Assembly: GCA_024692905.1 (NCBI GenBank)
Contig: JAILLY010000026.1
Location: 1 to 61,576 of the forward strand
Reading direction: 5' to 3'
Length of the DNA: 61,576 nucleotides
Source: Lachnospiraceae bacterium
GTDB taxonomy: Bacteria > Bacillota > Clostridia > Lachnospirales > Lachnospiraceae
Below are positions 1 to 61,576 of the stretch, in pieces (the stretch's first letter is position 1; the number at the start of each line of letters is the position of its first letter). The notes below the pieces were generated by a model. It worked only from the letters and a program-made list of their open reading frames with translations, was not told the origin of the DNA and did no database searches. A program made the translations under genes and the position numbers.

Positions 1-915
1 CCCGCTGTAATTATCTGAGGCCGGAGGATATACGGTGATCCCTTCATCTTCATCCTTGATGATACAACCAAACTTTTCAAGAGCATTTATAAAGCATATA
101 TCTCCCTGCATGGAATCATAGTGAACATTTCTCACGCAGACTGTCTTTTGGCATAAAGGAGACATCGCAAAGAAGTAACAGGCTGCCGATATATCCGGCT
201 CTATATTATATGACAATGTATCTTCGGGGATTTCATCCGTTACCGTTATGACTTTGCCGGATGATATGAATTTATACCCGAACTGCTTAAGCATTTTTAG
301 GGTGATACCGATATATGAGCCATTTGTCCTGTTGCCGGTAAGGGTAAGCTTAAGGCCACCTTTTATGAGAGGGGCAGCCATCAGGATAGCGCTCGCAAAT
401 TGTGAGCTTAAGTCAGTATCTATACTTAACACGTTGGTGTTTATGCCCTGTGAACGTATCGTGAAGGGAAAATGCCCTTCCTTCTCGTGGCAGATTATGT
501 CAACCCCTGCATCGCGTAGAACACTTATCAGCGGTTCCATGGGACGCAAGCGCATCTGGGCGCTTGAATCAAGTTCATACTCGCCGCCGGCAAAAGCCAG
601 GTACACGGTAAGAAATCTGGCTGCAGTGCCCGCACTGCCCACGTTTATGGAAGAGCGTGTATTCGGGATCATACCGCCGGTCCCTTTAAGGGTGACTGTC
701 TTATTTACGGTATCGAGATCTAAATCAAATCCTAAGTTTTTAAGACACGACAGGAATGCTCTTGAATCATCGCTTAACAGGATGCCGTTTAGGGTACAGT
801 TACCCTTGCGTATTGCGGAAAGGAGCAGGGCCCGGTTGGTTATGCTCTTTGAACCGGGGACTTCGACAGTGATGTGGTCCTCATCTTTTAGTGGTCTTAC
901 TTTATATCTGTCCAT
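1..915 (-). CDS. aroA: EPSP synthase (3-phosphoshikimate 1-carboxyvinyltransferase), 3' end cut by window
   Basis: Cytosolic shikimate-pathway enzyme that transfers the enolpyruvyl group of PEP to shikimate 3-phosphate. The frame starts at the ATG on 913-915 and stays open for 305 codons to the window edge; the family is usually about 420-430 aa, so the C-terminal part lies outside. Seen: VPGSKSITNRALLLSA (Lys23, the PEP/S3P-binding lysine of the family), GSAGTAARFLT around residues 93-103, and LRPMEPL. A GGATGG ribosome site sits about 5 nt upstream. The gene lies 35 nt downstream of the membrane protein at 951-1673 and is probably co-transcribed with it from the minus-strand promoter at 1702-1730. 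Confidence 0.95.
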   Translation of the reverse strand, partial: MDRYKVRPLKDEDHITVEVPGSKSITNRALLLSAIRKGNCTLNGILLSDDSRAFLSCLKNLGFDLDLDTVNKTVTLKGTGGMIPNTRSSINVGSAGTAARFLTVYLAFAGGEYELDSSAQMRLRPMEPLISVLRDAGVDIICHEKEGHFPFTIRSQGINTNVLSIDTDLSSQFASAILMAAPLIKGGLKLTLTGNRTNGSYIGITLKMLKQFGYKFISSGKVITVTDEIPEDTLSYNIEPDISAACYFFAMSPLCQKTVCVRNVHYDSMQGDICFINALEKFGCIIKDEDEGITVYPPASDNYSG

Positions 916-950
916 ATAAACCATCCGTGTTATGATCATTTCCCGGGTTA

Positions 951-1673
951 TTACAAACCCGCCAGCATGGAGAGCAGTTTAAAAGCGTTATCCGGATTCG
1001 TTGCACAGTTTGCAACCGCAAAGACTGGACGCCTTCCCTCCTCTTTTTTTGTTTCAAACATACCGAGCCCGTTAATATACTCCGAACGGTCAAGGTAGAC
1101 ACCTGCGGGATATGTCCCCACCTGCTTAAGATTTCCGGCTTCGTCCTCATCATATTCGGTCGTATAAAATATCTCATAACCGGCATTTTCAAGGCGTGTT
1201 TTAAGATCGGCAGGAAGTATCAAGGAAATATCAGTCAGTGCACCCTGAGCGCCGTAAGAACCGATCATATCGTCAGGCCCGATGAGCACATCAATGCTGC
1301 CCGCGGCAAAAAGTGCTATCAGCTTCTGCGAATTCATGAGAGATATCTGGTCGCGGGGGTCGTCCGAAATAAGAAAACCCGTATCAAAGTCAAGATTGTA
1401 TTTATCGGTATCGACGCCGGCATAGGTGATATAATCCGACTTCATAGGTATATTATCACTGTATGCCAGATCTGAATTGATGACGGCCACACTCAAAAAA
1501 ACCGGTCGTTTGTTTATACGCCAGTCACGGATGAATGTGACTACGAATATAACGGCTGCAATGAAAAGTATTATCGGAATTTTATAGTATCCCCATATAT
1601 ATTCGACTTTCTTCCTGAAAGTCATATTTTTTAGCTTTACGGTCTCCCGGCTGATCTCATCTTTAAGCGCCAT
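951..1673 (-). CDS. Membrane-anchored protein of unknown function, upstream of aroA
   Basis: I do not recognise the family. The 240-aa product has a charged N-terminal cytosolic stretch, one hydrophobic segment at about residues 31-48 followed by Arg/Asp, then about 190 residues that would lie outside the cell. The outer part has patterns such as LIALFAAGSIDVLIGPDDM that loosely resemble extracellular solute-binding lobes, but this is only an impression. A GAGGGGA ribosome site precedes the ATG. A good promoter sits 29 nt upstream, and aroA follows after 35 nt, so the two probably form an operon. No shikimate-pathway link is visible in the protein itself. Confidence 0.75.
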   Translation of the reverse strand: MALKDEISRETVKLKNMTFRKKVEYIWGYYKIPIILFIAAVIFVVTFIRDWRINKRPVFLSVAVINSDLAYSDNIPMKSDYITYAGVDTDKYNLDFDTGFLISDDPRDQISLMNSQKLIALFAAGSIDVLIGPDDMIGSYGAQGALTDISLILPADLKTRLENAGYEIFYTTEYDEDEAGNLKQVGTYPAGVYLDRSEYINGLGMFETKKEEGRRPVFAVANCATNPDNAFKLLSMLAGL

Positions 1674-1701
1674 TTGGGTCCCCTCTGTTTTTGATAGGAA
1701 T

Positions 1702-1730
1702 AGTTTAAAAGAAATGGAATTTTATGTCAA
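1702..1730 (-). promoter_or_regulatory. Sigma-A type promoter for the 951-1673 gene and aroA
   Basis: On the minus strand the -35 is TTGACA (1725-1730), the spacer is 17 nt and the -10 is TAAACT (1702-1707). It lies 29 nt upstream of the ATG at 1673. Confidence 0.65.
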
Positions 1731-1782
1731 ATTCTGATATACTGTGTTTTATAATATGCTGTAAACGGTATGGAGGTTCATG

Positions 1783-2283
1783 ATGAACGAATCATATGTT
1801 GAATGTATGGTCGCAAGAAAGGATATCCCGTTTCTCGGAGTCCTTAAATATATCATATATATATTTACCGGAGTTTCGCTTATCGCGACCATGGCATGGA
1901 GCTTTGTATTTGTTGTTCCGCTCGCGGCTTTTGCCGCACTTGTCTGGCTGGTCGTTCCCAACTTTGAACTTGAGTATGAATATCTGTATATCGACCGGGA
2001 AATATCCATTGATAAGATAATGAGCAAACAGAAGAGGAAGAAGATAAGGACGATCAAGCTTTCCGCCATGGAATTCATGTGTCCTTCCTCCTCGCATCAG
2101 CTTGACCAGTACAGGTCAAGGAATGTCAAGACATCCGATTACTCCTCACACAGAGCCGATGCAGCCACCTGGGTCATTATGTATAAGGATCAGGGAACCG
2201 AAGAACTTATAGTTCTTGAACCCAATGAGGAGATGCTCAAGGTAATAAAAGGAGTTTATCCGAGAAAAGTCATTGAATATTGA
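1783..2283 (+). CDS. Small two-segment membrane protein (DUF6106-like)
   Basis: A 166-aa protein with a hydrophobic region at about residues 20-58 that can form two membrane segments, followed by a roughly 105-residue cytosolic domain (FELEYEYLYIDREISIDKI, later VIMYKDQGTEELIVLEPNEEM). It resembles DUF6106, a family I associate with Clostridia and which has no known function; that name is a tentative match. Two ATGs compete, at 1780 and 1783. The GGAGG at 1772-1776 leaves 3 nt to the first and 6 nt to the second, so 1783 is preferred. A TATAAT at 1750-1755 may be its -10, without a clear -35. The guaB -35 box overlaps its stop codon. Confidence 0.75.
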   Translation: MNESYVECMVARKDIPFLGVLKYIIYIFTGVSLIATMAWSFVFVVPLAAFAALVWLVVPNFELEYEYLYIDREISIDKIMSKQKRKKIRTIKLSAMEFMCPSSSHQLDQYRSRNVKTSDYSSHRADAATWVIMYKDQGTEELIVLEPNEEMLKVIKGVYPRKVIEY

Positions 2284-2308
2284 CAACGGCAGTGTGATTA
2301 TTTATAGT
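2280..2308 (+). promoter_or_regulatory. Sigma-A promoter of guaB
   Basis: TTGACA (2280-2285), 17-nt spacer, TATAGT (2303-2308). The -35 overlaps the stop codon of the preceding gene. The ATG of guaB is 35 nt downstream of the -10. Confidence 0.75.
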
Positions 2309-2337
2309 GGTAAAAATATAATTAAGAACGGAGGTAA

Positions 2338-3798
<1,461 letters not shown>

Positions 3799-3815
3799 GC
3801 GGGATAGTTACTGAC

Positions 3816-4583
3816 ATGGCTAAATATATTTTTTCGGAATTTGACCGTTCGCTCAGGCGGAGGTTGGCTTACATATATTTTATAGGGATATTCGTGCTGT
3901 GCATAATCGCCAATATCGCCGTTGTCGCGTTCAGGACGGTATACGGTACGAATGAGGGGACCTATGCGTACAATATCATTGAATATGCCGCATGGTCATT
4001 TATAGTACCTTATCTTTCCTGCATAATCATCGAGCATATAGTTTTCGGTTCGGAATATCCCGACCCCCATATAAAGGACGGGAGGACTTCCGGCCTTGGA
4101 AGGAGTCAGATATATCTGTCCAAGCTGATCACCGGTATTATGCTTGCGTTTGTTTATCTGGTCATTACCTTTGTCGTGCTTGTAGCAACGACATCCCTGT
4201 TCCAGATAAACGACAGGGAGCTTGGTGCGGCTGCATTAAAGTCATTCTGCGGGAAGTTATGCCTTGCACTCCCGTTGTTTCTTGCGGGCATATCCTTTGC
4301 GACCATGTTCCTGTTTTGCTTTAAGGAAAAGTGGAAGGCTTATGTGGGTTACTTTACGTTGACTCTCATTATCCCGAGGATCATACTGATGCTTGCAAAG
4401 GAACCCCCGGGAATAGGAGTTTTCAAGTTTTTAAGGACTTATACCATCTCCCAGTGTTTTATGCTTATACCTTATCCGTCCAGTCCGGAAAGGAGCGTTG
4501 CGCTGATACTGGGACTTGGGTTTATCTATGCTGCGATAGCGACTGTTATCGGTATTATTGTATATAACAGGAAGGATTCTTGA
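3816..4583 (+). CDS. ABC-2-like integral membrane protein
   Basis: A 255-aa protein with about six hydrophobic segments (about residues 18-40, 55-72, 100-125, 145-168, 178-195 and 228-250) arranged like an ABC-2 type permease. No ATP-binding subunit is adjacent, so either it uses one encoded elsewhere or it is only permease-like; substrate unknown. Its stop codon TGA (4581-4583) overlaps by one base the ATG of the PAS-GGDEF-EAL gene, which suggests translational coupling of a membrane protein with a cyclic-di-GMP enzyme. It follows guaB by 17 nt. Confidence 0.7.
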   Translation: MAKYIFSEFDRSLRRRLAYIYFIGIFVLCIIANIAVVAFRTVYGTNEGTYAYNIIEYAAWSFIVPYLSCIIIEHIVFGSEYPDPHIKDGRTSGLGRSQIYLSKLITGIMLAFVYLVITFVVLVATTSLFQINDRELGAAALKSFCGKLCLALPLFLAGISFATMFLFCFKEKWKAYVGYFTLTLIIPRIILMLAKEPPGIGVFKFLRTYTISQCFMLIPYPSSPERSVALILGLGFIYAAIATVIGIIVYNRKDS

Positions 4584-7330
4584 TGGCTGAAGTAAGAGAG
4601 GGCATGCCGGCCGCTTTGGATCATAATGTTGATATCGATACGGAATGGCTTCAGAATCTGCAGGATTATTATGCGGATATGGCGGGGCTTTTTCTGTTTC
4701 TTTTTGATAATGCCGGGAAACAGCTCACTCTTATGTCGGGGGATCACGCAGAGGCGGACAGGATACGGGCGGCCATCCCCGAATCAAGGATAACCCGGAT
4801 TTACGAAAGGATCATGTATTCTCCGACCGAGGAACAGGTCGTGGAGGATACGGATTATTCCAATGTCAAGCTTGCCGGTATTTCGGTCAGGGTTGACGGG
4901 ATCCCGGCCATATGCTGGATAGTCATAGGCGTGCTTAAGGGCTATGACGATCCGGATGCCATGATCAACTTCAAGACCACCATTTCATCAGAGGATTATC
5001 TGCGGTCATTAGACTTTCTCAGGCTTATCTCCACCAAGGTTTATGCAAATACATATTCAAGAGACAATGCCATAGCCGAGTCCGTAAGGAGCAAGTCGGC
5101 TGAACTTGAAATGTTCCATGAACTCCGTAAATCCGAGTTTATGACCGATATAGTTTCTCTTCTTGACAGCGACGAGGTTTTTGAGGACATAAGCCAGAAG
5201 ATGGTCGGATATGTCGGCAGTTTTGCCGATATTGCCCATGCATATGTTCTGCGTCCGAACGCAAACGGTACCGGAGTTGACGTTTTGGGTGAATATCTTA
5301 AGGAAGGCTGCCGGTCGCTTCACGGGATCACCAATACGGATGACCTTATCAAATACATGAAGCTCGTCGGAGATAAGCCCACCGTGGTTTCCTATAAGAC
5401 AAGGCTTGAACAGGAGGCAAGGGAATGGCTTGATTCTCTCGGGCTTACAGCCTGTGTTGCGCTTCCGATATTCACGAGCAAGCCGAACAGGCAGGTCGCC
5501 ATGTATGTCGTATTTGCCGATGTGTCCCCCGGAAGGATGTGGGACAGGGACGAGATCAAGTTTTTCGGAGATGCCGAGAGGATACTCCAGAGTATACTCG
5601 AAAAGAGGATCCAGAAGAATTCACTCGCAAGTTCGTATAAATCCCTCGAATCGATCCTTGATAATGTCGGAACTGCGATCTATGTAAGGGATATAGAGTC
5701 AGGCCGGATACTGTTCACGAACAGGATGTTCAAGAATTCCTTCACAAAAGAGATGGAGGACGGTACGGTCGAGAGGCTGTTTGAGGGCGGACAGGATTAC
5801 AGCGGCGGAACATCTTACTCAGAGGTCGAGTATACCCAGAAGAGAAGATGGTACGATCTTAATACCACATATATAAGATGGGTTGACGGACGCAGGGTGC
5901 TCCTGTGTTCCATAGTTGATATAACCGATAAGAAACTGTACCAGCAGAAGATAGAGCAGCAGGCCAATAATGACTTCCTTACCGGACTGTATAACAGGAT
6001 GAGCTGTGAGCGTGATCTTGAGCGTTTCATCGAGGAAGCCAAGCTGAATCACAGCAAGGGGGCTCTCCTGTATCTTGATCTTGATGATTTCAAGCATATA
6101 AACGACGGACTCGGTCATCAGTACGGCGATGTACTGCTAAAGGCGATATCCCACTGCCTTTCAAGGATCGACGGAGTCGAGAATTCATGCTACAGGATGG
6201 GCGGAGACGAATTCATCATAATCGTTCCCCATACGAGCATGAAGAGATTCAATGATATAATCGAGGAGATCAGGATCGTATTCAATAAACCCTGGTTCTT
6301 AAAGGGGGCGGATTACTACTGTACGACAAGTATGGGAGTAGTGACTTTCCCTGATGAGGGAGATACGGTCCAGGATGTCATAAAGAAGGCGGATATCGCC
6401 ATGTATGAGGCCAAGCGCGGGGGCAAGAACCGTACTGCCTTCTACAGTGACAGCAAGGATTCCGATTCGAGCAGGCGTCTTGATATGGAAAAGAGCATGA
6501 GGGACGCGACCGGTCACGATTATAAGGAATTTGAGGTTTATTACCAGCCTATAATCGACACGGAAAAGGACTGCATCTGTACCGGAGCCGAAGCGCTCAT
6601 AAGATGGAATTCTTCGGAACTCGGATTTGTCTCACCCGGGGATTTCATTCCGCTGGCAGAATATCTGGGACTTATCAATCCTATTGGTAATTATGTATTA
6701 AGAGAAGCCTGCAAGGCCTGCAGGCACTGGAATGAGAACGGTCATCCGTATTACAAGGTAAATGTCAACCTGTCAGTCGTCCAGCTGCTACAGAATGATG
6801 TGGTGGAAACGGTTGAGAACATCATCCGGGAGACCGGTATAAATCCCAGGAATCTGACTCTTGAAGTTACCGAGAGCCTCGCGATCAATGATATGGAACG
6901 TATGAAGAAGATACTCGGGAGCATAAAGAAACTTGGCGTCAGGATAGCACTTGATGATTTCGGGACCGGCTACTCATCGCTCAGCCATATAAGGGAGATA
7001 CCGCTTGACGTTATCAAGGTTGACCAGAGTTTCGTCAAGGATCTTGCCATTGACCAGTATGCGCAGGCGTTCGTAAGGATGGTCGGTGAGCTCGCTGATG
7101 CGCTTTCCGTTAAGATCTGCGTGGAAGGTATCGAGACCGAGGAACAGCTTCATGTGCTTGATGATATGAACATAAGGCTTGTCCAGGGCTTTTATTTCGA
7201 TAAACCCATGCGTAAATACATATTTGAGGAAAAGTATGTTACCGGTTATGAAGACCGGATGGATCCCCCCGAGGGCTTTGATGCTCCTCTCGAGGAGCTT
7301 ACCGATGAAGACAGGAGTATCCTCTACTGA
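4583..7330 (+). CDS. Cyclic-di-GMP signalling protein: sensory N-terminus, PAS, GGDEF and EAL domains
   Basis: A 915-aa soluble protein with no membrane segment. Order: unknown N-terminal sensory region (1-170), GAF-like region (about 175-340), PAS-like domain (about 350-450, starting LESILDNVGTAIYVRDIES), GGDEF domain (motif GGDEF at 540-544) and EAL domain (E670-A-L). The EAL domain keeps the residues of active phosphodiesterases: NVNLS, LEVTES, DDFGTGYSS, VIKVDQSF and VEGIE. The GGDEF motif is intact, so it may both make and break c-di-GMP, or use GGDEF for GTP sensing. The inhibitory RxxD site is absent (GVEN at that place). A TTG at 4580 is also possible as start, but ATG 4583 overlaps the upstream stop and is preferred. 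A terminator follows at 7408. Confidence 0.93.
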   Translation: MAEVREGMPAALDHNVDIDTEWLQNLQDYYADMAGLFLFLFDNAGKQLTLMSGDHAEADRIRAAIPESRITRIYERIMYSPTEEQVVEDTDYSNVKLAGISVRVDGIPAICWIVIGVLKGYDDPDAMINFKTTISSEDYLRSLDFLRLISTKVYANTYSRDNAIAESVRSKSAELEMFHELRKSEFMTDIVSLLDSDEVFEDISQKMVGYVGSFADIAHAYVLRPNANGTGVDVLGEYLKEGCRSLHGITNTDDLIKYMKLVGDKPTVVSYKTRLEQEAREWLDSLGLTACVALPIFTSKPNRQVAMYVVFADVSPGRMWDRDEIKFFGDAERILQSILEKRIQKNSLASSYKSLESILDNVGTAIYVRDIESGRILFTNRMFKNSFTKEMEDGTVERLFEGGQDYSGGTSYSEVEYTQKRRWYDLNTTYIRWVDGRRVLLCSIVDITDKKLYQQKIEQQANNDFLTGLYNRMSCERDLERFIEEAKLNHSKGALLYLDLDDFKHINDGLGHQYGDVLLKAISHCLSRIDGVENSCYRMGGDEFIIIVPHTSMKRFNDIIEEIRIVFNKPWFLKGADYYCTTSMGVVTFPDEGDTVQDVIKKADIAMYEAKRGGKNRTAFYSDSKDSDSSRRLDMEKSMRDATGHDYKEFEVYYQPIIDTEKDCICTGAEALIRWNSSELGFVSPGDFIPLAEYLGLINPIGNYVLREACKACRHWNENGHPYYKVNVNLSVVQLLQNDVVETVENIIRETGINPRNLTLEVTESLAINDMERMKKILGSIKKLGVRIALDDFGTGYSSLSHIREIPLDVIKVDQSFVKDLAIDQYAQAFVRMVGELADALSVKICVEGIETEEQLHVLDDMNIRLVQGFYFDKPMRKYIFEEKYVTGYEDRMDPPEGFDAPLEELTDEDRSILY

Positions 7331-7407
7331 CAGATACGGACCGTTTGCAGCCGGTCACCGGAGCATATCCTTAAAGAAGAGTCACCCCAACATGTAGTTA
7401 AGTCATA

Positions 7408-7444
7408 CCTGCATCCACAATATACGGTGGTTGCAGGTTTTTTT
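7408..7444 (+). terminator. Rho-independent terminator after the GGDEF-EAL gene
   Basis: An 11-bp stem with one T-T mismatch (CCTGCATCCAC against GTGGTTGCAGG) followed by a run of seven T. It closes the guaB-permease-GGDEF/EAL unit. Confidence 0.85.
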
Positions 7445-7468
7445 CAATTATGTTAACCTAAATAAGGA

Positions 7469-7487
7469 TTTGACTTTTTTGGTCAAA
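7469..7487. promoter_or_regulatory. Inverted repeat upstream of the TetR-like gene, possible operator
   Basis: TTTGAC, 7 nt, GTCAAA, a perfect 6-bp inverted repeat 39 nt upstream of the TetR-type gene at 7526. TetR proteins often repress themselves from such palindromes. The left arm also contains a TTGACT that could be a -35, but no -10 lies at the right distance. Confidence 0.4.
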
Positions 7488-7525
7488 AATGGAAACGGGT
7501 TACTTATATAAAGGGGTGTTACTGT

Positions 7526-9247
7526 ATGAATCCGAAATTTTTTGATGTAAAAAAGGAGAAGCAGGACGCGATAATAAACGCTGCGCTCATGGTATTTGCC
7601 GAGAACGGATACAGGAAGGCGAGTACGGATGTCATAGTTAAGGAGGCCGGAATAAGCAAGGGGCTCCTGTTCCATTATTTCATAAGCAAGAAGGGTGTTT
7701 ACGAATTCGTTTACGATTACAGCATCAAATATATGCTGTTGGAACTGACGCAGACGGTGCGGAAGGATGAAAAGGATTTCTTCTCGATCCAGCGTATGAT
7801 CGAACTTGCCAAGACAAGGGTCATGAAGAATTATCCTTACATGCAGCAGTTTTTAAGCAGCGCCAAGTACGAGACCCATCCCGACGCGCTCGGAGTCATA
7901 AAGGAATCGGAAGGCGTGATAGAGGATACTTATAATGGGATATATAAGAAAGCCGATATGTCGCGCTTCAGTTCACCGGTCGATCTTCATAAGATAACCA
8001 GACTTATCGGATGGATGTCGGACGGATATATAAAGGATAAGTTCAGGGACGGTACTCCCGATCTTGATGAGATGAACGCCGAGTTCGCGGGATATCTGTC
8101 CATGTTAAGGGATCATTTCTATAAGGATTCGGAAAAGCCCGAGGAAGATGTTGCCGCCGAGAGCATCACCGAGCGCGATGATTCGGTAATGGACAGCTTA
8201 AGAGAGGAAATGATGAACAGGCCTCAGCCCGAAGAGGAGAAGCCTGCCGCGAAGGAACCTGAGTTAAGTTTTGAGGAGCGTCTTGCGGCCGGAAGGAAAT
8301 CGGCTTATGATGCACTTGCAGCGGAAGATGAAGCCGTAACGGATGAAACCGAAGAACATATCGGGGAAGAGGAAGAGGCATCCGCAGAACCTGCGGCAGA
8401 AGAGAGCGCAGAGGTAAGACCGGAAGAGTCAGCAGATGACGCAGAGCCGGAAACCGTGACGTACGAAGAACCAGATGAGATACCGGAAGCGGCAGCTGAT
8501 GACCGTGAAGCGGAAGAAGAGACGGTGGCTGCGGATGACTCTGAGGCAGAAAATGAGATTGATTCAGCAAAACCCGCCGGGGAAGCTCCCGCCGAGGAGC
8601 CGGTTTCCGAAGAAGCTCCGGTTGAGGAAGAAGTTTCGGATGGCCCTTCCGAAGAGGAACAGGTAAAAGAAGAACAGACGGAAGAAGAACCTCATCATGA
8701 AGTGACCATCTCGGTTGATTACTTTGAGGGCGGTTATAAGGTATATGACGGAACGCAGGGAAGCATGGGAGATGAGACATATGCGGCATCGCCCACGGTC
8801 ACTTCCTATATACCGGCATCGGATCTGGCTTTCTACGAAGAATCAAGGCTTGGAGATTTCACATACGGATCGGATTCGCGCGGAGGAAGAGGCATTCCTT
8901 ATGACAGCAGCGAAAATATCCAGATATTTGTTACCGACGATGATGAAGGATCTGCCGAAACGACAGATGCGCTCCCGGATTTGGGCAATACGGAAGCGGC
9001 AGAGGAATCTTCGGATGAGCCGGATGTGAATACGGATAACGGTTTTGATATCTCGGATCTTTCCGAGAAGATCATGAGCAATACCGACAGGGAAACCGCT
9101 GAGGATGAAAGGAACAGGGAACTTGAGAAGATGGGACCGGCTCCCGTTCTCCCGGATTTCACTCCCGATAATGTAAAGAGACGGAATACATCGATCGATG
9201 AAGAAGACGAAGAAAACATGCATATCTACAGACCGCTCAAGTTCTAA
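7526..9247 (+). CDS. TetR-family regulator fused to a ~370-residue acidic tail
   Basis: Residues 1 to about 200 form a TetR regulator: helix-turn-helix VIVKEAGISKGLLFHYF after ALMVFAENGYRKAST, then the all-helical ligand domain to about residue 200. TetR proteins normally end there (180-220 aa). This one continues for about 370 residues, largely Glu/Asp/Ala/Pro (roughly 205-400), then a Gly/Ser/Tyr-containing section, and ends NMHIYRPLKF. The tail has no membrane segment or domain that I recognise and is probably disordered. Start ATG 7526 has GGGG at 7512-7515. Its last 50 nt overlap the start of the RNA methyltransferase gene in another frame. Target genes unknown; an inverted repeat upstream may be its operator. 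Confidence 0.88.
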   Translation: MNPKFFDVKKEKQDAIINAALMVFAENGYRKASTDVIVKEAGISKGLLFHYFISKKGVYEFVYDYSIKYMLLELTQTVRKDEKDFFSIQRMIELAKTRVMKNYPYMQQFLSSAKYETHPDALGVIKESEGVIEDTYNGIYKKADMSRFSSPVDLHKITRLIGWMSDGYIKDKFRDGTPDLDEMNAEFAGYLSMLRDHFYKDSEKPEEDVAAESITERDDSVMDSLREEMMNRPQPEEEKPAAKEPELSFEERLAAGRKSAYDALAAEDEAVTDETEEHIGEEEEASAEPAAEESAEVRPEESADDAEPETVTYEEPDEIPEAAADDREAEEETVAADDSEAENEIDSAKPAGEAPAEEPVSEEAPVEEEVSDGPSEEEQVKEEQTEEEPHHEVTISVDYFEGGYKVYDGTQGSMGDETYAASPTVTSYIPASDLAFYEESRLGDFTYGSDSRGGRGIPYDSSENIQIFVTDDDEGSAETTDALPDLGNTEAAEESSDEPDVNTDNGFDISDLSEKIMSNTDRETAEDERNRELEKMGPAPVLPDFTPDNVKRRNTSIDEEDEENMHIYRPLKF

Positions 9248-10652
9248 GCAGGATCTTCCCGCCGAATTCCTTGAGAGGATGAAGGATCTTCTCGGGGATG
9301 AGTATGAGGATTTCCTTTTAAGCTTAAACGAGCCGGAATATAAGGCGCTGCGCTTCAATCCGCTTAAGGCGGAAGAGGCGCAGCTTCTTGCGTTTATAAA
9401 TGAGATGGAAGGGTGTAGGGACTGCGCTGTCAGCATAGAACGTGAACCCGTAAAGTGGGAAAAAAGAGGATTTTACTACAGTGTGCCCGATGCCGGTCCC
9501 GCAGGTTCTCCCGTAAGGGGGCCGGGACTTCATCCGCTCCATGAAGCCGGAGCCTATTATATTCAGGAACCGAGTGCCATGAAGCCGGTGACGCTTATGG
9601 ATATAGGACCGGGGGAAACGGTGCTCGATCTGTGTGCGGCCCCCGGAGGCAAGTCAACGCAGATTGCCTCGGCTCTCATGGGAAGCGGCCTTCTTGTTTC
9701 CAACGAGTATATCCAAAAGAGAGCGGCGATACTGTCCTCGAACATTGAACGCATGGGGATCACGAACGCCGTGGTGATCAATGAAAGTCCGGAAAAAATA
9801 GGTAGCGCATTTGCCGATTTTTTTGATAAAATACTCGTGGACGCCCCCTGTTCGGGCGAAGGGATGTTCAGAAGGAGTGCGACGGCGGTTTCCGAATGGA
9901 GCGTTGATAACGTTCATATGTGTGCGCTGCGCCAGCGGGCCATACTTGACGAGGCCGTAAATGCCTTAAAGCCGGGCGGACGGCTTGTGTACTCCACATG
10001 CACATTTGAGCTTGACGAAGATGAGGGGCTCATTAAAGGCTTCCTTGAGGATCATCCTGAGTTAAAGCTTGTCATTAAGGAGAAGCTCTGGCCGCATAAA
10101 GTCAGGGGAGAAGGCCATTTCATGGCCGTACTTGATAAGGCGGGTAATGCCCATGACGGATATAACGTGCGTACGGGACGGCCTGTCACGCTTGATGATG
10201 TCCTTTGCGGAAAGATAAAGAAGTTTCCGGGAAATACAGACCTTGCCGGGTTCAACGTTTTTTTTGAGGAAAACTTAAGGCCTGACTGCCGGCTTGGGGG
10301 AGATGGATACCTTACGGTGTTTGGCAGCCGGCTGTATCTCGTTCCGCCCCAAATGACGGATCTTCGCGGACTTAAGGTATTAAGGCCGGGACTTGAACTG
10401 GGAACGTTTTTAAAGGGCCGTTTTGAACCGGCACATGCGCTTGCGATGGCCTTGTCGCCTGACGATACGGTCAATTCGTTATCACTTTCGTATGACGAGG
10501 CAAAGGCCTATCTGTCGGGACTTACTATCCCGTGCCGGGGAGCAAACGGATGGTATCTCATCTGTTACGACGGCATAAGTATGGGATGGGGCAAGTTGAG
10601 CGGAAACATCATGAAGAATCATTATCCGCGCGCACTTAGAAGAAACCTTTGA
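9198..10652 (+). CDS. RsmF-like rRNA (cytosine-5) methyltransferase, NOL1/NOP2/sun family
   Basis: SAM-dependent enzyme that makes 5-methylcytosine in rRNA. The 484-aa length fits RsmF-type proteins (about 450-480). Seen: SAM motif VLDLCAAPGGKSTQIA (about residues 140-155), DAPCSGEGMFRR with one catalytic Cys, and YSTCTFELDEDE with the second; the C-terminal third matches the RNA-binding extension of RsmF. The family start (LPAEFLERMKDLLG) is at residues 20-33, and the only usable start codon in frame upstream is the ATG at 9198, which overlaps the TetR gene by 50 nt. There is no strong ribosome site, so translation probably depends on the upstream gene. The exact target cytosine cannot be told from the sequence. 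Confidence 0.9.
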   Translation: MKKTKKTCISTDRSSSKQDLPAEFLERMKDLLGDEYEDFLLSLNEPEYKALRFNPLKAEEAQLLAFINEMEGCRDCAVSIEREPVKWEKRGFYYSVPDAGPAGSPVRGPGLHPLHEAGAYYIQEPSAMKPVTLMDIGPGETVLDLCAAPGGKSTQIASALMGSGLLVSNEYIQKRAAILSSNIERMGITNAVVINESPEKIGSAFADFFDKILVDAPCSGEGMFRRSATAVSEWSVDNVHMCALRQRAILDEAVNALKPGGRLVYSTCTFELDEDEGLIKGFLEDHPELKLVIKEKLWPHKVRGEGHFMAVLDKAGNAHDGYNVRTGRPVTLDDVLCGKIKKFPGNTDLAGFNVFFEENLRPDCRLGGDGYLTVFGSRLYLVPPQMTDLRGLKVLRPGLELGTFLKGRFEPAHALAMALSPDDTVNSLSLSYDEAKAYLSGLTIPCRGANGWYLICYDGISMGWGKLSGNIMKNHYPRALRRNL

Positions 10653-10680
10653 ATATTCATTTATTACCGGAGGATTTGGC

Positions 10681-11040
10681 ATGAATGAGACAGGAACAGT
10701 ATGCAGCTGCGGAAAGGAGCATGGCCAAATGGATATTTCCAAGCTCCTTGATGATATGCCTCCCGAAGAGGAGTTATATGATCTTGCCGATTTTTTTAAG
10801 ATATTTGCCGACTGTACGAGAGTACGCATCCTGTGTACGCTTCTGTACGGTGAGATGTGTGTGAGTGAGATAGGGGATGCGCTTGATATGACCCAGTCGG
10901 CGATATCCCACCAGTTAAGGGTATTGAAACAGGCTAAGCTCGTTAAGAACCGGAGGGAAGGCAAGACAATATATTACTCACTTTCCGACGGACATATAAT
11001 AAGTATTCTCTCTCAGGGGCTTGAGCATATCGAAGAATAG
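10681..11040 (+). CDS. ArsR/SmtB-family metal-responsive repressor
   Basis: A 119-aa winged-helix regulator. The recognition helix is in ALDMTQSAISHQLRVLKQA, and the wing in NRREGKTIYYSLSD. The last helix carries D-x-H, then H at +13 and E at +16 (SDGHIISILSQGLEHIEE), which matches the alpha-5 zinc site of CzrA/SmtB (D, H, H, H) except for the last ligand. In addition an N-terminal CSCGKEH and a Cys in GEMCVSE recall the alpha-3N thiolate site of CadC. The protein thus may bind zinc or a softer metal. No metal pump or chaperone is adjacent, so its targets are elsewhere. A GGAGGA ribosome site lies 10 nt upstream. Confidence 0.88.
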   Translation: MNETGTVCSCGKEHGQMDISKLLDDMPPEEELYDLADFFKIFADCTRVRILCTLLYGEMCVSEIGDALDMTQSAISHQLRVLKQAKLVKNRREGKTIYYSLSDGHIISILSQGLEHIEE

Positions 11041-11082
11041 TTATATTATAGTAGGCGAGGGACTAATTTAGGAGGGCATGTT

Positions 11083-11616
11083 ATGGTATCATGGGAACAG
11101 ATCAAAGGTAAGATATCCGACACAAATGACGTCATTGTCAGCAAAACGAGAGCATTTGCCGAATCCGTCAGGATCAAGGGAACCCTTAGCGATATGGAGA
11201 AGGACAGGGATAAGCTCTATTCGCAGTTGGGCAGGCTGTTTTACGAAGACCGTTACGGAAGGATGAAGGTCAAGACCATCGAGAAGAAGATTTCAGAGAT
11301 GCCTGACGAAGATCCCAAGAAGGGAATCCTTATTAAGGTCCTTGAACTCAAGCAGAGCGAGGTCGCTCTTGCGCAGATGGAATCGGAACGCAAGAGGCTT
11401 CTTGGATATATCAAATGTCCGGCCTGCGGTGCCGATGTTGCACCCGACTGTGAGTTCTGTATCGAATGCGGTGCCAGGATAAAGAGGGAAGAAGCCGTGA
11501 AGGAAGCCCCGGTGCCTGATGATGCCGCTGATGAAGAAGATATTATGTCTGATCCGGATAAGGATGAGGCTGATAATAAAGCAGATGATGCTAATAATGA
11601 GACTACGGAGGAATAA
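11083..11616 (+). CDS. Coiled-coil zinc-ribbon protein of unknown function
   Basis: A 177-aa soluble protein. Residues 1-105 are helical and rich in Lys/Glu (DMEKDRDKLYSQLGRLFYED, later EVALAQMESERKRLL), probably a coiled coil. A four-cysteine zinc ribbon follows at about residues 110-132 (CPACG, CIECG). The last 40 residues are acidic and low in complexity. ATG 11083 is preferred over the out-of-frame ATG at 11078, because AGGAGG ends 7 nt upstream. The next gene, also with a zinc ribbon, starts 2 nt after its stop, so the pair is translated together. Confidence 0.75.
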   Translation: MVSWEQIKGKISDTNDVIVSKTRAFAESVRIKGTLSDMEKDRDKLYSQLGRLFYEDRYGRMKVKTIEKKISEMPDEDPKKGILIKVLELKQSEVALAQMESERKRLLGYIKCPACGADVAPDCEFCIECGARIKREEAVKEAPVPDDAADEEDIMSDPDKDEADNKADDANNETTEE

Positions 11617-11618
11617 AC

Positions 11619-13529
11619 ATGTTTTGTACAAATTGCGGAACCCAATTAAAAGACGGCTCCAAGTTTTGCCATAAATGCGGGGCAAGATACGGCGATGATG
11701 CGGCGGATCAGGCTGTAAATGCGGCTGATAATACATCCGCTCCGGCTGATTCTCCCGTAAACGAAGCAAATACGGCACCTGTTTCCGAAACGCCCGTTCA
11801 GGACGCTGCGGCCCCTGAAGGAGCCGAAGGAACCGGTACATCCGAAGAAAAGACGTCGTTCTTTGATCAGACAACGGATAACGGAGCGGCTGCGGATACG
11901 GCTTCTCAGGACGGATATGACACTTACTTCGCTCCGAATTATGAGCCTAAGAAAAAGGGCAGCAGGAAGTTCCTTATAATCGGTGCGATCGCTGCGGCGG
12001 TGGTAGTTGCGCTTGTATGCTTCTTCTGCTCGAATACCTTTAAGCGGACCTTCTATAAGCCCGCAAAGTATTATGAGTATGTTGAGAAGAAGAACGCGCA
12101 CAGAAACCTTGATCAGGTTGCGGCATGGCTTGAACTGGCAGGCCTTGACGGCAAGGAGAATAAGACCATGGGAACGGAGGATTCATTCCAGCTTACCGTT
12201 TCCGATGATATCCTTGACTCGATCTCCGATATTGCCGGCGAGGATCTTGATTTCTTAAAAGAGATCTCTTTTTCGGGCCAGTCGACCATATATGATGATA
12301 AGCTCAGCGGCAATCTTAATCTGCAGCTTGGCTCAACGCAGATCGTTGCCATAAATGCGATAAGTGATGCAGGTGAAGATACAGTATACTTAAGGATCCC
12401 CGAGATCAGTGATGATTACCTCGGATTCAGGGTGGATAACCTTGAAGAGATGGTGGGCGGCAGGCCTTCTTATGATTCATTTAACGAGGAAGATCCCCTT
12501 GCGTATATGGATGTGATCAATAAACTTCCTCAGGCTGCAAAACTTACGAAGCTTGCGTCCAAGTATTCGGATATCGTATTTGAGAATATGGACGATGTCA
12601 AGAAGTCAAAGGACACTTTTGAGGCCGACGGAGTTAAGCAGAAGTGCTGGGTACTGACTGTCAAGTATGATTACAAGGATCTTAAGAAACTGGGCAAGAC
12701 TCTTGCTGCCGAGATCAAGAAGGATAAGGATCTTGAGTCGATCGTAAAGGATCTTGCAGAGAGCATGGATTATGACGGCGATGAAGCCTGGGATGAACTT
12801 GTTGAAGCAAGTGAGGAACTTGAGGATGCGCTTCCCTATCTTGCAGGACTTAAGATGAAGGTTTATGTTGACGGCAAGGGTCACGTGATCGGAAGGGAAA
12901 TAACCGGCGGTGAAGATTACGATGAGCTTACCGTTAAATACGGAAGGGCCATCCACGGCAGGGAATTCGGTGCAGTGTTCAGTGCCGATATTGACGGTGA
13001 CGGCGTAATGATCGAAGGCAGCGGCAAGAAGTCCGGTCAGAATTACTCAGGTGTTTTCACGTTCAGCGGCACCGATATCGACCCCTTTAAGATTACACTT
13101 AATTCCTTTGACCATAAGGCATTCAACAAGCAGAGACTTGTCGGGGAAATATCCGTTAAGCTTGAGGATTATGCGGATGAACTCGATCTTGATGATGTAG
13201 GACTTGAGATGCTTGAGGATTACAGCGTATTCCTTTCGGTAAACTCCAAGGACAAGTCGGCTTACGATATCGGCTTTAGAGTCTCTGACAATAAGACGGA
13301 TGCCATTGCACTGAATTATTCGTTCAAGAAGACCGGCGGATCAAAGATAAGCATTCCGACGGACGCGATCATGGTTGAGGAACCCGGCGATCTTAAGGAT
13401 TATCTTGAGGATGCCGACTTTGACAAGATAGCGGATAATCTTGAAAAGGCAGGTGTTCCCGAAAGCATCACGGAGTATATCGGCTACCTTAACCAGCTTG
13501 CCGATTACCTCGATTATTATGATTATTGA
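11619..13529 (+). CDS. Zinc-ribbon membrane protein with large extracellular domain
   Basis: A 636-aa protein. Residues 3-21 form a zinc ribbon (CTNCGTQLKDGSKFCHKCG); residues 25-110 are low-complexity Ala/Pro/Glu; one membrane segment lies at about 118-136 after KKKGSRK; about 500 residues follow outside the cell. The outer part is acidic, has several beta-like stretches and ends LNQLADYLDYYDY; no catalytic motif is seen. The layout, ribbon inside and sensor-like domain outside, is common in Firmicutes membrane proteins of unknown role. It lies 2 nt after the other zinc-ribbon gene and 17 nt before the ABC ATPase, so it may serve the transporter. Confidence 0.75.
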   Translation: MFCTNCGTQLKDGSKFCHKCGARYGDDAADQAVNAADNTSAPADSPVNEANTAPVSETPVQDAAAPEGAEGTGTSEEKTSFFDQTTDNGAAADTASQDGYDTYFAPNYEPKKKGSRKFLIIGAIAAAVVVALVCFFCSNTFKRTFYKPAKYYEYVEKKNAHRNLDQVAAWLELAGLDGKENKTMGTEDSFQLTVSDDILDSISDIAGEDLDFLKEISFSGQSTIYDDKLSGNLNLQLGSTQIVAINAISDAGEDTVYLRIPEISDDYLGFRVDNLEEMVGGRPSYDSFNEEDPLAYMDVINKLPQAAKLTKLASKYSDIVFENMDDVKKSKDTFEADGVKQKCWVLTVKYDYKDLKKLGKTLAAEIKKDKDLESIVKDLAESMDYDGDEAWDELVEASEELEDALPYLAGLKMKVYVDGKGHVIGREITGGEDYDELTVKYGRAIHGREFGAVFSADIDGDGVMIEGSGKKSGQNYSGVFTFSGTDIDPFKITLNSFDHKAFNKQRLVGEISVKLEDYADELDLDDVGLEMLEDYSVFLSVNSKDKSAYDIGFRVSDNKTDAIALNYSFKKTGGSKISIPTDAIMVEEPGDLKDYLEDADFDKIADNLEKAGVPESITEYIGYLNQLADYLDYYDY

Positions 13530-13546
13530 TGATAAAGGAATGATAT

Positions 13547-14215
13547 ATGAAGATCGTACTAGAGCATATTTCGAAGAATTACGGCAGAAAGAATGTGCTC
13601 CGGGACGTATCGGTTGAAACGGAGAGTGGATCCTGCGTCGGGATATTAGGTGGAAACGGCTGCGGGAAGTCCACTCTTCTGTCTGTATTGGCAGGCATCA
13701 GAAAACCGACGTCCGGAAGTTTTTTCTGTGATGGCAGGGACATGTTTAAGGACAGGCGCAATGCTTCGCGTCTTATAGGCTACGTTCCTCAGGGAACGCC
13801 TCTTATCGAGGAACTGAGTGCCCGCGATAACCTTAAGATCTTTTACGGAAAGGAAGATCTTGACAGGGAATTGAGTTCGGGAACTCTTAAACTCCTGGGG
13901 ATAGATGAGTATATAAACGTGCCTGTAAGAAGGATGTCGGGAGGCATGAAGAAGAGGCTTTCCATAGGATGTGCCGTTGCAAATCATCCATCGGTACTTA
14001 TACTTGACGAGCCTTCCGCTGCACTTGACCTTATATGCAAGCAGAGCATTAACGGATATCTTAAGGCATATGTGCGAAGCGGAGGGATCATTCTTCTTTC
14101 GACACATGACGAAGAAGAATTGAAACTGTGTGATAAATGGTACATTTTAAAAAACGGTGTTTCCGTCAGGTATGATTACGACGGAGATGTCAATAAGCTT
14201 ATAAGGAATTTCTGA
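13547..14215 (+). CDS. ABC transporter ATP-binding protein
   Basis: Cytosolic motor subunit, 222 aa. Seen: Walker A GGNGCGKST (residues 34-42), Q-loop GYVPQGTP, signature RRMSGGMKKRLS, Walker B VLILDEPSAALD and the switch His in LLSTHDEEE. All are intact. It is closest to the short ATPases that pair with ABC-2 exporters (CcmA type). Its stop overlaps by one base the ATG of the first permease, so ATPase and permease are coupled. Substrate not deducible. Confidence 0.93.
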   Translation: MKIVLEHISKNYGRKNVLRDVSVETESGSCVGILGGNGCGKSTLLSVLAGIRKPTSGSFFCDGRDMFKDRRNASRLIGYVPQGTPLIEELSARDNLKIFYGKEDLDRELSSGTLKLLGIDEYINVPVRRMSGGMKKRLSIGCAVANHPSVLILDEPSAALDLICKQSINGYLKAYVRSGGIILLSTHDEEELKLCDKWYILKNGVSVRYDYDGDVNKLIRNF

Positions 14216-15456
14216 TGAGAAAGGTTTTTGTGTATCTCGGTCTGCAGATAAAGAAGGCATTCAAGGCACTTCCCGCCGTCGCGCTGACAGCGCTTGTGAT
14301 CTCGGGATGTATCATCCTTCTGTTCATAATGATGAGATCGATAGGAAACATAACGGATCCGGATGAACCGTTGAAGGTTGGTATCACAGGTGCCACGGAT
14401 GACGGTTTCTTTGAGATAGGTCTTAATGCGATGAAGCACTTTGATTCATCGAGATTTGCTATAGACCTGATCGAAATATCGGAAGAAGAAGCCCGCAGCA
14501 TGGTTCAGAAAGGAACCATATCCGGTTATGCCGTTATCCCGGAAGGCTTTGTCGATTCGGTGATGTCGGGGGAGAATAAGAAGATAACACTCGTTACTAC
14601 CGACGCATCAAAGGATCTTATGTCAGCACTTGTCGTTGAGTTCACCGATCAGATATCCGGATATCTTCTTGAGACGCAGGATTCAATATACGGACTTTCT
14701 TCTTACATGTATGATAAGGGCTTAAGTGATGTCGGCCGTTCCATAGATGAGATCAACCTTTTCTATATAAATCTCGTTCTTAAAAGGGATGACCTTTTTG
14801 AGCCGGTCGAGATAATCGATGCCGGTAATACCGTATCATCAGCCGCGGGTTATATCTGCGGACTTACCATATTTTTGATAATGCTTTTCGGTATCGCATA
14901 TTCACCTGTGTACACGAGAAGGGAGCTTTCGCTCAATGCCGTATTGCGTTCGCGCGGCGTAGGGGTGCTCCCGCAGGTAATGTGCGAATATCTTTCGTAT
15001 CTTATCATGATGCTCTTATGCATCATACCCATAATCAGTGCGATAGTCTACGCGATAAGCAGGTCAGGCCTTGTCATAAATGAATGGAGACAGGGGTTTT
15101 TGGAGGATTATATTTTCTTTATAAGAGGATATATACCTGTTGTTATCATGTTTTCCGCGCTGCAGTATATGCTGTTCCTTATTGCGGATAATTATATCGC
15201 AGGTGTCAGCCTTCAGTTTATATGTGCGGTCGTTCTGTCGTATCTTGGGGGATGTCTTTATCCTTTGTCATTCTTCCCGGATTTCATAAGGAAGGCAGCA
15301 CCCTTCCAGCCCGCAGGGGCTGCATACAGATACCTTTCTTCCGTTCTTCTTATAAAGGATACATCGCCGCACCTTATTGCGATGATGACCTATCTTGTTA
15401 TCTTCTTTACGGGTGCGGTATTTGTGATGAACAGGAGGCTTAAGTATGAGAATTGA
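14215..15456 (+). CDS. ABC-2 type permease, first of two
   Basis: A 413-aa membrane protein with the layout of the ABC-2 permease family that has a large outer loop: one N-terminal membrane segment (about 20-45), an extracellular region of about 170 residues, then about five segments from residue 215 to 405. It starts inside the ATPase stop codon and ends 11 nt inside the second permease gene. The two permeases probably form a heterodimer with the ATPase at 13547. Likely direction is export; substrate unknown. Confidence 0.85.
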   Translation: MRKVFVYLGLQIKKAFKALPAVALTALVISGCIILLFIMMRSIGNITDPDEPLKVGITGATDDGFFEIGLNAMKHFDSSRFAIDLIEISEEEARSMVQKGTISGYAVIPEGFVDSVMSGENKKITLVTTDASKDLMSALVVEFTDQISGYLLETQDSIYGLSSYMYDKGLSDVGRSIDEINLFYINLVLKRDDLFEPVEIIDAGNTVSSAAGYICGLTIFLIMLFGIAYSPVYTRRELSLNAVLRSRGVGVLPQVMCEYLSYLIMMLLCIIPIISAIVYAISRSGLVINEWRQGFLEDYIFFIRGYIPVVIMFSALQYMLFLIADNYIAGVSLQFICAVVLSYLGGCLYPLSFFPDFIRKAAPFQPAGAAYRYLSSVLLIKDTSPHLIAMMTYLVIFFTGAVFVMNRRLKYEN

Positions 15457-16594
15457 TCACCTGAAGCTGTTTTTCCTGCTCAATAAGAGGCTCCTTAAAA
15501 AACGCAGTTTTATAATAATCTTATGTCTTATACCCGCCCTGGTACTTGGACTTAAGCTCGTGTCCGAAAGAGAGAGCGGTATAGTAAGGATCGCTCTTGT
15601 TAACGAGGGATCGCGTGAAGCCGGCCTTATCATAGACGAGATGCTTGAACGTGATTCCGTATTCCTATTTTATGAATATGACGATGAGGAACCGGCAAAA
15701 GATGCGCTCCTTGATAACAGGATAGATGCGGTGTGGGTATTTCCGCGCGACTATGAAGAAAGGGTATCGGATGTCGTGCTTTCGATCATGGGAGAGGGCG
15801 AAGGCAGGAAAAAGACAAGAAGGGCTGTGGATGTATACGAACGGGAAGACAATGTGCTGTTGCAGCTTTCAAGGATGGAATTGTACGGTGCGATGTATTC
15901 CGATCTTTCTTTCTCTCTGTTTAAGAATTATATCGATAAAAGGATCGCATTTGAGGATACCGGTGAGGATGAACTGAAGCGTTATTATAACAGCAGTATT
16001 TATAGCGGCAGCCTGTTCGATTACAGGAACGGCAACGAAATGGAACTGAAGGCGGGCGGGAATTACCTGTTCACTCCTTTAAGGGGAATACTGCTTCTTA
16101 TAGTACTGCTCGGAGGACTTGCCGCTTCAATGTATTACAGGGACGATCTTGATAAGGAGATATTCACATGGATGCCTGTCGGCAATAAGTGGGTATTTGA
16201 GCATATATATCTGCTTACCGCACTTATTGACTGTTCCGTAGTCGTGCTCATCACGTTTTTTGCCACAGGGCTTGCGGGGAGCGTGGGAAGCGAGCTTCTG
16301 TTGATGTTTATGTTCGTATTGTCGGGGTGCTGCTTCTGCAGCATAATAAGAAAGGTCACCTTCAATTTAAGGAGCCTTGCGACTCTCATCCCCATACTGA
16401 TGCTCCTTATGTTGGTCATCTGCCCGGTGTTCATATACATAAGACAGTTAAGGCTCGTACAGCTTTTGTTCCCGCCTACATACTACCTTATGTCTCAAAA
16501 TAACACTGATTATTTTAACTATTTCGTAATATATCTGGTTGTAACCATAGCACTTGATGTTTTAAGCAGTCTGGGTAGCAGATGTAGTAGTTGA
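15446..16594 (+). CDS. ABC-2 type permease, second of two
   Basis: A 382-aa partner of the preceding permease: N-terminal membrane segment (about 18-38), outer region to about residue 205, then about five to six segments. It overlaps the upstream gene by 11 nt; the AGGAGG at 15432-15437 inside that gene serves as ribosome site. The outer loop is Asp/Glu/Arg-rich. This is the last gene of a run that starts at 11083; the mannosidase-like gene follows after 70 nt. Confidence 0.83.
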   Translation: MRIDHLKLFFLLNKRLLKKRSFIIILCLIPALVLGLKLVSERESGIVRIALVNEGSREAGLIIDEMLERDSVFLFYEYDDEEPAKDALLDNRIDAVWVFPRDYEERVSDVVLSIMGEGEGRKKTRRAVDVYEREDNVLLQLSRMELYGAMYSDLSFSLFKNYIDKRIAFEDTGEDELKRYYNSSIYSGSLFDYRNGNEMELKAGGNYLFTPLRGILLLIVLLGGLAASMYYRDDLDKEIFTWMPVGNKWVFEHIYLLTALIDCSVVVLITFFATGLAGSVGSELLLMFMFVLSGCCFCSIIRKVTFNLRSLATLIPILMLLMLVICPVFIYIRQLRLVQLLFPPTYYLMSQNNTDYFNYFVIYLVVTIALDVLSSLGSRCSS

Positions 16595-16664
16595 AAAAAC
16601 ACATTTCTTCAATTATATTCTTATTAAGGGAGTTATAAGGGGAAGTAATAAGGGGATTGAAGGG

Positions 16665-19160
16665 ATGATATACCAGACTTTAAACGGTACATGGCTTATC
16701 AATGAGAAGGGTTCGGAGGCTTATATCGAAGGTAAGGTTCCGGGCTCCGTTTTATCTGCGCTACTCATACAGCACAGACTGCAGGATCCGTTCTACGGAC
16801 TAAATGAGTATTCGGCAAGGGAATTATTCCGGAGTGATTTCTATTTCACACGTGAATTCGATGTTATGCCGGAGCTTCTGTCCCAGGAGCGGATATATTT
16901 ATGCTGTAAGGGCATAGATACTCTGTCCAAGATATATATAAACGATATGCCTATCGGACGTACCGAGAATATGCACAGGACATATTATTTCAACATTACG
17001 GGTTATCTGCGTCCTGTCGGAAACCGTATCACGATCGAGATCGATTCACCCCTTGATTATATTGAGAATATCCGGCCGGGGCTTAATAAGTCCGTACAAT
17101 ATGCACCGAGAGGATGCATGATGGGTAACCAGTATTTACGAAAAGCCCATTGTATGTTCGGATGGGACTGGGCCGCACAGCTTCCCGACTGCGGAATCTG
17201 GAGGAGCATAGACCTTGTCGGATACAGCTACATCAAACTTGATGAGGCTGAGATCATCCAGCATCATGACAGAGACAGCGTCAATCTTGAGATAAACGTC
17301 ACCGCGGAAGTGTTCAGGAAGGAGCCGTTCATAATCCAGGCCGAACTCATCACTCCGGACGGGCGTATAATGGCGATCACCGAGACAATGGTCGACGGGC
17401 AGTGTACCCTGAACATGGAGATCGAAAGCCCCAAGATATGGTGGCCGAACGGATTCGGAGAACACCCGTTATATACGGTAAGCGTTTACGCGCTTGATAT
17501 GAACGGCAACCAGTGGGACAGCAAGACATACAGGATCGGCTTAAGGACAATAACCGTAAGCCGTGAGGGAGATGAGTGGGGACGTGAATTCTGCTTCAGG
17601 GTAAACGGAGTCAAGATCTTTGCGATGGGCGCCGATTATGTGCCCGAGGATTCGATCTATTCGTTCATCACAAAGGAGAAGATCGATTACCTGCTCAAGG
17701 CCTGCGTGAGGAGCAACTTTAACATGCTCAGGGTCTGGGGAGGCGGTTACTACCCGTCGGATACCTTCTATGACCTGTGTGATGAATATGGTATAATAGT
17801 CTGGCAGGATCTGATGTTTACGTCCAACCTTTACGAGTTGAACGAGGACTTCCGCAAGAATGTCGAAGCCGAGATAACCGATAACCTTAAGCGCATCAGG
17901 ACCCATGCCTGCCTCGGTCTTATATGCGGTAATGATGAGGGCGAGTGGTCATGGACCGACCGCGATGAAGTAAGGATGCATTCCACCCAGCTTCGCTCCG
18001 ATTACCAGCGTTTGTTTGAAGAGATCTGCAGCGGCCTTGTGAGCACTTATGCGCCCATGACTTTCTATTGGCCGTCATCACCTTCAAACGGCGGCGGGTT
18101 CATGAACCCCAATGACGAGAATAACGGTGACTGTCATTATTGGGGAGTATGGCACGGACTTGAACCGGTCAGCGAGTACGATGAGCATGTTATGAGGTTT
18201 TGCTCGGGCTTCGGATTCATGGCTTATCCGTCCGTCAAGACGATCAAGTCATTTACGAAGGAATCCGACAGGAACGTTTTCTCCGAGGTTATGGAGAGTC
18301 ACTTAAAGGACGAGGGTGCCGGCGGAAAGATGCTCCAGTATCTGTCCACGGAATTTCTTTATCCCAAGGATTTTGAGAGCCTTTTGTATATAACCCAGAT
18401 AATGCAGGGACTTGCGGTCAAGAGGGCGGTTGAACATCTCCGCCGTAACAGGGGCCGGTGCATGGGTGCCCTGTACTGGCAGCTTAATGACTGCTGGCCC
18501 GTGACCTCATGGTCGAGTATCGATTATTTCGGACGATATAAGGCGCTGCAGTATATGGCAAAGAAGTTTTACGCCTCGGTAGCCGGATCGATAAAGCGTG
18601 AAGGAAATACCGTTTCGGTATACATCCAGAATGAGACCAGGGATATCGAAGTAAGGAGAGTCAAGGTCAGTCTCCAGACTTTCGAATTCCGTCTGCTGCA
18701 TGAGGTTGAGTATGAGGTTGAGATAAAACCGTTTGAGGCGGTAAAGGTATGTGAAGTCAACTATACTCCGTATATAGAGGGGCTTGAGAACCGCGTGTTC
18801 ATGGAAGCCAATTTCATCGATGAAGATGATAATGTCGTCCAGACGGAGACGGAAGTGTTCGTACCGTATAAGAGGCTCGCGCTTGATCTGTCCTCGATAT
18901 CGTACTCTGTTATAGAGCTTGTTGACGAATATGTTATAAGGATGATGTCGGGCGGATTTGCTGCATTTGTCGAGCTTGACTTAAAACAGGCGGACGCGAT
19001 ATTCTCGGATAATTTCTTCCATCTTACGAGTAAAAGGGAGAAGGCTGTGCGGCTTAAGAAATCCGATATAAGGTATCTTGCCTACGGTGCCCCCGAGATC
19101 CAGAACGGATATGAACTTGAGCAACAGCTTGTGATACGTTCGCTTAAGGATACGTTTTAG
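16665..19160 (+). CDS. GH2 beta-mannosidase-like protein with missing nucleophile
   Basis: An 831-aa protein with no signal peptide, laid out like GH2 beta-mannosidases: N-terminal jelly-roll (LNGTWLINEKG, GKVPGSV), RGCMMGNQYLRKAHCMFGWDW written here only as landmark positions around residues 150-170, immunoglobulin-like domain, TIM barrel and C-terminal beta domains. The acid/base Glu is present (GNDEGEW, E425). The nucleophile is expected in the family motif RFxSEFGFQSFPSxKT; here the matching stretch reads RFCSGFGFMAYPSVKT, with Gly515 in place of Glu. The 90-residue spacing to E425 fits the family. The protein may therefore be inactive as a retaining mannosidase, or act on or bind another glycan. 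The start has only a weak ribosome site. Confidence 0.85.
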   Translation: MIYQTLNGTWLINEKGSEAYIEGKVPGSVLSALLIQHRLQDPFYGLNEYSARELFRSDFYFTREFDVMPELLSQERIYLCCKGIDTLSKIYINDMPIGRTENMHRTYYFNITGYLRPVGNRITIEIDSPLDYIENIRPGLNKSVQYAPRGCMMGNQYLRKAHCMFGWDWAAQLPDCGIWRSIDLVGYSYIKLDEAEIIQHHDRDSVNLEINVTAEVFRKEPFIIQAELITPDGRIMAITETMVDGQCTLNMEIESPKIWWPNGFGEHPLYTVSVYALDMNGNQWDSKTYRIGLRTITVSREGDEWGREFCFRVNGVKIFAMGADYVPEDSIYSFITKEKIDYLLKACVRSNFNMLRVWGGGYYPSDTFYDLCDEYGIIVWQDLMFTSNLYELNEDFRKNVEAEITDNLKRIRTHACLGLICGNDEGEWSWTDRDEVRMHSTQLRSDYQRLFEEICSGLVSTYAPMTFYWPSSPSNGGGFMNPNDENNGDCHYWGVWHGLEPVSEYDEHVMRFCSGFGFMAYPSVKTIKSFTKESDRNVFSEVMESHLKDEGAGGKMLQYLSTEFLYPKDFESLLYITQIMQGLAVKRAVEHLRRNRGRCMGALYWQLNDCWPVTSWSSIDYFGRYKALQYMAKKFYASVAGSIKREGNTVSVYIQNETRDIEVRRVKVSLQTFEFRLLHEVEYEVEIKPFEAVKVCEVNYTPYIEGLENRVFMEANFIDEDDNVVQTETEVFVPYKRLALDLSSISYSVIELVDEYVIRMMSGGFAAFVELDLKQADAIFSDNFFHLTSKREKAVRLKKSDIRYLAYGAPEIQNGYELEQQLVIRSLKDTF

Positions 19161-19164
19161 AGGA

Positions 19165-19200
19165 GGGACCATTCTGCGAAGCAGAATTCAGGATGGTTCC
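19165..19200. repeat. Nested inverted repeat between the GH2 gene and rarA
   Basis: ATTCTGC-GAA-GCAGAAT forms a perfect 7-bp hairpin, enclosed by GGGACC / GGTTCC (one G-T pair). No T run follows, so it is not a typical terminator. It may stabilise the mRNA end or regulate rarA. Confidence 0.4.
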
Positions 19201-19249
19201 GACGACCGGCCGCCGACGTCAGGAGGGGGCATTTCATTATTGAGGTATT

Positions 19250-20572
19250 ATGGATCTGCTGACATATTTTAACGAACAGAATAAAGGCAAGGATTCACCC
19301 CTTGCGGCAAGGCTTCGTCCCGCGACCCTTGATGAGGTTGTGGGACAGCAGCATATTATCGGGAAGGATAAACTGCTGTATCGCGCGATAAAGGCCGACA
19401 AGCTGGGATCCATGATCTTTTACGGCCCGCCGGGTACGGGCAAGACAACGATCGCCAAGGTTATTGCCAATACTACAGGGGCTGAGTTTATGCAGCTTAA
19501 TGCCACCGTTGCGGGCAAGAAGGACATGGAAGAGGTTACCGCAAAAGCGAAGGAAACCCGTGCCATGTACGATAAGAAGACCATACTGTTCATCGATGAG
19601 ATCCATCGTTTCAATAAGGGGCAGCAGGATTATCTTCTGCCTTTTGTGGAGGACGGAACTCTCATACTTATCGGAGCAACAACGGAAAACCCGTATTTTG
19701 AAGTCAACAGGGCTCTTCTTTCGCGTTCGCTGATCTATGAGCTTAAGCCCCTTTCGGCCGAAGATATAAGGGAACTCATCAGACGGGCGGTATACGATGA
19801 GGCCAAGGGTATGGGCTCGTACGATGCCGTGATAGACGATGATGCGGCTGACTTTCTTGCCGACATGGCAAACGGTGATGCAAGGGCTGCCCTTAATGCG
19901 GTTGAGCTCGGGATACTTACGACGGACAGGTCCGGTGACGGAAAGATCCACCTGTCCCTTGATGTTGTACAGGAATGCATACAGAAACGTGCGATAAAAT
20001 ATGATAAGACCGGTGATAACCATTATGATACGATCTCGGCTTTTATTAAATCAATGCGGGGATCGGATCCCGATGCGGCGGTTTATTATCTGGCAAGGAT
20101 GCTTGAGGCCGGAGAGGATATCAAGTTTATCGCAAGACGTATCATGATATGTGCTTCCGAAGATGTAGGAATGGCTGATCCGCAGGCACTGCAGGTTGCG
20201 GTGGCCGCATCACTTGCGGTGGAACGTGTGGGGATGCCGGAAGCAAGGATACTTCTTTCACAGGCGGCGGTCCATGTGGCAACCGCACCCAAGAGTAATG
20301 CGTCGTACCTTGCGATCAGTGAGGCAATGCATATGGTTGAGAACGGAGAAACATATCCCATACCGAGACACTTACAGAACGTCCATGCCGACTCTGCCGG
20401 CGAGGAGCGTGAACAGGGATACCTGTATGCGCATGATTATCCGGATCATTATGTTAAACAGCAGTATCTTCCGTATGAACTTAACGGACACGAATTCTAC
20501 AAACCCTCGGGAAACGGTTACGAGGTTAAGATACGGGAACACATGAAGAAATTAAAAGAACGGGACAGTTAA
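19250..20572 (+). CDS. rarA: Replication-associated recombination protein A (MgsA/RarA AAA+ ATPase)
   Basis: A 440-aa AAA+ ATPase related to clamp loaders and RuvB that acts at stalled replication forks. Seen: RPATLDEVVGQQHIIG at the start of the AAA module, Walker A GPPGTGKTT (about residues 60-68), Walker B ILFIDEIHRFNKGQQD, sensor 1 IGATTENP, and the C-terminal tetramerisation part (ARMLEAGEDIKFIARRI, EDVGMADPQAL, HVATAPKSN). Length is normal. GAGG at 19242-19245 precedes the ATG. It converges on the DUF4364 gene with a 15-nt gap. Confidence 0.96.
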   Translation: MDLLTYFNEQNKGKDSPLAARLRPATLDEVVGQQHIIGKDKLLYRAIKADKLGSMIFYGPPGTGKTTIAKVIANTTGAEFMQLNATVAGKKDMEEVTAKAKETRAMYDKKTILFIDEIHRFNKGQQDYLLPFVEDGTLILIGATTENPYFEVNRALLSRSLIYELKPLSAEDIRELIRRAVYDEAKGMGSYDAVIDDDAADFLADMANGDARAALNAVELGILTTDRSGDGKIHLSLDVVQECIQKRAIKYDKTGDNHYDTISAFIKSMRGSDPDAAVYYLARMLEAGEDIKFIARRIMICASEDVGMADPQALQVAVAASLAVERVGMPEARILLSQAAVHVATAPKSNASYLAISEAMHMVENGETYPIPRHLQNVHADSAGEEREQGYLYAHDYPDHYVKQQYLPYELNGHEFYKPSGNGYEVKIREHMKKLKERDS

Positions 20573-20587
20573 GCGGGAGAGGGGCGT

Positions 20588-21106
20588 TTACAGCAGGTTT
20601 TCCATGAGATATGCGTAAATGTCCTGATTCTTTTTCTGCCAGTTATTGCATATCTCAGAGGCGGCATCCTCTGTCGGCATGGTTATCCTGATGCTCAGAA
20701 GATCGGTATTTCGTTCGCGGGCGGTGAGTTCCGCCACATATTCGCCTGCGGTACTCTTATAGTAATCGGCGGATATAGACACTTCATTACGGAGCTGAAC
20801 TTCATTATCGGTAAGATATTTATCTATCTCCGCCCTGATCGGGTCGGAGATATCGTTTTTAAGGAGACCTATCGTTTCCTTTCCTTTGCCGGTTATGGTA
20901 AGGTGTGATGCATTCCTTTTGAACTTCGATTCTATGAGAGAGTCATCGGTCAGCTGGTTCATGACCTTCTGAAGAGTGAAATAATCGGTATAATTCTTAT
21001 CAAGCATAAAGTCAAACACCTGACTCTTGGTAAGAGAGTAATCGACCTTATCGAGCATGTATAAGATTATGAGCTTATATAGAGTGAGTACTTCAAGATT
21101 TCCCAT
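20588..21106 (-). CDS. DUF4364 family protein
   Basis: A 172-aa protein of a Firmicutes family without known function. The N-terminal 75 residues (LTLYKLIILYMLDKV, SQVFDFML, LQKVMNQLTDDSLIE) read as a winged-helix DNA-binding fold, with a C-terminal alpha/beta part that ends YAYLMENLL. It could be a transcription factor, but no target is evident. Divergent from the TetR gene at 21390 with 283 bp between, in which promoters for both directions can be seen. Confidence 0.85.
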   Translation of the reverse strand: MGNLEVLTLYKLIILYMLDKVDYSLTKSQVFDFMLDKNYTDYFTLQKVMNQLTDDSLIESKFKRNASHLTITGKGKETIGLLKNDISDPIRAEIDKYLTDNEVQLRNEVSISADYYKSTAGEYVAELTARERNTDLLSIRITMPTEDAASEICNNWQKKNQDIYAYLMENLL

Positions 21107-21149
21107 TAATGATCCCCCTTAAGAACGGTAGATACTGCCCCAAAACAAG

Positions 21150-21179
21150 TTTATACATTTTTTCGGCATAAATCAACAA
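21150..21179 (-). promoter_or_regulatory. Probable promoter of the DUF4364 gene
   Basis: Minus strand TTGTTG (21174-21179), 18-nt spacer, TATAAA (21150-21155), 44 nt upstream of the ATG at 21106. Confidence 0.5.
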
Positions 21180-21197
21180 AAAATTAATATCAAAGCC

Positions 21198-21227
21198 TTG
21201 ACATTCCGTAAAAACGTATAGTACAAT
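21198..21227 (+). promoter_or_regulatory. Sigma-A promoter of the TetR gene at 21390
   Basis: TTGACA (21198-21203), 18-nt spacer, TACAAT (21222-21227). The start of transcription would be near 21234, which leaves a leader of about 155 nt before the ATG. Confidence 0.7.
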
Positions 21228-21285
21228 AACATCGTTATATAACAAGAATGCATAACATGGATGTGTAACTGTGTTATTTCCATGT
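21226..21285. promoter_or_regulatory. Cluster of inverted repeats overlapping the promoter, possible TetR operators
   Basis: ATAAC-ATC-GTTAT (21226-21238) overlaps the -10. ATAAC (21252-21256) and GTTAT (21273-21277) repeat the same arms 26 nt further on, and ACATGGA (21255-21261) pairs with TCCATGT (21279-21285). Repeated half-sites at a TetR promoter suggest autorepression. Confidence 0.45.
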
Positions 21286-21305
21286 AATGTGTCTTTCAGG
21301 GGAGA

Positions 21306-21371
21306 GCATCCTCGCGCCGCCGTGAGAGGGAAACGGCAGGTTGCCTGAAGGGGAATCAGGGCGACGGATGC
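21306..21371 (+). other. Structured leader RNA upstream of the TetR gene
   Basis: GCATCC (21306-21311) can pair with GGATGC (21366-21371) and enclose GCCGT/ACGGC (21319-21323 with 21333-21337) and CAGG-TTG-CCTG (21337-21347), a three-way-junction shape. The stretch is much richer in G and C than the promoter before it. It matches no riboswitch that I can name. Confidence 0.4.
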
Positions 21372-21389
21372 GGAAGATAAGGGGAAGAT

Positions 21390-21947
21390 ATGCCTCCAAA
21401 AGAGAAGGTATCCCGTGCCATGGTGCTGAATGCGGCATTTGAAATGACAAGGGAAAGCGGATTTGAAAATGTAACTGCAAGAAAGCTCGCACAGCGTTTA
21501 AACAGTTCCACTCAGCCGATATTCAGAGCATATGAGAATATGGACATGTTAAAGGAGGACCTGTTTTACAAGAGCGTAGAGATGTTCTCGGATCACATGC
21601 TCAGTTCAAGGGTTAAGGGCAAGCCGGTATATCTCAGTATGGGAATGGCATACATCGAGCTTGCACGCAGGGAGAAATACCTCTTTAAGCTCATTGCGGA
21701 TATAGAGGAATACGATGTCGGGGATATCCATGAGTTTCTCCAGCAGGGCAACGGAGAAGGGCTGCTTGAGAAGCTTCCCGGAAGCGAGAAGCTTGACATG
21801 GATAAGAAGAAGGAAATACTTCGTATGGTTTGGATGTTCACTCACGGGGTTGCCACTCTGGTGACCGGCAAAAGGGTGGACATGGAAGGCGAAGAGATCG
21901 AAGAGATGCTCAAGAAGGCATATGAAGGATTTCTCAAGGTAGTTTGA
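21390..21947 (+). CDS. TetR/AcrR family transcriptional regulator
   Basis: A 185-aa regulator of normal TetR length. The DNA-binding part is SRAMVLNAAFEMTRESGFE followed by TARKLAQRLNSSTQPIFRAYENMDMLKEDLF; the C-terminal helical domain has the usual variable sequence and no recognisable ligand site. It is preceded by a promoter, repeated half-sites and a structured leader, and followed after 21 nt by a two-segment membrane protein that it may control. GGGGAAG lies just before the ATG. Confidence 0.85.
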   Translation: MPPKEKVSRAMVLNAAFEMTRESGFENVTARKLAQRLNSSTQPIFRAYENMDMLKEDLFYKSVEMFSDHMLSSRVKGKPVYLSMGMAYIELARREKYLFKLIADIEEYDVGDIHEFLQQGNGEGLLEKLPGSEKLDMDKKKEILRMVWMFTHGVATLVTGKRVDMEGEEIEEMLKKAYEGFLKVV

Positions 21948-21968
21948 CTATATCCGGGAGGGGATCAA

Positions 21969-22280
21969 ATGAGGGAACGCCGCAGGAGACGGTTTAAAAG
22001 GAACGTTAAGAGGGCAGTATATGCGATGCTGATCGCACCGGCCGGATGGCCGAGGCTCACGGCGGAAACCTTAAGAACAGTCATGAGGATCGCAGAGATC
22101 TGCGGGATATTCTTTGTGGCTTCGTTATTCATATGTATGGTGCATCATTTCGCATTTATCAGGTTTATCAGCATAATATCAGGTATATTATTCGCGGCTT
22201 CGGTCCTTCTGATACAACTGCAGAGGTATCAGGATGATCTTGAGGAATGCGGATATCAGATACAGGGAAGAGCCTTCTAA
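21969..22280 (+). CDS. Small basic membrane protein
   Basis: A 103-aa protein: very basic N-terminus (RERRRRRFKRNVKR), then two hydrophobic segments at about residues 38-60 and 62-80, and a short acidic tail. I do not recognise it. A GGGAGGGG ribosome site precedes the ATG. It sits between the TetR gene and the vWA/MoxR cluster; a short hairpin (AAGGTT / AACCTT) overlaps its stop codon. Confidence 0.65.
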   Translation: MRERRRRRFKRNVKRAVYAMLIAPAGWPRLTAETLRTVMRIAEICGIFFVASLFICMVHHFAFIRFISIISGILFAASVLLIQLQRYQDDLEECGYQIQGRAF

Positions 22281-22322
22281 GGTTGAGGGGAACCTTTTGA
22301 AGGCAGCAGACCAGGATGACGG

Positions 22323-22348
22323 GAAGCAGATGTTGGGGCATCTGCTTC
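22323..22348 (+). repeat. Perfect hairpin before the vWA gene
   Basis: GAAGCAGATG, 6-nt loop TTGGGG, CATCTGCTTC: a 10-bp perfect stem ending 21 nt before the vWA start codon. No T run follows directly. It could be a weak terminator of the TetR unit or a processing or translation-control element. Confidence 0.5.
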
Positions 22349-22369
22349 TGATCATTTAAGGGATAATTT

Positions 22370-23740
22370 ATGAGTGATAAAAAGGACATTTTGATATCAG
22401 AAAAGGCCGCTTCGCTGCTTAAACTTTCATCGGATTCCGTTATAGTGAACATGCGGTTTATGGATGTTGCCTTAAACCGGCTTAAGAATTCGGAAAAGCC
22501 GGGATTACAGGGTACGGCCACCGACGGCGATTATTTCTTTTATGACAGCGGATATCTGCTCCGGGCTTATCTTGAGGATGATGTCTCCGTGACCAGAAAG
22601 CTCCTTCATTCTCTTCTACACTGCATATTTGATCACCCGTATTATTATAAGGCAGGTCTCATTTCAGATCCCGGTCAGGGACCGGGGCAGGGAGGCATAA
22701 CGGTCCCCGAGGGCGGCAGTGACTGGGATCTTGCCTGTGATATCGCGGTTGAGAATATCATAATGGAACTTGAAGTGCCTGCATTTACGCTCAGGGATGA
22801 CAGCGACCGTAAGCAGATGTTAAGAGGGATATCAAAGGAAGTAAAGAGCCTTACGGCAGATAAGATATATAAGTATTTTCTTATAAATCCACTCGCAAGG
22901 GCTGACAGGCTCAATATGATACGCCTGTTTGCGCAGGACCGGCACATTTACTGGCATAAGATTGAGGATTATGAGATATCCGAGCAGGCTTGGAAGAAGA
23001 TAAGCGAACGTATCAAAACGGACCTCGGTACCTTTTCGAGGGCATCGGGCAGGTCTGAAAGCCTCATTAAAAACCTTGTTGACACGACGAAGAAGAAGTA
23101 TGATTATAAGAGGCTTCTCGAGCAGTTCACCGTGATGGGTGAGGAACTTAAGGTAAATGATGAGGAATTCGATTATATCTATTATACTTACGGACTTGAG
23201 CACTATGGAAATATGCCTCTTATTGAACCCCTTGAGTTTAAGGATGAGAAGAAGGTGCGTGACTTTGCCATAGTGCTTGATACGTCCGCATCATGCATGG
23301 GTGGGACCGTTAAGTCGTTTCTGAAAAGAACATATGATATACTTAAGGGTACCGAGAGCTTCGGAAACAGGATCAACGTACATATCATCCAGTGCGACAG
23401 TGAAGTAAGGTCCGATACGAAGATAACCTCCGATGCTGACTTTGACGACTTTATCGCACACGGGAAGCTTGCCGGGTACGGAGGTACCGATTTCAGGCCG
23501 GCATTTGAGTATCTGGATGAACTTATAGAGGATGAGGAGTTTGAAAACTTCAAGGGACTCATATATTTTACGGACGGCTACGGGATATATCCGGGAAAGG
23601 CGCCGGATTATGACTGTATGTTCGTATTTGTGAAGCGTGATGATGTAAGGCCCGCAGTCCCGTGGTGGGGTATAAGGGTCGAACTTGAAGAGGATGAACT
23701 CCTGACAGAAGGGGAACAGAATGAACATTCAGCAGGCTAA
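22370..23740 (+). CDS. vWA-domain protein with degenerate peptidase-like N-terminus (DUF2201 type)
   Basis: A 456-aa protein. The N-terminal half resembles the DUF2201 putative metallopeptidase domain, whose motif is HExxHxxxxH; here it reads HSLLHCIFDH (His80, His84, His89), so the three His remain but the catalytic Glu is Ser81. The C-terminal half is a von Willebrand A domain with a full MIDAS metal site: DTSAS (about residue 303), GGTDFRPA and FTDGYG. Such proteins partner with MoxR AAA+ ATPases, and the MoxR gene begins 20 nt before this stop codon. No signal peptide is seen, so the complex is probably cytosolic. Substrate unknown. Confidence 0.85.
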   Translation: MSDKKDILISEKAASLLKLSSDSVIVNMRFMDVALNRLKNSEKPGLQGTATDGDYFFYDSGYLLRAYLEDDVSVTRKLLHSLLHCIFDHPYYYKAGLISDPGQGPGQGGITVPEGGSDWDLACDIAVENIIMELEVPAFTLRDDSDRKQMLRGISKEVKSLTADKIYKYFLINPLARADRLNMIRLFAQDRHIYWHKIEDYEISEQAWKKISERIKTDLGTFSRASGRSESLIKNLVDTTKKKYDYKRLLEQFTVMGEELKVNDEEFDYIYYTYGLEHYGNMPLIEPLEFKDEKKVRDFAIVLDTSASCMGGTVKSFLKRTYDILKGTESFGNRINVHIIQCDSEVRSDTKITSDADFDDFIAHGKLAGYGGTDFRPAFEYLDELIEDEEFENFKGLIYFTDGYGIYPGKAPDYDCMFVFVKRDDVRPAVPWWGIRVELEEDELLTEGEQNEHSAG

Positions 23741-25253
23741 GGATTATATCAAACAGACGGTAAGTTTATATCTTACCAAGGGTGAGTTCGGGGAGTATGT
23801 TATACCGGTGGTAAGACAGAGGCCGGTATTTCTTCTGGGAGCCCCGGGTGTCGGAAAGACCGCGGTGATGGAGCAGATAGCCCAGGAACTCGGGATAGCC
23901 CTTGTATCATATTCCATGACGCACCATACCAGACAGTCGGCTATAGGTCTTCCCTTTATCAAACATGAGGAATATAACGGACTTGAATATGATGTCACGG
24001 AATATACGATGAGTGAGATCATCGCGAGTATTTACGAGACGATGAAGGAAACGGGCATTAAGGAGGGCATACTTTTCCTTGATGAGATAAACTGTGTTTC
24101 GGAGACTCTTGCGCCTTCGATGCTCCAGTTCCTCCAGTATAAGGTGTTCGGCCGCCATCAGGTACCCGAAGGCTGGGTGATCGTCACGGCCGGTAATCCG
24201 CCCGAATTCAACAAGGCGGTACGCGAATTTGATGTCGCGGTCATGGACCGGCTTAAGATAATGAACGTGGAAGCGGATTACAGGGTGTGGAAGGAATATG
24301 CCTTTGAAAACTCGGTACATCCCGCGATCATAAGTTTTCTTGATCTTAAGCATGAATATTTCTACCTTATCGAGAATACCGTAAACGGCCGTTCCTATGT
24401 TACCGCGAGGGGGTGGGAGGACCTGTCCGAGATACTCAAGCTCTATGAGGATTCCGAGATGCCCGTTGATGATACCCTTATAGACCAGTATATCCGGAAT
24501 GACACCGTGGTAAAGGAATTTGCGGCATACTACGAACTGTATAACAAGTATAAAAGGGATTATAATGTTGCGGGGATACTTACGGGCGAGGCCGGCGATG
24601 AAGTCATATCCCGTGCATCCGCGGCTTCGTTTGATGAACGGCTGTCCTTATTATCAATGCTCATGGACCGCGTCATAGCCGATGTAAGGCAGGATTTAAA
24701 CGATGCCGATCATCTTAAGGAGCTGAATCCGCTTCTCAAGCAGCTTAAGGCAAAATCATTGCCGGCTCCCGGACTTAACGGAACCGGGGACAGTGCCGAT
24801 AACGATGTCCTTGCCGCCATGCTCGATATAACCGATAAGCTCCGCGGTGATCTGAAGGCATTAAAGAAGGCATCCGCTCTTTCAAGGGAAAATGAACGCA
24901 TCAAGAGATCATGCATAAAGTTCTTTGAGGAGGCATATAAGGAAGGACTTAAGGCAGATGATCCTTTTGAGGCCGCAAGGGAGCGTTATAATTCCCTTAT
25001 AGCATCCGTAAAGGAAGACAGCTTAAGGATAAGGGATGAAATGTCGAACCTGTTTGACTTTGCCTCAAAGGCATATAAGGACGGGAACGAGATGCTTATC
25101 CTCGTTACCGAAATGACCGTTAATCCGTACACATCGAAATTCATAGCCCGTCATGGCTGTGATGCATATATGAAGTATAAGGATGAGATGATGATCGATG
25201 AGCGCAATACGGCCTTAAAGGAAGAGATCGAGCAGCTTGTCGGGGAAATATGA
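23721..25253 (+). CDS. MoxR-type AAA+ ATPase
   Basis: A 510-aa ATPase, longer than a plain MoxR (about 320-350). Seen: Walker A GAPGVGKTA (about residues 39-47), Walker B ILFLDEINCVSE, and VIVTAGNPPEFNKAVREFD with sensor 1 and the arginine region. After the AAA module (to about residue 270) come some 240 residues that are mostly charged helix, including a possible coiled coil at about 370-460. MoxR ATPases work with vWA proteins as chaperone-like remodelling pairs; the 20-nt overlap with the vWA gene supports a complex here. Confidence 0.92.
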   Translation: MNIQQAKDYIKQTVSLYLTKGEFGEYVIPVVRQRPVFLLGAPGVGKTAVMEQIAQELGIALVSYSMTHHTRQSAIGLPFIKHEEYNGLEYDVTEYTMSEIIASIYETMKETGIKEGILFLDEINCVSETLAPSMLQFLQYKVFGRHQVPEGWVIVTAGNPPEFNKAVREFDVAVMDRLKIMNVEADYRVWKEYAFENSVHPAIISFLDLKHEYFYLIENTVNGRSYVTARGWEDLSEILKLYEDSEMPVDDTLIDQYIRNDTVVKEFAAYYELYNKYKRDYNVAGILTGEAGDEVISRASAASFDERLSLLSMLMDRVIADVRQDLNDADHLKELNPLLKQLKAKSLPAPGLNGTGDSADNDVLAAMLDITDKLRGDLKALKKASALSRENERIKRSCIKFFEEAYKEGLKADDPFEAARERYNSLIASVKEDSLRIRDEMSNLFDFASKAYKDGNEMLILVTEMTVNPYTSKFIARHGCDAYMKYKDEMMIDERNTALKEEIEQLVGEI

Positions 25254-25292
25254 TATGGACGGCATGGCCGTGTTAAATAAAAACGGAGATGT

Positions 25293-26201
25293 ATGATGCA
25301 CCTGTATGATGAGGGGCTCGGGATCGGGTATGAGATAAAGGACGATAACGGGATAAAAACAGTCACGATCACGGATGCCGATAAGAAGATCACGGAGATC
25401 GATATACCGGATACTGTCGGAGGCTGTGTGGTCGATGCCATCGGGAAGAAGGCGTTTCTTGGCTGTAAGGGACTTCGCCGCGTAAGTCTTCCGGACGGTG
25501 TCAGGTCGATAGGCGAGTGGGCATTCGCCTTCTGCGATAACCTGGCATTTGTTGAACTGTCAAGAGGGCCGGTTGAACTCGGTAAGGGTGTTTTTAAGAA
25601 TGATGGTTCGCTCAAAGAGATAATGCTGCGTACGGATGAGAGAGAAGGGATGAGCGAAGCGGAATCGAAGATGACTGCACATCTGCTTGCCGCAATACCC
25701 GTGCTCATGGATGCCGAATACCTTCTTGATACGAACGGCGCGGGAGATGCGGAATGGCTTAAAAAATGGGATACCAAACTGTCGCATATTCTGTCTCTTA
25801 AGGATGATGACGGTTATCATCTTTATGTGCTCTGCGGGGAAGAGGATCTGCATTACGATTATGACCAGTATCTTGAGTATAACCGCGAGAAGCGTTCCGA
25901 TCTGTGCATGCTGCGGCTGGTAAATGATATAGGGCTTTCGGATGAAGACAGGCCGGTGCTTGAAAAATATGTTAACGATCATATGTGCGGATGCGTCTCG
26001 GAAGCCGCTGCGAGGGTTCTTACGGGGAGGCACGGAGATGAGAAGGAATACTATGAGATGATGCTTAAGATAGGTGCTATAAACACAGGCAACCTCGAAA
26101 GCATGTTAGCCATGCTGGGAGACCGGCATGCGCAGATGAAGGCATTCCTTATGGAAGAACTCGGATCCCGCGGTGGATTCTTCGATGACCTTGAGATATA
26201 G
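25293..26201 (+). CDS. Leucine-rich-repeat (BspA-like) protein, third gene of the vWA/MoxR cluster
   Basis: A 302-aa protein. Residues about 30-115 carry three to four BspA-type repeats (IDIPDTVGGCVVDAIGKKAF, LRRVSLPDGVRSIGEWAF, LAFVELSRGPVELGKGVF). The other 185 residues are helical, acidic and unassigned. Unlike most BspA-like proteins it has no signal peptide or wall anchor, so it is probably cytosolic. It starts 39 nt after the MoxR gene with CGGAGATG before ATGATG, either of which may be the start. By position it may give substrate or partner recognition to the vWA/MoxR pair. Confidence 0.8.
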   Translation: MMHLYDEGLGIGYEIKDDNGIKTVTITDADKKITEIDIPDTVGGCVVDAIGKKAFLGCKGLRRVSLPDGVRSIGEWAFAFCDNLAFVELSRGPVELGKGVFKNDGSLKEIMLRTDEREGMSEAESKMTAHLLAAIPVLMDAEYLLDTNGAGDAEWLKKWDTKLSHILSLKDDDGYHLYVLCGEEDLHYDYDQYLEYNREKRSDLCMLRLVNDIGLSDEDRPVLEKYVNDHMCGCVSEAAARVLTGRHGDEKEYYEMMLKIGAINTGNLESMLAMLGDRHAQMKAFLMEELGSRGGFFDDLEI

Positions 26202-26230
26202 CATTGCCGGGATACAGCGCTGTATCAAAT

Positions 26231-26263
26231 AAAAAAACAAGCCGTCAAACGGCTTGTTTTTTT
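26231..26263. terminator. Bidirectional terminator between the LRR gene and carD
   Basis: AAAAAAACAAGCCGT-CAA-ACGGCTTGTTTTTTT: a 15-bp perfect stem with A and T runs on both sides, so it works for both strands. The stop and last codons of carD lie inside the stem and loop. Confidence 0.93.
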
Positions 26264-26754
26264 ATGCTCTTTGCGATGTAGTCGCCGACCTCGCCTTTTT
26301 CTATCCCAAGAGCATAGGCCAGTTCCTCGTACAGCTGATTCTCGGCCTGCTTGAAATAACGTTCATCAACGACCGTGACCTTCTTCCCTTTGTCGAGACG
26401 GGATTTCTTGCGCTTGAACAGGGTCTTGATGATCTTGACGAGTTCCTCACAGTCGCAGGTCCGGAGAGCGGACTTATATTGCTCCTCGCGCTCCTGCTCA
26501 TTAATGATCCAGGCGTTTTCGATATCCGGTATACGCTTTATGAGCTTTTCGGCTTCCTTCTTGGATATTACCGGACGCATCACCGCAGTGACATTATCCA
26601 CCGGAACATATACCGCCGCATCCCTGTGGTAGAAGGGGCGGAGAGTGTAATATTCTTTCTTCTTGTCTGCCATCGACATTGACAGAGTCCCGATATTAAC
26701 TATTTCGCATACTCCCTGATTACCGTAAACGACCATATCGTTAACATTGAACAT
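26245..26754 (-). CDS. CarD-family transcriptional regulator
   Basis: A 169-aa protein with the N-terminal CarD/CdnL/TRCF RNA-polymerase-binding Tudor-like domain (MFNVNDMVVYGNQGVCEIVNI, later YYTLRPFYHRDAAVYVPVDN) and a helical C-terminal domain. CarD proteins bind the RNAP beta subunit and stabilise open complexes, often at rRNA promoters and in stress. The start ATG at 26754 is preferred over an in-frame GTG at 26763, because AGGAG lies about 10 nt before the ATG but only 1 nt before the GTG. It has its own promoter and its 3' end is part of a terminator stem. Confidence 0.93.
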   Translation of the reverse strand: MFNVNDMVVYGNQGVCEIVNIGTLSMSMADKKKEYYTLRPFYHRDAAVYVPVDNVTAVMRPVISKKEAEKLIKRIPDIENAWIINEQEREEQYKSALRTCDCEELVKIIKTLFKRKKSRLDKGKKVTVVDERYFKQAENQLYEELAYALGIEKGEVGDYIAKSIKKQAV

Positions 26755-26806
26755 ACGCGTCACACTCCTAAAACAAAAAACGGTTAATAACTGGGATTAC
26801 ACTCTT

Positions 26807-26812
26807 ATTATA
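26807..26812 (-). promoter_or_regulatory. -10 element of the carD promoter
   Basis: Minus strand TATAAT (26807-26812) 52 nt upstream of the ATG; the -35 region has no good match. Confidence 0.5.
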
Positions 26813-26877
26813 TTTTACCACGGATCGAAGAAAAATTTCTAATGTTTTTTGATATAATCACATAAAAATTGGCAATA

Positions 26878-28344
26878 TCACAGATCTTCGGCGGTGATCT
26901 CCATGAGGATGCTGCTGGCACTCTCATTTTCCTCGCCGATCTCGTAAACGAGGCGGTTTGCCTGGTTGGAAATGACCTGTTCAAAGTAATTGCGCACCGA
27001 GCGGGCATTGCCGAAGTTGATCCCTTCGTAATACCGAAGCTGGGAGATGCGGTTTAATATGTACGGACGCAGGGCGGGATTTACGGTGTAATCCTGCTCC
27101 CTGCAGCCTGCGAGGAATATCTCCGTAAGTTCCTCATCCGAATAATCCTCGAAATAGATATATTTATTGAACCGTGATTTGAGTCCGGGATTTGAGTTTA
27201 TGAACCTCTCCATAAGATCAGGATACCCCGCGACGATCACGACGAGCCTGTCCCTGTTATCCTCCATGAGCTTAAGGAGGGTATCGATCGCTTCCTGTCC
27301 GTAATCACCTTCGCGCTCACTCACGAGGGTATATGCTTCATCGATGAACAGTACACCGTCAAGCGCAGCCTCGACAACTTCGTGTACCTTCGGTGCCGTC
27401 TGTCCCATATATCCGGCGACCAGACCCGAGCGGTCTGTCTCGACAAGCTGTCCTTTCTTAAGTATCCCGAGAGAATAATACGCCTGGGCTATCTTACGGG
27501 CGATCGTTGTCTTGCCTGTTCCCGGATTGCCCGTAAAGACCATATGGCGCGATATCTCGGTAGCTTTAAGCCCGCGCTTTTCACGGAGCTTCTGTACCAT
27601 CATAAGGTTGACCATATCATGGACTTCCTTCTTTACGGAATAAAGCCCGATGAGTGAGTCGACTTCCGTGAGTATATCCCTTACATCCTTCTTCTCGTCG
27701 TTGCTTTCGATGGTAAACAGAGTTGCATTCTCAAGTTCGACCTGCTCGCGAAGTGTAAGCTGTCTGCCGTCATGTCCGGATGAACGTTCGGAGTTTTTGA
27801 CTCCGGGGATCACTATGTTGGCACTCTTGTATACGGTATCTCCGTCCGTCAGTTCGTCATTTTCCTCGATCTGGCCGATAAACTGCATGCACAGGTTTGA
27901 AAAATGCTGAAGGAGCATAACGGGATACTGGAGCCGCATACAGTCGCAGTTGATAACAAGGTTGCCTATGAGCGCAAACGTATCCACCAGTTCCCTGGCA
28001 CTCACGAGATAGCATTTGCCTCCCATGTTCGCATCCTTCTCGGCATGGGCAACGACCTGAAGGCTCTTTGGAACGTGTCTTAATATACTGTCTTCACCGA
28101 TTATGTTATCGCCGAAATTCTTCTTAAGGATATCCTCGTCCACCAGTATCTGGAAGCTGACGTTTATGGTCATTATCTCGGCATCCGACATGGCGCCGTC
28201 GCTTCGTGCGAGAAAATAAGCCAGATTGAGGGCTTCGTCCCTGAATGTGTCATACAGTGCATCGGGGTCCTGTTTGTTTGATTCTCCGCCGTACATTGTA
28301 CATATGTCACGGCATTTTTTAAGTGCGGCAAATGCTGCGTTCAT
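26878..28344 (-). CDS. AAA+ ATPase of CbbX/SpoVK type with TerB-like N-terminus
   Basis: A 488-aa protein. The AAA module (about residues 225-480) matches CbbX/SpoVK/EccA-type ATPases: LIGLYSVKKEVHDMVNL, Walker A GNPGTGKTT, GYMGQTAPK pore-loop region, Walker B GVLFIDEAYTL, sensor and RFNKYIYFEDY. The N-terminal 200 residues are not a standard domain; ARSDGAMSDAEIMTIN looks like the acidic turn of TerB-like folds. It lies 4 nt downstream of the GNAT gene (same operon) and upstream of carD. Target unknown; the SpoVK role in sporulation should not be assumed. Confidence 0.88.
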   Translation of the reverse strand: MNAAFAALKKCRDICTMYGGESNKQDPDALYDTFRDEALNLAYFLARSDGAMSDAEIMTINVSFQILVDEDILKKNFGDNIIGEDSILRHVPKSLQVVAHAEKDANMGGKCYLVSARELVDTFALIGNLVINCDCMRLQYPVMLLQHFSNLCMQFIGQIEENDELTDGDTVYKSANIVIPGVKNSERSSGHDGRQLTLREQVELENATLFTIESNDEKKDVRDILTEVDSLIGLYSVKKEVHDMVNLMMVQKLREKRGLKATEISRHMVFTGNPGTGKTTIARKIAQAYYSLGILKKGQLVETDRSGLVAGYMGQTAPKVHEVVEAALDGVLFIDEAYTLVSEREGDYGQEAIDTLLKLMEDNRDRLVVIVAGYPDLMERFINSNPGLKSRFNKYIYFEDYSDEELTEIFLAGCREQDYTVNPALRPYILNRISQLRYYEGINFGNARSVRNYFEQVISNQANRLVYEIGEENESASSILMEITAEDL

Positions 28345-28348
28345 GTTT

Positions 28349-29275
28349 TTATAATCCCCTTATATACCGTAAAAAATCTTCGCCGTTAAGGCACACATCT
28401 TCATTATACTTAAATCCCAGCCGTTCGCAGAGCCTGACGGAAATATCATTCCCGGGCTGCACGAAGCAGTTTAACGACTTCATGCCGAGCACATCCCGCG
28501 CATAGCCGATTATCGCGCTGCAGGCCTCGGTCGCATAACCTATTCCCTGCCGGTCCTTCTCTATGACGTATCCGAGTTCGGCGTCATCATAACCTTCACG
28601 TCCGGTCACACCGGCCCGCCCGACGATCCTGCAGGTATCCTTCTCGATCACGAGCCACAGTCCGTAGCCGCAGAATTCATACATATTCCGGATATAATCC
28701 TTCGTATATTCGACTTCCCGCGCGCGGTCTTCATAAAGCGGCTCCATATACTTAGTGATCCCGTCGCCTTCATATATCTCATACAGCCTGTCGACATCGG
28801 CAACAGTCATCTCGCGGAGTATAAGCCGATCAGTCTTCAGTATCGTCCATGGCAGATGCCTGGAGCGCTCATACATTTTTATGATGAAGTCCGCATCTAT
28901 CTCGTCAAAACCCTGTATCACGCACCGGGGAGCGTTGCCTTCATCATAATGCAGCCTGATATCCGGCTCCGCATCACCTTCATCCGGCCTTATATCGCAG
29001 AAGCAGTAGCCGATGCGGTATGAGCCCGCAAGGCTGACACCCCGGTCACAGTCGGTGAGTATGAATGAATGCTCCGGGTTCCCGTTGCTCAGTGCTTCGT
29101 GAAATATAGCCGGTTCAAGAGGGAGCAGACCATAAGTTACCGTTCCTTCGGACGGTTCCGCATCACCGGTCACAGTCACCGGTACGAGCGTGGTCCCCGT
29201 CATCATGACATCCGCAAGCACGCGGTCAAGATACGGATATGAATGATCCTTAAAAACCGTGATCAGGTATTTCAT
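28349..29275 (-). CDS. GNAT-family N-acetyltransferase with N-terminal extension
   Basis: A 308-aa protein. The C-terminal 170 residues are a RimJ/RimL-like GNAT domain (TDRLILREMTVADVDRLYEIY, ELGYVIEKDRQGIGYATEA with the acetyl-CoA loop, LNCFVQPGNDISVRLCERLGF). The first 130 residues are a separate, unassigned domain. The frame is open up to an ATG at 29317, but there is no ribosome site there; the ATG at 29275 has GGAG about 11 nt upstream and gives the more natural start MKYLITVF. The substrate is not deducible. The AAA+ gene follows after 4 nt. Confidence 0.85.
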   Translation of the reverse strand: MKYLITVFKDHSYPYLDRVLADVMMTGTTLVPVTVTGDAEPSEGTVTYGLLPLEPAIFHEALSNGNPEHSFILTDCDRGVSLAGSYRIGYCFCDIRPDEGDAEPDIRLHYDEGNAPRCVIQGFDEIDADFIIKMYERSRHLPWTILKTDRLILREMTVADVDRLYEIYEGDGITKYMEPLYEDRAREVEYTKDYIRNMYEFCGYGLWLVIEKDTCRIVGRAGVTGREGYDDAELGYVIEKDRQGIGYATEACSAIIGYARDVLGMKSLNCFVQPGNDISVRLCERLGFKYNEDVCLNGEDFLRYIRGL

Positions 29276-29393
29276 CGGCCGTCGTTCTCCGTCATTTAAC
29301 GAATGGTCCCACGGCATGCCCGTGCTTATTCGAACGGGTGCACATAGATATATAGATTATACATCATGTCCTGTGGTTCTGTCACATGTTTTA

Positions 29394-29402
29394 TGCTATA
29401 CT
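29394..29402 (+). promoter_or_regulatory. Extended -10 promoter of deoC
   Basis: TG-C-TATACT at 29394-29402, 44 nt before the ATG; no good -35, as usual for extended -10 promoters. Confidence 0.55.
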
Positions 29403-29445
29403 CATTAATGTGTTTTTAAGGGACTTTTGATAAGGAGGATACATC

Positions 29446-30105
29446 ATGACCAATGAAGAATTACTCGCCCACGTGGATCATACGATACTGAAACCGGATA
29501 CGACATGGGAGCAGATAAAGGAACTGTGCGACGATGCGATAAGTTTCAAAACCGCATCGGTATGTGTTCCGCCCTGCTATGTCGGGCGCATTCATGAAAC
29601 ATACGGGAATAAGATAAACATATGTACAGTCATCGGATTCCCGCTCGGTTATGCGGTGACTGAGGCCAAGGTCTGCGAAACCGGGCATGCCGTGGAAGAG
29701 GGCGCGCGTGAGATCGATATGGTCATAAACATCTGCGATGTAAAGAACGGCAGGTGGGATGCGGTGGAAGCCGAGATAAAGGCCGTAAAGGAAGCCTGCA
29801 GAGGGAATATACTTAAGGTCATCATTGAGACCTGCTACCTTACAGAGGACGAGAAGGTGAGGTTATGCGGTATCGTGACAGACGCCGGTGCCGATTATAT
29901 CAAGACATCGACCGGTTTCGGAACGGCGGGTGCAACGCATGAAGACATTAAGCTTTTTAAGGAACATATCGGCCCTTTGGTTAAGATCAAGGCTGCGGGA
30001 GGCATTACAGACCTTGAGGATATGGAACGCTACCTTGCGGACGGCTGCGACCGTATAGGCACTTCCAGAGCAGTAGGGATTATAAAAAAGCAGTCCGAAA
30101 GATAA
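29446..30105 (+). CDS. deoC: Deoxyribose-phosphate aldolase
   Basis: Cleaves 2-deoxyribose 5-phosphate to glyceraldehyde 3-phosphate and acetaldehyde in deoxynucleoside breakdown. The 219-aa length is normal for bacterial DeoC. Seen: DHTILKPD near the start, CTVIGFPLG, the acidic residue in EIDMVIN, the Schiff-base lysine in ADYIKTSTGFG and the second lysine in VKIKAAGGI. AAGGAGG precedes the ATG. No other deo gene is adjacent. The CIRCE operator of clpB begins on the base after its stop codon, and no terminator separates the two genes. Confidence 0.96.
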   Translation: MTNEELLAHVDHTILKPDTTWEQIKELCDDAISFKTASVCVPPCYVGRIHETYGNKINICTVIGFPLGYAVTEAKVCETGHAVEEGAREIDMVINICDVKNGRWDAVEAEIKAVKEACRGNILKVIIETCYLTEDEKVRLCGIVTDAGADYIKTSTGFGTAGATHEDIKLFKEHIGPLVKIKAAGGITDLEDMERYLADGCDRIGTSRAVGIIKKQSER

Positions 30106-30132
30106 TTAGCACTCACCCTTGACGAGTGCTAA
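30106..30132. promoter_or_regulatory. CIRCE operator (HrcA site) of clpB
   Basis: TTAGCACTC-N9-GAGTGCTAA, a perfect match to the CIRCE consensus bound by the HrcA heat-shock repressor. It overlaps the -35 of the clpB promoter. Confidence 0.95.
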
Positions 30133-30147
30133 CAATTGTGTTATAAC
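30119..30147 (+). promoter_or_regulatory. Sigma-A promoter of clpB, inside CIRCE
   Basis: TTGACG (30119-30124), 17-nt spacer, TATAAC (30142-30147). HrcA on the CIRCE would cover the -35 and block it. Confidence 0.8.
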
Positions 30148-30215
30148 AAGATCAGAAAGTGAAAAAGCCGTCGCGTTTATACGTAAGGCTGTATTGCTTT
30201 CTGATCTTTTATTTA
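30148..30215 (+). promoter_or_regulatory. Terminator-like hairpin in the clpB leader
   Basis: AAGATCAGAAAG (30148-30159) and CTTTCTGATCTT (30197-30208) form a 12-bp perfect stem around a 37-nt loop that has its own short pairings (AGCC / GGCT), and the stem is followed by TTTTATTT. It lies between the promoter and the clpB ATG at 30239, as an attenuator or stabilising 5' structure would. Confidence 0.6.
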
Positions 30216-30238
30216 CATGAGAAAAGGGGTGAGGATTT

Positions 30239-32821
30239 ATGGATATCAGTTTATTTACGGTTAAGAGCCGGGAGGCATTAAATGACGTTGAAAAGATAGC
30301 GATGGATAACGGCAACCAGGAGATGGTTGAAGCACACCTTCTCTATGCACTTCTGTCGCAGGAGGACGGGCTTATCCCGAAGATGATAGAGAAGATGGAA
30401 ATAAATCTTCCCTATTTTAAAAACGCAGTCCAAAAGATCATAGACGGCAGGCCCAAGGTGCAGGGAGGCAAGCGTTACTGGAGCCAGGCGCTTAACGATG
30501 CGGTATTGTCGGCCGAGAAGGAGCTTAAACTGTTCGGTGATGAATATGTGTCGGTTGAGCATATAATGTTATCGCTCATTGCCCATCCAGATAAGGAGTT
30601 AAAGGCATTGTTTGCCGAATTCGGGATAACGAGGGAGCGTTTTCTTCAGGCGCTTCAGGCGGTGCGCGGCAACCAGAGGGTTTCGGGCGATAATCCCGAG
30701 GCTACTTATGACACCCTTGAAAAGTACGGCGTTGAGCTCGTGAGCCGTGCCGTTGCCCAGAAGATGGATCCTGTCATAGGAAGGGATGAAGAGATAAGGA
30801 ACGTTATCAGGATACTGTCAAGGAAGACCAAGAATAATCCCGTACTCATAGGTGAACCCGGTGTAGGCAAGACTGCGGTCGTTGAAGGGCTTGCACAGAG
30901 GATAGCAGGGGGTGATGTGCCCGATAACCTTAAGGATAAGAAGATATTCTCGCTTGACATGGGCGCTCTTGTGGCGGGCGCAAAGTACAGGGGTGAGTTT
31001 GAGGAGCGTTTAAAGGCTGTACTCGAGGACGTAAAACAGTCAGACGGTGAGATAATATTGTTCATTGATGAACTGCACCTTATAGTCGGGGCCGGCAAGA
31101 CCGATGGGGCAATGGATGCCGGAAATATGCTAAAGCCGATGCTTGCGCGCGGTGAACTCCATTGCATAGGAGCAACGACTCTTGATGAATACCGTCAGTA
31201 TATCGAGAAGGATGCTGCTCTTGAACGCCGTTTCCAGCCTGTAATGGTAGATGAACCTTCGGTGGATGAGACGGTTTCCATTCTGAGGGGCCTTAAGGAA
31301 AGATATGAGAACTATCATCATGTCAAGATAACCGATTCGGCCCTGGTTTCGGCAGCGGTCCTGTCGCACCGGTATATTTCCGACAGGTTCCTTCCCGATA
31401 AGGCGATCGACCTCGTTGATGAGGCCTGCGCACTTATAAAGACCGAGCTTAATTCCAAGCCGACCGAGATAGATGAACTTGAGCGTAAGGTATCACAACT
31501 TAAGATAGAAGCGGAGGCACTTAAGAAGGAAAACGACAGGCTGAGTTCGGAGAGGCTTGAAGCACTGAGCAAAGAACTTGCCGAGAAGACCGAAGAACTT
31601 ACCAACCGGACGGCCCAGTGGGAGAATGAGAAGCAGTCTCTCGGTAAGCTGCAGGATCTGCGCCAGCAGATAGAGGATGCCGGAAACGAACTTGCCATAG
31701 CCCAGAGGCAGGGTGACTATACCCGCGCCGGCGAACTCCAGTATGATATAATCCCGAGGCTTAAGCAGACGCTTGAAAATGAGGAGAAGCAGGTAAAGTC
31801 AGGCGAAGGGACTTTGGTACATGAATGTGTTTCGGATGAGGAGATAGCAAGGATCATTTCCCGCTGGACCGGGATACCCGTTGCAAAACTGACCGAGTCC
31901 GAACGCAGTAAGACTCTGCATCTTGACGAGGAACTCCATAAGCGCGTGATCGGCCAGGATGAAGCAGTCACAAAGGTTACCGAGGCTATAATAAGGAGCA
32001 GGGCAGGTATAAAGGATCCGACTAAGCCTATAGGATCGTTTCTGTTCCTCGGCCCCACGGGTGTGGGAAAGACCGAACTTGCAAAGTCACTGGCTCAAAG
32101 CCTCTTTGATGATGAGAACAACATGGTGCGTATCGATATGTCCGAGTATATGGAGAAATTCTCGGTATCAAGGCTTATCGGAGCCCCTCCCGGATACGTC
32201 GGTTACGAAGAAGGCGGCCAGCTTACCGAAGCCGTCAGGCGTAAGCCTTATTCCGTTGTGCTCTTTGATGAGATCGAGAAGGCACATCCCGATGTGTTCA
32301 ACGTGCTCCTTCAGGTTCTTGATGACGGGCGTATCACGGATTCACAGGGAAGGACGGTTGACTTTAAGAATACAATACTCATTATGACGAGTAATATAGG
32401 ATCCGGATATCTTCTCGAGGGCATAGACGAAAACGGTGAGATAAAGGAAGAGTCACAGAAGCTCGTGCTTGAAGATCTGAGGGCTCATTTCAGGCCGGAA
32501 TTCCTTAACCGTCTTGATGAAACGATAATGTTCAGGCCGTTAACGAAGGATAATATAGGAGGTATCATCGGACTGCTCATTGATGACCTGAATTCAAGGC
32601 TTTCCGAACGTAATCTTTCGATAAGGTTAAGCGAAGAAGCAAAGAAACACATTGCGGATAACGGATACGATCCTGTATACGGTGCAAGACCTCTTAAGAG
32701 ATATCTGCAGAAGACGGTAGAGACACTCAGTGCAAGGCTGATCCTTAAGGGAGATGTGGATGAAGGAGGAACCATACTGATAGATGTTAAAGACGGTGAA
32801 CTGACCGCGGGCACAGAGTAA
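30239..32821 (+). CDS. clpB: ATP-dependent disaggregase ClpB
   Basis: Hexameric Hsp100 chaperone that, with DnaK, pulls proteins out of aggregates. The 860-aa length is standard. Domains: N-domain (1 to about 145), first AAA+ (Walker [14 protein letters not shown], about residue 205; Walker [10 protein letters not shown]), long coiled-coil middle domain (about 400-525, which sets ClpB apart from ClpA/ClpC), second AAA+ (Walker [35 protein letters not shown]-type pore loop as [13 protein letters not shown]). No ClpP-docking loop is seen. GGGGTGAGG precedes the ATG. Under CIRCE/HrcA control with a hairpin in its leader. Confidence 0.97.
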
Positions 32822-32831
32822 GTGTTAAGTT

Positions 32832-33395
32832 CTATCTGCTGCGGGTGATAAGGCGTACGAGCAGAGGAGTTGCGATCACTGCGACAGCTATGCCTATCGC
32901 AGCCTGGAGAAGGCTGAATGCAAGCCCTCCGGAAGCGTATATGACGGCCGATTGGACCGCTGAGCGGTTCAGCCGGCCGTTTTCGTATATGAAAGATATG
33001 GCGGAATAGATGAAGTATCCCGCCGCCATCACCGTTTCGCCAGCCGCACCCGAGACGGATACGTTGATATATGAATATCTGTCGGGGATATGGTTGCGCG
33101 TGAGAAGTTTATAACATACCGCGGTCGCGGTTGCCATTAAAGCCTTTATGACAAAAGTAGCCGGAGCTATATGCGAATAGCCGTTTATAAGATCTGAAAG
33201 AGCCGATCCCGCCCCCGCTGCAAGCGCACCGTATACCGGTCCGAACAGTATACCGCTCGCAAGGGCGAACCCGTCCCCCAGATTTACGTACCTGCCATCG
33301 GGAGTCGGGAGCTTTATCATCATGGTCGCTATACAGGTCAGTGCCGCAAGCAGCAGCATGCTGACTTTCTTTTCGGAACTGCTGAGTCTGTTCAT
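32832..33395 (-). CDS. ECF transporter S component
   Basis: A 187-aa membrane protein with five to six segments. The pattern KLPTPDGRYVNLGDGFALASGILFG... (quoted only in part), GAGSALSDLINGY and FVIKALMA is that of ECF-type substrate-binding S components, which capture vitamins or their precursors and share an energising module coded elsewhere. The substrate cannot be assigned; pyridoxine- or thiamine-precursor S components are the nearest by eye. No clear ribosome site precedes the first ATG, so the start may be later. No riboswitch is visible in the 73 nt before the gene. Confidence 0.8.
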   Translation of the reverse strand: MNRLSSSEKKVSMLLLAALTCIATMMIKLPTPDGRYVNLGDGFALASGILFGPVYGALAAGAGSALSDLINGYSHIAPATFVIKALMATATAVCYKLLTRNHIPDRYSYINVSVSGAAGETVMAAGYFIYSAISFIYENGRLNRSAVQSAVIYASGGLAFSLLQAAIGIAVAVIATPLLVRLITRSR

Positions 33396-33440
33396 GGATT
33401 CATCATATCATATTACGAACTACCAAGAAAGTGATTATTA

Positions 33441-33449
33441 TGATATACT
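33441..33449 (+). promoter_or_regulatory. Extended -10 promoter of the GGDEF-GH13-kinase operon
   Basis: TG-A-TATACT at 33441-33449, 20 nt before the ATG at 33469; the leader would be very short, with GGGGTG just downstream as ribosome site. Confidence 0.4.
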
Positions 33450-33468
33450 TATGATCGGGGTGTAATAT

Positions 33469-34764
33469 ATGAAGCTTGTTCATATCAAACAGATCAGGGG
33501 CTCCAGGAGCCTGTACGGAACCTTTCTGTATATAACACTGTTCCCGCTCATACTGTTCGGGGTTGTACTTATGATATACAGTTCGGTCACTCTTACGCAA
33601 AATATCAGGGCTGAAGTAAGCAACAATCTACGCAATGTCGGTGTTGCGGTGCTGTCTGCATATGACGTGTCATATGAAGGCGATTATAATGTCATGATAG
33701 TCGACGGGAATGTGGAATTCTATAAGGGTGACACGTTTTTAAGCAATGATCATACATTGCTTGACAGCATAAAGAATGACACGGGAGTCGAGATATCGAT
33801 GTTCTTTTATGATACCCGTGTACTTACAACGATAACCGACGATACCGGCAGACGGTTTGTAAATACAGGAGCAAATGCGACCATATTGAATACCGTCGTG
33901 GGTAAGCGTACGAGCAGCTTCTTCAGCAATGTCTTTATCGGGAACGGGAGATATTTTGCTTATTATATGCCGATAATGAGCAAGGACGGACTTACGTGCC
34001 TCGGGATGATAGGTATGGCCACTCCGGCTGCCGGAGTAAGCACTATGGTCAGGAATTCCGTCATAAAGAATGTCCTTATAATGCTGTTGGCCCTCCTGGT
34101 GACGGCATGGTTCATTATGCATTTCTCTTCGGGTATCATCAGTATCATCAAGAAGATAATGAAGTTCTTATCCGAGATAGCCGAAGGCAATCTTTCGACC
34201 GAGCTCGATCCCATGGTCATTTCAAGACAGGATGAGATCGGTGAGATGGGAAGGCTTACCAATAAGCTTCGGGCATCACTGCGTAAGCTGATCGAGAGAG
34301 ATGCGCTCACCGGGATATATAACAGAAGATACGGTACCAAGAAGCTTGAGGAGATCATTTCCAGGGGAATACCCTATTCGGTAGCCATAGGTGATATCGA
34401 TTTCTTCAAGAAGTTTAACGATCAGTTCGGACATGATTGCGGCGATGCGGTGCTCATAGAAGTTGCCAAGACGCTTAGCGAGCATATGAGGAGCAGCGGA
34501 TTTGCCGCGAGATGGGGCGGTGAGGAATTCCTTCTCGTGTTTGAGAATATAAGCGGAATGTCCGCGACCGTAGCATCGGAGAGGCTCCTGGATGCGATCA
34601 GGGAACATCTTGTCGAGCATGAAGGCCAGTTCCATTTGGTCACCATGTCTTTCGGCGTGGTACAGGGGAGGCCGGAGCTTACCCTTGATGAAAACGTGAA
34701 TGCCGCGGACGAGAAACTGTATGAGGCCAAGGAAGGCGGAAGGAACCGCGTGGTCGGGGAATGA
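33469..34764 (+). CDS. Membrane diguanylate cyclase: Cache-type sensor, HAMP, GGDEF
   Basis: A 431-aa protein that should make cyclic-di-GMP from two GTP. Order: membrane segment (about 18-42), extracellular single-Cache-like sensor (about 45-200), second segment (about 203-223), HAMP linker (about 225-275), GGDEF domain with DALTGIYNRRYG, GDIDFFKKFND and the active-site variant GGEEF at 350-354. The GGEEF form is fully compatible with cyclase activity. The RxxD inhibitory site has lost its Asp (RSSG). First gene of an operon: the GH13 gene starts 14 nt after its stop. Confidence 0.92.
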   Translation: MKLVHIKQIRGSRSLYGTFLYITLFPLILFGVVLMIYSSVTLTQNIRAEVSNNLRNVGVAVLSAYDVSYEGDYNVMIVDGNVEFYKGDTFLSNDHTLLDSIKNDTGVEISMFFYDTRVLTTITDDTGRRFVNTGANATILNTVVGKRTSSFFSNVFIGNGRYFAYYMPIMSKDGLTCLGMIGMATPAAGVSTMVRNSVIKNVLIMLLALLVTAWFIMHFSSGIISIIKKIMKFLSEIAEGNLSTELDPMVISRQDEIGEMGRLTNKLRASLRKLIERDALTGIYNRRYGTKKLEEIISRGIPYSVAIGDIDFFKKFNDQFGHDCGDAVLIEVAKTLSEHMRSSGFAARWGGEEFLLVFENISGMSATVASERLLDAIREHLVEHEGQFHLVTMSFGVVQGRPELTLDENVNAADEKLYEAKEGGRNRVVGE

Positions 34765-34778
34765 CCGGGAGGTAGTTT

Positions 34779-36857
34779 ATGTATCATCAGCAGAGAGCGG
34801 TAGTACAGAGATGGGAACCCATAGATACGATAGCCGGATTTAAGGTAAGGCCGGGCCTGTTTGACAGGGCGGGAGCCAATTATATGTCCGGCGGAGTCAG
34901 TTTTACCGTTTATTCGGTGAATGCCACCTCATGTACCCTGTGTCTTTTTAAGCACCGTTCGGACAAGCCCTTTGCCAGGATTAAATATCCCGACAATTAC
35001 CGGATCGGGAAGGTTTTTTCCATGTTCGTATTCGACCTTGATATTGAAGATATCGAATATGCATACTGCTTCGACGGACCGTATGAACCCGAGAAGGGTC
35101 TTATATTTGACGAGGAACAGTATATCCTCGATCCGTATGCCCGTGCCGTTGCGGGTCAGAGCGTCTGGGGCGCCAAGTTCTCGGACGCGAAATTTTTTAA
35201 GGCCCGTGTCGTACATAATGACTTTGACTGGGGCGCCGAGGCATCACCTCATATAAGGATGCAGGATCTTATAATCTATGAGCTCCATGTCAGGAATTTC
35301 ACGATACATCCTTCGTCCGGAGTGGAAAATCCGGGAACGTTTGACGGGATACGCGAAAAGATACCGTATCTTAAGGAACTTGGCATAAACTGCGTTGAAC
35401 TCATGCCTGTATTTGAGTTCAATGAAATGCATAATTCCCGGGAGATAGACGGCAAGAAGCTTCTTGAGTGCTGGGGATATAACACTACCTGCTTCTTTGC
35501 GCCCAATACGGTATATGCGCACAGCGACGAATACAACCATGAGGGTAACGAATTAAAACGGCTTATAAAGGAACTCCACGACAACGGTATCGAGGTTATC
35601 CTTGACGTCGTGTTCAATCATACGGGAGAGGGGAACGAGAACGGTCCCTTCTTCTCATTCAAGGGACTTGACAACAATATATATTACATGCTGACTCCCG
35701 ACGGGAAGTATTATAATTTCAGCGGGTGCGGCAATACATTAAACTGTAACCATCCTATCGTCCAGCATCTTGTCAGGGAGTGCTTAAGGCACTGGACCAT
35801 CCATTACAGGGTCGACGGTTTCAGGTTCGATCTTGCCTCGATCCTCGGACGTAATGAAGACGGCTCACCCATGAGCAGGCCGCCTCTTATACAGAGCCTT
35901 GCTTTTGACCCCGCGCTCGGTGACATGAAACTTATTGCCGAGGCATGGGATGCCGGCGGACTGTATCAGGTCGGAAGGTTCCCGTCGTGGAACCGTTTCT
36001 CGGAATGGAACGGGATGTACCGTGATGATATGAGGAAGTTCCTTCGCGGTGATGATAATATGGCCGGCGCGGCGGCGATAAGGCTGACCGGGTCGCATGA
36101 TCTGTATCCTGAAAACATCGGAAGCAGAAATGCTTCGGTCAACTTCCTTTCCTGTCATGACGGATTTACACTTTATGATCTTTATTCATATAATGAGAAG
36201 CATAACGAGGCAAACGGATGGGACAATACGGACGGTGCCAATGACAATAACAGCTGGAACTGCGGCGTCGAGGGGCAGACGGACGATCCGGAGATAAGGA
36301 AGTTAAGGCACCGTATGGTAATGAACGCCTGCGTTGCCCTTATGATGAGCCGCGGGACTCCCATGTTCTATGCGGGTGATGAATTCGGAAATACGCAGTA
36401 CGGAAATAATAATGCCTACTGTCAGGATAATGAGGTATCATGGCTTGACTGGGATACGCTTAAGGCCAATTCAGATATATTCGAAGTGTTCAAGTTTATG
36501 ATAGCTTTCAGGAACAAGCATGTCGTGATACGAAGGAATCAGTCCAAATCCACGTATAACCTGCCCAAGGTAAGCAGTCACGGATATACTCCGTGGATGA
36601 ATGAGTACACCTGGGAGAGCAAACAGGTCGGCGTCATGTATGCCGGCAAGGTTGCGGGCAAGGATGATATCGTTTATGCATGTTTCAATTCATATTGGGA
36701 ACCGATCGAGATCACGGTGCCCGATATCCCGGGCCGTGACAGATGGGACGTCGTTCTTGATACCTACGCATATCCCGTCATCAAGAGAAAAAGGCTTACA
36801 TCACATAATTACACCATGGGACCGAGGAGTGCCATAGTATTGGAGTTCAAGGCATGA
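34779..36857 (+). CDS. Glycogen-debranching-type GH13 enzyme (isoamylase/GlgX-like)
   Basis: A 692-aa cytosolic enzyme that hydrolyses alpha-1,6 branches in glycogen or limit dextrins. N-terminal CBM48-like domain (about 20-160), then the GH13 barrel with all four motifs: DVVFNHTGEG, GFRFDLAS (nucleophile Asp), LIAEAWDAGG (acid Glu) and FLSCHDGFT. ELHVRNFT and CWGYNT are typical of GH13_11 debranching enzymes. No other glycogen gene is adjacent; instead it lies between a membrane diguanylate cyclase (14 nt upstream) and a kinase-REC-GGDEF protein (4-nt ATGA overlap downstream). The gene symbol glgX would fit but the GlgX/isoamylase choice is not settled. Confidence 0.92.
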   Translation: MYHQQRAVVQRWEPIDTIAGFKVRPGLFDRAGANYMSGGVSFTVYSVNATSCTLCLFKHRSDKPFARIKYPDNYRIGKVFSMFVFDLDIEDIEYAYCFDGPYEPEKGLIFDEEQYILDPYARAVAGQSVWGAKFSDAKFFKARVVHNDFDWGAEASPHIRMQDLIIYELHVRNFTIHPSSGVENPGTFDGIREKIPYLKELGINCVELMPVFEFNEMHNSREIDGKKLLECWGYNTTCFFAPNTVYAHSDEYNHEGNELKRLIKELHDNGIEVILDVVFNHTGEGNENGPFFSFKGLDNNIYYMLTPDGKYYNFSGCGNTLNCNHPIVQHLVRECLRHWTIHYRVDGFRFDLASILGRNEDGSPMSRPPLIQSLAFDPALGDMKLIAEAWDAGGLYQVGRFPSWNRFSEWNGMYRDDMRKFLRGDDNMAGAAAIRLTGSHDLYPENIGSRNASVNFLSCHDGFTLYDLYSYNEKHNEANGWDNTDGANDNNSWNCGVEGQTDDPEIRKLRHRMVMNACVALMMSRGTPMFYAGDEFGNTQYGNNNAYCQDNEVSWLDWDTLKANSDIFEVFKFMIAFRNKHVVIRRNQSKSTYNLPKVSSHGYTPWMNEYTWESKQVGVMYAGKVAGKDDIVYACFNSYWEPIEITVPDIPGRDRWDVVLDTYAYPVIKRKRLTSHNYTMGPRSAIVLEFKA

Positions 36858-39352
36858 GCAGGAAGACTGAGACAGGCAGACTACTGATGACTTTTGCGGT
36901 CTTTTTAAGCATTGTGTGCATATTTGTCGGCACGCTGCTTGTACGCGAGACCGGAAATATCTCTTCATATAATAAGATACTTATCGATCTTCAGGATGAT
37001 CATATCATTTATGTTCAGGTCGCAAGATATCTGCGCACAGGTTCCGATATACTCACCGAGGCGTGCAGGAATTATGTTATCACAGGCGACATTTCCGGCC
37101 TGGAAGCATATTACAGAGAGATAAACGAGGACAGGCACAGGGAAAAGGCCATGATGCTGCTGGCAGAGACCGGTTCCTTTGGTGATTCCTATGTTAAACT
37201 CGCCAAGGCCAAGCAGTATTCGGATGACCTGATGAACATAGAACTTCATGCAATGGCACTTACCGCCCTGGCTAACGGCCATTATGAAGGCGATCTTCCC
37301 GAGGAGATACTGTATTATGAGTTTGATCCGTACGAGGGATCCGTATCCGCCGATGAGCAGAAAAGGATGGCAGGTACGCTCGTATTCAGTAATACCTATG
37401 ATGGTTACAAGCAGAAGATATATAATAACTCCGATGCGTTCGTTGATGAGGAAATAAAGGATATAAACGCCAGATATGCATCGGTATCCGAGGAACTTAC
37501 GGCATCCGTCAGATACCAGAGGATACTGACATATGTCTTCGGAGGCCTTCTGCTTTCTACGATATTGCTTCTTATGAAGCTCAACTCAAGAAGCGTGGCC
37601 CGCGGAAAGCAGCTTGAAAAGTTAAACGACAGGCTCACGGAGCAGAAGGATGAATTGGTCCGTGCCAACCGTGAGGCCATCGAAGCCAACAATGCAAAGC
37701 ATACGTTCCTCACAAGGATGTCCGATGCGATACGGACCCCGATCAACAGGATAATAGCCGTCTCAGAGCGGGGAAACAGAAATCTGGACGATGCTGAGGA
37801 TACCGGGAGGTCCTTTGACCGGATAGAATCAAACGCCCGTATCCTGCTTGAACTCGTCAATGACGTCCTGACACTCGGACGCGGTGAGAACGGCATGGTC
37901 AAGATACAGAATGTACCGATAAATGTTGCCAATTTTGCAGGAAACTGCGCCGCGGTGATCAGGTCCCAGGTGACGGAAGCGGGGCTCTTTTATGAGGAGG
38001 ATATCGGCCTCATACTCCACCCGAACGTCGTAAGTGATGAACTGCACTTAAGACAGGCTCTGTTAAATATAGCGGATAATGCGGTCAAGTTCACTCCGAC
38101 CGGAGGCCGTGTGACTTTTCGCGTTTATGAGGAAATAGTAGTGGACAGTCAGGACGACAGAGCCGTATACTATTTCGAGATAGAAGATACCGGAGTCGGT
38201 ATGAGCGAGAAATACGTATCGCACATCTTCGAGAGCTTTACAAGAGAGGAAGAGGATGTGACCGGCAGCGGTCTCGGTATCGGAATGAGCATCACCAAGC
38301 GTTATATCGATCTGATGGGCGGTTCCATAAAGGTTGAAAGTGAGCTTAAAAAGGGAACCAAGGTCACGGTCAGGATGCCGTTCCAGATTTACAGAACGGA
38401 GGCTTCGGATACGGAAAATTCCGGAGATCTGAGGCTTTCCGGTTCGCATATCCTTATTGCGGAGGATAATGAACTTAATATGGAAAGCGCAAGGACCATG
38501 CTTATTGCCGAGGGAGCAGAGGTAACCCCGGCCGAGAACGGCATCGTTGCTTTAAGCCTGTTCAAATCATCGGAGGAGAACAGTATAGATGCGATACTTA
38601 TGGATGTTGCGATGCCCATGCTTGACGGACTGAGCGTCACGAAGGAGATAAGGGCAATGCAGCGTCAGGATGCGCAGTCTGTTCCGATCATAGGCATGGT
38701 TTCCGGAAACGATGAGAAAGAGTTAAAGATGCTGACCGAGTCGGGCATGAATGACTATATCTCCAAGCCCATAGACGTCAACCGGCTTGTAAAGACGCTG
38801 CTCAGCACCATGAAGAAACAGAGCAGCGACCTTGCCGAACAGCTTGAAAAGGCACTGAGGGACGCCAATACGGACGGCCTTACGGGGGTCAAGAACCGGA
38901 ATGCCTTCGAACTTGCGACTGCGAGGATAGATGTTGAGATAGGCAGTGAGGATCACGTTGAATTTGCACTTGTGGTATGTGATGTCAACGGACTTAAAGA
39001 GGTCAATGATAACGTCGGGCATGATGAAGGAAATAAGCTTCTTATAAATGCCTGCAGGCTTATCTGCCGCACCTTCAGCCATTCGCCCGTATTCAGGATC
39101 GGCGGGGATGAGTTTGTTGCGATCCTGCGTAATAACGATTATCTTATCAAGGACGAACTGGTCCGGGGAATAAAGGAACGGATGACTGCCGAAAACTACG
39201 ATCCGCTTGATTACAATAACGCATCATTTTCGATCGGCATGGCGGTTTACGATCCCGGCACGGACCTTGACTGCAATGACGTATTCAGGCGCGCCGACGC
39301 CCTTATGTATGAACATAAGAAGCAGATCAAGGGTGCGGATAATGTACGATGA
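36854..39352 (+). CDS. Hybrid sensor: degenerate histidine-kinase module, REC and GGDEF
   Basis: An 832-aa membrane protein. Order: segment at about 9-30, extracellular sensor about 32-220, second segment about 224-243, coiled coil, dimerisation/phosphoacceptor helix, ATPase domain, receiver, GGDEF. The phosphoacceptor motif is normally MSHEIRTP; here it is MSDAIRTP, so Asp291 replaces the His and Ala the next Glu. The ATP site is intact (DNAVKFT, DTGVGMS, GSGLGIGMS). The receiver has EDN, phosphoacceptor Asp584 (LMDVAMP) and SKP. GGDEF (750-754) is complete, without an RxxD site. It probably cannot autophosphorylate in the standard way but may sense ATP or be phosphorylated by another kinase. 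Starts within the GH13 stop codon. Confidence 0.9.
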   Translation: MSRKTETGRLLMTFAVFLSIVCIFVGTLLVRETGNISSYNKILIDLQDDHIIYVQVARYLRTGSDILTEACRNYVITGDISGLEAYYREINEDRHREKAMMLLAETGSFGDSYVKLAKAKQYSDDLMNIELHAMALTALANGHYEGDLPEEILYYEFDPYEGSVSADEQKRMAGTLVFSNTYDGYKQKIYNNSDAFVDEEIKDINARYASVSEELTASVRYQRILTYVFGGLLLSTILLLMKLNSRSVARGKQLEKLNDRLTEQKDELVRANREAIEANNAKHTFLTRMSDAIRTPINRIIAVSERGNRNLDDAEDTGRSFDRIESNARILLELVNDVLTLGRGENGMVKIQNVPINVANFAGNCAAVIRSQVTEAGLFYEEDIGLILHPNVVSDELHLRQALLNIADNAVKFTPTGGRVTFRVYEEIVVDSQDDRAVYYFEIEDTGVGMSEKYVSHIFESFTREEEDVTGSGLGIGMSITKRYIDLMGGSIKVESELKKGTKVTVRMPFQIYRTEASDTENSGDLRLSGSHILIAEDNELNMESARTMLIAEGAEVTPAENGIVALSLFKSSEENSIDAILMDVAMPMLDGLSVTKEIRAMQRQDAQSVPIIGMVSGNDEKELKMLTESGMNDYISKPIDVNRLVKTLLSTMKKQSSDLAEQLEKALRDANTDGLTGVKNRNAFELATARIDVEIGSEDHVEFALVVCDVNGLKEVNDNVGHDEGNKLLINACRLICRTFSHSPVFRIGGDEFVAILRNNDYLIKDELVRGIKERMTAENYDPLDYNNASFSIGMAVYDPGTDLDCNDVFRRADALMYEHKKQIKGADNVR

Positions 39353-39388
39353 TCATTATATAAATTCAAGATAAAGAGGAGAATCAGG

Positions 39389-42127
39389 ATGAGTAAGGAA
39401 CTGGCTAAGACTTATGACCCAAAGGACATGGAGCCGCGTATTTATAAGAAATGGCTCGACAAGGATTATTTTCATGCCAAGGCAGACCGGAGCAGGAAAC
39501 CGTTTACGATAGTTATCCCGCCTCCGAACATCACCGGTCAGCTTCATATGGGACATGCGTTTGACAATACGATGCAGGATATCCTTATCCGTTTTAAAAG
39601 GATGCAGGGATATAATGCACTCTGGCAGCCCGGATGCGATCATGCGAGCATAGCTACCGAGGTAAAGATCATAGAGAAGCTGAAGGAGGAAGGCATATCC
39701 AAGGAGGATTTAGGACGTGAAGGCTTCCTTAAGCGCGCATGGGAATGGAAAGAGGAATACGGCGGAAGGATCGTTGAGCAGCTTAAGAAGCTCGGCTCGT
39801 CCTGTGACTGGGAGCGTGAACGCTTCACGATGGATGAAGGCTGCAACAGGGCGGTCACCGAAGTGTTTGTAAACCTGTATAAGAAGGGTCTTATCTATAA
39901 GGGGAATAAGATCGTCAACTGGTGCCCTGTATGTCAGACGACCATATCGGATGCGGAGGTTGAGCATGAGGAGCAGGCGGGACATTTCTGGCATATCCGT
40001 TATCCCGTTGCAGGAACAAAGGAAGCAGCGGCCATGCTCGAGGGCAGGAAGTGTGAGTCCTTTGATGAAAGCAATTATGTTGTGGTCGCAACGACCCGTC
40101 CCGAGACAATGCTCGGCGATACGGCACTTGCCGTTAACCCGGAGGATGAGAGGTATTTAAAGATCATCGGGAAAACGGTCGTTCTTCCGCTTATGGATAA
40201 AGAGATACCCGTTATCGCGGATGAATATGTTGACAGGGAATTCGGTACCGGCGTAGTTAAGATAACACCGGCTCATGACCCCAATGACTTTGAGGTCGGA
40301 CTCAGGCATGATCTTGAAGTGATCAATGTTATGAACGATGATGCGACCATAAACGGCCTTGGCGGAAAGTATGAAGGCATGGACCGCTATGAGGCAAGGG
40401 AGCAGGTCGTTAAGGATCTTGATTCTCTGGGACTTCTGGTAAAGATAGAAGATCATTCCCATAATGTCGGAACGCATGACCGCTGCGGATGCACGATAGA
40501 ACCGATGGCAAAGGCTCAGTGGTTTGTAGCCATGGATGAACTTGCAAAGCCTGCGATCGAGGTCTTAAAGGCAACAAGGGAAGGACGTGAATGCAAATAC
40601 GGCGAGCTTAAGTTCGTGCCCGAGAGGTTTGACAAGACATATCTCCACTGGCTGGAAGGTATAAGGGACTGGTGTATCTCAAGGCAGTTATGGTGGGGCC
40701 ACAGGATACCCGCCTGGTACTGCCAGGACTGCGGAGAGACGATAGTAGCAAAGGAAGCACCGAAGGTATGTCCCAAATGCGGGAAGAGTCACCTTAAGCA
40801 GGATGAGGATGTGCTTGATACGTGGTTTTCATCGGCACTCTGGCCGTTTTCGACTCTCGGCTGGCCCGACAAGACGGAGGAACTTGACTATTTCTATCCG
40901 ACCGACGTTCTCGTTACCGGATATGATATCATTTTCTTCTGGGTTGTCCGCATGGTATTTTCGGGGATCGAACATACCGGACATTCACCGTTCCATACGG
41001 TTTTGATCCATGGCCTTGTACGCGATTCGCAGGGCAGGAAGATGAGCAAGTCGCTCGGTAACGGCATCGATCCGCTTGAAATAATCGATAAATACGGCGC
41101 AGACGCTTTAAGGCTCATGCTCATGACCGGAAATGCTCCCGGAAACGATATGCGTTTCTATTATGAGAAGGTCGAGGCGTGCCGTAATTTTGCAAACAAG
41201 GTATGGAATGCGTCACGTTTCATAATGATGAACTTAAGCGGTGACATTAAGGAGCCTTCGCCGTCCGATCTCGAACCGGTCGACAAGTGGATCGTAAGCA
41301 GGCTCAACACGGTCGTTCGTGATGTGACCGATAATATGGAAAAATACGAGCTTGGCATTGCGGTCGGCAAGATATATGACTTTATCTGGGATGAATTCTG
41401 TGACTGGTATATTGAAATGGTCAAGCCGAGGCTGTATAATTCAGACAATGCGGTTTCAAAGAACGCGGCCCTTTATACGCTTAAGTCAGTCCTTACCGAT
41501 GCTCTCAAGCTCCTTCATCCCTATATGCCGTTCATCACGGAGGAGATATACTGCACGCTTAAGGGAAGTGAAGATGAAAGTATAATGATATCTTCATGGC
41601 CCGTGTATTCCGAAGATAAGGTGTTTGCAAAGGAAGAGAAGGCGATCGAGACCATAAAGGAAGCAGTCCGGGGCATACGTAACGCACGTACCGGAATGAA
41701 TGTTCCGCCTTCCAAAAAGGCACATGTATATGTGGTAACCGATGATGAGGAGATAAGGACGACATTCGAAGAGGGCAGGCTGTTCTTTGCTTTTCTTGCC
41801 TATGCTTCGGAAGTGACCGTGCTTGGTACGGACGCACCGGGTCAGGCGGATCCTGCCGATAATGAATCGGTATCGGTCGTTATCCCGGGAGCGAACATTT
41901 ACATACCGCTTACGGAGCTGGTTGACATAACTCAGGAGATCGAGCGCCTCAAGAAAGAAGAGGCTCGTTTGAACGGTGAACTCAAGCGTGTGAACGGTAT
42001 GCTCGGAAACGAGAAGTTCATAAGCAAGGCACCTGCGGCAAAGATCGAAGAAGAGAAGGCCAAGCTCGAAAAATACACTCAGATGATGGAACAGGTACGT
42101 GAGCGTCTGGCGCAGTTAAGTAAGTAA
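39389..42127 (+). CDS. valS: Valyl-tRNA synthetase
   Basis: Charges tRNA-Val; 912 aa, class I. Seen: HIGH-type motif in [16 protein letters not shown], an editing domain with [19 protein letters not shown] and the zinc-binding CxxC pairs (CQDCG, CPKCG, around residues 448-470), [12 protein letters not shown], and a C-terminal coiled coil ([21 protein letters not shown] region). GAGGAG precedes the ATG. The 36-nt gap to the kinase gene is too short for a T-box, so this gene seems to be read from upstream. Confidence 0.97.
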
Positions 42128-42143
42128 CCTGTGAGGGAAATAT

Positions 42144-42359
42144 ATGATAGTATTTGAAGATGAACTTAAGAAATTCCATCCCAGCATGGAGATAGAGGGA
42201 GTGGAAGCGGCTGTACAGAGTCATGATATGACGGATATGACAGATATATTCATGACGATGATGCGCGAAAAGGCTGATGCAGAGATACAGGCGCGGGCAC
42301 AGGGCCAGGCGCAGGCTCAGGCACAGATGGAACAGATAATGTACAATACGCTTCCTTAA
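42144..42359 (+). CDS. 71-residue Gln/Ala-rich micro-protein
   Basis: I do not recognise the family. The product begins with IVFEDELKKFHPSMEIEGVE and ends in a Gln/Ala repeat (QARAQGQAQAQAQMEQ), probably a single helix, with a Met-rich middle (DMTDMTDIFMTMM). It lies 16 nt after valS and 9 nt before the TPR gene, fills the gap exactly and has GAGGGA upstream, which favours a real gene. A link to the following TPR protein is possible by position only. Confidence 0.6.
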   Translation: MIVFEDELKKFHPSMEIEGVEAAVQSHDMTDMTDIFMTMMREKADAEIQARAQGQAQAQAQMEQIMYNTLP

Positions 42360-42368
42360 GGGGTATAT

Positions 42369-43769
42369 ATGAATTGTTACCAGTGTGGCAGCCGCTTATC
42401 CTCAGAGGATTTCTGCACGAACTGCGGAGCGGATGTCGGATTATACAAAAAAATACTGGCCATGTCCAACTACTGCTATAATGACGGACTGGCAAGGGCC
42501 AACGTGCGCGATCTTTCGGGCGCTGTCGTAAGTTTAAAGCAGTCGCTTAAATACAACAAGCGTAATATCGAGGCGCGCAATCTGCTGGGGCTTGTCTATT
42601 TTGAAATGGGTGAGGCGGTCCTTGCGATGAGCGAATGGATAATAAGCAAGAATTTCGAACCGTCGAAGAACATTGCGGATGAATATCTCGATATCCTTCA
42701 TAGCAGCCCGACAAAGCTTGACAATATCGACCAGACGCTTAAGAAATACAATCAGGCCCTCCAGTTCTGTTATCAGGACAGCAAGGATCTTGCGATCATC
42801 CAGCTTAAGAAGGTACTTTCCATAAACAGGAATCTGATAAGCGGTTACCAGCTGCTCGGATTGCTGTATATATGCACCGGTGATTACGATAATGCCAAAC
42901 GTACGCTGTTCAAGGCACTTTCGGTGGATGCGAGCAATACAACGACCCTCGGTTATATCAAGGAGGTCAACAGGCTCATAAGGGAGCAGGAGGAGAAGAC
43001 AGGCAAGAAGGTCTCGACTCTTCCCATGGAGACCATAAGTTACCAGAACGGAAACGAGGTGATCATACAGCCCGTCTATGCCAAGGAAAAGGTTGGCTTT
43101 TCGAGCATCATCAATATAATCATCGGCCTTTTGGTCGGAGTCGCGATATGCTGGTTCCTTATCATGCCCGCAAGGATGGCCGGGATAACCCAGGTCAATG
43201 ATGAGAAGTTCAAGGAAGTGAGTGAACAGCTTGCCGCCGAACAGGCATCAAGGCAGGAGATCGAAAAGACTCTGTCCGACCGGCAGAATCAGATGGATGA
43301 ACTTCAACGCAAGTATGATGATATCACCGGGGCATCGGGCAGGAAGACGGAACATGATTACCTTATGGACGCTGCGATAGCCTATGTCAACGATCCGACC
43401 GATTCGGTGGCCATAATGGAGAATATGGATCATATTTCCGAGGAATTCCTTGATTCTACCACGGATTCGTTCAGGGAGCTGTATGCGGCACTTAAATCGG
43501 ATGCCGCCACACTTGCGGCGGATGAATATATAGAGAATGCCAAATCTGCCGTAAAGGCCAACGACTATAATGTGGCCATTGAGGAATATACGAAGGCCTG
43601 GCTGCTTGATAAGTCCAATTCGGACGTGCTCATGAACCTTGCCCACTGTTACCGCCAGTCAGGAGACACAAAGAAGGCGGATGAGCTGTACAAACAGGTG
43701 ATAGATACCTTCCCGGGTACGCAGAATGCGGTGGATGCGGCGGATTATATAACGGAAGAGCAGGATTAA
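42369..43769 (+). CDS. Zinc-ribbon, TPR and membrane-segment protein
   Basis: A 466-aa protein: zinc ribbon at residues 3-22 (CYQCG, CTNCG), TPR repeats at about 35-200 (ARNLLGLVYFEMGE, GYQLLGLLYICTGDYDNAK), membrane segment at about 246-266, coiled coil (about 280-320) and a further TPR pair at the C-terminus (YNVAIEEYTKAWLLDKSN, MNLAHCYRQSGDTKKADELY). It thus has TPRs on both sides of the membrane. Probable scaffold; function unknown. It converges on the glycosyltransferase gene at 43782 with a 12-nt gap and no obvious terminator. Confidence 0.8.
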   Translation: MNCYQCGSRLSSEDFCTNCGADVGLYKKILAMSNYCYNDGLARANVRDLSGAVVSLKQSLKYNKRNIEARNLLGLVYFEMGEAVLAMSEWIISKNFEPSKNIADEYLDILHSSPTKLDNIDQTLKKYNQALQFCYQDSKDLAIIQLKKVLSINRNLISGYQLLGLLYICTGDYDNAKRTLFKALSVDASNTTTLGYIKEVNRLIREQEEKTGKKVSTLPMETISYQNGNEVIIQPVYAKEKVGFSSIINIIIGLLVGVAICWFLIMPARMAGITQVNDEKFKEVSEQLAAEQASRQEIEKTLSDRQNQMDELQRKYDDITGASGRKTEHDYLMDAAIAYVNDPTDSVAIMENMDHISEEFLDSTTDSFRELYAALKSDAATLAADEYIENAKSAVKANDYNVAIEEYTKAWLLDKSNSDVLMNLAHCYRQSGDTKKADELYKQVIDTFPGTQNAVDAADYITEEQD

Positions 43770-43781
43770 CGCAAGGTCTTC

Positions 43782-45254
43782 CTACTTCGTTACGAACCCG
43801 AGCACGATATATGTGGATGCGGATACCACGGAAAACGCGAGTACGACAGCGGCATACAGCCGGAAGATAAGGCTCTGTTTCTTCGTGCAGGCATCGGTGA
43901 AGATGCCGAGGAATATGGCTTCAACAGGAATGATCAGCGCAATGTAACGGAAGTTCATTGCGCTGTAATTATGTGAGCCGAACGCAAATGCGAAATAGGA
44001 GATCATAAGAGAGGCGTAAAGAACGCCAAACAGCAGCCTGTGCTCGAATGACATATCGTATTTACCCTTCCTGTCGATAAGGATCACGACTGTTGCATAG
44101 AGTGATATGACCGCGAGAACCAAAGCGGCAGCGAACATTATCTGTGCAAAGAGGGTGATGCTCCCGGAACCTGCGTTTGATAAGTTGTGATCGTCAAACA
44201 ATGAGGTCTTGAACATCGTAAGGAGCACGTTATATTCATCATAGGCATCCCCGTTCCTTATCATTGCGGGGTATACGCCCGTCATCCTCAGATCGAATAT
44301 GCGCCGGATCAGCGGCACGTCAAACTGCTCGCCGACTCCGGGTATGTAGTTAAGCGGCATACCGTATTTGATCATATTATACACTTCCCACCACAGGCCG
44401 AGCGGAAACGATATCGCCGCAAATACGATAAACTGGAGTATGTATTTCTTTATATTTTCGCGGTCCTTTATGAGCTTAAGCAGGAAAAGTGCAGCGACCG
44501 CAGGGGCTATCGTTCCTCCGGAAAGCTTGGCCATCATCGACAGGCCGATCGATATCGCGAGCATTATTATGAGTTTATACGAAGGGGTTTTATACCACAA
44601 TATGACAAGATATACCGAAAGGAGCGCAAGTACGAGGCTTAATGCGTCATTATTTATGCTTCCCGACATGATCGTGAGCGCCGGATGCGAGCATACTATG
44701 AGCAGCGCAACGCGGATTCCCCAGTCCTTAAGTTTAAGCTCCCTGCATATAAAGAAGGTAAGTATCGTGAGCGAACATATATAGAAAAGAGTCAGAAGCT
44801 GGACGTTTTCCTGGACCTGACGGTACGGAAGGGCAAAATGAGCACAGAACCGCATCCAGAGCGCCGAGAGGATATGGTGGAGGGGAGGCTGGAAAAAAGC
44901 CCATTTCTCCCTGGGGTCACCTGCGGGAAGAGAAAGGTTTGAGTAGATATATTCGATATAACCCGCATGGCCTTCGCCGGTCCCGAAATCGATCACATCG
45001 TGCTGGCGCGTCCAGACGGCCGTATACAGTATATAGGAAGTCCTGAGCATTACTCCGAGAAGGATTATGAAAGCCGGCTCGGATATGGAAACCAGTTTCC
45101 GGAATACAAAGAGAACAAGGAACACCGAAATGAGCAGGAACGTATACTGCGGCATATTAAGCGTTTCACGGGTCATGTCCATGCAGAATGCCAGAAACAG
45201 AACGAGTGCCGTTAACAATATGAAGGGCTGCGGGTTGAAACTCCTGTTTTTCAT
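43782..45254 (-). CDS. Multi-spanning membrane protein, GT39/ArnT-type glycosyltransferase-like
   Basis: A 490-aa protein with about ten to twelve membrane segments. The first outer loop has the pattern of lipid-linked-sugar transferases (WTRQHDVIDFGTGEGHAGYIEY), with FFQPPLHHILSALWM like the FxxPPL motif of GT39 proteins. The donor would be a polyprenyl-phosphate sugar and the acceptor a cell-surface glycan or protein. GAGGATAAC precedes the ATG and an extended -10 lies 23 nt upstream. Divergent from the PurF-like gene. Family placement is by pattern only. Confidence 0.7.
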   Translation of the reverse strand: MKNRSFNPQPFILLTALVLFLAFCMDMTRETLNMPQYTFLLISVFLVLFVFRKLVSISEPAFIILLGVMLRTSYILYTAVWTRQHDVIDFGTGEGHAGYIEYIYSNLSLPAGDPREKWAFFQPPLHHILSALWMRFCAHFALPYRQVQENVQLLTLFYICSLTILTFFICRELKLKDWGIRVALLIVCSHPALTIMSGSINNDALSLVLALLSVYLVILWYKTPSYKLIIMLAISIGLSMMAKLSGGTIAPAVAALFLLKLIKDRENIKKYILQFIVFAAISFPLGLWWEVYNMIKYGMPLNYIPGVGEQFDVPLIRRIFDLRMTGVYPAMIRNGDAYDEYNVLLTMFKTSLFDDHNLSNAGSGSITLFAQIMFAAALVLAVISLYATVVILIDRKGKYDMSFEHRLLFGVLYASLMISYFAFAFGSHNYSAMNFRYIALIIPVEAIFLGIFTDACTKKQSLIFRLYAAVVLAFSVVSASTYIVLGFVTK

Positions 45255-45276
45255 GTTATCCTCGTTTTTTCTTTTT

Positions 45277-45285
45277 AGTATATCA
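45277..45285 (-). promoter_or_regulatory. Extended -10 promoter of the membrane glycosyltransferase
   Basis: Minus strand TG-A-TATACT (45277-45285), 23 nt before the ATG. Confidence 0.5.
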
Positions 45286-45387
45286 TAATTGACAATAAAA
45301 ACATTATTTCCTTTGATTTTTTTGATTTGTATTTGACGGTCTGCCGTGCTAAACTTTATTTGACTTTATTCTACGGGAGGCTCATAA

Positions 45388-46836
45388 ATGGGAGGAATAT
45401 TCGGAGTAGTATCCAAGAAAGACTGTGTACTGGACCTTTTTTTCGGTACCGATTACCATTCACATCTGGGGACGAGACGTGCCGGAATGGCAATGTACGG
45501 AGACCGCGGATTTGACCGTGCGATCCACAACATCCAGAATTCACCGTTCAGGACCAAATTCGAAAGGGATGTAAAGGAATTCAACGGAAATATCGGTATA
45601 GGCTGTATCTCCGATTATGAACCCCAGCCCCTTCTTATCCAGTCGCATCTCGGCAGTTTTGCGATCACCACCGTGTGTAAGATCAATAACATAGAAGAAC
45701 TGGTAAAAGAGGCATACAACGTCGGGCGTACCCAGTTCCTTGAGATGAGCGGGAGCAATATAAACCCTACGGAACTGGTGGCATCGTTGATAAACCAGAA
45801 GGATACGATCGCGGAAGGAATAGAATATGCCCTTTCCAGGATAGACGGTTCCCTGACTCTTCTCGTGATGACCGAAAAGGGGATCTATGCCGGACGGGAC
45901 CTGTACGGGCGTACTCCGCTCATGATCGCGAAGAAGGAAGATGAAGCGTATTGCGTTGCATTCGAGAGCTTCTCATATATCAATCTGGGCTACAGGGATG
46001 TTAAGGAACTCGGCCCGGGTGAGATCGTTTATATCACGGCTGACGGTTATGAAACCCTGAGGCCGGCTCAGGATACGATGAAGATATGTACCTTCCTGTG
46101 GATCTATTACGGATATCCGACCTCGACTTATGAAGGAGTAAACGTTGAAGAGATGCGTTACCGCTGCGGCAGGGCACTTGCCGGCAGGGATGATGTGAAG
46201 CCGGATCTTGTCGCAGGTGTTCCGGATTCCGGTACGGCACATGCGATAGGTTATGCAAATGCGTCAGGTATCCCGTTCTCAAGGCCTTTTATCAAATATA
46301 CTCCTACCTGGCCGCGTTCGTTCATGCCGACGGATCAGAGCCAGCGAAACCTGATCGCAAGGATGAAGCTCATACCCGTTGACAGGCTTATCAGGAATAA
46401 ATCGCTTCTTCTTATAGATGATTCCATAGTAAGGGGAACCCAGCTGCGTGAGACCACGGAATTCCTCTACAACAGCGGGGCGGGAGAGGTCCATATAAGG
46501 CCGGCGTGTCCGCCGCTCCTGCATGGCTGCAGGTTCCTTAACTTTTCGCGTTCCAATTCTGAATATGACCTTATCACACGCCGTATAATAAGGGAACGTG
46601 AAGGAGAAGAGGTTTCGGATGAGCTTCTTAAGGATTATGCCGATCCCGACAGCACCAATTACGCGGAAATGGTCGAAGATATCAGGAAGCAGCTTAATTT
46701 CACATCGCTCCGTTTCCACAGGCTCGATGATATGGTTGAGTCGGTGGGCATGCCCAAGGAGAAGCTGTGCACCTACTGCTGGGATAAGCAGGGAGACTGC
46801 AGGAACTGTTCTTCGTGCGGTGGCTGTGCCGGGTGA
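45388..46836 (+). CDS. PurF-like amidophosphoribosyltransferase homologue lacking the nucleophilic Cys
   Basis: A 482-aa homologue of glutamine PRPP amidotransferase, the first enzyme of purine synthesis. In PurF the mature chain starts with Cys (CGIFG/CGVFG); here the start is MGGIFGVVS, with Gly in that place. Other glutaminase residues are changed too: HRGQ becomes TRRAG. The PRTase half keeps the PRPP loop LLIDDSIVRGTQL, but the flexible loop (usually RYVGRTF) is altered. The C-terminal cysteines (CTYCWDKQGDCRNCSSCGG) and the Cys in LLHGCRF fit the Fe-S site of Bacillus-type PurF. A GGGAGG site fixes the start. It may use ammonia, need a partner or have another role; a normal purF may exist elsewhere. 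Confidence 0.82.
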   Translation: MGGIFGVVSKKDCVLDLFFGTDYHSHLGTRRAGMAMYGDRGFDRAIHNIQNSPFRTKFERDVKEFNGNIGIGCISDYEPQPLLIQSHLGSFAITTVCKINNIEELVKEAYNVGRTQFLEMSGSNINPTELVASLINQKDTIAEGIEYALSRIDGSLTLLVMTEKGIYAGRDLYGRTPLMIAKKEDEAYCVAFESFSYINLGYRDVKELGPGEIVYITADGYETLRPAQDTMKICTFLWIYYGYPTSTYEGVNVEEMRYRCGRALAGRDDVKPDLVAGVPDSGTAHAIGYANASGIPFSRPFIKYTPTWPRSFMPTDQSQRNLIARMKLIPVDRLIRNKSLLLIDDSIVRGTQLRETTEFLYNSGAGEVHIRPACPPLLHGCRFLNFSRSNSEYDLITRRIIREREGEEVSDELLKDYADPDSTNYAEMVEDIRKQLNFTSLRFHRLDDMVESVGMPKEKLCTYCWDKQGDCRNCSSCGGCAG

Positions 46837-46870
46837 TCCGTAAGGGTCCGGTCTTTATCGAGGTATTGTT

Positions 46871-47254
46871 TTGGGAATATTATATGATGCAAGAAAACTC
46901 AAGGCGCTTGAGTTTCTGACCGCACTTGGCGAATACGCCGGCAAGGATGCCGAATTTACTCAGCAGCTTTGGACCGAACTTATAAATGACGGCCGGCTGT
47001 ATGATGAATTTGTATATTACGCCGACAATCATACATTTCTGGACGAGTTAAAGATACGCGGCTATTCCATGTCGGATATCTATGTATGGCAGATGGATAA
47101 GTACAATATCGTCCGTGAACTCGGAAAAAATCCCGGTTCCTGCAACAAAGAGACCCTGGTCCTTAATGCTTTTATGGAGATGGCCGCCATGAAGCGCGAT
47201 CCCGATGAATATGTGAAGCGTATCGAATCGGGAAAAGGAAACGACAGATTATAG
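46871..47254 (+). CDS. Hypothetical protein with TTG start, after the PurF-like gene
   Basis: A 127-aa soluble acidic protein, mostly helical (LKALEFLTALGEYAGKDAEF, DEFVYYADNHTFLDELKIRG). I do not recognise it. The TTG at 46871 is chosen as start because GAGG lies 7 nt upstream and no ATG follows soon in frame. It is 34 nt downstream of the PurF-like gene and probably in the same transcript. Confidence 0.65.
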   Translation: MGILYDARKLKALEFLTALGEYAGKDAEFTQQLWTELINDGRLYDEFVYYADNHTFLDELKIRGYSMSDIYVWQMDKYNIVRELGKNPGSCNKETLVLNAFMEMAAMKRDPDEYVKRIESGKGNDRL

Positions 47255-47312
47255 TGACGGAATTGTGCTGTATTTTCCCCCTGAAATATGTTAGGATTAA
47301 GATTGTGGGAGC

Positions 47313-47338
47313 GTGACCGGGAAATATCCCGCGGTCAC
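47313..47338. repeat. Inverted repeat between the hypothetical gene and mscL
   Basis: GTGACC-GGGA, loop AATA, TCCC, GC bulge, GGTCAC. No T run follows, so this is not a standard terminator; it lies 40 nt before mscL. Confidence 0.45.
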
Positions 47339-47377
47339 ATAAATTAAATGAGATAAAGCAAAGAGAGGTGTAGGATC

Positions 47378-47794
47378 ATGAAGAGTTTCATTAAGGAATT
47401 CAAGGAGTTTATTTCCAAGGGCAATGTTATGGATATGGCAGTCGGTGTCATCATTGGCGGAGCATTTACGGCGATAGTCACATCGCTCGTGGATGATATA
47501 ATAATGCCGCTCATTTCCCTGCTCACCGGCGGTTTTGATTTTACCGGCCTGTCGGTTGCTTTCGGCAGCGGTGAAGGTGCCGCAACCTTAAACTACGGCG
47601 CGTTCATTACCGCGATCATTAATTTCCTTCTCATTGCCATCGTGATCTTTTTGATAATAAAGGCGATCAATAAGTTCAATAAGAAGAAGGACGTCAAGGA
47701 GGATCCCACGACTAAGATCTGCCCTCACTGCCAGTCGGAGATCAACATCAAGGCGACCAAGTGTCCCTGCTGTACGTCCGATCTTGAGAAATAA
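47378..47794 (+). CDS. mscL: Large-conductance mechanosensitive channel with zinc-ribbon-like tail
   Basis: Pentameric membrane channel that opens under hypo-osmotic tension. The 138-aa length is normal. Seen: amphipathic N-terminus (MKSFIKEFKEFISKGN), first segment with the gate region VMDMAVGVIIGGAFTAIVTS, an outer loop, and the second segment (about 83-107), then the basic NKFNKKK. The final 25 residues carry CPHC and CPCC pairs (four to five Cys), a zinc-ribbon-like tail instead of the plain C-terminal helix of E. coli MscL. AGAGAGGTG precedes the ATG. Confidence 0.95.
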   Translation: MKSFIKEFKEFISKGNVMDMAVGVIIGGAFTAIVTSLVDDIIMPLISLLTGGFDFTGLSVAFGSGEGAATLNYGAFITAIINFLLIAIVIFLIIKAINKFNKKKDVKEDPTTKICPHCQSEINIKATKCPCCTSDLEK

Positions 47795-47828
47795 TACTTA
47801 ATTCATAAGACTAAGGAGCATGTTTTAT

Positions 47829-49523
47829 ATGTCTGATATACCCGTTAACGCAAATGAGGATAATGAAGCAAAGGAGACGGTGTCCAGGAATTTCATCGAG
47901 AATGAGATAGATAAGGACCTTAAGGAAGGGAATTATACTTCCGTCCATACGAGGTTTCCTCCGGAACCAAACGGCTATCTTCATATCGGACACGCCAAGT
48001 CGATACTCTTAAATTACGGACTTGCCAAGGAATACGGCGGCAAGTTCAACCTGCGTTTTGATGATACGAACCCGACCAAGGAAAAGACGGAGTTCGTTGA
48101 TTCCATTAAGGCTGATGTTGAGTGGCTGGGCGCCGATTACGAGGACAGGATGTTCTTCGCATCCGATTATTTCGATCAGATGTATGAGGCTGCCGTAAAG
48201 CTGATCAAAAAGGGCAAGGCATTCGTATGCGATCTTACTGCCGATCAGATCAGGGAATACCGCGGCTCGTTTGATACGCCCGGTAAGAACAGTCCCTACA
48301 GGGACCGCAGCGTCGAAGAGAACCTTGAGCTGTTCGATAACATGAAGAACGGGATGTATAAGGACGGCGAGAAGGTGCTTCGCGCTAAGATCGACATGGC
48401 AAGCCCGAATATCAATATGCGAGATCCCGTTATATACCGCGTGGCGCATATGAGCCATCATAACACCGGTGATAAATGGTGCATCTATCCGATGTATGAC
48501 TTTGCACATCCCATAGAAGATGCCATAGAGGGCATCACGCATTCGATATGCACTCTTGAGTTTGAAGATCACAGGCCGCTGTATGACTGGGTCGTAAGGG
48601 AACTTGAGTATGAGTATCCCCCGAGGCAGATCGAGTTTGCCAAGCTCTATCTCACCAATGTCGTCACCGGTAAGAGATACATCAAGAAGCTCGTTGAGGA
48701 AGGTATCGTCGACGGGTGGGACGATCCGAGGCTTGTATCCATAGCCGCATTAAGGAGAAGGGGCTTTACGCCCGAGTCCATAAGGATGTTCGTTGAACTT
48801 TGCGGTATCAGCAAGAGCAACTCGAGCGTTGATTACGCAATGCTCGAATACTGCATCCGTGAGGACTTAAAGAGCAAACGTCCGCGCATCATGGCCGTAC
48901 TCGATCCGGTAAAGCTTATCATAGATAATTATCCCGAAGACAAGACCGAGTATTTCGAGGTTCCGAATAATCTTGAGAACGAAGGGCTCGGTACAAGAAA
49001 GGTTGCCTTTTCAAGGGAACTTTATATTGACCGTGATGATTTTATGATAGAACCTCCGAAGAAATACTTCAGGATGTTCCCCGGAAATGAAGTCCGCCTT
49101 ATGAACGCATATTTTGCCAAGTGTGTCGGTTATGAGACGGATGAAAACGGTAAGGTGACCGTTGTCCACTGCGAGTATGATCCCGAAACGATCGGCGGCG
49201 AATGCAGCACGAGGAAGGTTAAGGGAACCATACACTGGGTCAGCGCCGCTCACTCCGTTCCTGCCGAGGTAAGGCTTTATGAGAACCTTGTGGATGAAGA
49301 AAAAGGCGTGTATAATGAAGAAGACGGCTCGCTCAATCTTAATCCCGATTCCAGAAAGATACTGAAGGACTGCCGTATCGAGGAGTCCGTAAAAGGCGCG
49401 AAGGCCTATGACAGTTTTCAGTTCGTAAGGCAGGGTTATTTCTGCGTTGACGTTAAGGATTCTTCGGACGATGCGCTCGTGTTCAACAGGATCGTATCAC
49501 TTAAGAGTTCGTTCAAATTATGA
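47829..49523 (+). CDS. glnS: Glutaminyl-tRNA synthetase
   Basis: Charges tRNA-Gln directly; 564 aa, class I. Seen: [19 protein letters not shown] (HIGH motif), [32 protein letters not shown] and the two-barrel anticodon-binding C-terminus. The KMSKS-type loop, VMSKR in E. coli, reads VTGKR here, so Met-Ser is Thr-Gly. ATG 47829 is preferred over 47820 because AGGAG (47814-47818) is only 1 nt from the earlier codon. GlnRS in a Firmicute suggests direct charging in addition to or instead of the GatCAB route. DUF2225 follows after 24 nt. Confidence 0.95.
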
Positions 49524-49547
49524 AATACAGGAAAGAGGTATAAAGTA

Positions 49548-50417
49548 ATGGGTTTGTTATCCGGCTTGGGGGAGCTTGGGTTAAAGGGGCTTGATGGTGT
49601 CGATCTTTATGAGGACGACTCCAAGACAGTTAAGAAAGAGGAGACACCGGCACCGGCGGCAAGTATAAACACCTTTGACGAGAGGGAATGCCTTTTCGGT
49701 AAGAGTCATACATGTCCCGTATGCTATAAGGAATTTAAGGCACTGACCGTCAGGCAGTCCAAGATACGTCCCGCGGGTATGGATCGTGACCTGCGTCCGA
49801 GGTTTAAGAATTTCGATCCCATGAAATATGATGTGATACTCTGTCCCCACTGTGGATATGCTGCTCTTGGCAGGTTTTTCCATACGATAACTCCGCCTCA
49901 GGCCAAGCTGGTCAAGGAAGGCATCTCAAGGAATTTCCGCCCTGTGGAAGACAAGGAATTCATCACCTATGAGGAAGCTTTTTTAAGGTATCAGCTTGCA
50001 CTCGGCAATGCCGTTGTCAAAAAGGGAAGGGCAGGAGAGAAGGCTTATCTGTGCCTTAAGATGGCATGGATATTAAGGGGAAGGCGCGAGGCCATCGAGG
50101 CCGGGACCGAGAAGGTCGCACCCGAGGAGTGCGCGACGATCCTTGAAGAACTTGAACAGGACGAAACAGAGCTTCTTACGAATGCTTTGGACGGCTTCCT
50201 TAATGCCAGGCAGAATGAGACCTTCCCGATCTGCGGAATGGATGAATCGACTCTGGATTATATAATAGCCGTCACCGCGATGACTCTTAAAAAGTACGAT
50301 CTTGTTAACCAGATGCTTAATGTACTGCTCGTTAAGAGCAGGCTGACTCCCATGATGAAGGATAACTGTATCGACATCAAGGAGGAGTTAAGGAAGATAA
50401 AGAATGACGCCCAGTGA
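49548..50417 (+). CDS. DUF2225 family protein
   Basis: A 289-aa cytosolic protein. After a variable N-terminus (1-45) comes the DUF2225 core with zinc-binding cysteines: CPVCYKEF, then LCPHCGYAAL, and the conserved RDLRPRFKNFDPMKYDV quoted by its key residues Arg-Asp-Arg. The C-terminal half is helical and TPR-like (FLRYQLALGNAVVK, KAYLCLKMAWILRG). Function unknown; common in Clostridia. GAAAGAGG lies upstream. It leads a run of three genes before cstA. Confidence 0.88.
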   Translation: MGLLSGLGELGLKGLDGVDLYEDDSKTVKKEETPAPAASINTFDERECLFGKSHTCPVCYKEFKALTVRQSKIRPAGMDRDLRPRFKNFDPMKYDVILCPHCGYAALGRFFHTITPPQAKLVKEGISRNFRPVEDKEFITYEEAFLRYQLALGNAVVKKGRAGEKAYLCLKMAWILRGRREAIEAGTEKVAPEECATILEELEQDETELLTNALDGFLNARQNETFPICGMDESTLDYIIAVTAMTLKKYDLVNQMLNVLLVKSRLTPMMKDNCIDIKEELRKIKNDAQ

Positions 50418-50463
50418 CCGGCTGCGGTCATGATCACGTTTTCCGGGTCGGAGGCTTACCGGT

Positions 50464-50820
50464 ATGAAGTTTACGGATCTCATGAGTGGAAGCAGGATAG
50501 GTTCCCAGGATCTTGTCGAGTCCTACAAAAACGGCCACAGTTACGGGGTAGCCGTTATCGGCGGGAAGCATCTGTTCGTAAGGAAGGGCCTTAAGATTTA
50601 CTGCATTTCCTATGATGATGCCGAGCGTATATTCAGACGCGTCAGGCGTGTTCAGGCGATGATGTGCTGTGATAACGGGGAACTCGAGATCGAATATCTC
50701 GTGGTCATGGCCGGCGGACGCGAACTTATCGAGGTTCAGCTGCCCGGGACCAAGGCTGCAAGGATGCTTATGGAAGAACTAAAGGGAGCAGTCACGGGAG
50801 TTGAATTTGCGGCGCCATGA
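50464..50820 (+). CDS. Hypothetical protein, possible PH-like fold
   Basis: A 118-aa soluble protein, mainly beta-strand in pattern (SYGVAVIGGKHLFVRKGLKIYCISYDD..., MCCDNGELEIEYLVVMAGG) with one C-terminal helix (KAARMLMEELK). This resembles small PH-like or GRAM-like folds, but no family is recognised. GGTCGGAGG precedes the ATG. Its stop overlaps the next gene by 4 nt (ATGA), so the two are translated together. Confidence 0.65.
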   Translation: MKFTDLMSGSRIGSQDLVESYKNGHSYGVAVIGGKHLFVRKGLKIYCISYDDAERIFRRVRRVQAMMCCDNGELEIEYLVVMAGGRELIEVQLPGTKAARMLMEELKGAVTGVEFAAP

Positions 50821-51332
50821 ATACAGATAAGCTGTTTGAGGATGTGATAGGAGCTTATGAAGGCTTCTATAATATAGTTAACGGAGATGAGGTAGCTCCT
50901 TTTGACGCCAGAGGATTCATGTCAAACGAAGCAAAACAGTATTTCCTCGTTAAGGCTGCAAAGATCGCATCCGTTAATTCATATGAATATGTATATTTTA
51001 AGAAATGCCAATGCATAACGGCCGGTGAACTTAAGAAGCTTGATGCGGCGGCATGGGAAGATGGGCTTAAACGCGTTAAGCCCGATGCGGATCATAAGAA
51101 TACGGACGTCGCCCTGATCATCGTAGCGGATGAAGTTTCGGGCGATGTTAAGCAGGATATTAATGCATACAGGCATTCTGCCAGCTATTTGCTGGGATTG
51201 CACGGTTTCTCCAATTATCGTCTGGTTGTAATCGAAACCTCTACGGGCGATGTCCTCACAAACCGCCGGGGACGGGACCTTAAGGATTTCGTTCAACAGA
51301 TCATTTCCCGCAGCGGAAATGATCAACTATAA
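50817..51332 (+). CDS. Hypothetical protein upstream of cstA
   Basis: A 171-aa soluble protein of unknown family, alpha/beta in pattern (YFLVKAAKIASVNSYEYVYF, DVALIIVADEVSGDV, YRLVVIETSTGDVLTNRRGR). It begins in the stop codon of the previous gene and ends 21 nt before cstA. Position suggests an accessory to the DUF2225 protein or to CstA; nothing in the sequence shows what it does. Confidence 0.68.
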   Translation: MNTDKLFEDVIGAYEGFYNIVNGDEVAPFDARGFMSNEAKQYFLVKAAKIASVNSYEYVYFKKCQCITAGELKKLDAAAWEDGLKRVKPDADHKNTDVALIIVADEVSGDVKQDINAYRHSASYLLGLHGFSNYRLVVIETSTGDVLTNRRGRDLKDFVQQIISRSGNDQL

Positions 51333-51353
51333 AATGGGAAAAGGAGAGAGGAA

Positions 51354-53069
51354 ATGACTGCATTATTAATCATTTTGGCTGCTATCGGCCTGCTGATCGT
51401 AGGTTATATCTTCTACGGATCATGGCTGGCAAAGCAGTGGGGTATTGACCCTGCAAGAAAGACTCCTGCTATCGAGAAGGAAGACGGCGTTGACTATGTA
51501 GCCGCACCGCCTGCTGTCCTTATGGGACATCATTTCTCCTCAATCGCGGGCGCCGGTCCCATAAACGGACCTATTCAGGCTTCTGTTTTCGGATGGCTTC
51601 CTGTTTTCCTGTGGTGCGTGATCGGAGGCATTTTCTTCGGCGGTTTACAGGACTTTGGTTCCCTGTTCGCCTCTGTAAGGCATGACGGAAAGTCACTTGG
51701 TGAGATCATCCATGATACTATGGGCAAGAGGGCTAAGAGGCTGTTCCTGATCTTTGCGCTTCTTGTACTGATCCTTGTCATCGCGTCGTTCGTAAATGTA
51801 GTTGCCGGCACGTTCTTCACAGATGGAGGCGGCTTCGGCATTTCTACGGCACCCACGAACAATCAGACTACTGCGATGATATCCCTTCTGTTCATCTTAC
51901 TTGCTATCGTATACGGATATGTTACCAATAAGATGAATATCAAGACTCTTCCCGCTTCCATCGCGGGAGTTATCGGTATCGTTATCATTACCGTTATAGG
52001 TCTTAAGGCAGGTTTCATCATGGGACGTACCCAGTGGATCGTATTCATCGGTATTTACATCGTGATCGCTTCACTCGTACCTGTATGGATACTTCTCCAG
52101 CCCCGTGACTACTTATCGAGTTTCCTGCTTTACGCTATGATGGGTGTTGCGGTCATCGGTATAATCAGTAATGCTTTCACCGCAAATGCGATATTTGATA
52201 TCCCCATGGTAACCAAGTGGGAGACCGGTATAGGTACCATGTTCCCGGCACTGTTCATAACCGTTGCCTGCGGCGCATGTTCAGGCTTCCACAGCCTTAT
52301 CTCGACCGGTACATCAAGTAAGCAGTTAAGGAATGAGAAGGATGCCAAGGCGATCGGCTACGGTTCGATGCTCATCGAGTCGGCACTGGGTATCGTATCT
52401 CTTATTGCTGTAGGTATGGTATTCTCCAAGTATACATCGGACGGATTCGGTTCTCCTTCGGCTGCATTCGGTGCAGGTATCGCCATCATGTTCGGCGAAG
52501 AAGGAACTCCCGTATATAATACCATTTCGGCTCTCCTTACACTTGCCGTTTCGGTATTTGCACTTACTTCGCTTGATACGGGTACAAGGCTTTCACGTTT
52601 CATGTTCACCGAGCTCTTCTTAAATGATGATGAGGCAACATGGAAGGATGCCAAGGGAGTACGTAAAATATTTGCGCATCCCCTGTTCGGAACGATCTTC
52701 ATGGTTGTTGTCGGATGTGTGCTCGGAGGACTTAAGCTTTCGGCTATATGGGCACTCTTCGGAGCCGCAAACCAGCTCCTTGCAGGTATCGCATTACTTG
52801 CAGTATGCGCATGGCTCGGCGAAGTAGGCAAGAACAATAAGATGTTCTTCATACCGATGTGCTTCATGCTCATTGCAACCTTATCAAGTCTTGTTATCAA
52901 GATCAAGACATTACTGACGAACGGAAGCCTCGTAGGTGATGCAGGCAAGGTCTGGGGCAACTGGTTCCAGCTTGTATTCGCAATTGCTATGGTAGTACTT
53001 GCAGTCATCCTTGTAGTAGAAGGTGTTCAGACCTTCCAGAAGCAGGCAGCAGGCAAGGCTAACGCATAA
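51354..53069 (+). CDS. cstA: CstA-family carbon starvation protein (peptide/pyruvate permease)
   Basis: A 571-aa membrane protein with about 15 segments. Seen: the family start YGSWLAKQWGIDPARKTPA, GHHFSSIAGAGPINGPI, GGLQDFGSLFASVRHDGKS, and ACGACSGFHSLISTGTSSKQ. E. coli CstA (about 700 aa) and BtsT import peptides or pyruvate; the shorter Clostridial members are less well known. The AAAGGAGAGAGG site is strong. It is the last gene of the glnS-DUF2225 run and is closed by the terminator at 53094. Confidence 0.93.
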   Translation: MTALLIILAAIGLLIVGYIFYGSWLAKQWGIDPARKTPAIEKEDGVDYVAAPPAVLMGHHFSSIAGAGPINGPIQASVFGWLPVFLWCVIGGIFFGGLQDFGSLFASVRHDGKSLGEIIHDTMGKRAKRLFLIFALLVLILVIASFVNVVAGTFFTDGGGFGISTAPTNNQTTAMISLLFILLAIVYGYVTNKMNIKTLPASIAGVIGIVIITVIGLKAGFIMGRTQWIVFIGIYIVIASLVPVWILLQPRDYLSSFLLYAMMGVAVIGIISNAFTANAIFDIPMVTKWETGIGTMFPALFITVACGACSGFHSLISTGTSSKQLRNEKDAKAIGYGSMLIESALGIVSLIAVGMVFSKYTSDGFGSPSAAFGAGIAIMFGEEGTPVYNTISALLTLAVSVFALTSLDTGTRLSRFMFTELFLNDDEATWKDAKGVRKIFAHPLFGTIFMVVVGCVLGGLKLSAIWALFGAANQLLAGIALLAVCAWLGEVGKNNKMFFIPMCFMLIATLSSLVIKIKTLLTNGSLVGDAGKVWGNWFQLVFAIAMVVLAVILVVEGVQTFQKQAAGKANA

Positions 53070-53093
53070 GTAAGATAAGGTTTTGACAACATA

Positions 53094-53125
53094 AAAGGAA
53101 GGCATCAAACGATGCCTTCCTTTGT
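53094..53125. terminator. Terminator after cstA, probably bidirectional
   Basis: AAAGGAAGGCATC-AAAC-GATGCCTTCCTTT, a 13-bp perfect stem between the converging cstA and the gene at 53155. T run short (TTTGTT). Confidence 0.85.
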
Positions 53126-53154
53126 TATTGCATTAACTGTCACAGGCTTAAAAC

Positions 53155-53547
53155 TTATGCGCCGGTGTCTTCGGGAACCTCGTCCTCCTCTGTGGCAAAG
53201 TCCTCGAATTCGAAATCTTCGGTTTCTTTGGCGCTGTCCTTTACAAGGCCTACGCCTTCAGCCGCTTCCTGAGCCTTCTCCTTTATCTCCGCTGCAGCCT
53301 CGCTTATCTTGCCGAGTATTGCGTCCTTGGCTACAACTGCCTTCTCCTTGAGTTCTCCGGCGGCTTCCTTAATATCGTCGGTGTTAAGTGAAACATATTC
53401 CCTGTCACTCTTCTTCTCGAAGAAATCGCTGGAACCGGTATCACCGGCCTCTTCACCTTCCTTATTTCCGAGAACATAATACACTGCGGCACAGGCTGCG
53501 CCGGCGATTGCCGTAAATGCTAAGAATTTACCGAATTTACCTGCCAT
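53155..53547 (-). CDS. Acidic, membrane-anchored helical protein
   Basis: A 130-aa protein with an N-terminal hydrophobic segment (about residues 6-26, FLAFTAIAGAACAAVYYVLG) and an extracytoplasmic or cytoplasmic helical stretch (EAAGELKEKAVVAKDAI, EAAAEIKEKAQEAAEG) with an Ala/Lys/Glu repeat, ending in an acidic tail. It resembles YtxH-type or LEA-like stress proteins in composition only. Converges on cstA across a terminator. Confidence 0.7.
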   Translation of the reverse strand: MAGKFGKFLAFTAIAGAACAAVYYVLGNKEGEEAGDTGSSDFFEKKSDREYVSLNTDDIKEAAGELKEKAVVAKDAILGKISEAAAEIKEKAQEAAEGVGLVKDSAKETEDFEFEDFATEEDEVPEDTGA

Positions 53548-53741
53548 GTCGTACCCCTTTCATGCGAAATTATTAAACGGGAACGGGAACGTTCCCCGAC
53601 AATAACTATTTTACTTCAAAACCGGGCTGATGAAAAGAGGTAATTGCCTGCAGAGAGCATTTACTGTATATTTATAACGTATAACGTGATGCACACCGGT
53701 TTAACGGTGATGCAATGATACGTTGGAGGATTGGCTTTAAG

Positions 53742-54839
53742 ATGAGGCTTTATAGATTATGTAAACCAATGATCCGGATCGTCATATTATCGATGATCAT
53801 CGGAATGCTTTCAGGATGCGGCAGGGGCAAGAAGACCGAGATCATCCTGACAACGGATTTTGAAGACGGTGAAGTGTTCAGGATCGAGAAGATGTCCTGT
53901 TATGTTCCGGAGGTCATGGTATATCTCGTAAACAGCGAGAACCAGTACGATGCAATATTCGGCAGCAGGATATGGCAGGTTCCGATAGATGGGACTACGC
54001 TTGAGAATAAATATAAGGATACGATACTGGCCCGTCTTGCACAGATAAAGGTGATGAACCTTATGGCAAAGGAGCGGGGGGTCACGCTTACGGATGATGA
54101 TATATTAAGAGTCAAAGCGGCTGCGAGGGATTACTATGCTTCGCTTACGGAGACCGAGTGTAAGATCCTCGGAGTCGATCAGGATATCATCTATAACCTG
54201 TATTATGAATTCGCGATGGCAGACAAGCTCTATCATGAGATCACGGATGAGGTAGAGCCCGAGATAAGCGATGATGATGCGAGGATAGTGACTGTGCGTG
54301 ATATACTCGTAAAGACTTATAAGCCCTCGGCGGTCGGATCGGTCTCATATAATTCCGCAGAGAAGGCCGAGGCATATGAGAGGATATCCGATATCAAACG
54401 AAGGATCGACGAAGGCACTGATTTTGACGTGATAGCGGAGAGTACGGAAAACGAGGATACCAGGATACAGTACAGTTTCGGCAGGGGAGTGATGCCTAAG
54501 TCTTATGAGGATGCGGCTTTTGGTCTTGTTGTGGATGAGGTGAGCGATATCGTTGAGACCGAATACGGTTATCATATTTTAAAATGCATTACGGCATACG
54601 ATCCCGAGGAAACAGACAGAAACCGTGAATCCATAGTAAAGGAGAAGAAGCAGGAGGCATTTAATGAGATATATGATGAGTTTATCAAGGAACTGAACTC
54701 GAATCTCAATGCCGATCTGTGGGACACCGTTACATATTACAAGACGGATGAAGTGAACACCACGAGTTTTTTTGATATTTACGATACCTATTTCGTGCCC
54801 GTGACCGGCGCATCCTACGGGATCCAGCAGGAAAAATGA
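53742..54839 (+). CDS. Parvulin-type (PpiC/PrsA-like) foldase lipoprotein
   Basis: A 365-aa lipoprotein: signal peptide with lipobox LSGC (Cys26), SurA-like N-terminal helices, then a PpiC rotamase domain at about residues 190-290 (RDILVKTYKP to EYGYHILKC). In active parvulins the first motif is RHILV; here it is RDILV, while the second His (YHI) is kept, so the isomerase may be weak and the chaperone role dominant. ATG 53742 is preferred over 53715 because GGAGG (53725-53729) serves it and the signal peptide then has normal length. It lies directly upstream of the htpG CIRCE. Confidence 0.83.
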   Translation: MRLYRLCKPMIRIVILSMIIGMLSGCGRGKKTEIILTTDFEDGEVFRIEKMSCYVPEVMVYLVNSENQYDAIFGSRIWQVPIDGTTLENKYKDTILARLAQIKVMNLMAKERGVTLTDDDILRVKAAARDYYASLTETECKILGVDQDIIYNLYYEFAMADKLYHEITDEVEPEISDDDARIVTVRDILVKTYKPSAVGSVSYNSAEKAEAYERISDIKRRIDEGTDFDVIAESTENEDTRIQYSFGRGVMPKSYEDAAFGLVVDEVSDIVETEYGYHILKCITAYDPEETDRNRESIVKEKKQEAFNEIYDEFIKELNSNLNADLWDTVTYYKTDEVNTTSFFDIYDTYFVPVTGASYGIQQEK

Positions 54840-54857
54840 TGATTGACACCATGATTA

Positions 54858-54884
54858 TTAGCACTCGTTATAAATGAGTGCTAA
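54858..54884. promoter_or_regulatory. CIRCE operator (HrcA site) upstream of htpG
   Basis: TTAGCACTC-N9-GAGTGCTAA, a perfect CIRCE, 18 nt after the lipoprotein stop and 7 nt upstream of the best htpG -35 box. Confidence 0.95.
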
Positions 54885-54891
54885 TTTTTCC

Positions 54892-54920
54892 TTGACTTTT
54901 TTTTACCGTATCATTACAAT
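54892..54920 (+). promoter_or_regulatory. Sigma-A promoter of htpG
   Basis: TTGACT (54892-54897), 17-nt spacer, TACAAT (54915-54920), 77 nt before the ATG. A second, weaker pair, TTGACA (54843) with TATAAA (54869), has a 20-nt spacer and overlaps the CIRCE. Confidence 0.7.
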
Positions 54921-54997
54921 TATTGTTATCAAATGAAAGATCCCGGCAGAAGTCTGCGGTGAAGATCTAAATATACAGAAGAAGGAAGTGAATGATA

Positions 54998-57121
54998 ATG
55001 GCAGTCAAAAAGGGTAATCTGTCCATCAATAATGAAAACATCTTTACTATCATCAAGAAATGGGTGTACTCGGATCATGACATCTTCGTACGTGAGATGA
55101 TATCAAACGGGTGCGATGCGATAACCAAGCTCAAAAAGCTCGACATGATCGGCGAATATACATATCCGGATGACTTTGAGAACAAGATAAGGGTGATCGT
55201 GGATCCCAAGGAAAAGACCATGAAGTTCATCGATACCGGTATAGGTATGGATGAAGCGGAGGTTGAGGAATATATCACCCAGATCGCTTTCTCCGGAGCG
55301 GCTGATTTTATCGAAAAATACAAGGATAAGGCAAATGATGACCAGATAATCGGCCATTTCGGACTTGGTTTTTATTCGGCGTTCATGGTAGCCGATTCCG
55401 TACATATCGATACCCTTTCCTATAAGGAAGGCGCAAAGAGCGTACACTGGGAGAGCGACGGCGGTACCGAATACACCATAGAAGAAGGAAACAGGACCGA
55501 AGTCGGCACCGAGATCACTCTTTTCTTAAACGAGGACAGTCTTGAGTTCTGTAATGAATACAGGGCGCGTGAAGTCATAAAGAAGTACTGCTCGTTCATG
55601 CCCGTACCGATCTTTCTTGAAAAGGCAGGGGCGCAGACCGAGTACGAAACGATCGATGCGGCCGATAAGACCGATAAGGATGTCGTAGTGGAAGAGATCC
55701 ACGAAGAGGCGAAGTACGAGGAGAAGGAGAAAGAGGACGGAACGAAGGAGAAGGTCGAGGTGTCTCCGGCTAAAGAGAAGCTTAAGATCGTCAAGAGGCC
55801 CGTTCCGCTCAACGATACGACACCCCTTTGGTGCAAGCATCCGAATGACTGTACCAGGGAGGAATATCTTGACTTTTACCGCAAGGTATTCATGGATTAT
55901 AAGGAGCCGCTTTTCTGGATCCATCTTAACATGGATTATCCCTTCAACTTAAAGGGAATACTGTATTTCCCGAAGATCAACATGGAATATGAGTCTATCG
56001 AGGGAACGATCAAGCTTTATAATAACCAGGTTTTCATAGCCGATAATATCAAGGAAGTGATACCTGAGTTCCTGATGCTCTTAAAGGGCGTTATCGACTG
56101 TCCGGATCTGCCGTTAAACGTTTCGCGTTCGGCTCTTCAGAATGACGGGTTTGTTAAGAAGATATCCGATTATATCAGCAAGAAGGTTGCGGATAAGCTT
56201 GCGGGCATGTGCAAGACCGAGAAGGAAGAGTACGAGAAATACTGGGACGATATCAGTCCGTTCATCAAGTTCGGATGCCTTAAGGATGACAAGTTCTGCG
56301 AGAAGATGACAGACTATATCCTCTTTAAGAACCTTGACGGGAAATACATGACTCTTCCCGAGTGCCTTGAGGTTAAACCGGTCGATACCGAAGATAAAGA
56401 TCAGGAAGCCACCGATGAAGAAGGAAACAAGGTTGAGGCTGAAGTTGTCGATGAAGATACCAAAGGATCCGAAACTTCGGAGGATGAGGAAGATCCCGAA
56501 AAGGAACCTCGTAAGACCATCTACTACGTTACCGATGAGCAGCAGCAGAGCCAGTATATAAGGATGTTTAAGGAGCAGGGAAAGGATGCGGTCATCCTTA
56601 CCCACAATATCGACCAGCCTTTTGTTTCGCAGCTTGAAAGCAAGAATCAGGATGTAAGGTTCATGCGCATTGACGCCGATCTGACCGAGGAGTTCAAGGA
56701 AGAGATAGGCGAGGACGACAAGAAGACGATCGAAGAGCAGACGACGGCCCTTTCCGAGCTGTTTAAGAAGGTACTCAATAAGGATTCCCTTGAAGTAAAG
56801 GTCGAGAAGCTCAAGAATGAGGAGACTTCATCGATACTTACCGTTTCCGAGGAGACCCGCCGTATGCAGGATATGATGAGGATGTATTCGTTAAACGGCA
56901 CGGGCATGGGGGCCATGGATGACATGGGCGAGACGCTCATATTAAACTCCAATAACAAGCTTGTCAAATATCTTCTTGAAAACAAAGAGGGAGAAAATAC
57001 GTCCCTTATCGCCGAGCAGCTCTATGACCTTGCCAGGATAGCAAACAAGCCCCTCGGAGCAGAGGAGATGACAAAGTTTGTCAGCAGGAGCAACAAGATA
57101 CTGGAAGTGCTGGTAAAATAA
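54998..57121 (+). CDS. htpG: Hsp90 chaperone HtpG
   Basis: Cytosolic ATP-dependent chaperone. Seen: N-terminal ATP site (EMISNGCDAITKLKKL, DTGIGMDEAEVEEYI, GHFGLGFYSAFMVAD), middle domain (FWIHLNMDYPFNLKGILYFP, LPLNVSRSALQND) and a C-terminal dimerisation domain. At 707 aa it is longer than E. coli HtpG (624): there is a charged segment at about residues 225-265 and an acidic insert at about 460-505 just before TIYYVTDEQQQ. ATG 54998 (MAVKKGN) is preferred over 54992. Perfect CIRCE and a strong promoter lie upstream, so heat-shock control by HrcA is likely. Confidence 0.96.
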   Translation: MAVKKGNLSINNENIFTIIKKWVYSDHDIFVREMISNGCDAITKLKKLDMIGEYTYPDDFENKIRVIVDPKEKTMKFIDTGIGMDEAEVEEYITQIAFSGAADFIEKYKDKANDDQIIGHFGLGFYSAFMVADSVHIDTLSYKEGAKSVHWESDGGTEYTIEEGNRTEVGTEITLFLNEDSLEFCNEYRAREVIKKYCSFMPVPIFLEKAGAQTEYETIDAADKTDKDVVVEEIHEEAKYEEKEKEDGTKEKVEVSPAKEKLKIVKRPVPLNDTTPLWCKHPNDCTREEYLDFYRKVFMDYKEPLFWIHLNMDYPFNLKGILYFPKINMEYESIEGTIKLYNNQVFIADNIKEVIPEFLMLLKGVIDCPDLPLNVSRSALQNDGFVKKISDYISKKVADKLAGMCKTEKEEYEKYWDDISPFIKFGCLKDDKFCEKMTDYILFKNLDGKYMTLPECLEVKPVDTEDKDQEATDEEGNKVEAEVVDEDTKGSETSEDEEDPEKEPRKTIYYVTDEQQQSQYIRMFKEQGKDAVILTHNIDQPFVSQLESKNQDVRFMRIDADLTEEFKEEIGEDDKKTIEEQTTALSELFKKVLNKDSLEVKVEKLKNEETSSILTVSEETRRMQDMMRMYSLNGTGMGAMDDMGETLILNSNNKLVKYLLENKEGENTSLIAEQLYDLARIANKPLGAEEMTKFVSRSNKILEVLVK

Positions 57122-57170
57122 GATAATAATAAACAAGAGGCGGCAAGCCGCACCGGGAGGATTATATTAC

Positions 57171-58958
57171 ATGAAGAGATCAAAACGCTTGATCCTTGAT
57201 CCATTGTTCTTTTCACTGCTGATAAATGTATCGGTGCTGTTTGCCGCGCTTGTTTTGCATAAACCATTCTTTGAGGAGAATGATGACGTCAACTTCTGCC
57301 TTCTGGCGGAAGGGGCATTTGGTTCCGTGGATCCGCATATTATCTGCAGTAATGTATTGCTTGGCCGCCTGTACGGGGTACTTCATTTAATGCCCGGACT
57401 CAGGTGGCATTCTATACTTCAGTATCTCTTTTTATTTATAGCACTCACGTCTGTTTCATATGTGTTCCTTTTAAGATCCGAAAGACCGGGTAAGGGCAGC
57501 AGGGGCAGGCTTATCTGTATTCTGTTCTTACTTGCCGTATATTATGAAGCATATGTTTCGTTGCAGTTTACCAAGACCGCTGCGATAGTAAGCGGCGCGG
57601 GATATATCCTTCTGCTGTATGCCGCAGAGGATATATGCAGGGGATATCACGAGAGGAAACGCAGGGATATCGTCATTTCCGTGATCGCATATCTTCTTCT
57701 TTTATACGGGATACTGATGAGAGCAAGTTCGTTTAAGCTTGCAACGCTCCTTCTGATGCCTGCGGGTATTTATGTATTTTTCAGGATCGTTTCAGGTTCG
57801 GGAGAAAAGACGGAAGGAGAGAGTAAAGGTGCTGTCGCAGGGATCAAAAGAGGAGTTCCTTTCGTTATCATGTTTGTGGCTGTCCTTTGTATGCTTGTCG
57901 TAACTCAGAAGATTGACGGTGCCGCATATGCCAAGGGAACGGACTGGGGAAATTTCAGGGAGTATCAGCTTGCTCGGGCCGGGGTGATCGATCTTGGATA
58001 TGAGGTGCTCGATTATGACGTTAACTCTGGGATCCTTGATGAACTTGGCATAAGCCGTAATGATGCTGAAATGTATCTTACATGGCAGTTTGGCGATGAT
58101 AACGTGCTGGATACCGCGAAGCTTAAACAGCTGGTTGAACATACCCCCCAAAGGACCTTTGATACCGATGATATAAAGGCACTTGCCCAGAGCATATATG
58201 ATGATCTGTTTGTGTTCACACCGCTTATCATGGGGATCATGCTGTTTGCGGTTTATGGTCTGATCGTGACTTTTATAGAAAAGAAAAAGGGGCAGTTTGC
58301 GTTGCTGATAATGCACTTTATTCTTCTTTTCGGGATATTTGTCTATTATCAGTATAAAGGACGGTGGAATCACCGTGTGGTGTATTCTTCGTTGTTTATA
58401 CTTATGCTGCTCATAGTCTATGTCTTAAGTTCCGATACAGCGTCCGATAAAGGAGAGACGGCCGGGACTTTATCAGGTCTGCCGGCAGTGGCCGGAATGA
58501 TCATGATCACTGCCGCGGCATGCCTTGGTACCCTTCTCGGGAACCGGTTTGATTATAACGATCACAGAAGGAATGCACCGGATTATACAGCATTCTTTGA
58601 GGATATAAAGGAACACAAGGACACCCTGTATGTCGGGGATACTTTCACGTTTCAGGAAATGGGGCGATATGATGTATTTAAACCGTACGGCACCGGCGAA
58701 CTTGATAGTTTTGTTACTGTCGGAAGCTGGTATGGAAACACGCCGCCCGTAAAGCAACTCATGGGAAGATACGGATACACAAATCCTTTTGATGCACTGG
58801 CAAAAGGTGCGGGTGAAGGGAATGTGATCCTTGTCGATAACCTTTTTGCAGATAAGAAACTTACATTTCTCAATGAACATTACGGCAGCTTTTCGTTAAA
58901 TGAGCAGCCTGCCGCATATGGACTTGATATGTACAGAATTAAAAGAAAGGGGGAATGA
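57171..58958 (+). CDS. Large membrane protein, possible surface-glycan enzyme
   Basis: A 595-aa protein with about ten to twelve membrane segments and an extracellular C-terminal domain (about residues 455-595). The first outer loop holds FFEENDDVNFCLLAEG, with adjacent acidic residues as in GT-C glycosyltransferases. The family is not recognised. CGGGAGG precedes the ATG. It follows htpG by 49 nt with no terminator seen. Its neighbours at 59043 and 60797 suggest a role in building a surface glycan. Confidence 0.65.
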   Translation: MKRSKRLILDPLFFSLLINVSVLFAALVLHKPFFEENDDVNFCLLAEGAFGSVDPHIICSNVLLGRLYGVLHLMPGLRWHSILQYLFLFIALTSVSYVFLLRSERPGKGSRGRLICILFLLAVYYEAYVSLQFTKTAAIVSGAGYILLLYAAEDICRGYHERKRRDIVISVIAYLLLLYGILMRASSFKLATLLLMPAGIYVFFRIVSGSGEKTEGESKGAVAGIKRGVPFVIMFVAVLCMLVVTQKIDGAAYAKGTDWGNFREYQLARAGVIDLGYEVLDYDVNSGILDELGISRNDAEMYLTWQFGDDNVLDTAKLKQLVEHTPQRTFDTDDIKALAQSIYDDLFVFTPLIMGIMLFAVYGLIVTFIEKKKGQFALLIMHFILLFGIFVYYQYKGRWNHRVVYSSLFILMLLIVYVLSSDTASDKGETAGTLSGLPAVAGMIMITAAACLGTLLGNRFDYNDHRRNAPDYTAFFEDIKEHKDTLYVGDTFTFQEMGRYDVFKPYGTGELDSFVTVGSWYGNTPPVKQLMGRYGYTNPFDALAKGAGEGNVILVDNLFADKKLTFLNEHYGSFSLNEQPAAYGLDMYRIKRKGE

Positions 58959-58976
58959 TGTCAAGTACGTCGTAAA

Positions 58977-59005
58977 TTGCCAAATATGGCTTTCTATGGT
59001 ATATT
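58977..59005 (+). promoter_or_regulatory. Sigma-A promoter for the gene at 59043
   Basis: TTGCCA (58977-58982), 17-nt spacer, TATATT (59000-59005), 37 nt before the ATG. Confidence 0.6.
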
Positions 59006-59042
59006 GAAGCGTACTGAATAGACTTTTTGAGGTAAGGCTTAA

Positions 59043-60743
59043 ATGGTTAAGAAGGATATGCCTTTAATAAGAAAACGTATACTTGATCTTTGTGGGCTTA
59101 TATTACTGATATATACCGTGATCTTTATGACGGGGATGATACGCTCGGCATTCAGCGAGGCGGATGTACCAAACGAGTATCAGGAAATGACAAATGTTAT
59201 GCTTACGGACTGTTTCTTAAAAGGAATCAATCCGTATACAGTTGAAAATGCCTGCAAACAGGAGGAACCCGGATATATATATTTTTATGGCCCGCTGTAT
59301 TCCGCTGTAACGGCGCTTGTGGGTCAGATTGTTAATATTGATCTTGTGACTCTGCATTATGCGGTCAGTCTGGCAACAATGATAATATCCGGTATATTGG
59401 CGGCTGCTATTGTCTGGGAAAAGACGAGGAGTTTCTTTCCCACGACGGCCGCTTTTTTGTTTATTATCAATTGTACGTGGCGTTATGGATACATAAATGC
59501 TGTTCCCGATTCCATGGCATTTATGCTTGTAATACTTGTATTGTTCATAGAAACCAGAAAAGATTTTAAATGCAAAGATATTCTTGAGGTCCTTTGCCTG
59601 GTTGCGATTTTCTACACTAAGATATATGTGGCATTTGTCGCATTTCCGCTGTTTATATATAAATTGGTAAAGAGCAGAAAAAGAGCTATAAAGTTTGCAT
59701 TATGCGGTCTGGTAATAACTGCGGTAAGTGTTCTTGTCATAAATATTACGTGTCCGCTTCTTTTCACATACTGCATATATTTCCTTCATGGTCCGTTGGG
59801 TATGGTGACACCGTTCAGTACACCTTCCACACCTGTTTCCAAGGCAGAAAAATACAGGATAGCGTTGGATGTGCTTCTGTTCAGAAATAAGACAGATCCA
59901 CCCGGTGGAATGGGGTATGAAATACTTCAACTCAGAACCCTTGCGGGGATGTTTTTCTTTATGTTCCTGTGGATGGTGTTTGGGATTGTTAAATTCGTAA
60001 AAGCCGGATTTGACAGGATTCCGGATCACATGCTTCTGTTTTTTATTGAAACTGTCGGCTCGATTCCTGCACTATTGTTTCTTGGGACAAATGACGGTGC
60101 GTGGTTGTCATATTATCTTCAGCTTATGATACCGCCGCTCATCCTTTTTTCACTTATTTTCCTGTATGACGAGATTGCGGAGAAGGGTTCAGGGAAGTTT
60201 GGGATTACACTTATTGGGCTATACATAGTGACGGTTTTTTTTACAACATACCGTACTTCCCAAAGGTTGCCTTTTTATTATATGACACCGGAACAAAGAG
60301 AGACATGGGATGATATGCATTCTCTGTTAGACAGTGCATTGCAGGAGGGGGAAGTATACTATTCGCCAATTCTTGCATATCACGGCATAAGAAACGGAAG
60401 CTATATATATAACAGGTCGTTAAACGGAAGACGTTATAAGATAATGCTGTACGAATATGAAAGAACAGAGTGGCTGCAGAAACTTTTTCCTTATGCCGGT
60501 CTGGTGATGAAGAAAAATGTGGATTTCAATGACAATGTGTTGATGGGTAAAATACGAAACGGAGAGTTTTCGCTTATAACGGCGAGCATCGACAGTGAGG
60601 GAGGGGATCGTGTACTTACTGTTGAGGATATAGAGAGCGGACCGTATGAACTTACAGATGAAGTCATGATGCCCGTAAGCAGAACATGCTACAGTATTAA
60701 GCTGTGGCGCCGTATAGATAATATAAACCTTGAAGTGGAATAA
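59043..60743 (+). CDS. Multi-spanning membrane protein, GT39/GT87-like glycosyltransferase
   Basis: A 566-aa protein with about ten segments. After the first segment comes a conserved-looking outer loop, EADVPNEYQEMTNVMLTDCFLKGINPYT, of which the acidic pair and NPYT recall polyprenyl-phosphate-sugar transferases of the GT-C class; YGPLYSAV follows. The C-terminal 170 residues lie outside. By eye it is richer in A and T than the left part of the window, which may point to separate acquisition. It has its own promoter and leads towards rffA. Confidence 0.68.
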   Translation: MVKKDMPLIRKRILDLCGLILLIYTVIFMTGMIRSAFSEADVPNEYQEMTNVMLTDCFLKGINPYTVENACKQEEPGYIYFYGPLYSAVTALVGQIVNIDLVTLHYAVSLATMIISGILAAAIVWEKTRSFFPTTAAFLFIINCTWRYGYINAVPDSMAFMLVILVLFIETRKDFKCKDILEVLCLVAIFYTKIYVAFVAFPLFIYKLVKSRKRAIKFALCGLVITAVSVLVINITCPLLFTYCIYFLHGPLGMVTPFSTPSTPVSKAEKYRIALDVLLFRNKTDPPGGMGYEILQLRTLAGMFFFMFLWMVFGIVKFVKAGFDRIPDHMLLFFIETVGSIPALLFLGTNDGAWLSYYLQLMIPPLILFSLIFLYDEIAEKGSGKFGITLIGLYIVTVFFTTYRTSQRLPFYYMTPEQRETWDDMHSLLDSALQEGEVYYSPILAYHGIRNGSYIYNRSLNGRRYKIMLYEYERTEWLQKLFPYAGLVMKKNVDFNDNVLMGKIRNGEFSLITASIDSEGGDRVLTVEDIESGPYELTDEVMMPVSRTCYSIKLWRRIDNINLEVE

Positions 60744-60796
60744 ATACTCTTCATGTGATAAAATCATGATGATAATCTGAGGAACGGAGTTAGAAT

Positions 60797-61576
60797 ATGC
60801 TTGATTTTAATGTGCCGCCATATACGGGTGCTGAAGACAAATATGTACTTGATGCCATCCATAGCCATAAGATATGCGGAGATGGCAGTTATACAAAGAA
60901 ATGCACTGAGTGGCTCGAGAAAGATACAGGATGCAGCAAGGCACTTCTTACAACATCGTGTACACATGCAACTGAGATGGCCGCCCTTCTTTCGCGTGTT
61001 AAGGAAGGCGATGAGGTCATTATGCCTTCGTATACCTTTGTTTCAACGGCGGACGCATTCGTATTAAGGGGTGCGGTTCCTGTTTTCGTAGATATAAGAC
61101 CGGATACGATGAATATGGACGAGAAGTTAATAGAGGATGCGATAACAGCTAAGACAAGAGCGATCGTTCCGGTGCATTATGCGGGTGTCTGCTGCGAGAT
61201 GGATACCATTATGGATGTCGCCAAGAGACACGGACTTATGGTCATTGAAGATGCCGCCCAGGCGATATGTTCAACATATAAGGGCAGGGCTGCAGGTACC
61301 TTTGGTGAATTCGGCTGTCTTTCTTTTCATGAGACCAAGAACTTCAGTATGGGAGAAGGAGGAGCGCTTCTCATAAGGGATGAGGAATATATCGAAAGGG
61401 CTGAGATCATAAGGGAGAAGGGAACAGACAGGAGTAAGTTTTTCCGCGGACAGGTTGATAAGTATACATGGGTGGATGCCGGATCATCTTATCTCCCCAG
61501 TGAACTCAATGCGGCTTATCTTTATGCGCAGCTTGAGCAGGCTCAGGCGATCACGGATAACAGGATGAGAACGTGG
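60797..61576 (+). CDS. rffA: dTDP-4-amino-4,6-dideoxygalactose transaminase, 3' end cut by window
   Basis: PLP-dependent sugar aminotransferase (RffA/WecE, DegT/DnrJ/EryC1/StrS family) that turns dTDP-4-keto-6-deoxyglucose into dTDP-Fuc4N using glutamate. 260 codons are in the window, of about 375. Matches to E. coli WecE that I can recall include GDEVIMPSYTFVSTADAFVL, DTMNMDEKLIEDAI, PVHYAGVCCEMDTIM, the PLP lysine in SFHETKNFSMGEGG, and FFRGQVDKYTW. CGGAG precedes the ATG. In enterobacteria the product goes into common antigen; here it would feed a surface glycan, together with the two membrane proteins upstream. Confidence 0.93.
   Translation, partial: MLDFNVPPYTGAEDKYVLDAIHSHKICGDGSYTKKCTEWLEKDTGCSKALLTTSCTHATEMAALLSRVKEGDEVIMPSYTFVSTADAFVLRGAVPVFVDIRPDTMNMDEKLIEDAITAKTRAIVPVHYAGVCCEMDTIMDVAKRHGLMVIEDAAQAICSTYKGRAAGTFGEFGCLSFHETKNFSMGEGGALLIRDEEYIERAEIIREKGTDRSKFFRGQVDKYTWVDAGSSYLPSELNAAYLYAQLEQAQAITDNRMRTW

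Follow-up and report, generated by a model that had tools for sequence, protein, structure and literature searches.

A GlgX-type debranching enzyme whose gene lies between those of two predicted diguanylate cyclases, DGC1 and HK-DGC2, in one clade of uncultured Lachnospiraceae (rumen bacteria among them) appears to be half of a two-gene cassette. The triplet is not one ancient operon: GlgX and HK-DGC2 apparently entered as a pair, once, between DGC1 and valS. We consider it somewhat better than an even bet that a cassette so inserted has been kept and is co-transcribed, with sensor-gated c-di-GMP synthesis alongside debranching. The arrangement is confined to this clade and is no rule of the Lachnospiraceae, and no paper on this operon was found in the open-licence papers searched. 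A clade that keeps GlgX with a sensor-cyclase of its own offers a testable case in which c-di-GMP and glycogen would be linked by operon structure and not by ligand binding.

Layout of the locus

The window, by which we mean the whole stretch of 61,576 nucleotides that was analysed, carries the triplet on its forward strand (Table 1). Open reading frames and domains bore out the gene order given in an earlier note on this DNA (DGC1, a GH13 debranching enzyme, then a kinase-REC-GGDEF protein), together with the 14-nt gap between DGC1 and GlgX and the 4-nt overlap, ATGA, in which the start of HK-DGC2 lies over the stop of GlgX. No terminator-like site was found on the forward strand at either triplet junction in the window, and a promoter scan of the window returned sites no more numerous than in shuffles (17 vs 15.3).

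Table 1 Features of the triplet and its neighbours, in window coordinates
Feature	Position	Strand	Remarks
ECF-type riboflavin transporter S component (ECF_S)	32832..33395	-	Divergent; upstream boundary of the unit
DGC1	33469..34764	+	ORF, 431 aa; Pfam sCache_3_3 + GGDEF
DGC1, sCache_3_3	33739-34056	+	
DGC1, GGDEF	34297-34749	+	
GlgX	34779..36857	+	ORF, 692 aa; CBM48 + alpha-amylase
HK-DGC2	36854..39352	+	ORF, 832 aa; HisKA + HATPase_c + REC + GGDEF
HK-DGC2, HisKA	37697-37894	+	
HK-DGC2, codon 291 (Asp)	37724..37726	+	Site of phospho-acceptor His; MSDAIRTP
HK-DGC2, HATPase_c	38036-38386	+	
HK-DGC2, REC	38450-38800	+	
HK-DGC2, GGDEF	38864-39328	+	
valS	39389..42127	+	36 nt 3' of HK-DGC2, same strand; ancestral next gene after DGC1

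The earlier remark that no other glycogen gene is nearby also held, GlgX being the sole GH13 protein among the 10 that were scanned with Pfam (26.9-43.8 kb). Genome-wide searches placed glgA on contig C23, glgC and a second glgC-like gene on C16, a second GlgX-type gene, cut by the contig end, on C137, and other GH13 genes on C129, C18, C102 and C19.

DGC1 is a predicted membrane diguanylate cyclase with two hydrophobic regions, and its active-site motif reads GGEEF in 11/11 orthologues; at what we take to be the place of the usual I-site there is no RxxD, the residues there being RSSG. The GGDEF motif of HK-DGC2 is likewise conserved in all 11 orthologues and, with a GG(D/E)EF motif in each, both proteins should make c-di-GMP.

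GlgX, which we assign to subfamily GH13_11 by presumption, scored 639.7 bits over residues 30-688 against the TIGR02100 glgX model (636.7 bits in a second search), the curated cut-off being 640.9. It has no hydrophobic segment; the catalytic triad is present (D351/E388/D461 in its own numbering) and the corresponding D342, E378 and D450 of Streptomyces venezuelae numbering are conserved in 11/11 orthologues. It probably has a part in the breakdown of stored glycogen.

Conservation and origin of the triplet

The order of the three genes is retained in all 11 genomes of the genus that have this GlgX (the window genome and 10 further ones). GGDEF domains matched 25 times in the window genome, about 1% of genes on our own assumption of some 2,500, yet a GGDEF gene stands on either side of GlgX and 10/10 further genomes keep the order, so the arrangement exceeds what chance would give. 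Orthologues of GlgX and HK-DGC2 occur together in an identical 11 of the 37 genus genomes and apart in none, while full-length relatives of DGC1 (E <= 1e-60) occur in 34 of the 37. Directly after DGC1 stands valS in 16 of 21 readable loci that lack the triplet, and valS comes next after HK-DGC2 in 10 of the 11 genomes that have it.

Phylogenetic trees point to a single origin, so the 11 genomes count as one event. Triplet members form one clade in the DGC1 tree (support 99/98) and in the valS tree (100/99, with only seven triplet rows having usable valS). The triplet GlgX forms a clade of its own (100/100), distinct from the GlgX type found elsewhere in the genus, in a tree that included 12 of 71 named loci and 24 of 30 further loci and carried a long-branch warning for the outgroup rows against the rest. 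That tree lends no support to the other GlgX of the genus (the window genome's own paralogue and those of G002, G004, G006 and G016) as the source of the triplet GlgX.

All 11 triplets lie on one strand, with DGC1-GlgX spacings of 2 to 115 nt and GlgX-HK-DGC2 spacings of -4 to 43 nt. Identity among orthologues is 78-100% for GlgX and falls to 53% for HK-DGC2, and 12 pairwise comparisons spanning the three triplet genes gave dN/dS values of 0.03-0.12. The surroundings (clpB, ECF_S, valS and a TPR gene) are also syntenic in most clade members, and a conserved order by itself therefore says little about function. A single genome, G026, in which the triplet is intact though valS and ECF_S no longer adjoin it, sets retention of the triplet apart from general synteny. 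Where the DGC1-GlgX gap exceeds 100 nt (G008, G026 and G032) there is room for a separate GlgX promoter, and promoter-like sequence, judged by eye, in the gap between HK-DGC2 and valS of G008, G032 and G011 indicates that valS at least can be separate.

GlgX loci outside the clade

From 441 relatives of GlgX we kept the best 80, of which nine were from the clade and 71 were other named loci, with 59-65% identity to the triplet GlgX; flanks extended up to 7 kb. Sixty of the 71 had at least 1.5 kb on both sides, and the other 11 were short on one side, where a neighbour may have gone unseen. Ordinary GlgX proteins of Lachnospiraceae and related gut Clostridia, such as those of Faecalicatena orotica and Lachnospiraceae NC2004, belong to the same family as the triplet GlgX, but no GGDEF gene was seen adjoining GlgX in any of these 71 best named loci. 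A GGDEF reading frame lay anywhere in the flanks of just two (at 3.7 kb in L119, and at 1.25 and 2.7 kb in L120), in neither case as a neighbour. A general rule placing GlgX beside GGDEF is thus unsupported.

Thirty further loci comprised 29 from 28 other genomes and the window genome's own paralogue, 20 of the 30 having 1.5 kb on both sides. Five held a GGDEF reading frame somewhere in the stretch: L070 as a same-strand neighbour of GlgX at 204 nt, L066 and L072 on the opposite strand at 214 and 800 nt, and L073 and the own paralogue (L077) at 5.3 and 13.6 kb. The GGDEF domain of L070 is the best match of that of HK-DGC2 (127 bits); two other GGDEF proteins of the window genome, on contigs C26 and C42 (112-115 bits), and one of G018 (114) score nearly as high, which marks the GGDEF subfamily as general and removes L070 as independent support. 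The GGDEF protein of L072 (genome G002) carries the sensor domain of HK-DGC2. In the 33 other fetched stretches with this sensor outside the triplet, some of them cut by contig ends, there was no relative of the window genome's GlgX, other GH13, GlgA or GlgC proteins within four genes on either side; L072, the one stretch in 34 near a glycogen gene, is probably a chance case and was not counted as independent support.

The kinase module of HK-DGC2

The sensor of HK-DGC2 is predicted to be extracytoplasmic and all-helical, and is flanked by two hydrophobic segments. Matches to its profile occur in 63 of 295 genomes, members of the clade among them. A2-family sensor-GGDEF proteins (~450-480 aa) share with HK-DGC2 a homologous extracytoplasmic sensor and a membrane-anchored GGDEF domain, but in HK-DGC2 HisKA, HATPase and REC are inserted between the two. 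Foldseek gave no match for the sensor at E <= 0.001; the most plausible rows were 4k0d and LytS-N (5xsj, 5xsd), and many top rows were unrelated long-helix proteins.

In the earlier description of a hybrid kinase-REC-GGDEF protein, the domain order, the receiver's phospho-acceptor Asp (in ILMD(V/I)AMP, 11/11 orthologues) and the GGDEF motif stand, but the phospho-acceptor His of the H-box does not, being replaced by Asp, Asn or Gly in 11/11. Related kinases that were checked read MSHEIRTP or MSHDIRTP there, with His in 5/5 non-orthologous kinases. By these residues HK-DGC2 looks kinase-dead, and its conserved His-less kinase module ahead of REC-GGDEF is relevant to how a receiver can be driven when it lacks its own kinase. 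A similar case is the Caulobacter hybrid histidine kinase CCNA_03265, in which the kinase domain likewise has no conserved His and the receiver Asp is present; HK-DGC2 differs from the protein described there in having GGDEF after the receiver and, in the window, a start overlapped by the GlgX gene (PMC11481889).

For CCNA_03265 the same account raises autophosphorylation on another His as a possibility (PMC11481889). That HK-DGC2 is in this way a normal hybrid kinase, a sub-question and no alternative to the main readings, seems to us very improbable: the 10 aligned orthologues that span the H-box share no substitute His in its vicinity, and an N-box Asn replaced by His in two of 10 orthologues (G023 and G027), with an uneven G2 box, fits lost catalysis.

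Is the triplet GlgX a c-di-GMP receptor?

Among GlgX enzymes, binding of c-di-GMP is to our knowledge known for that of Streptomyces alone. The triplet GlgX resembles that of S. venezuelae in being a GlgX-type GH13 enzyme with an identical catalytic triad, and the window genome resembles S. venezuelae in encoding a pair of GlgX-type proteins, of which the second is truncated at a contig end. S. venezuelae GlgX (Vnz29170; PDB 7u39) is a c-di-GMP-activated debranching enzyme and, as described there, owes its link to c-di-GMP to binding of the ligand rather than to an operon shared with cyclases (PMC9530166). This precedent, the two GlgX-type proteins and a gene flanked by two cyclases favour a reading in which GlgX itself is activated in the same way, debranching being turned on by a pool of c-di-GMP that the cyclases supply locally.

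The binding site speaks against that reading. Our comparison covered R31, E47, R49, D52, R56, Q433, G436 and R438. In 11/11 triplet GlgX sequences the N-domain R31 is Ser, Gly or Ala and, among partner-subunit residues, Q433 is Pro, G436 is Ile or Val, and R438 is Ser, Gly or Asp; E47, of the N-domain motif E47-x-R49-x6-R56, has no aligned residue. If a 9-residue gap is accepted, Arg stands at R49 in 9/11 and Arg or Lys at R56 in 11/11, which would favour the reading, and D52 is Lys or Glu in 11/11, which would not. When more GlgX relatives were aligned, nearly all of them lacking a GGDEF neighbour, the R49/R56 stretch proved to follow a family-wide pattern, and the match is therefore probably spurious. 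With the compared site residues mostly absent, direct allostery through a Streptomyces-type site is unlikely; the sequence gives no clear sign that the triplet GlgX reads c-di-GMP, and we regard activation of GlgX as in S. venezuelae as an unlikely explanation.

Proposed coupling by co-expression

The best reading is coupling by co-expression. A two-gene cassette of a clade-specific GlgX and the sensor-cyclase HK-DGC2 would have been inserted once between the older pair DGC1 and valS and since retained under purifying selection. Most likely one transcript covers the triplet genes and, where the GlgX and HK-DGC2 frames overlap, their translation is coupled; shared expression would raise the capacity for debranching in step with c-di-GMP synthesis. 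An extracytoplasmic cue is most likely sensed by the helical-bundle domain of HK-DGC2. From there the signal would cross the His-less kinase module and reach REC-GGDEF through a conformational change or, alternatively, through phosphorylation of REC in trans by another kinase. We infer co-transcription, enzyme activities, signal flow and the physiological link alike.

Against this stands the possibility, which we rate as appreciable though doubtful, that the genes have no functional link: chance would have placed GlgX and HK-DGC2 between DGC1 and valS, and their order would persist through general synteny. The single origin and the syntenic flanks fit such an accident, as do the lone glycogen-gene association of the sensor family and the lack of a visible GGDEF neighbour in the 71 named loci. 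What it accounts for poorly is that the pair is never found apart, that its close spacing persists despite the divergence of HK-DGC2, and that the triplet is intact in G026 despite altered flanks. A further idea, to which we give very little weight, is that HK-DGC2 acts locally on co-made GlgX: its His-less module, ATP-binding in most members, would gate GGDEF by energy state, with GlgX as partner or effector through a non-Streptomyces contact or c-di-GMP site. If true, debranching of glycogen would take place when an external cue arrives at a time of low energy.

The earlier suggestion that storage breakdown is tied to two extracellular inputs through c-di-GMP is partly supported. The gene order, the overlaps and their conservation in close relatives agree with it, as does the extracytoplasmic domain predicted for each of the two membrane proteins; the largely missing Streptomyces site, the confinement to one clade and the lost His do not, nor does DGC1, which as an older, genus-wide neighbour of valS need not stand before GlgX for a functional reason. 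The functional link of the triplet GlgX to c-di-GMP is thus a presumed one. The genome at large has the usual c-di-GMP toolkit, with four PilZ and 12 EAL matches; at Rfam gathering thresholds no c-di-GMP-I riboswitch was found in the window, and the genome's one such riboswitch lies on another contig, C42.

The triplet and its conservation

The gene order claimed in the earlier note was right, as three open reading frames on one strand were found again, together with the 14-nt gap between the genes for a Cache-type diguanylate cyclase (DGC1) and a GH13 debranching enzyme (GlgX) and the 4-nt ATGA overlap of the latter with a sensor-HisKA-HATPase-REC-GGDEF protein (HK-DGC2). GlgX scored 639.7 bits against TIGR02100 glgX (cut-off 640.9); DGC1 and HK-DGC2 have two hydrophobic regions each and GlgX has none.

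Features of the window discussed in the text
Feature	Position	Strand	Assignment
DGC1	33469-34764	+	sCache_3_3 + GGDEF
GlgX	34779-36857	+	CBM48 + alpha-amylase; best fit TIGR02100 glgX
HK-DGC2	36854-39352	+	HisKA, HATPase_c, REC, GGDEF
valS	39389-42127		gene after the triplet
GGDEF-EAL	4580-7330		another GGDEF-EAL protein
GA-cis RNA	19158-19240		RF02987, 66.3 bits

Close GlgX orthologues (78–90% identity) occurred in 10 of 36 other genomes of the genus. The order and strand of the three genes were unchanged in all ten, although contig ends split HK-DGC2 in G013, G021 and G023, leaving the remaining piece beside valS on another contig. Spacing in the triplet genomes was 2 to 115 nt between DGC1 and GlgX and −4 to 43 nt between GlgX and HK-DGC2. 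Nine of the ten relatives have named records, as Lachnospiraceae MAGs or uncultured Lachnospiraceae (goat rumen for two). Ratios of dN/dS, from four pairs per gene, were 0.03–0.08 for DGC1 and GlgX and 0.06–0.12 for HK-DGC2, those of window–G013 pairs being rough (dS 1.9–2.6). The triplet is a real, clade-specific feature under selection.

Among 71 named GlgX loci outside the clade, from the best 80 of 441 relatives and with at least 1.5 kb on both sides of GlgX in 60, none had an adjoining GGDEF gene and two had one elsewhere in the flanks (up to 7 kb). In one of 30 further loci, L070 of genome G088, GlgX has a GGDEF gene 204 nt upstream, and the two stand in a row with a sugar-binding-protein-like gene, all on one strand (L070:7632-12619). 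Tested as independent GlgX–GGDEF links, L070 and a second locus, L072, look like chance.

Origin of the arrangement

DGC1 relatives were present in 34 of 37 genus genomes (E ≤ 1e-60, 43–100% identity), of which HK-DGC2 orthologues were confined to the 11 with window-type GlgX. At non-triplet DGC1 loci, valS directly follows on the same strand in 16 of 23 and does not in five (L088, L102, L104, L106, L107); two stop at DGC1 (L087, L108), leaving 21 readable. In 10 of 11 triplet genomes valS comes after HK-DGC2. These two arrangements mark DGC1–valS as the older pair, and GlgX and HK-DGC2 were, judging from gene order, inserted between them.

Triplet genomes formed a single clade in trees of DGC1 (34 rows; 99/98) and valS (21 rows, seven from triplet genomes; 100/99), as did triplet GlgX in its own tree (47 rows; 100/100). 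There it stood apart from the genus's other type (the second GlgX of the window's genome, G002, G004, G006, G016). Moderate support (92/90) placed it near Lachnospiraceae NC2004 and Lachnospira sp. RGIG8763. Its position in the tree points to uptake from outside or to an old paralogue.

A Cache-GGDEF cyclase gene lies directly 5′ of valS genus-wide (16 of 21 readable non-triplet loci, L086–L108), overlapping it by 4 nt in L086. A polyphosphate:AMP phosphotransferase gene (TIGR03708) precedes the pair in sister genomes G016 and G019 (L086:332-1837, L089:210-1676); the gene after DGC1 in G007 encodes a hybrid kinase that carries 4Fe-4S sites and an Fe-only hydrogenase domain (L106:3419-5941). 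Between HK-DGC2 and valS, G008 and G032 have a strong hairpin and a sequence resembling a promoter (L052:11389-11531, L051:4700-4853), perhaps a valS leader.

Domains of HK-DGC2

The phospho-acceptor His of the H-box is replaced by Asp, Asn or Gly in all 11 HK-DGC2 orthologues; in five non-orthologous kinases the stretch there is MSHEIRTP or MSHDIRTP. Receiver Asp and GGDEF motif are intact in 11 of 11. In the HATPase domain the G1 box is intact in all nine rows covering it, His takes the place of the N-box Asn in 2 of 10, and the G2 box is uneven. HK-DGC2 is probably dead as a kinase; use of another acceptor His, a separate question, seems very improbable. In the alignment, neither cyclase has an RxxD inhibitory site at its usual position.

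Scoring the three best candidates per genome in 298 other family genomes gave no full-length HK-DGC2 relative at E ≤ 1e-90 and three partial matches to its kinase-REC part. The sensor is all-helical in the predicted structure (pLDDT 86) and had no significant Foldseek match, the most plausible being the Adeh_2942 periplasmic sensor (4k0d) and LytS-N (5xsj, 5xsd). Its profile matched in 63 of 295 genomes, and 34 fetched non-triplet stretches carry it on a sensor-GGDEF protein. Such proteins, mostly 447–480 aa, are common across the family (L214–L265).

Links between c-di-GMP and glycogen

The earlier note had suggested a tie of storage-polysaccharide breakdown to two extracellular inputs read through c-di-GMP. 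Half of this holds: GlgX and HK-DGC2 do belong together, but DGC1 is an older neighbour and the kinase is the probably inactive one described here. A functional tie of c-di-GMP to glycogen is so far an inference, and a co-expressed cassette is the slightly favoured reading. Gene order is a weaker argument because the surroundings of the triplet are also syntenic in most of the clade; G026 (L048) keeps the triplet whole, although ECF_S (the divergent riboflavin transporter S gene before it) and valS no longer adjoin. That a functional link is absent altogether is unlikely, if far from negligible.

Direct control of GlgX by c-di-GMP, as in Streptomyces venezuelae, appears improbable. According to PMC9530166, the S. 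venezuelae enzyme requires c-di-GMP and was the sole debranching enzyme known in 2022 to bind it. The comparison covered its contacts other than R579 and S629: E47 has no aligned residue in triplet GlgX, and R31, Q433, G436 and R438 are changed in 11 of 11. Only through a 9-residue gap do R49 and R56 align with Arg/Lys, and D52 then meets Lys or Glu. From the contacts compared we conclude that the known site is absent; one of another kind is possible. The catalytic triad is intact in 11 of 11.

The window's own genome (2.62 Mb, 137 contigs, 92% complete) holds 25 GGDEF, 12 EAL and four PilZ matches and one c-di-GMP-I riboswitch, with glgA on contig C23, glgC and a second glgC-like gene on C16, and the second GlgX, cut by the contig end, on C137.
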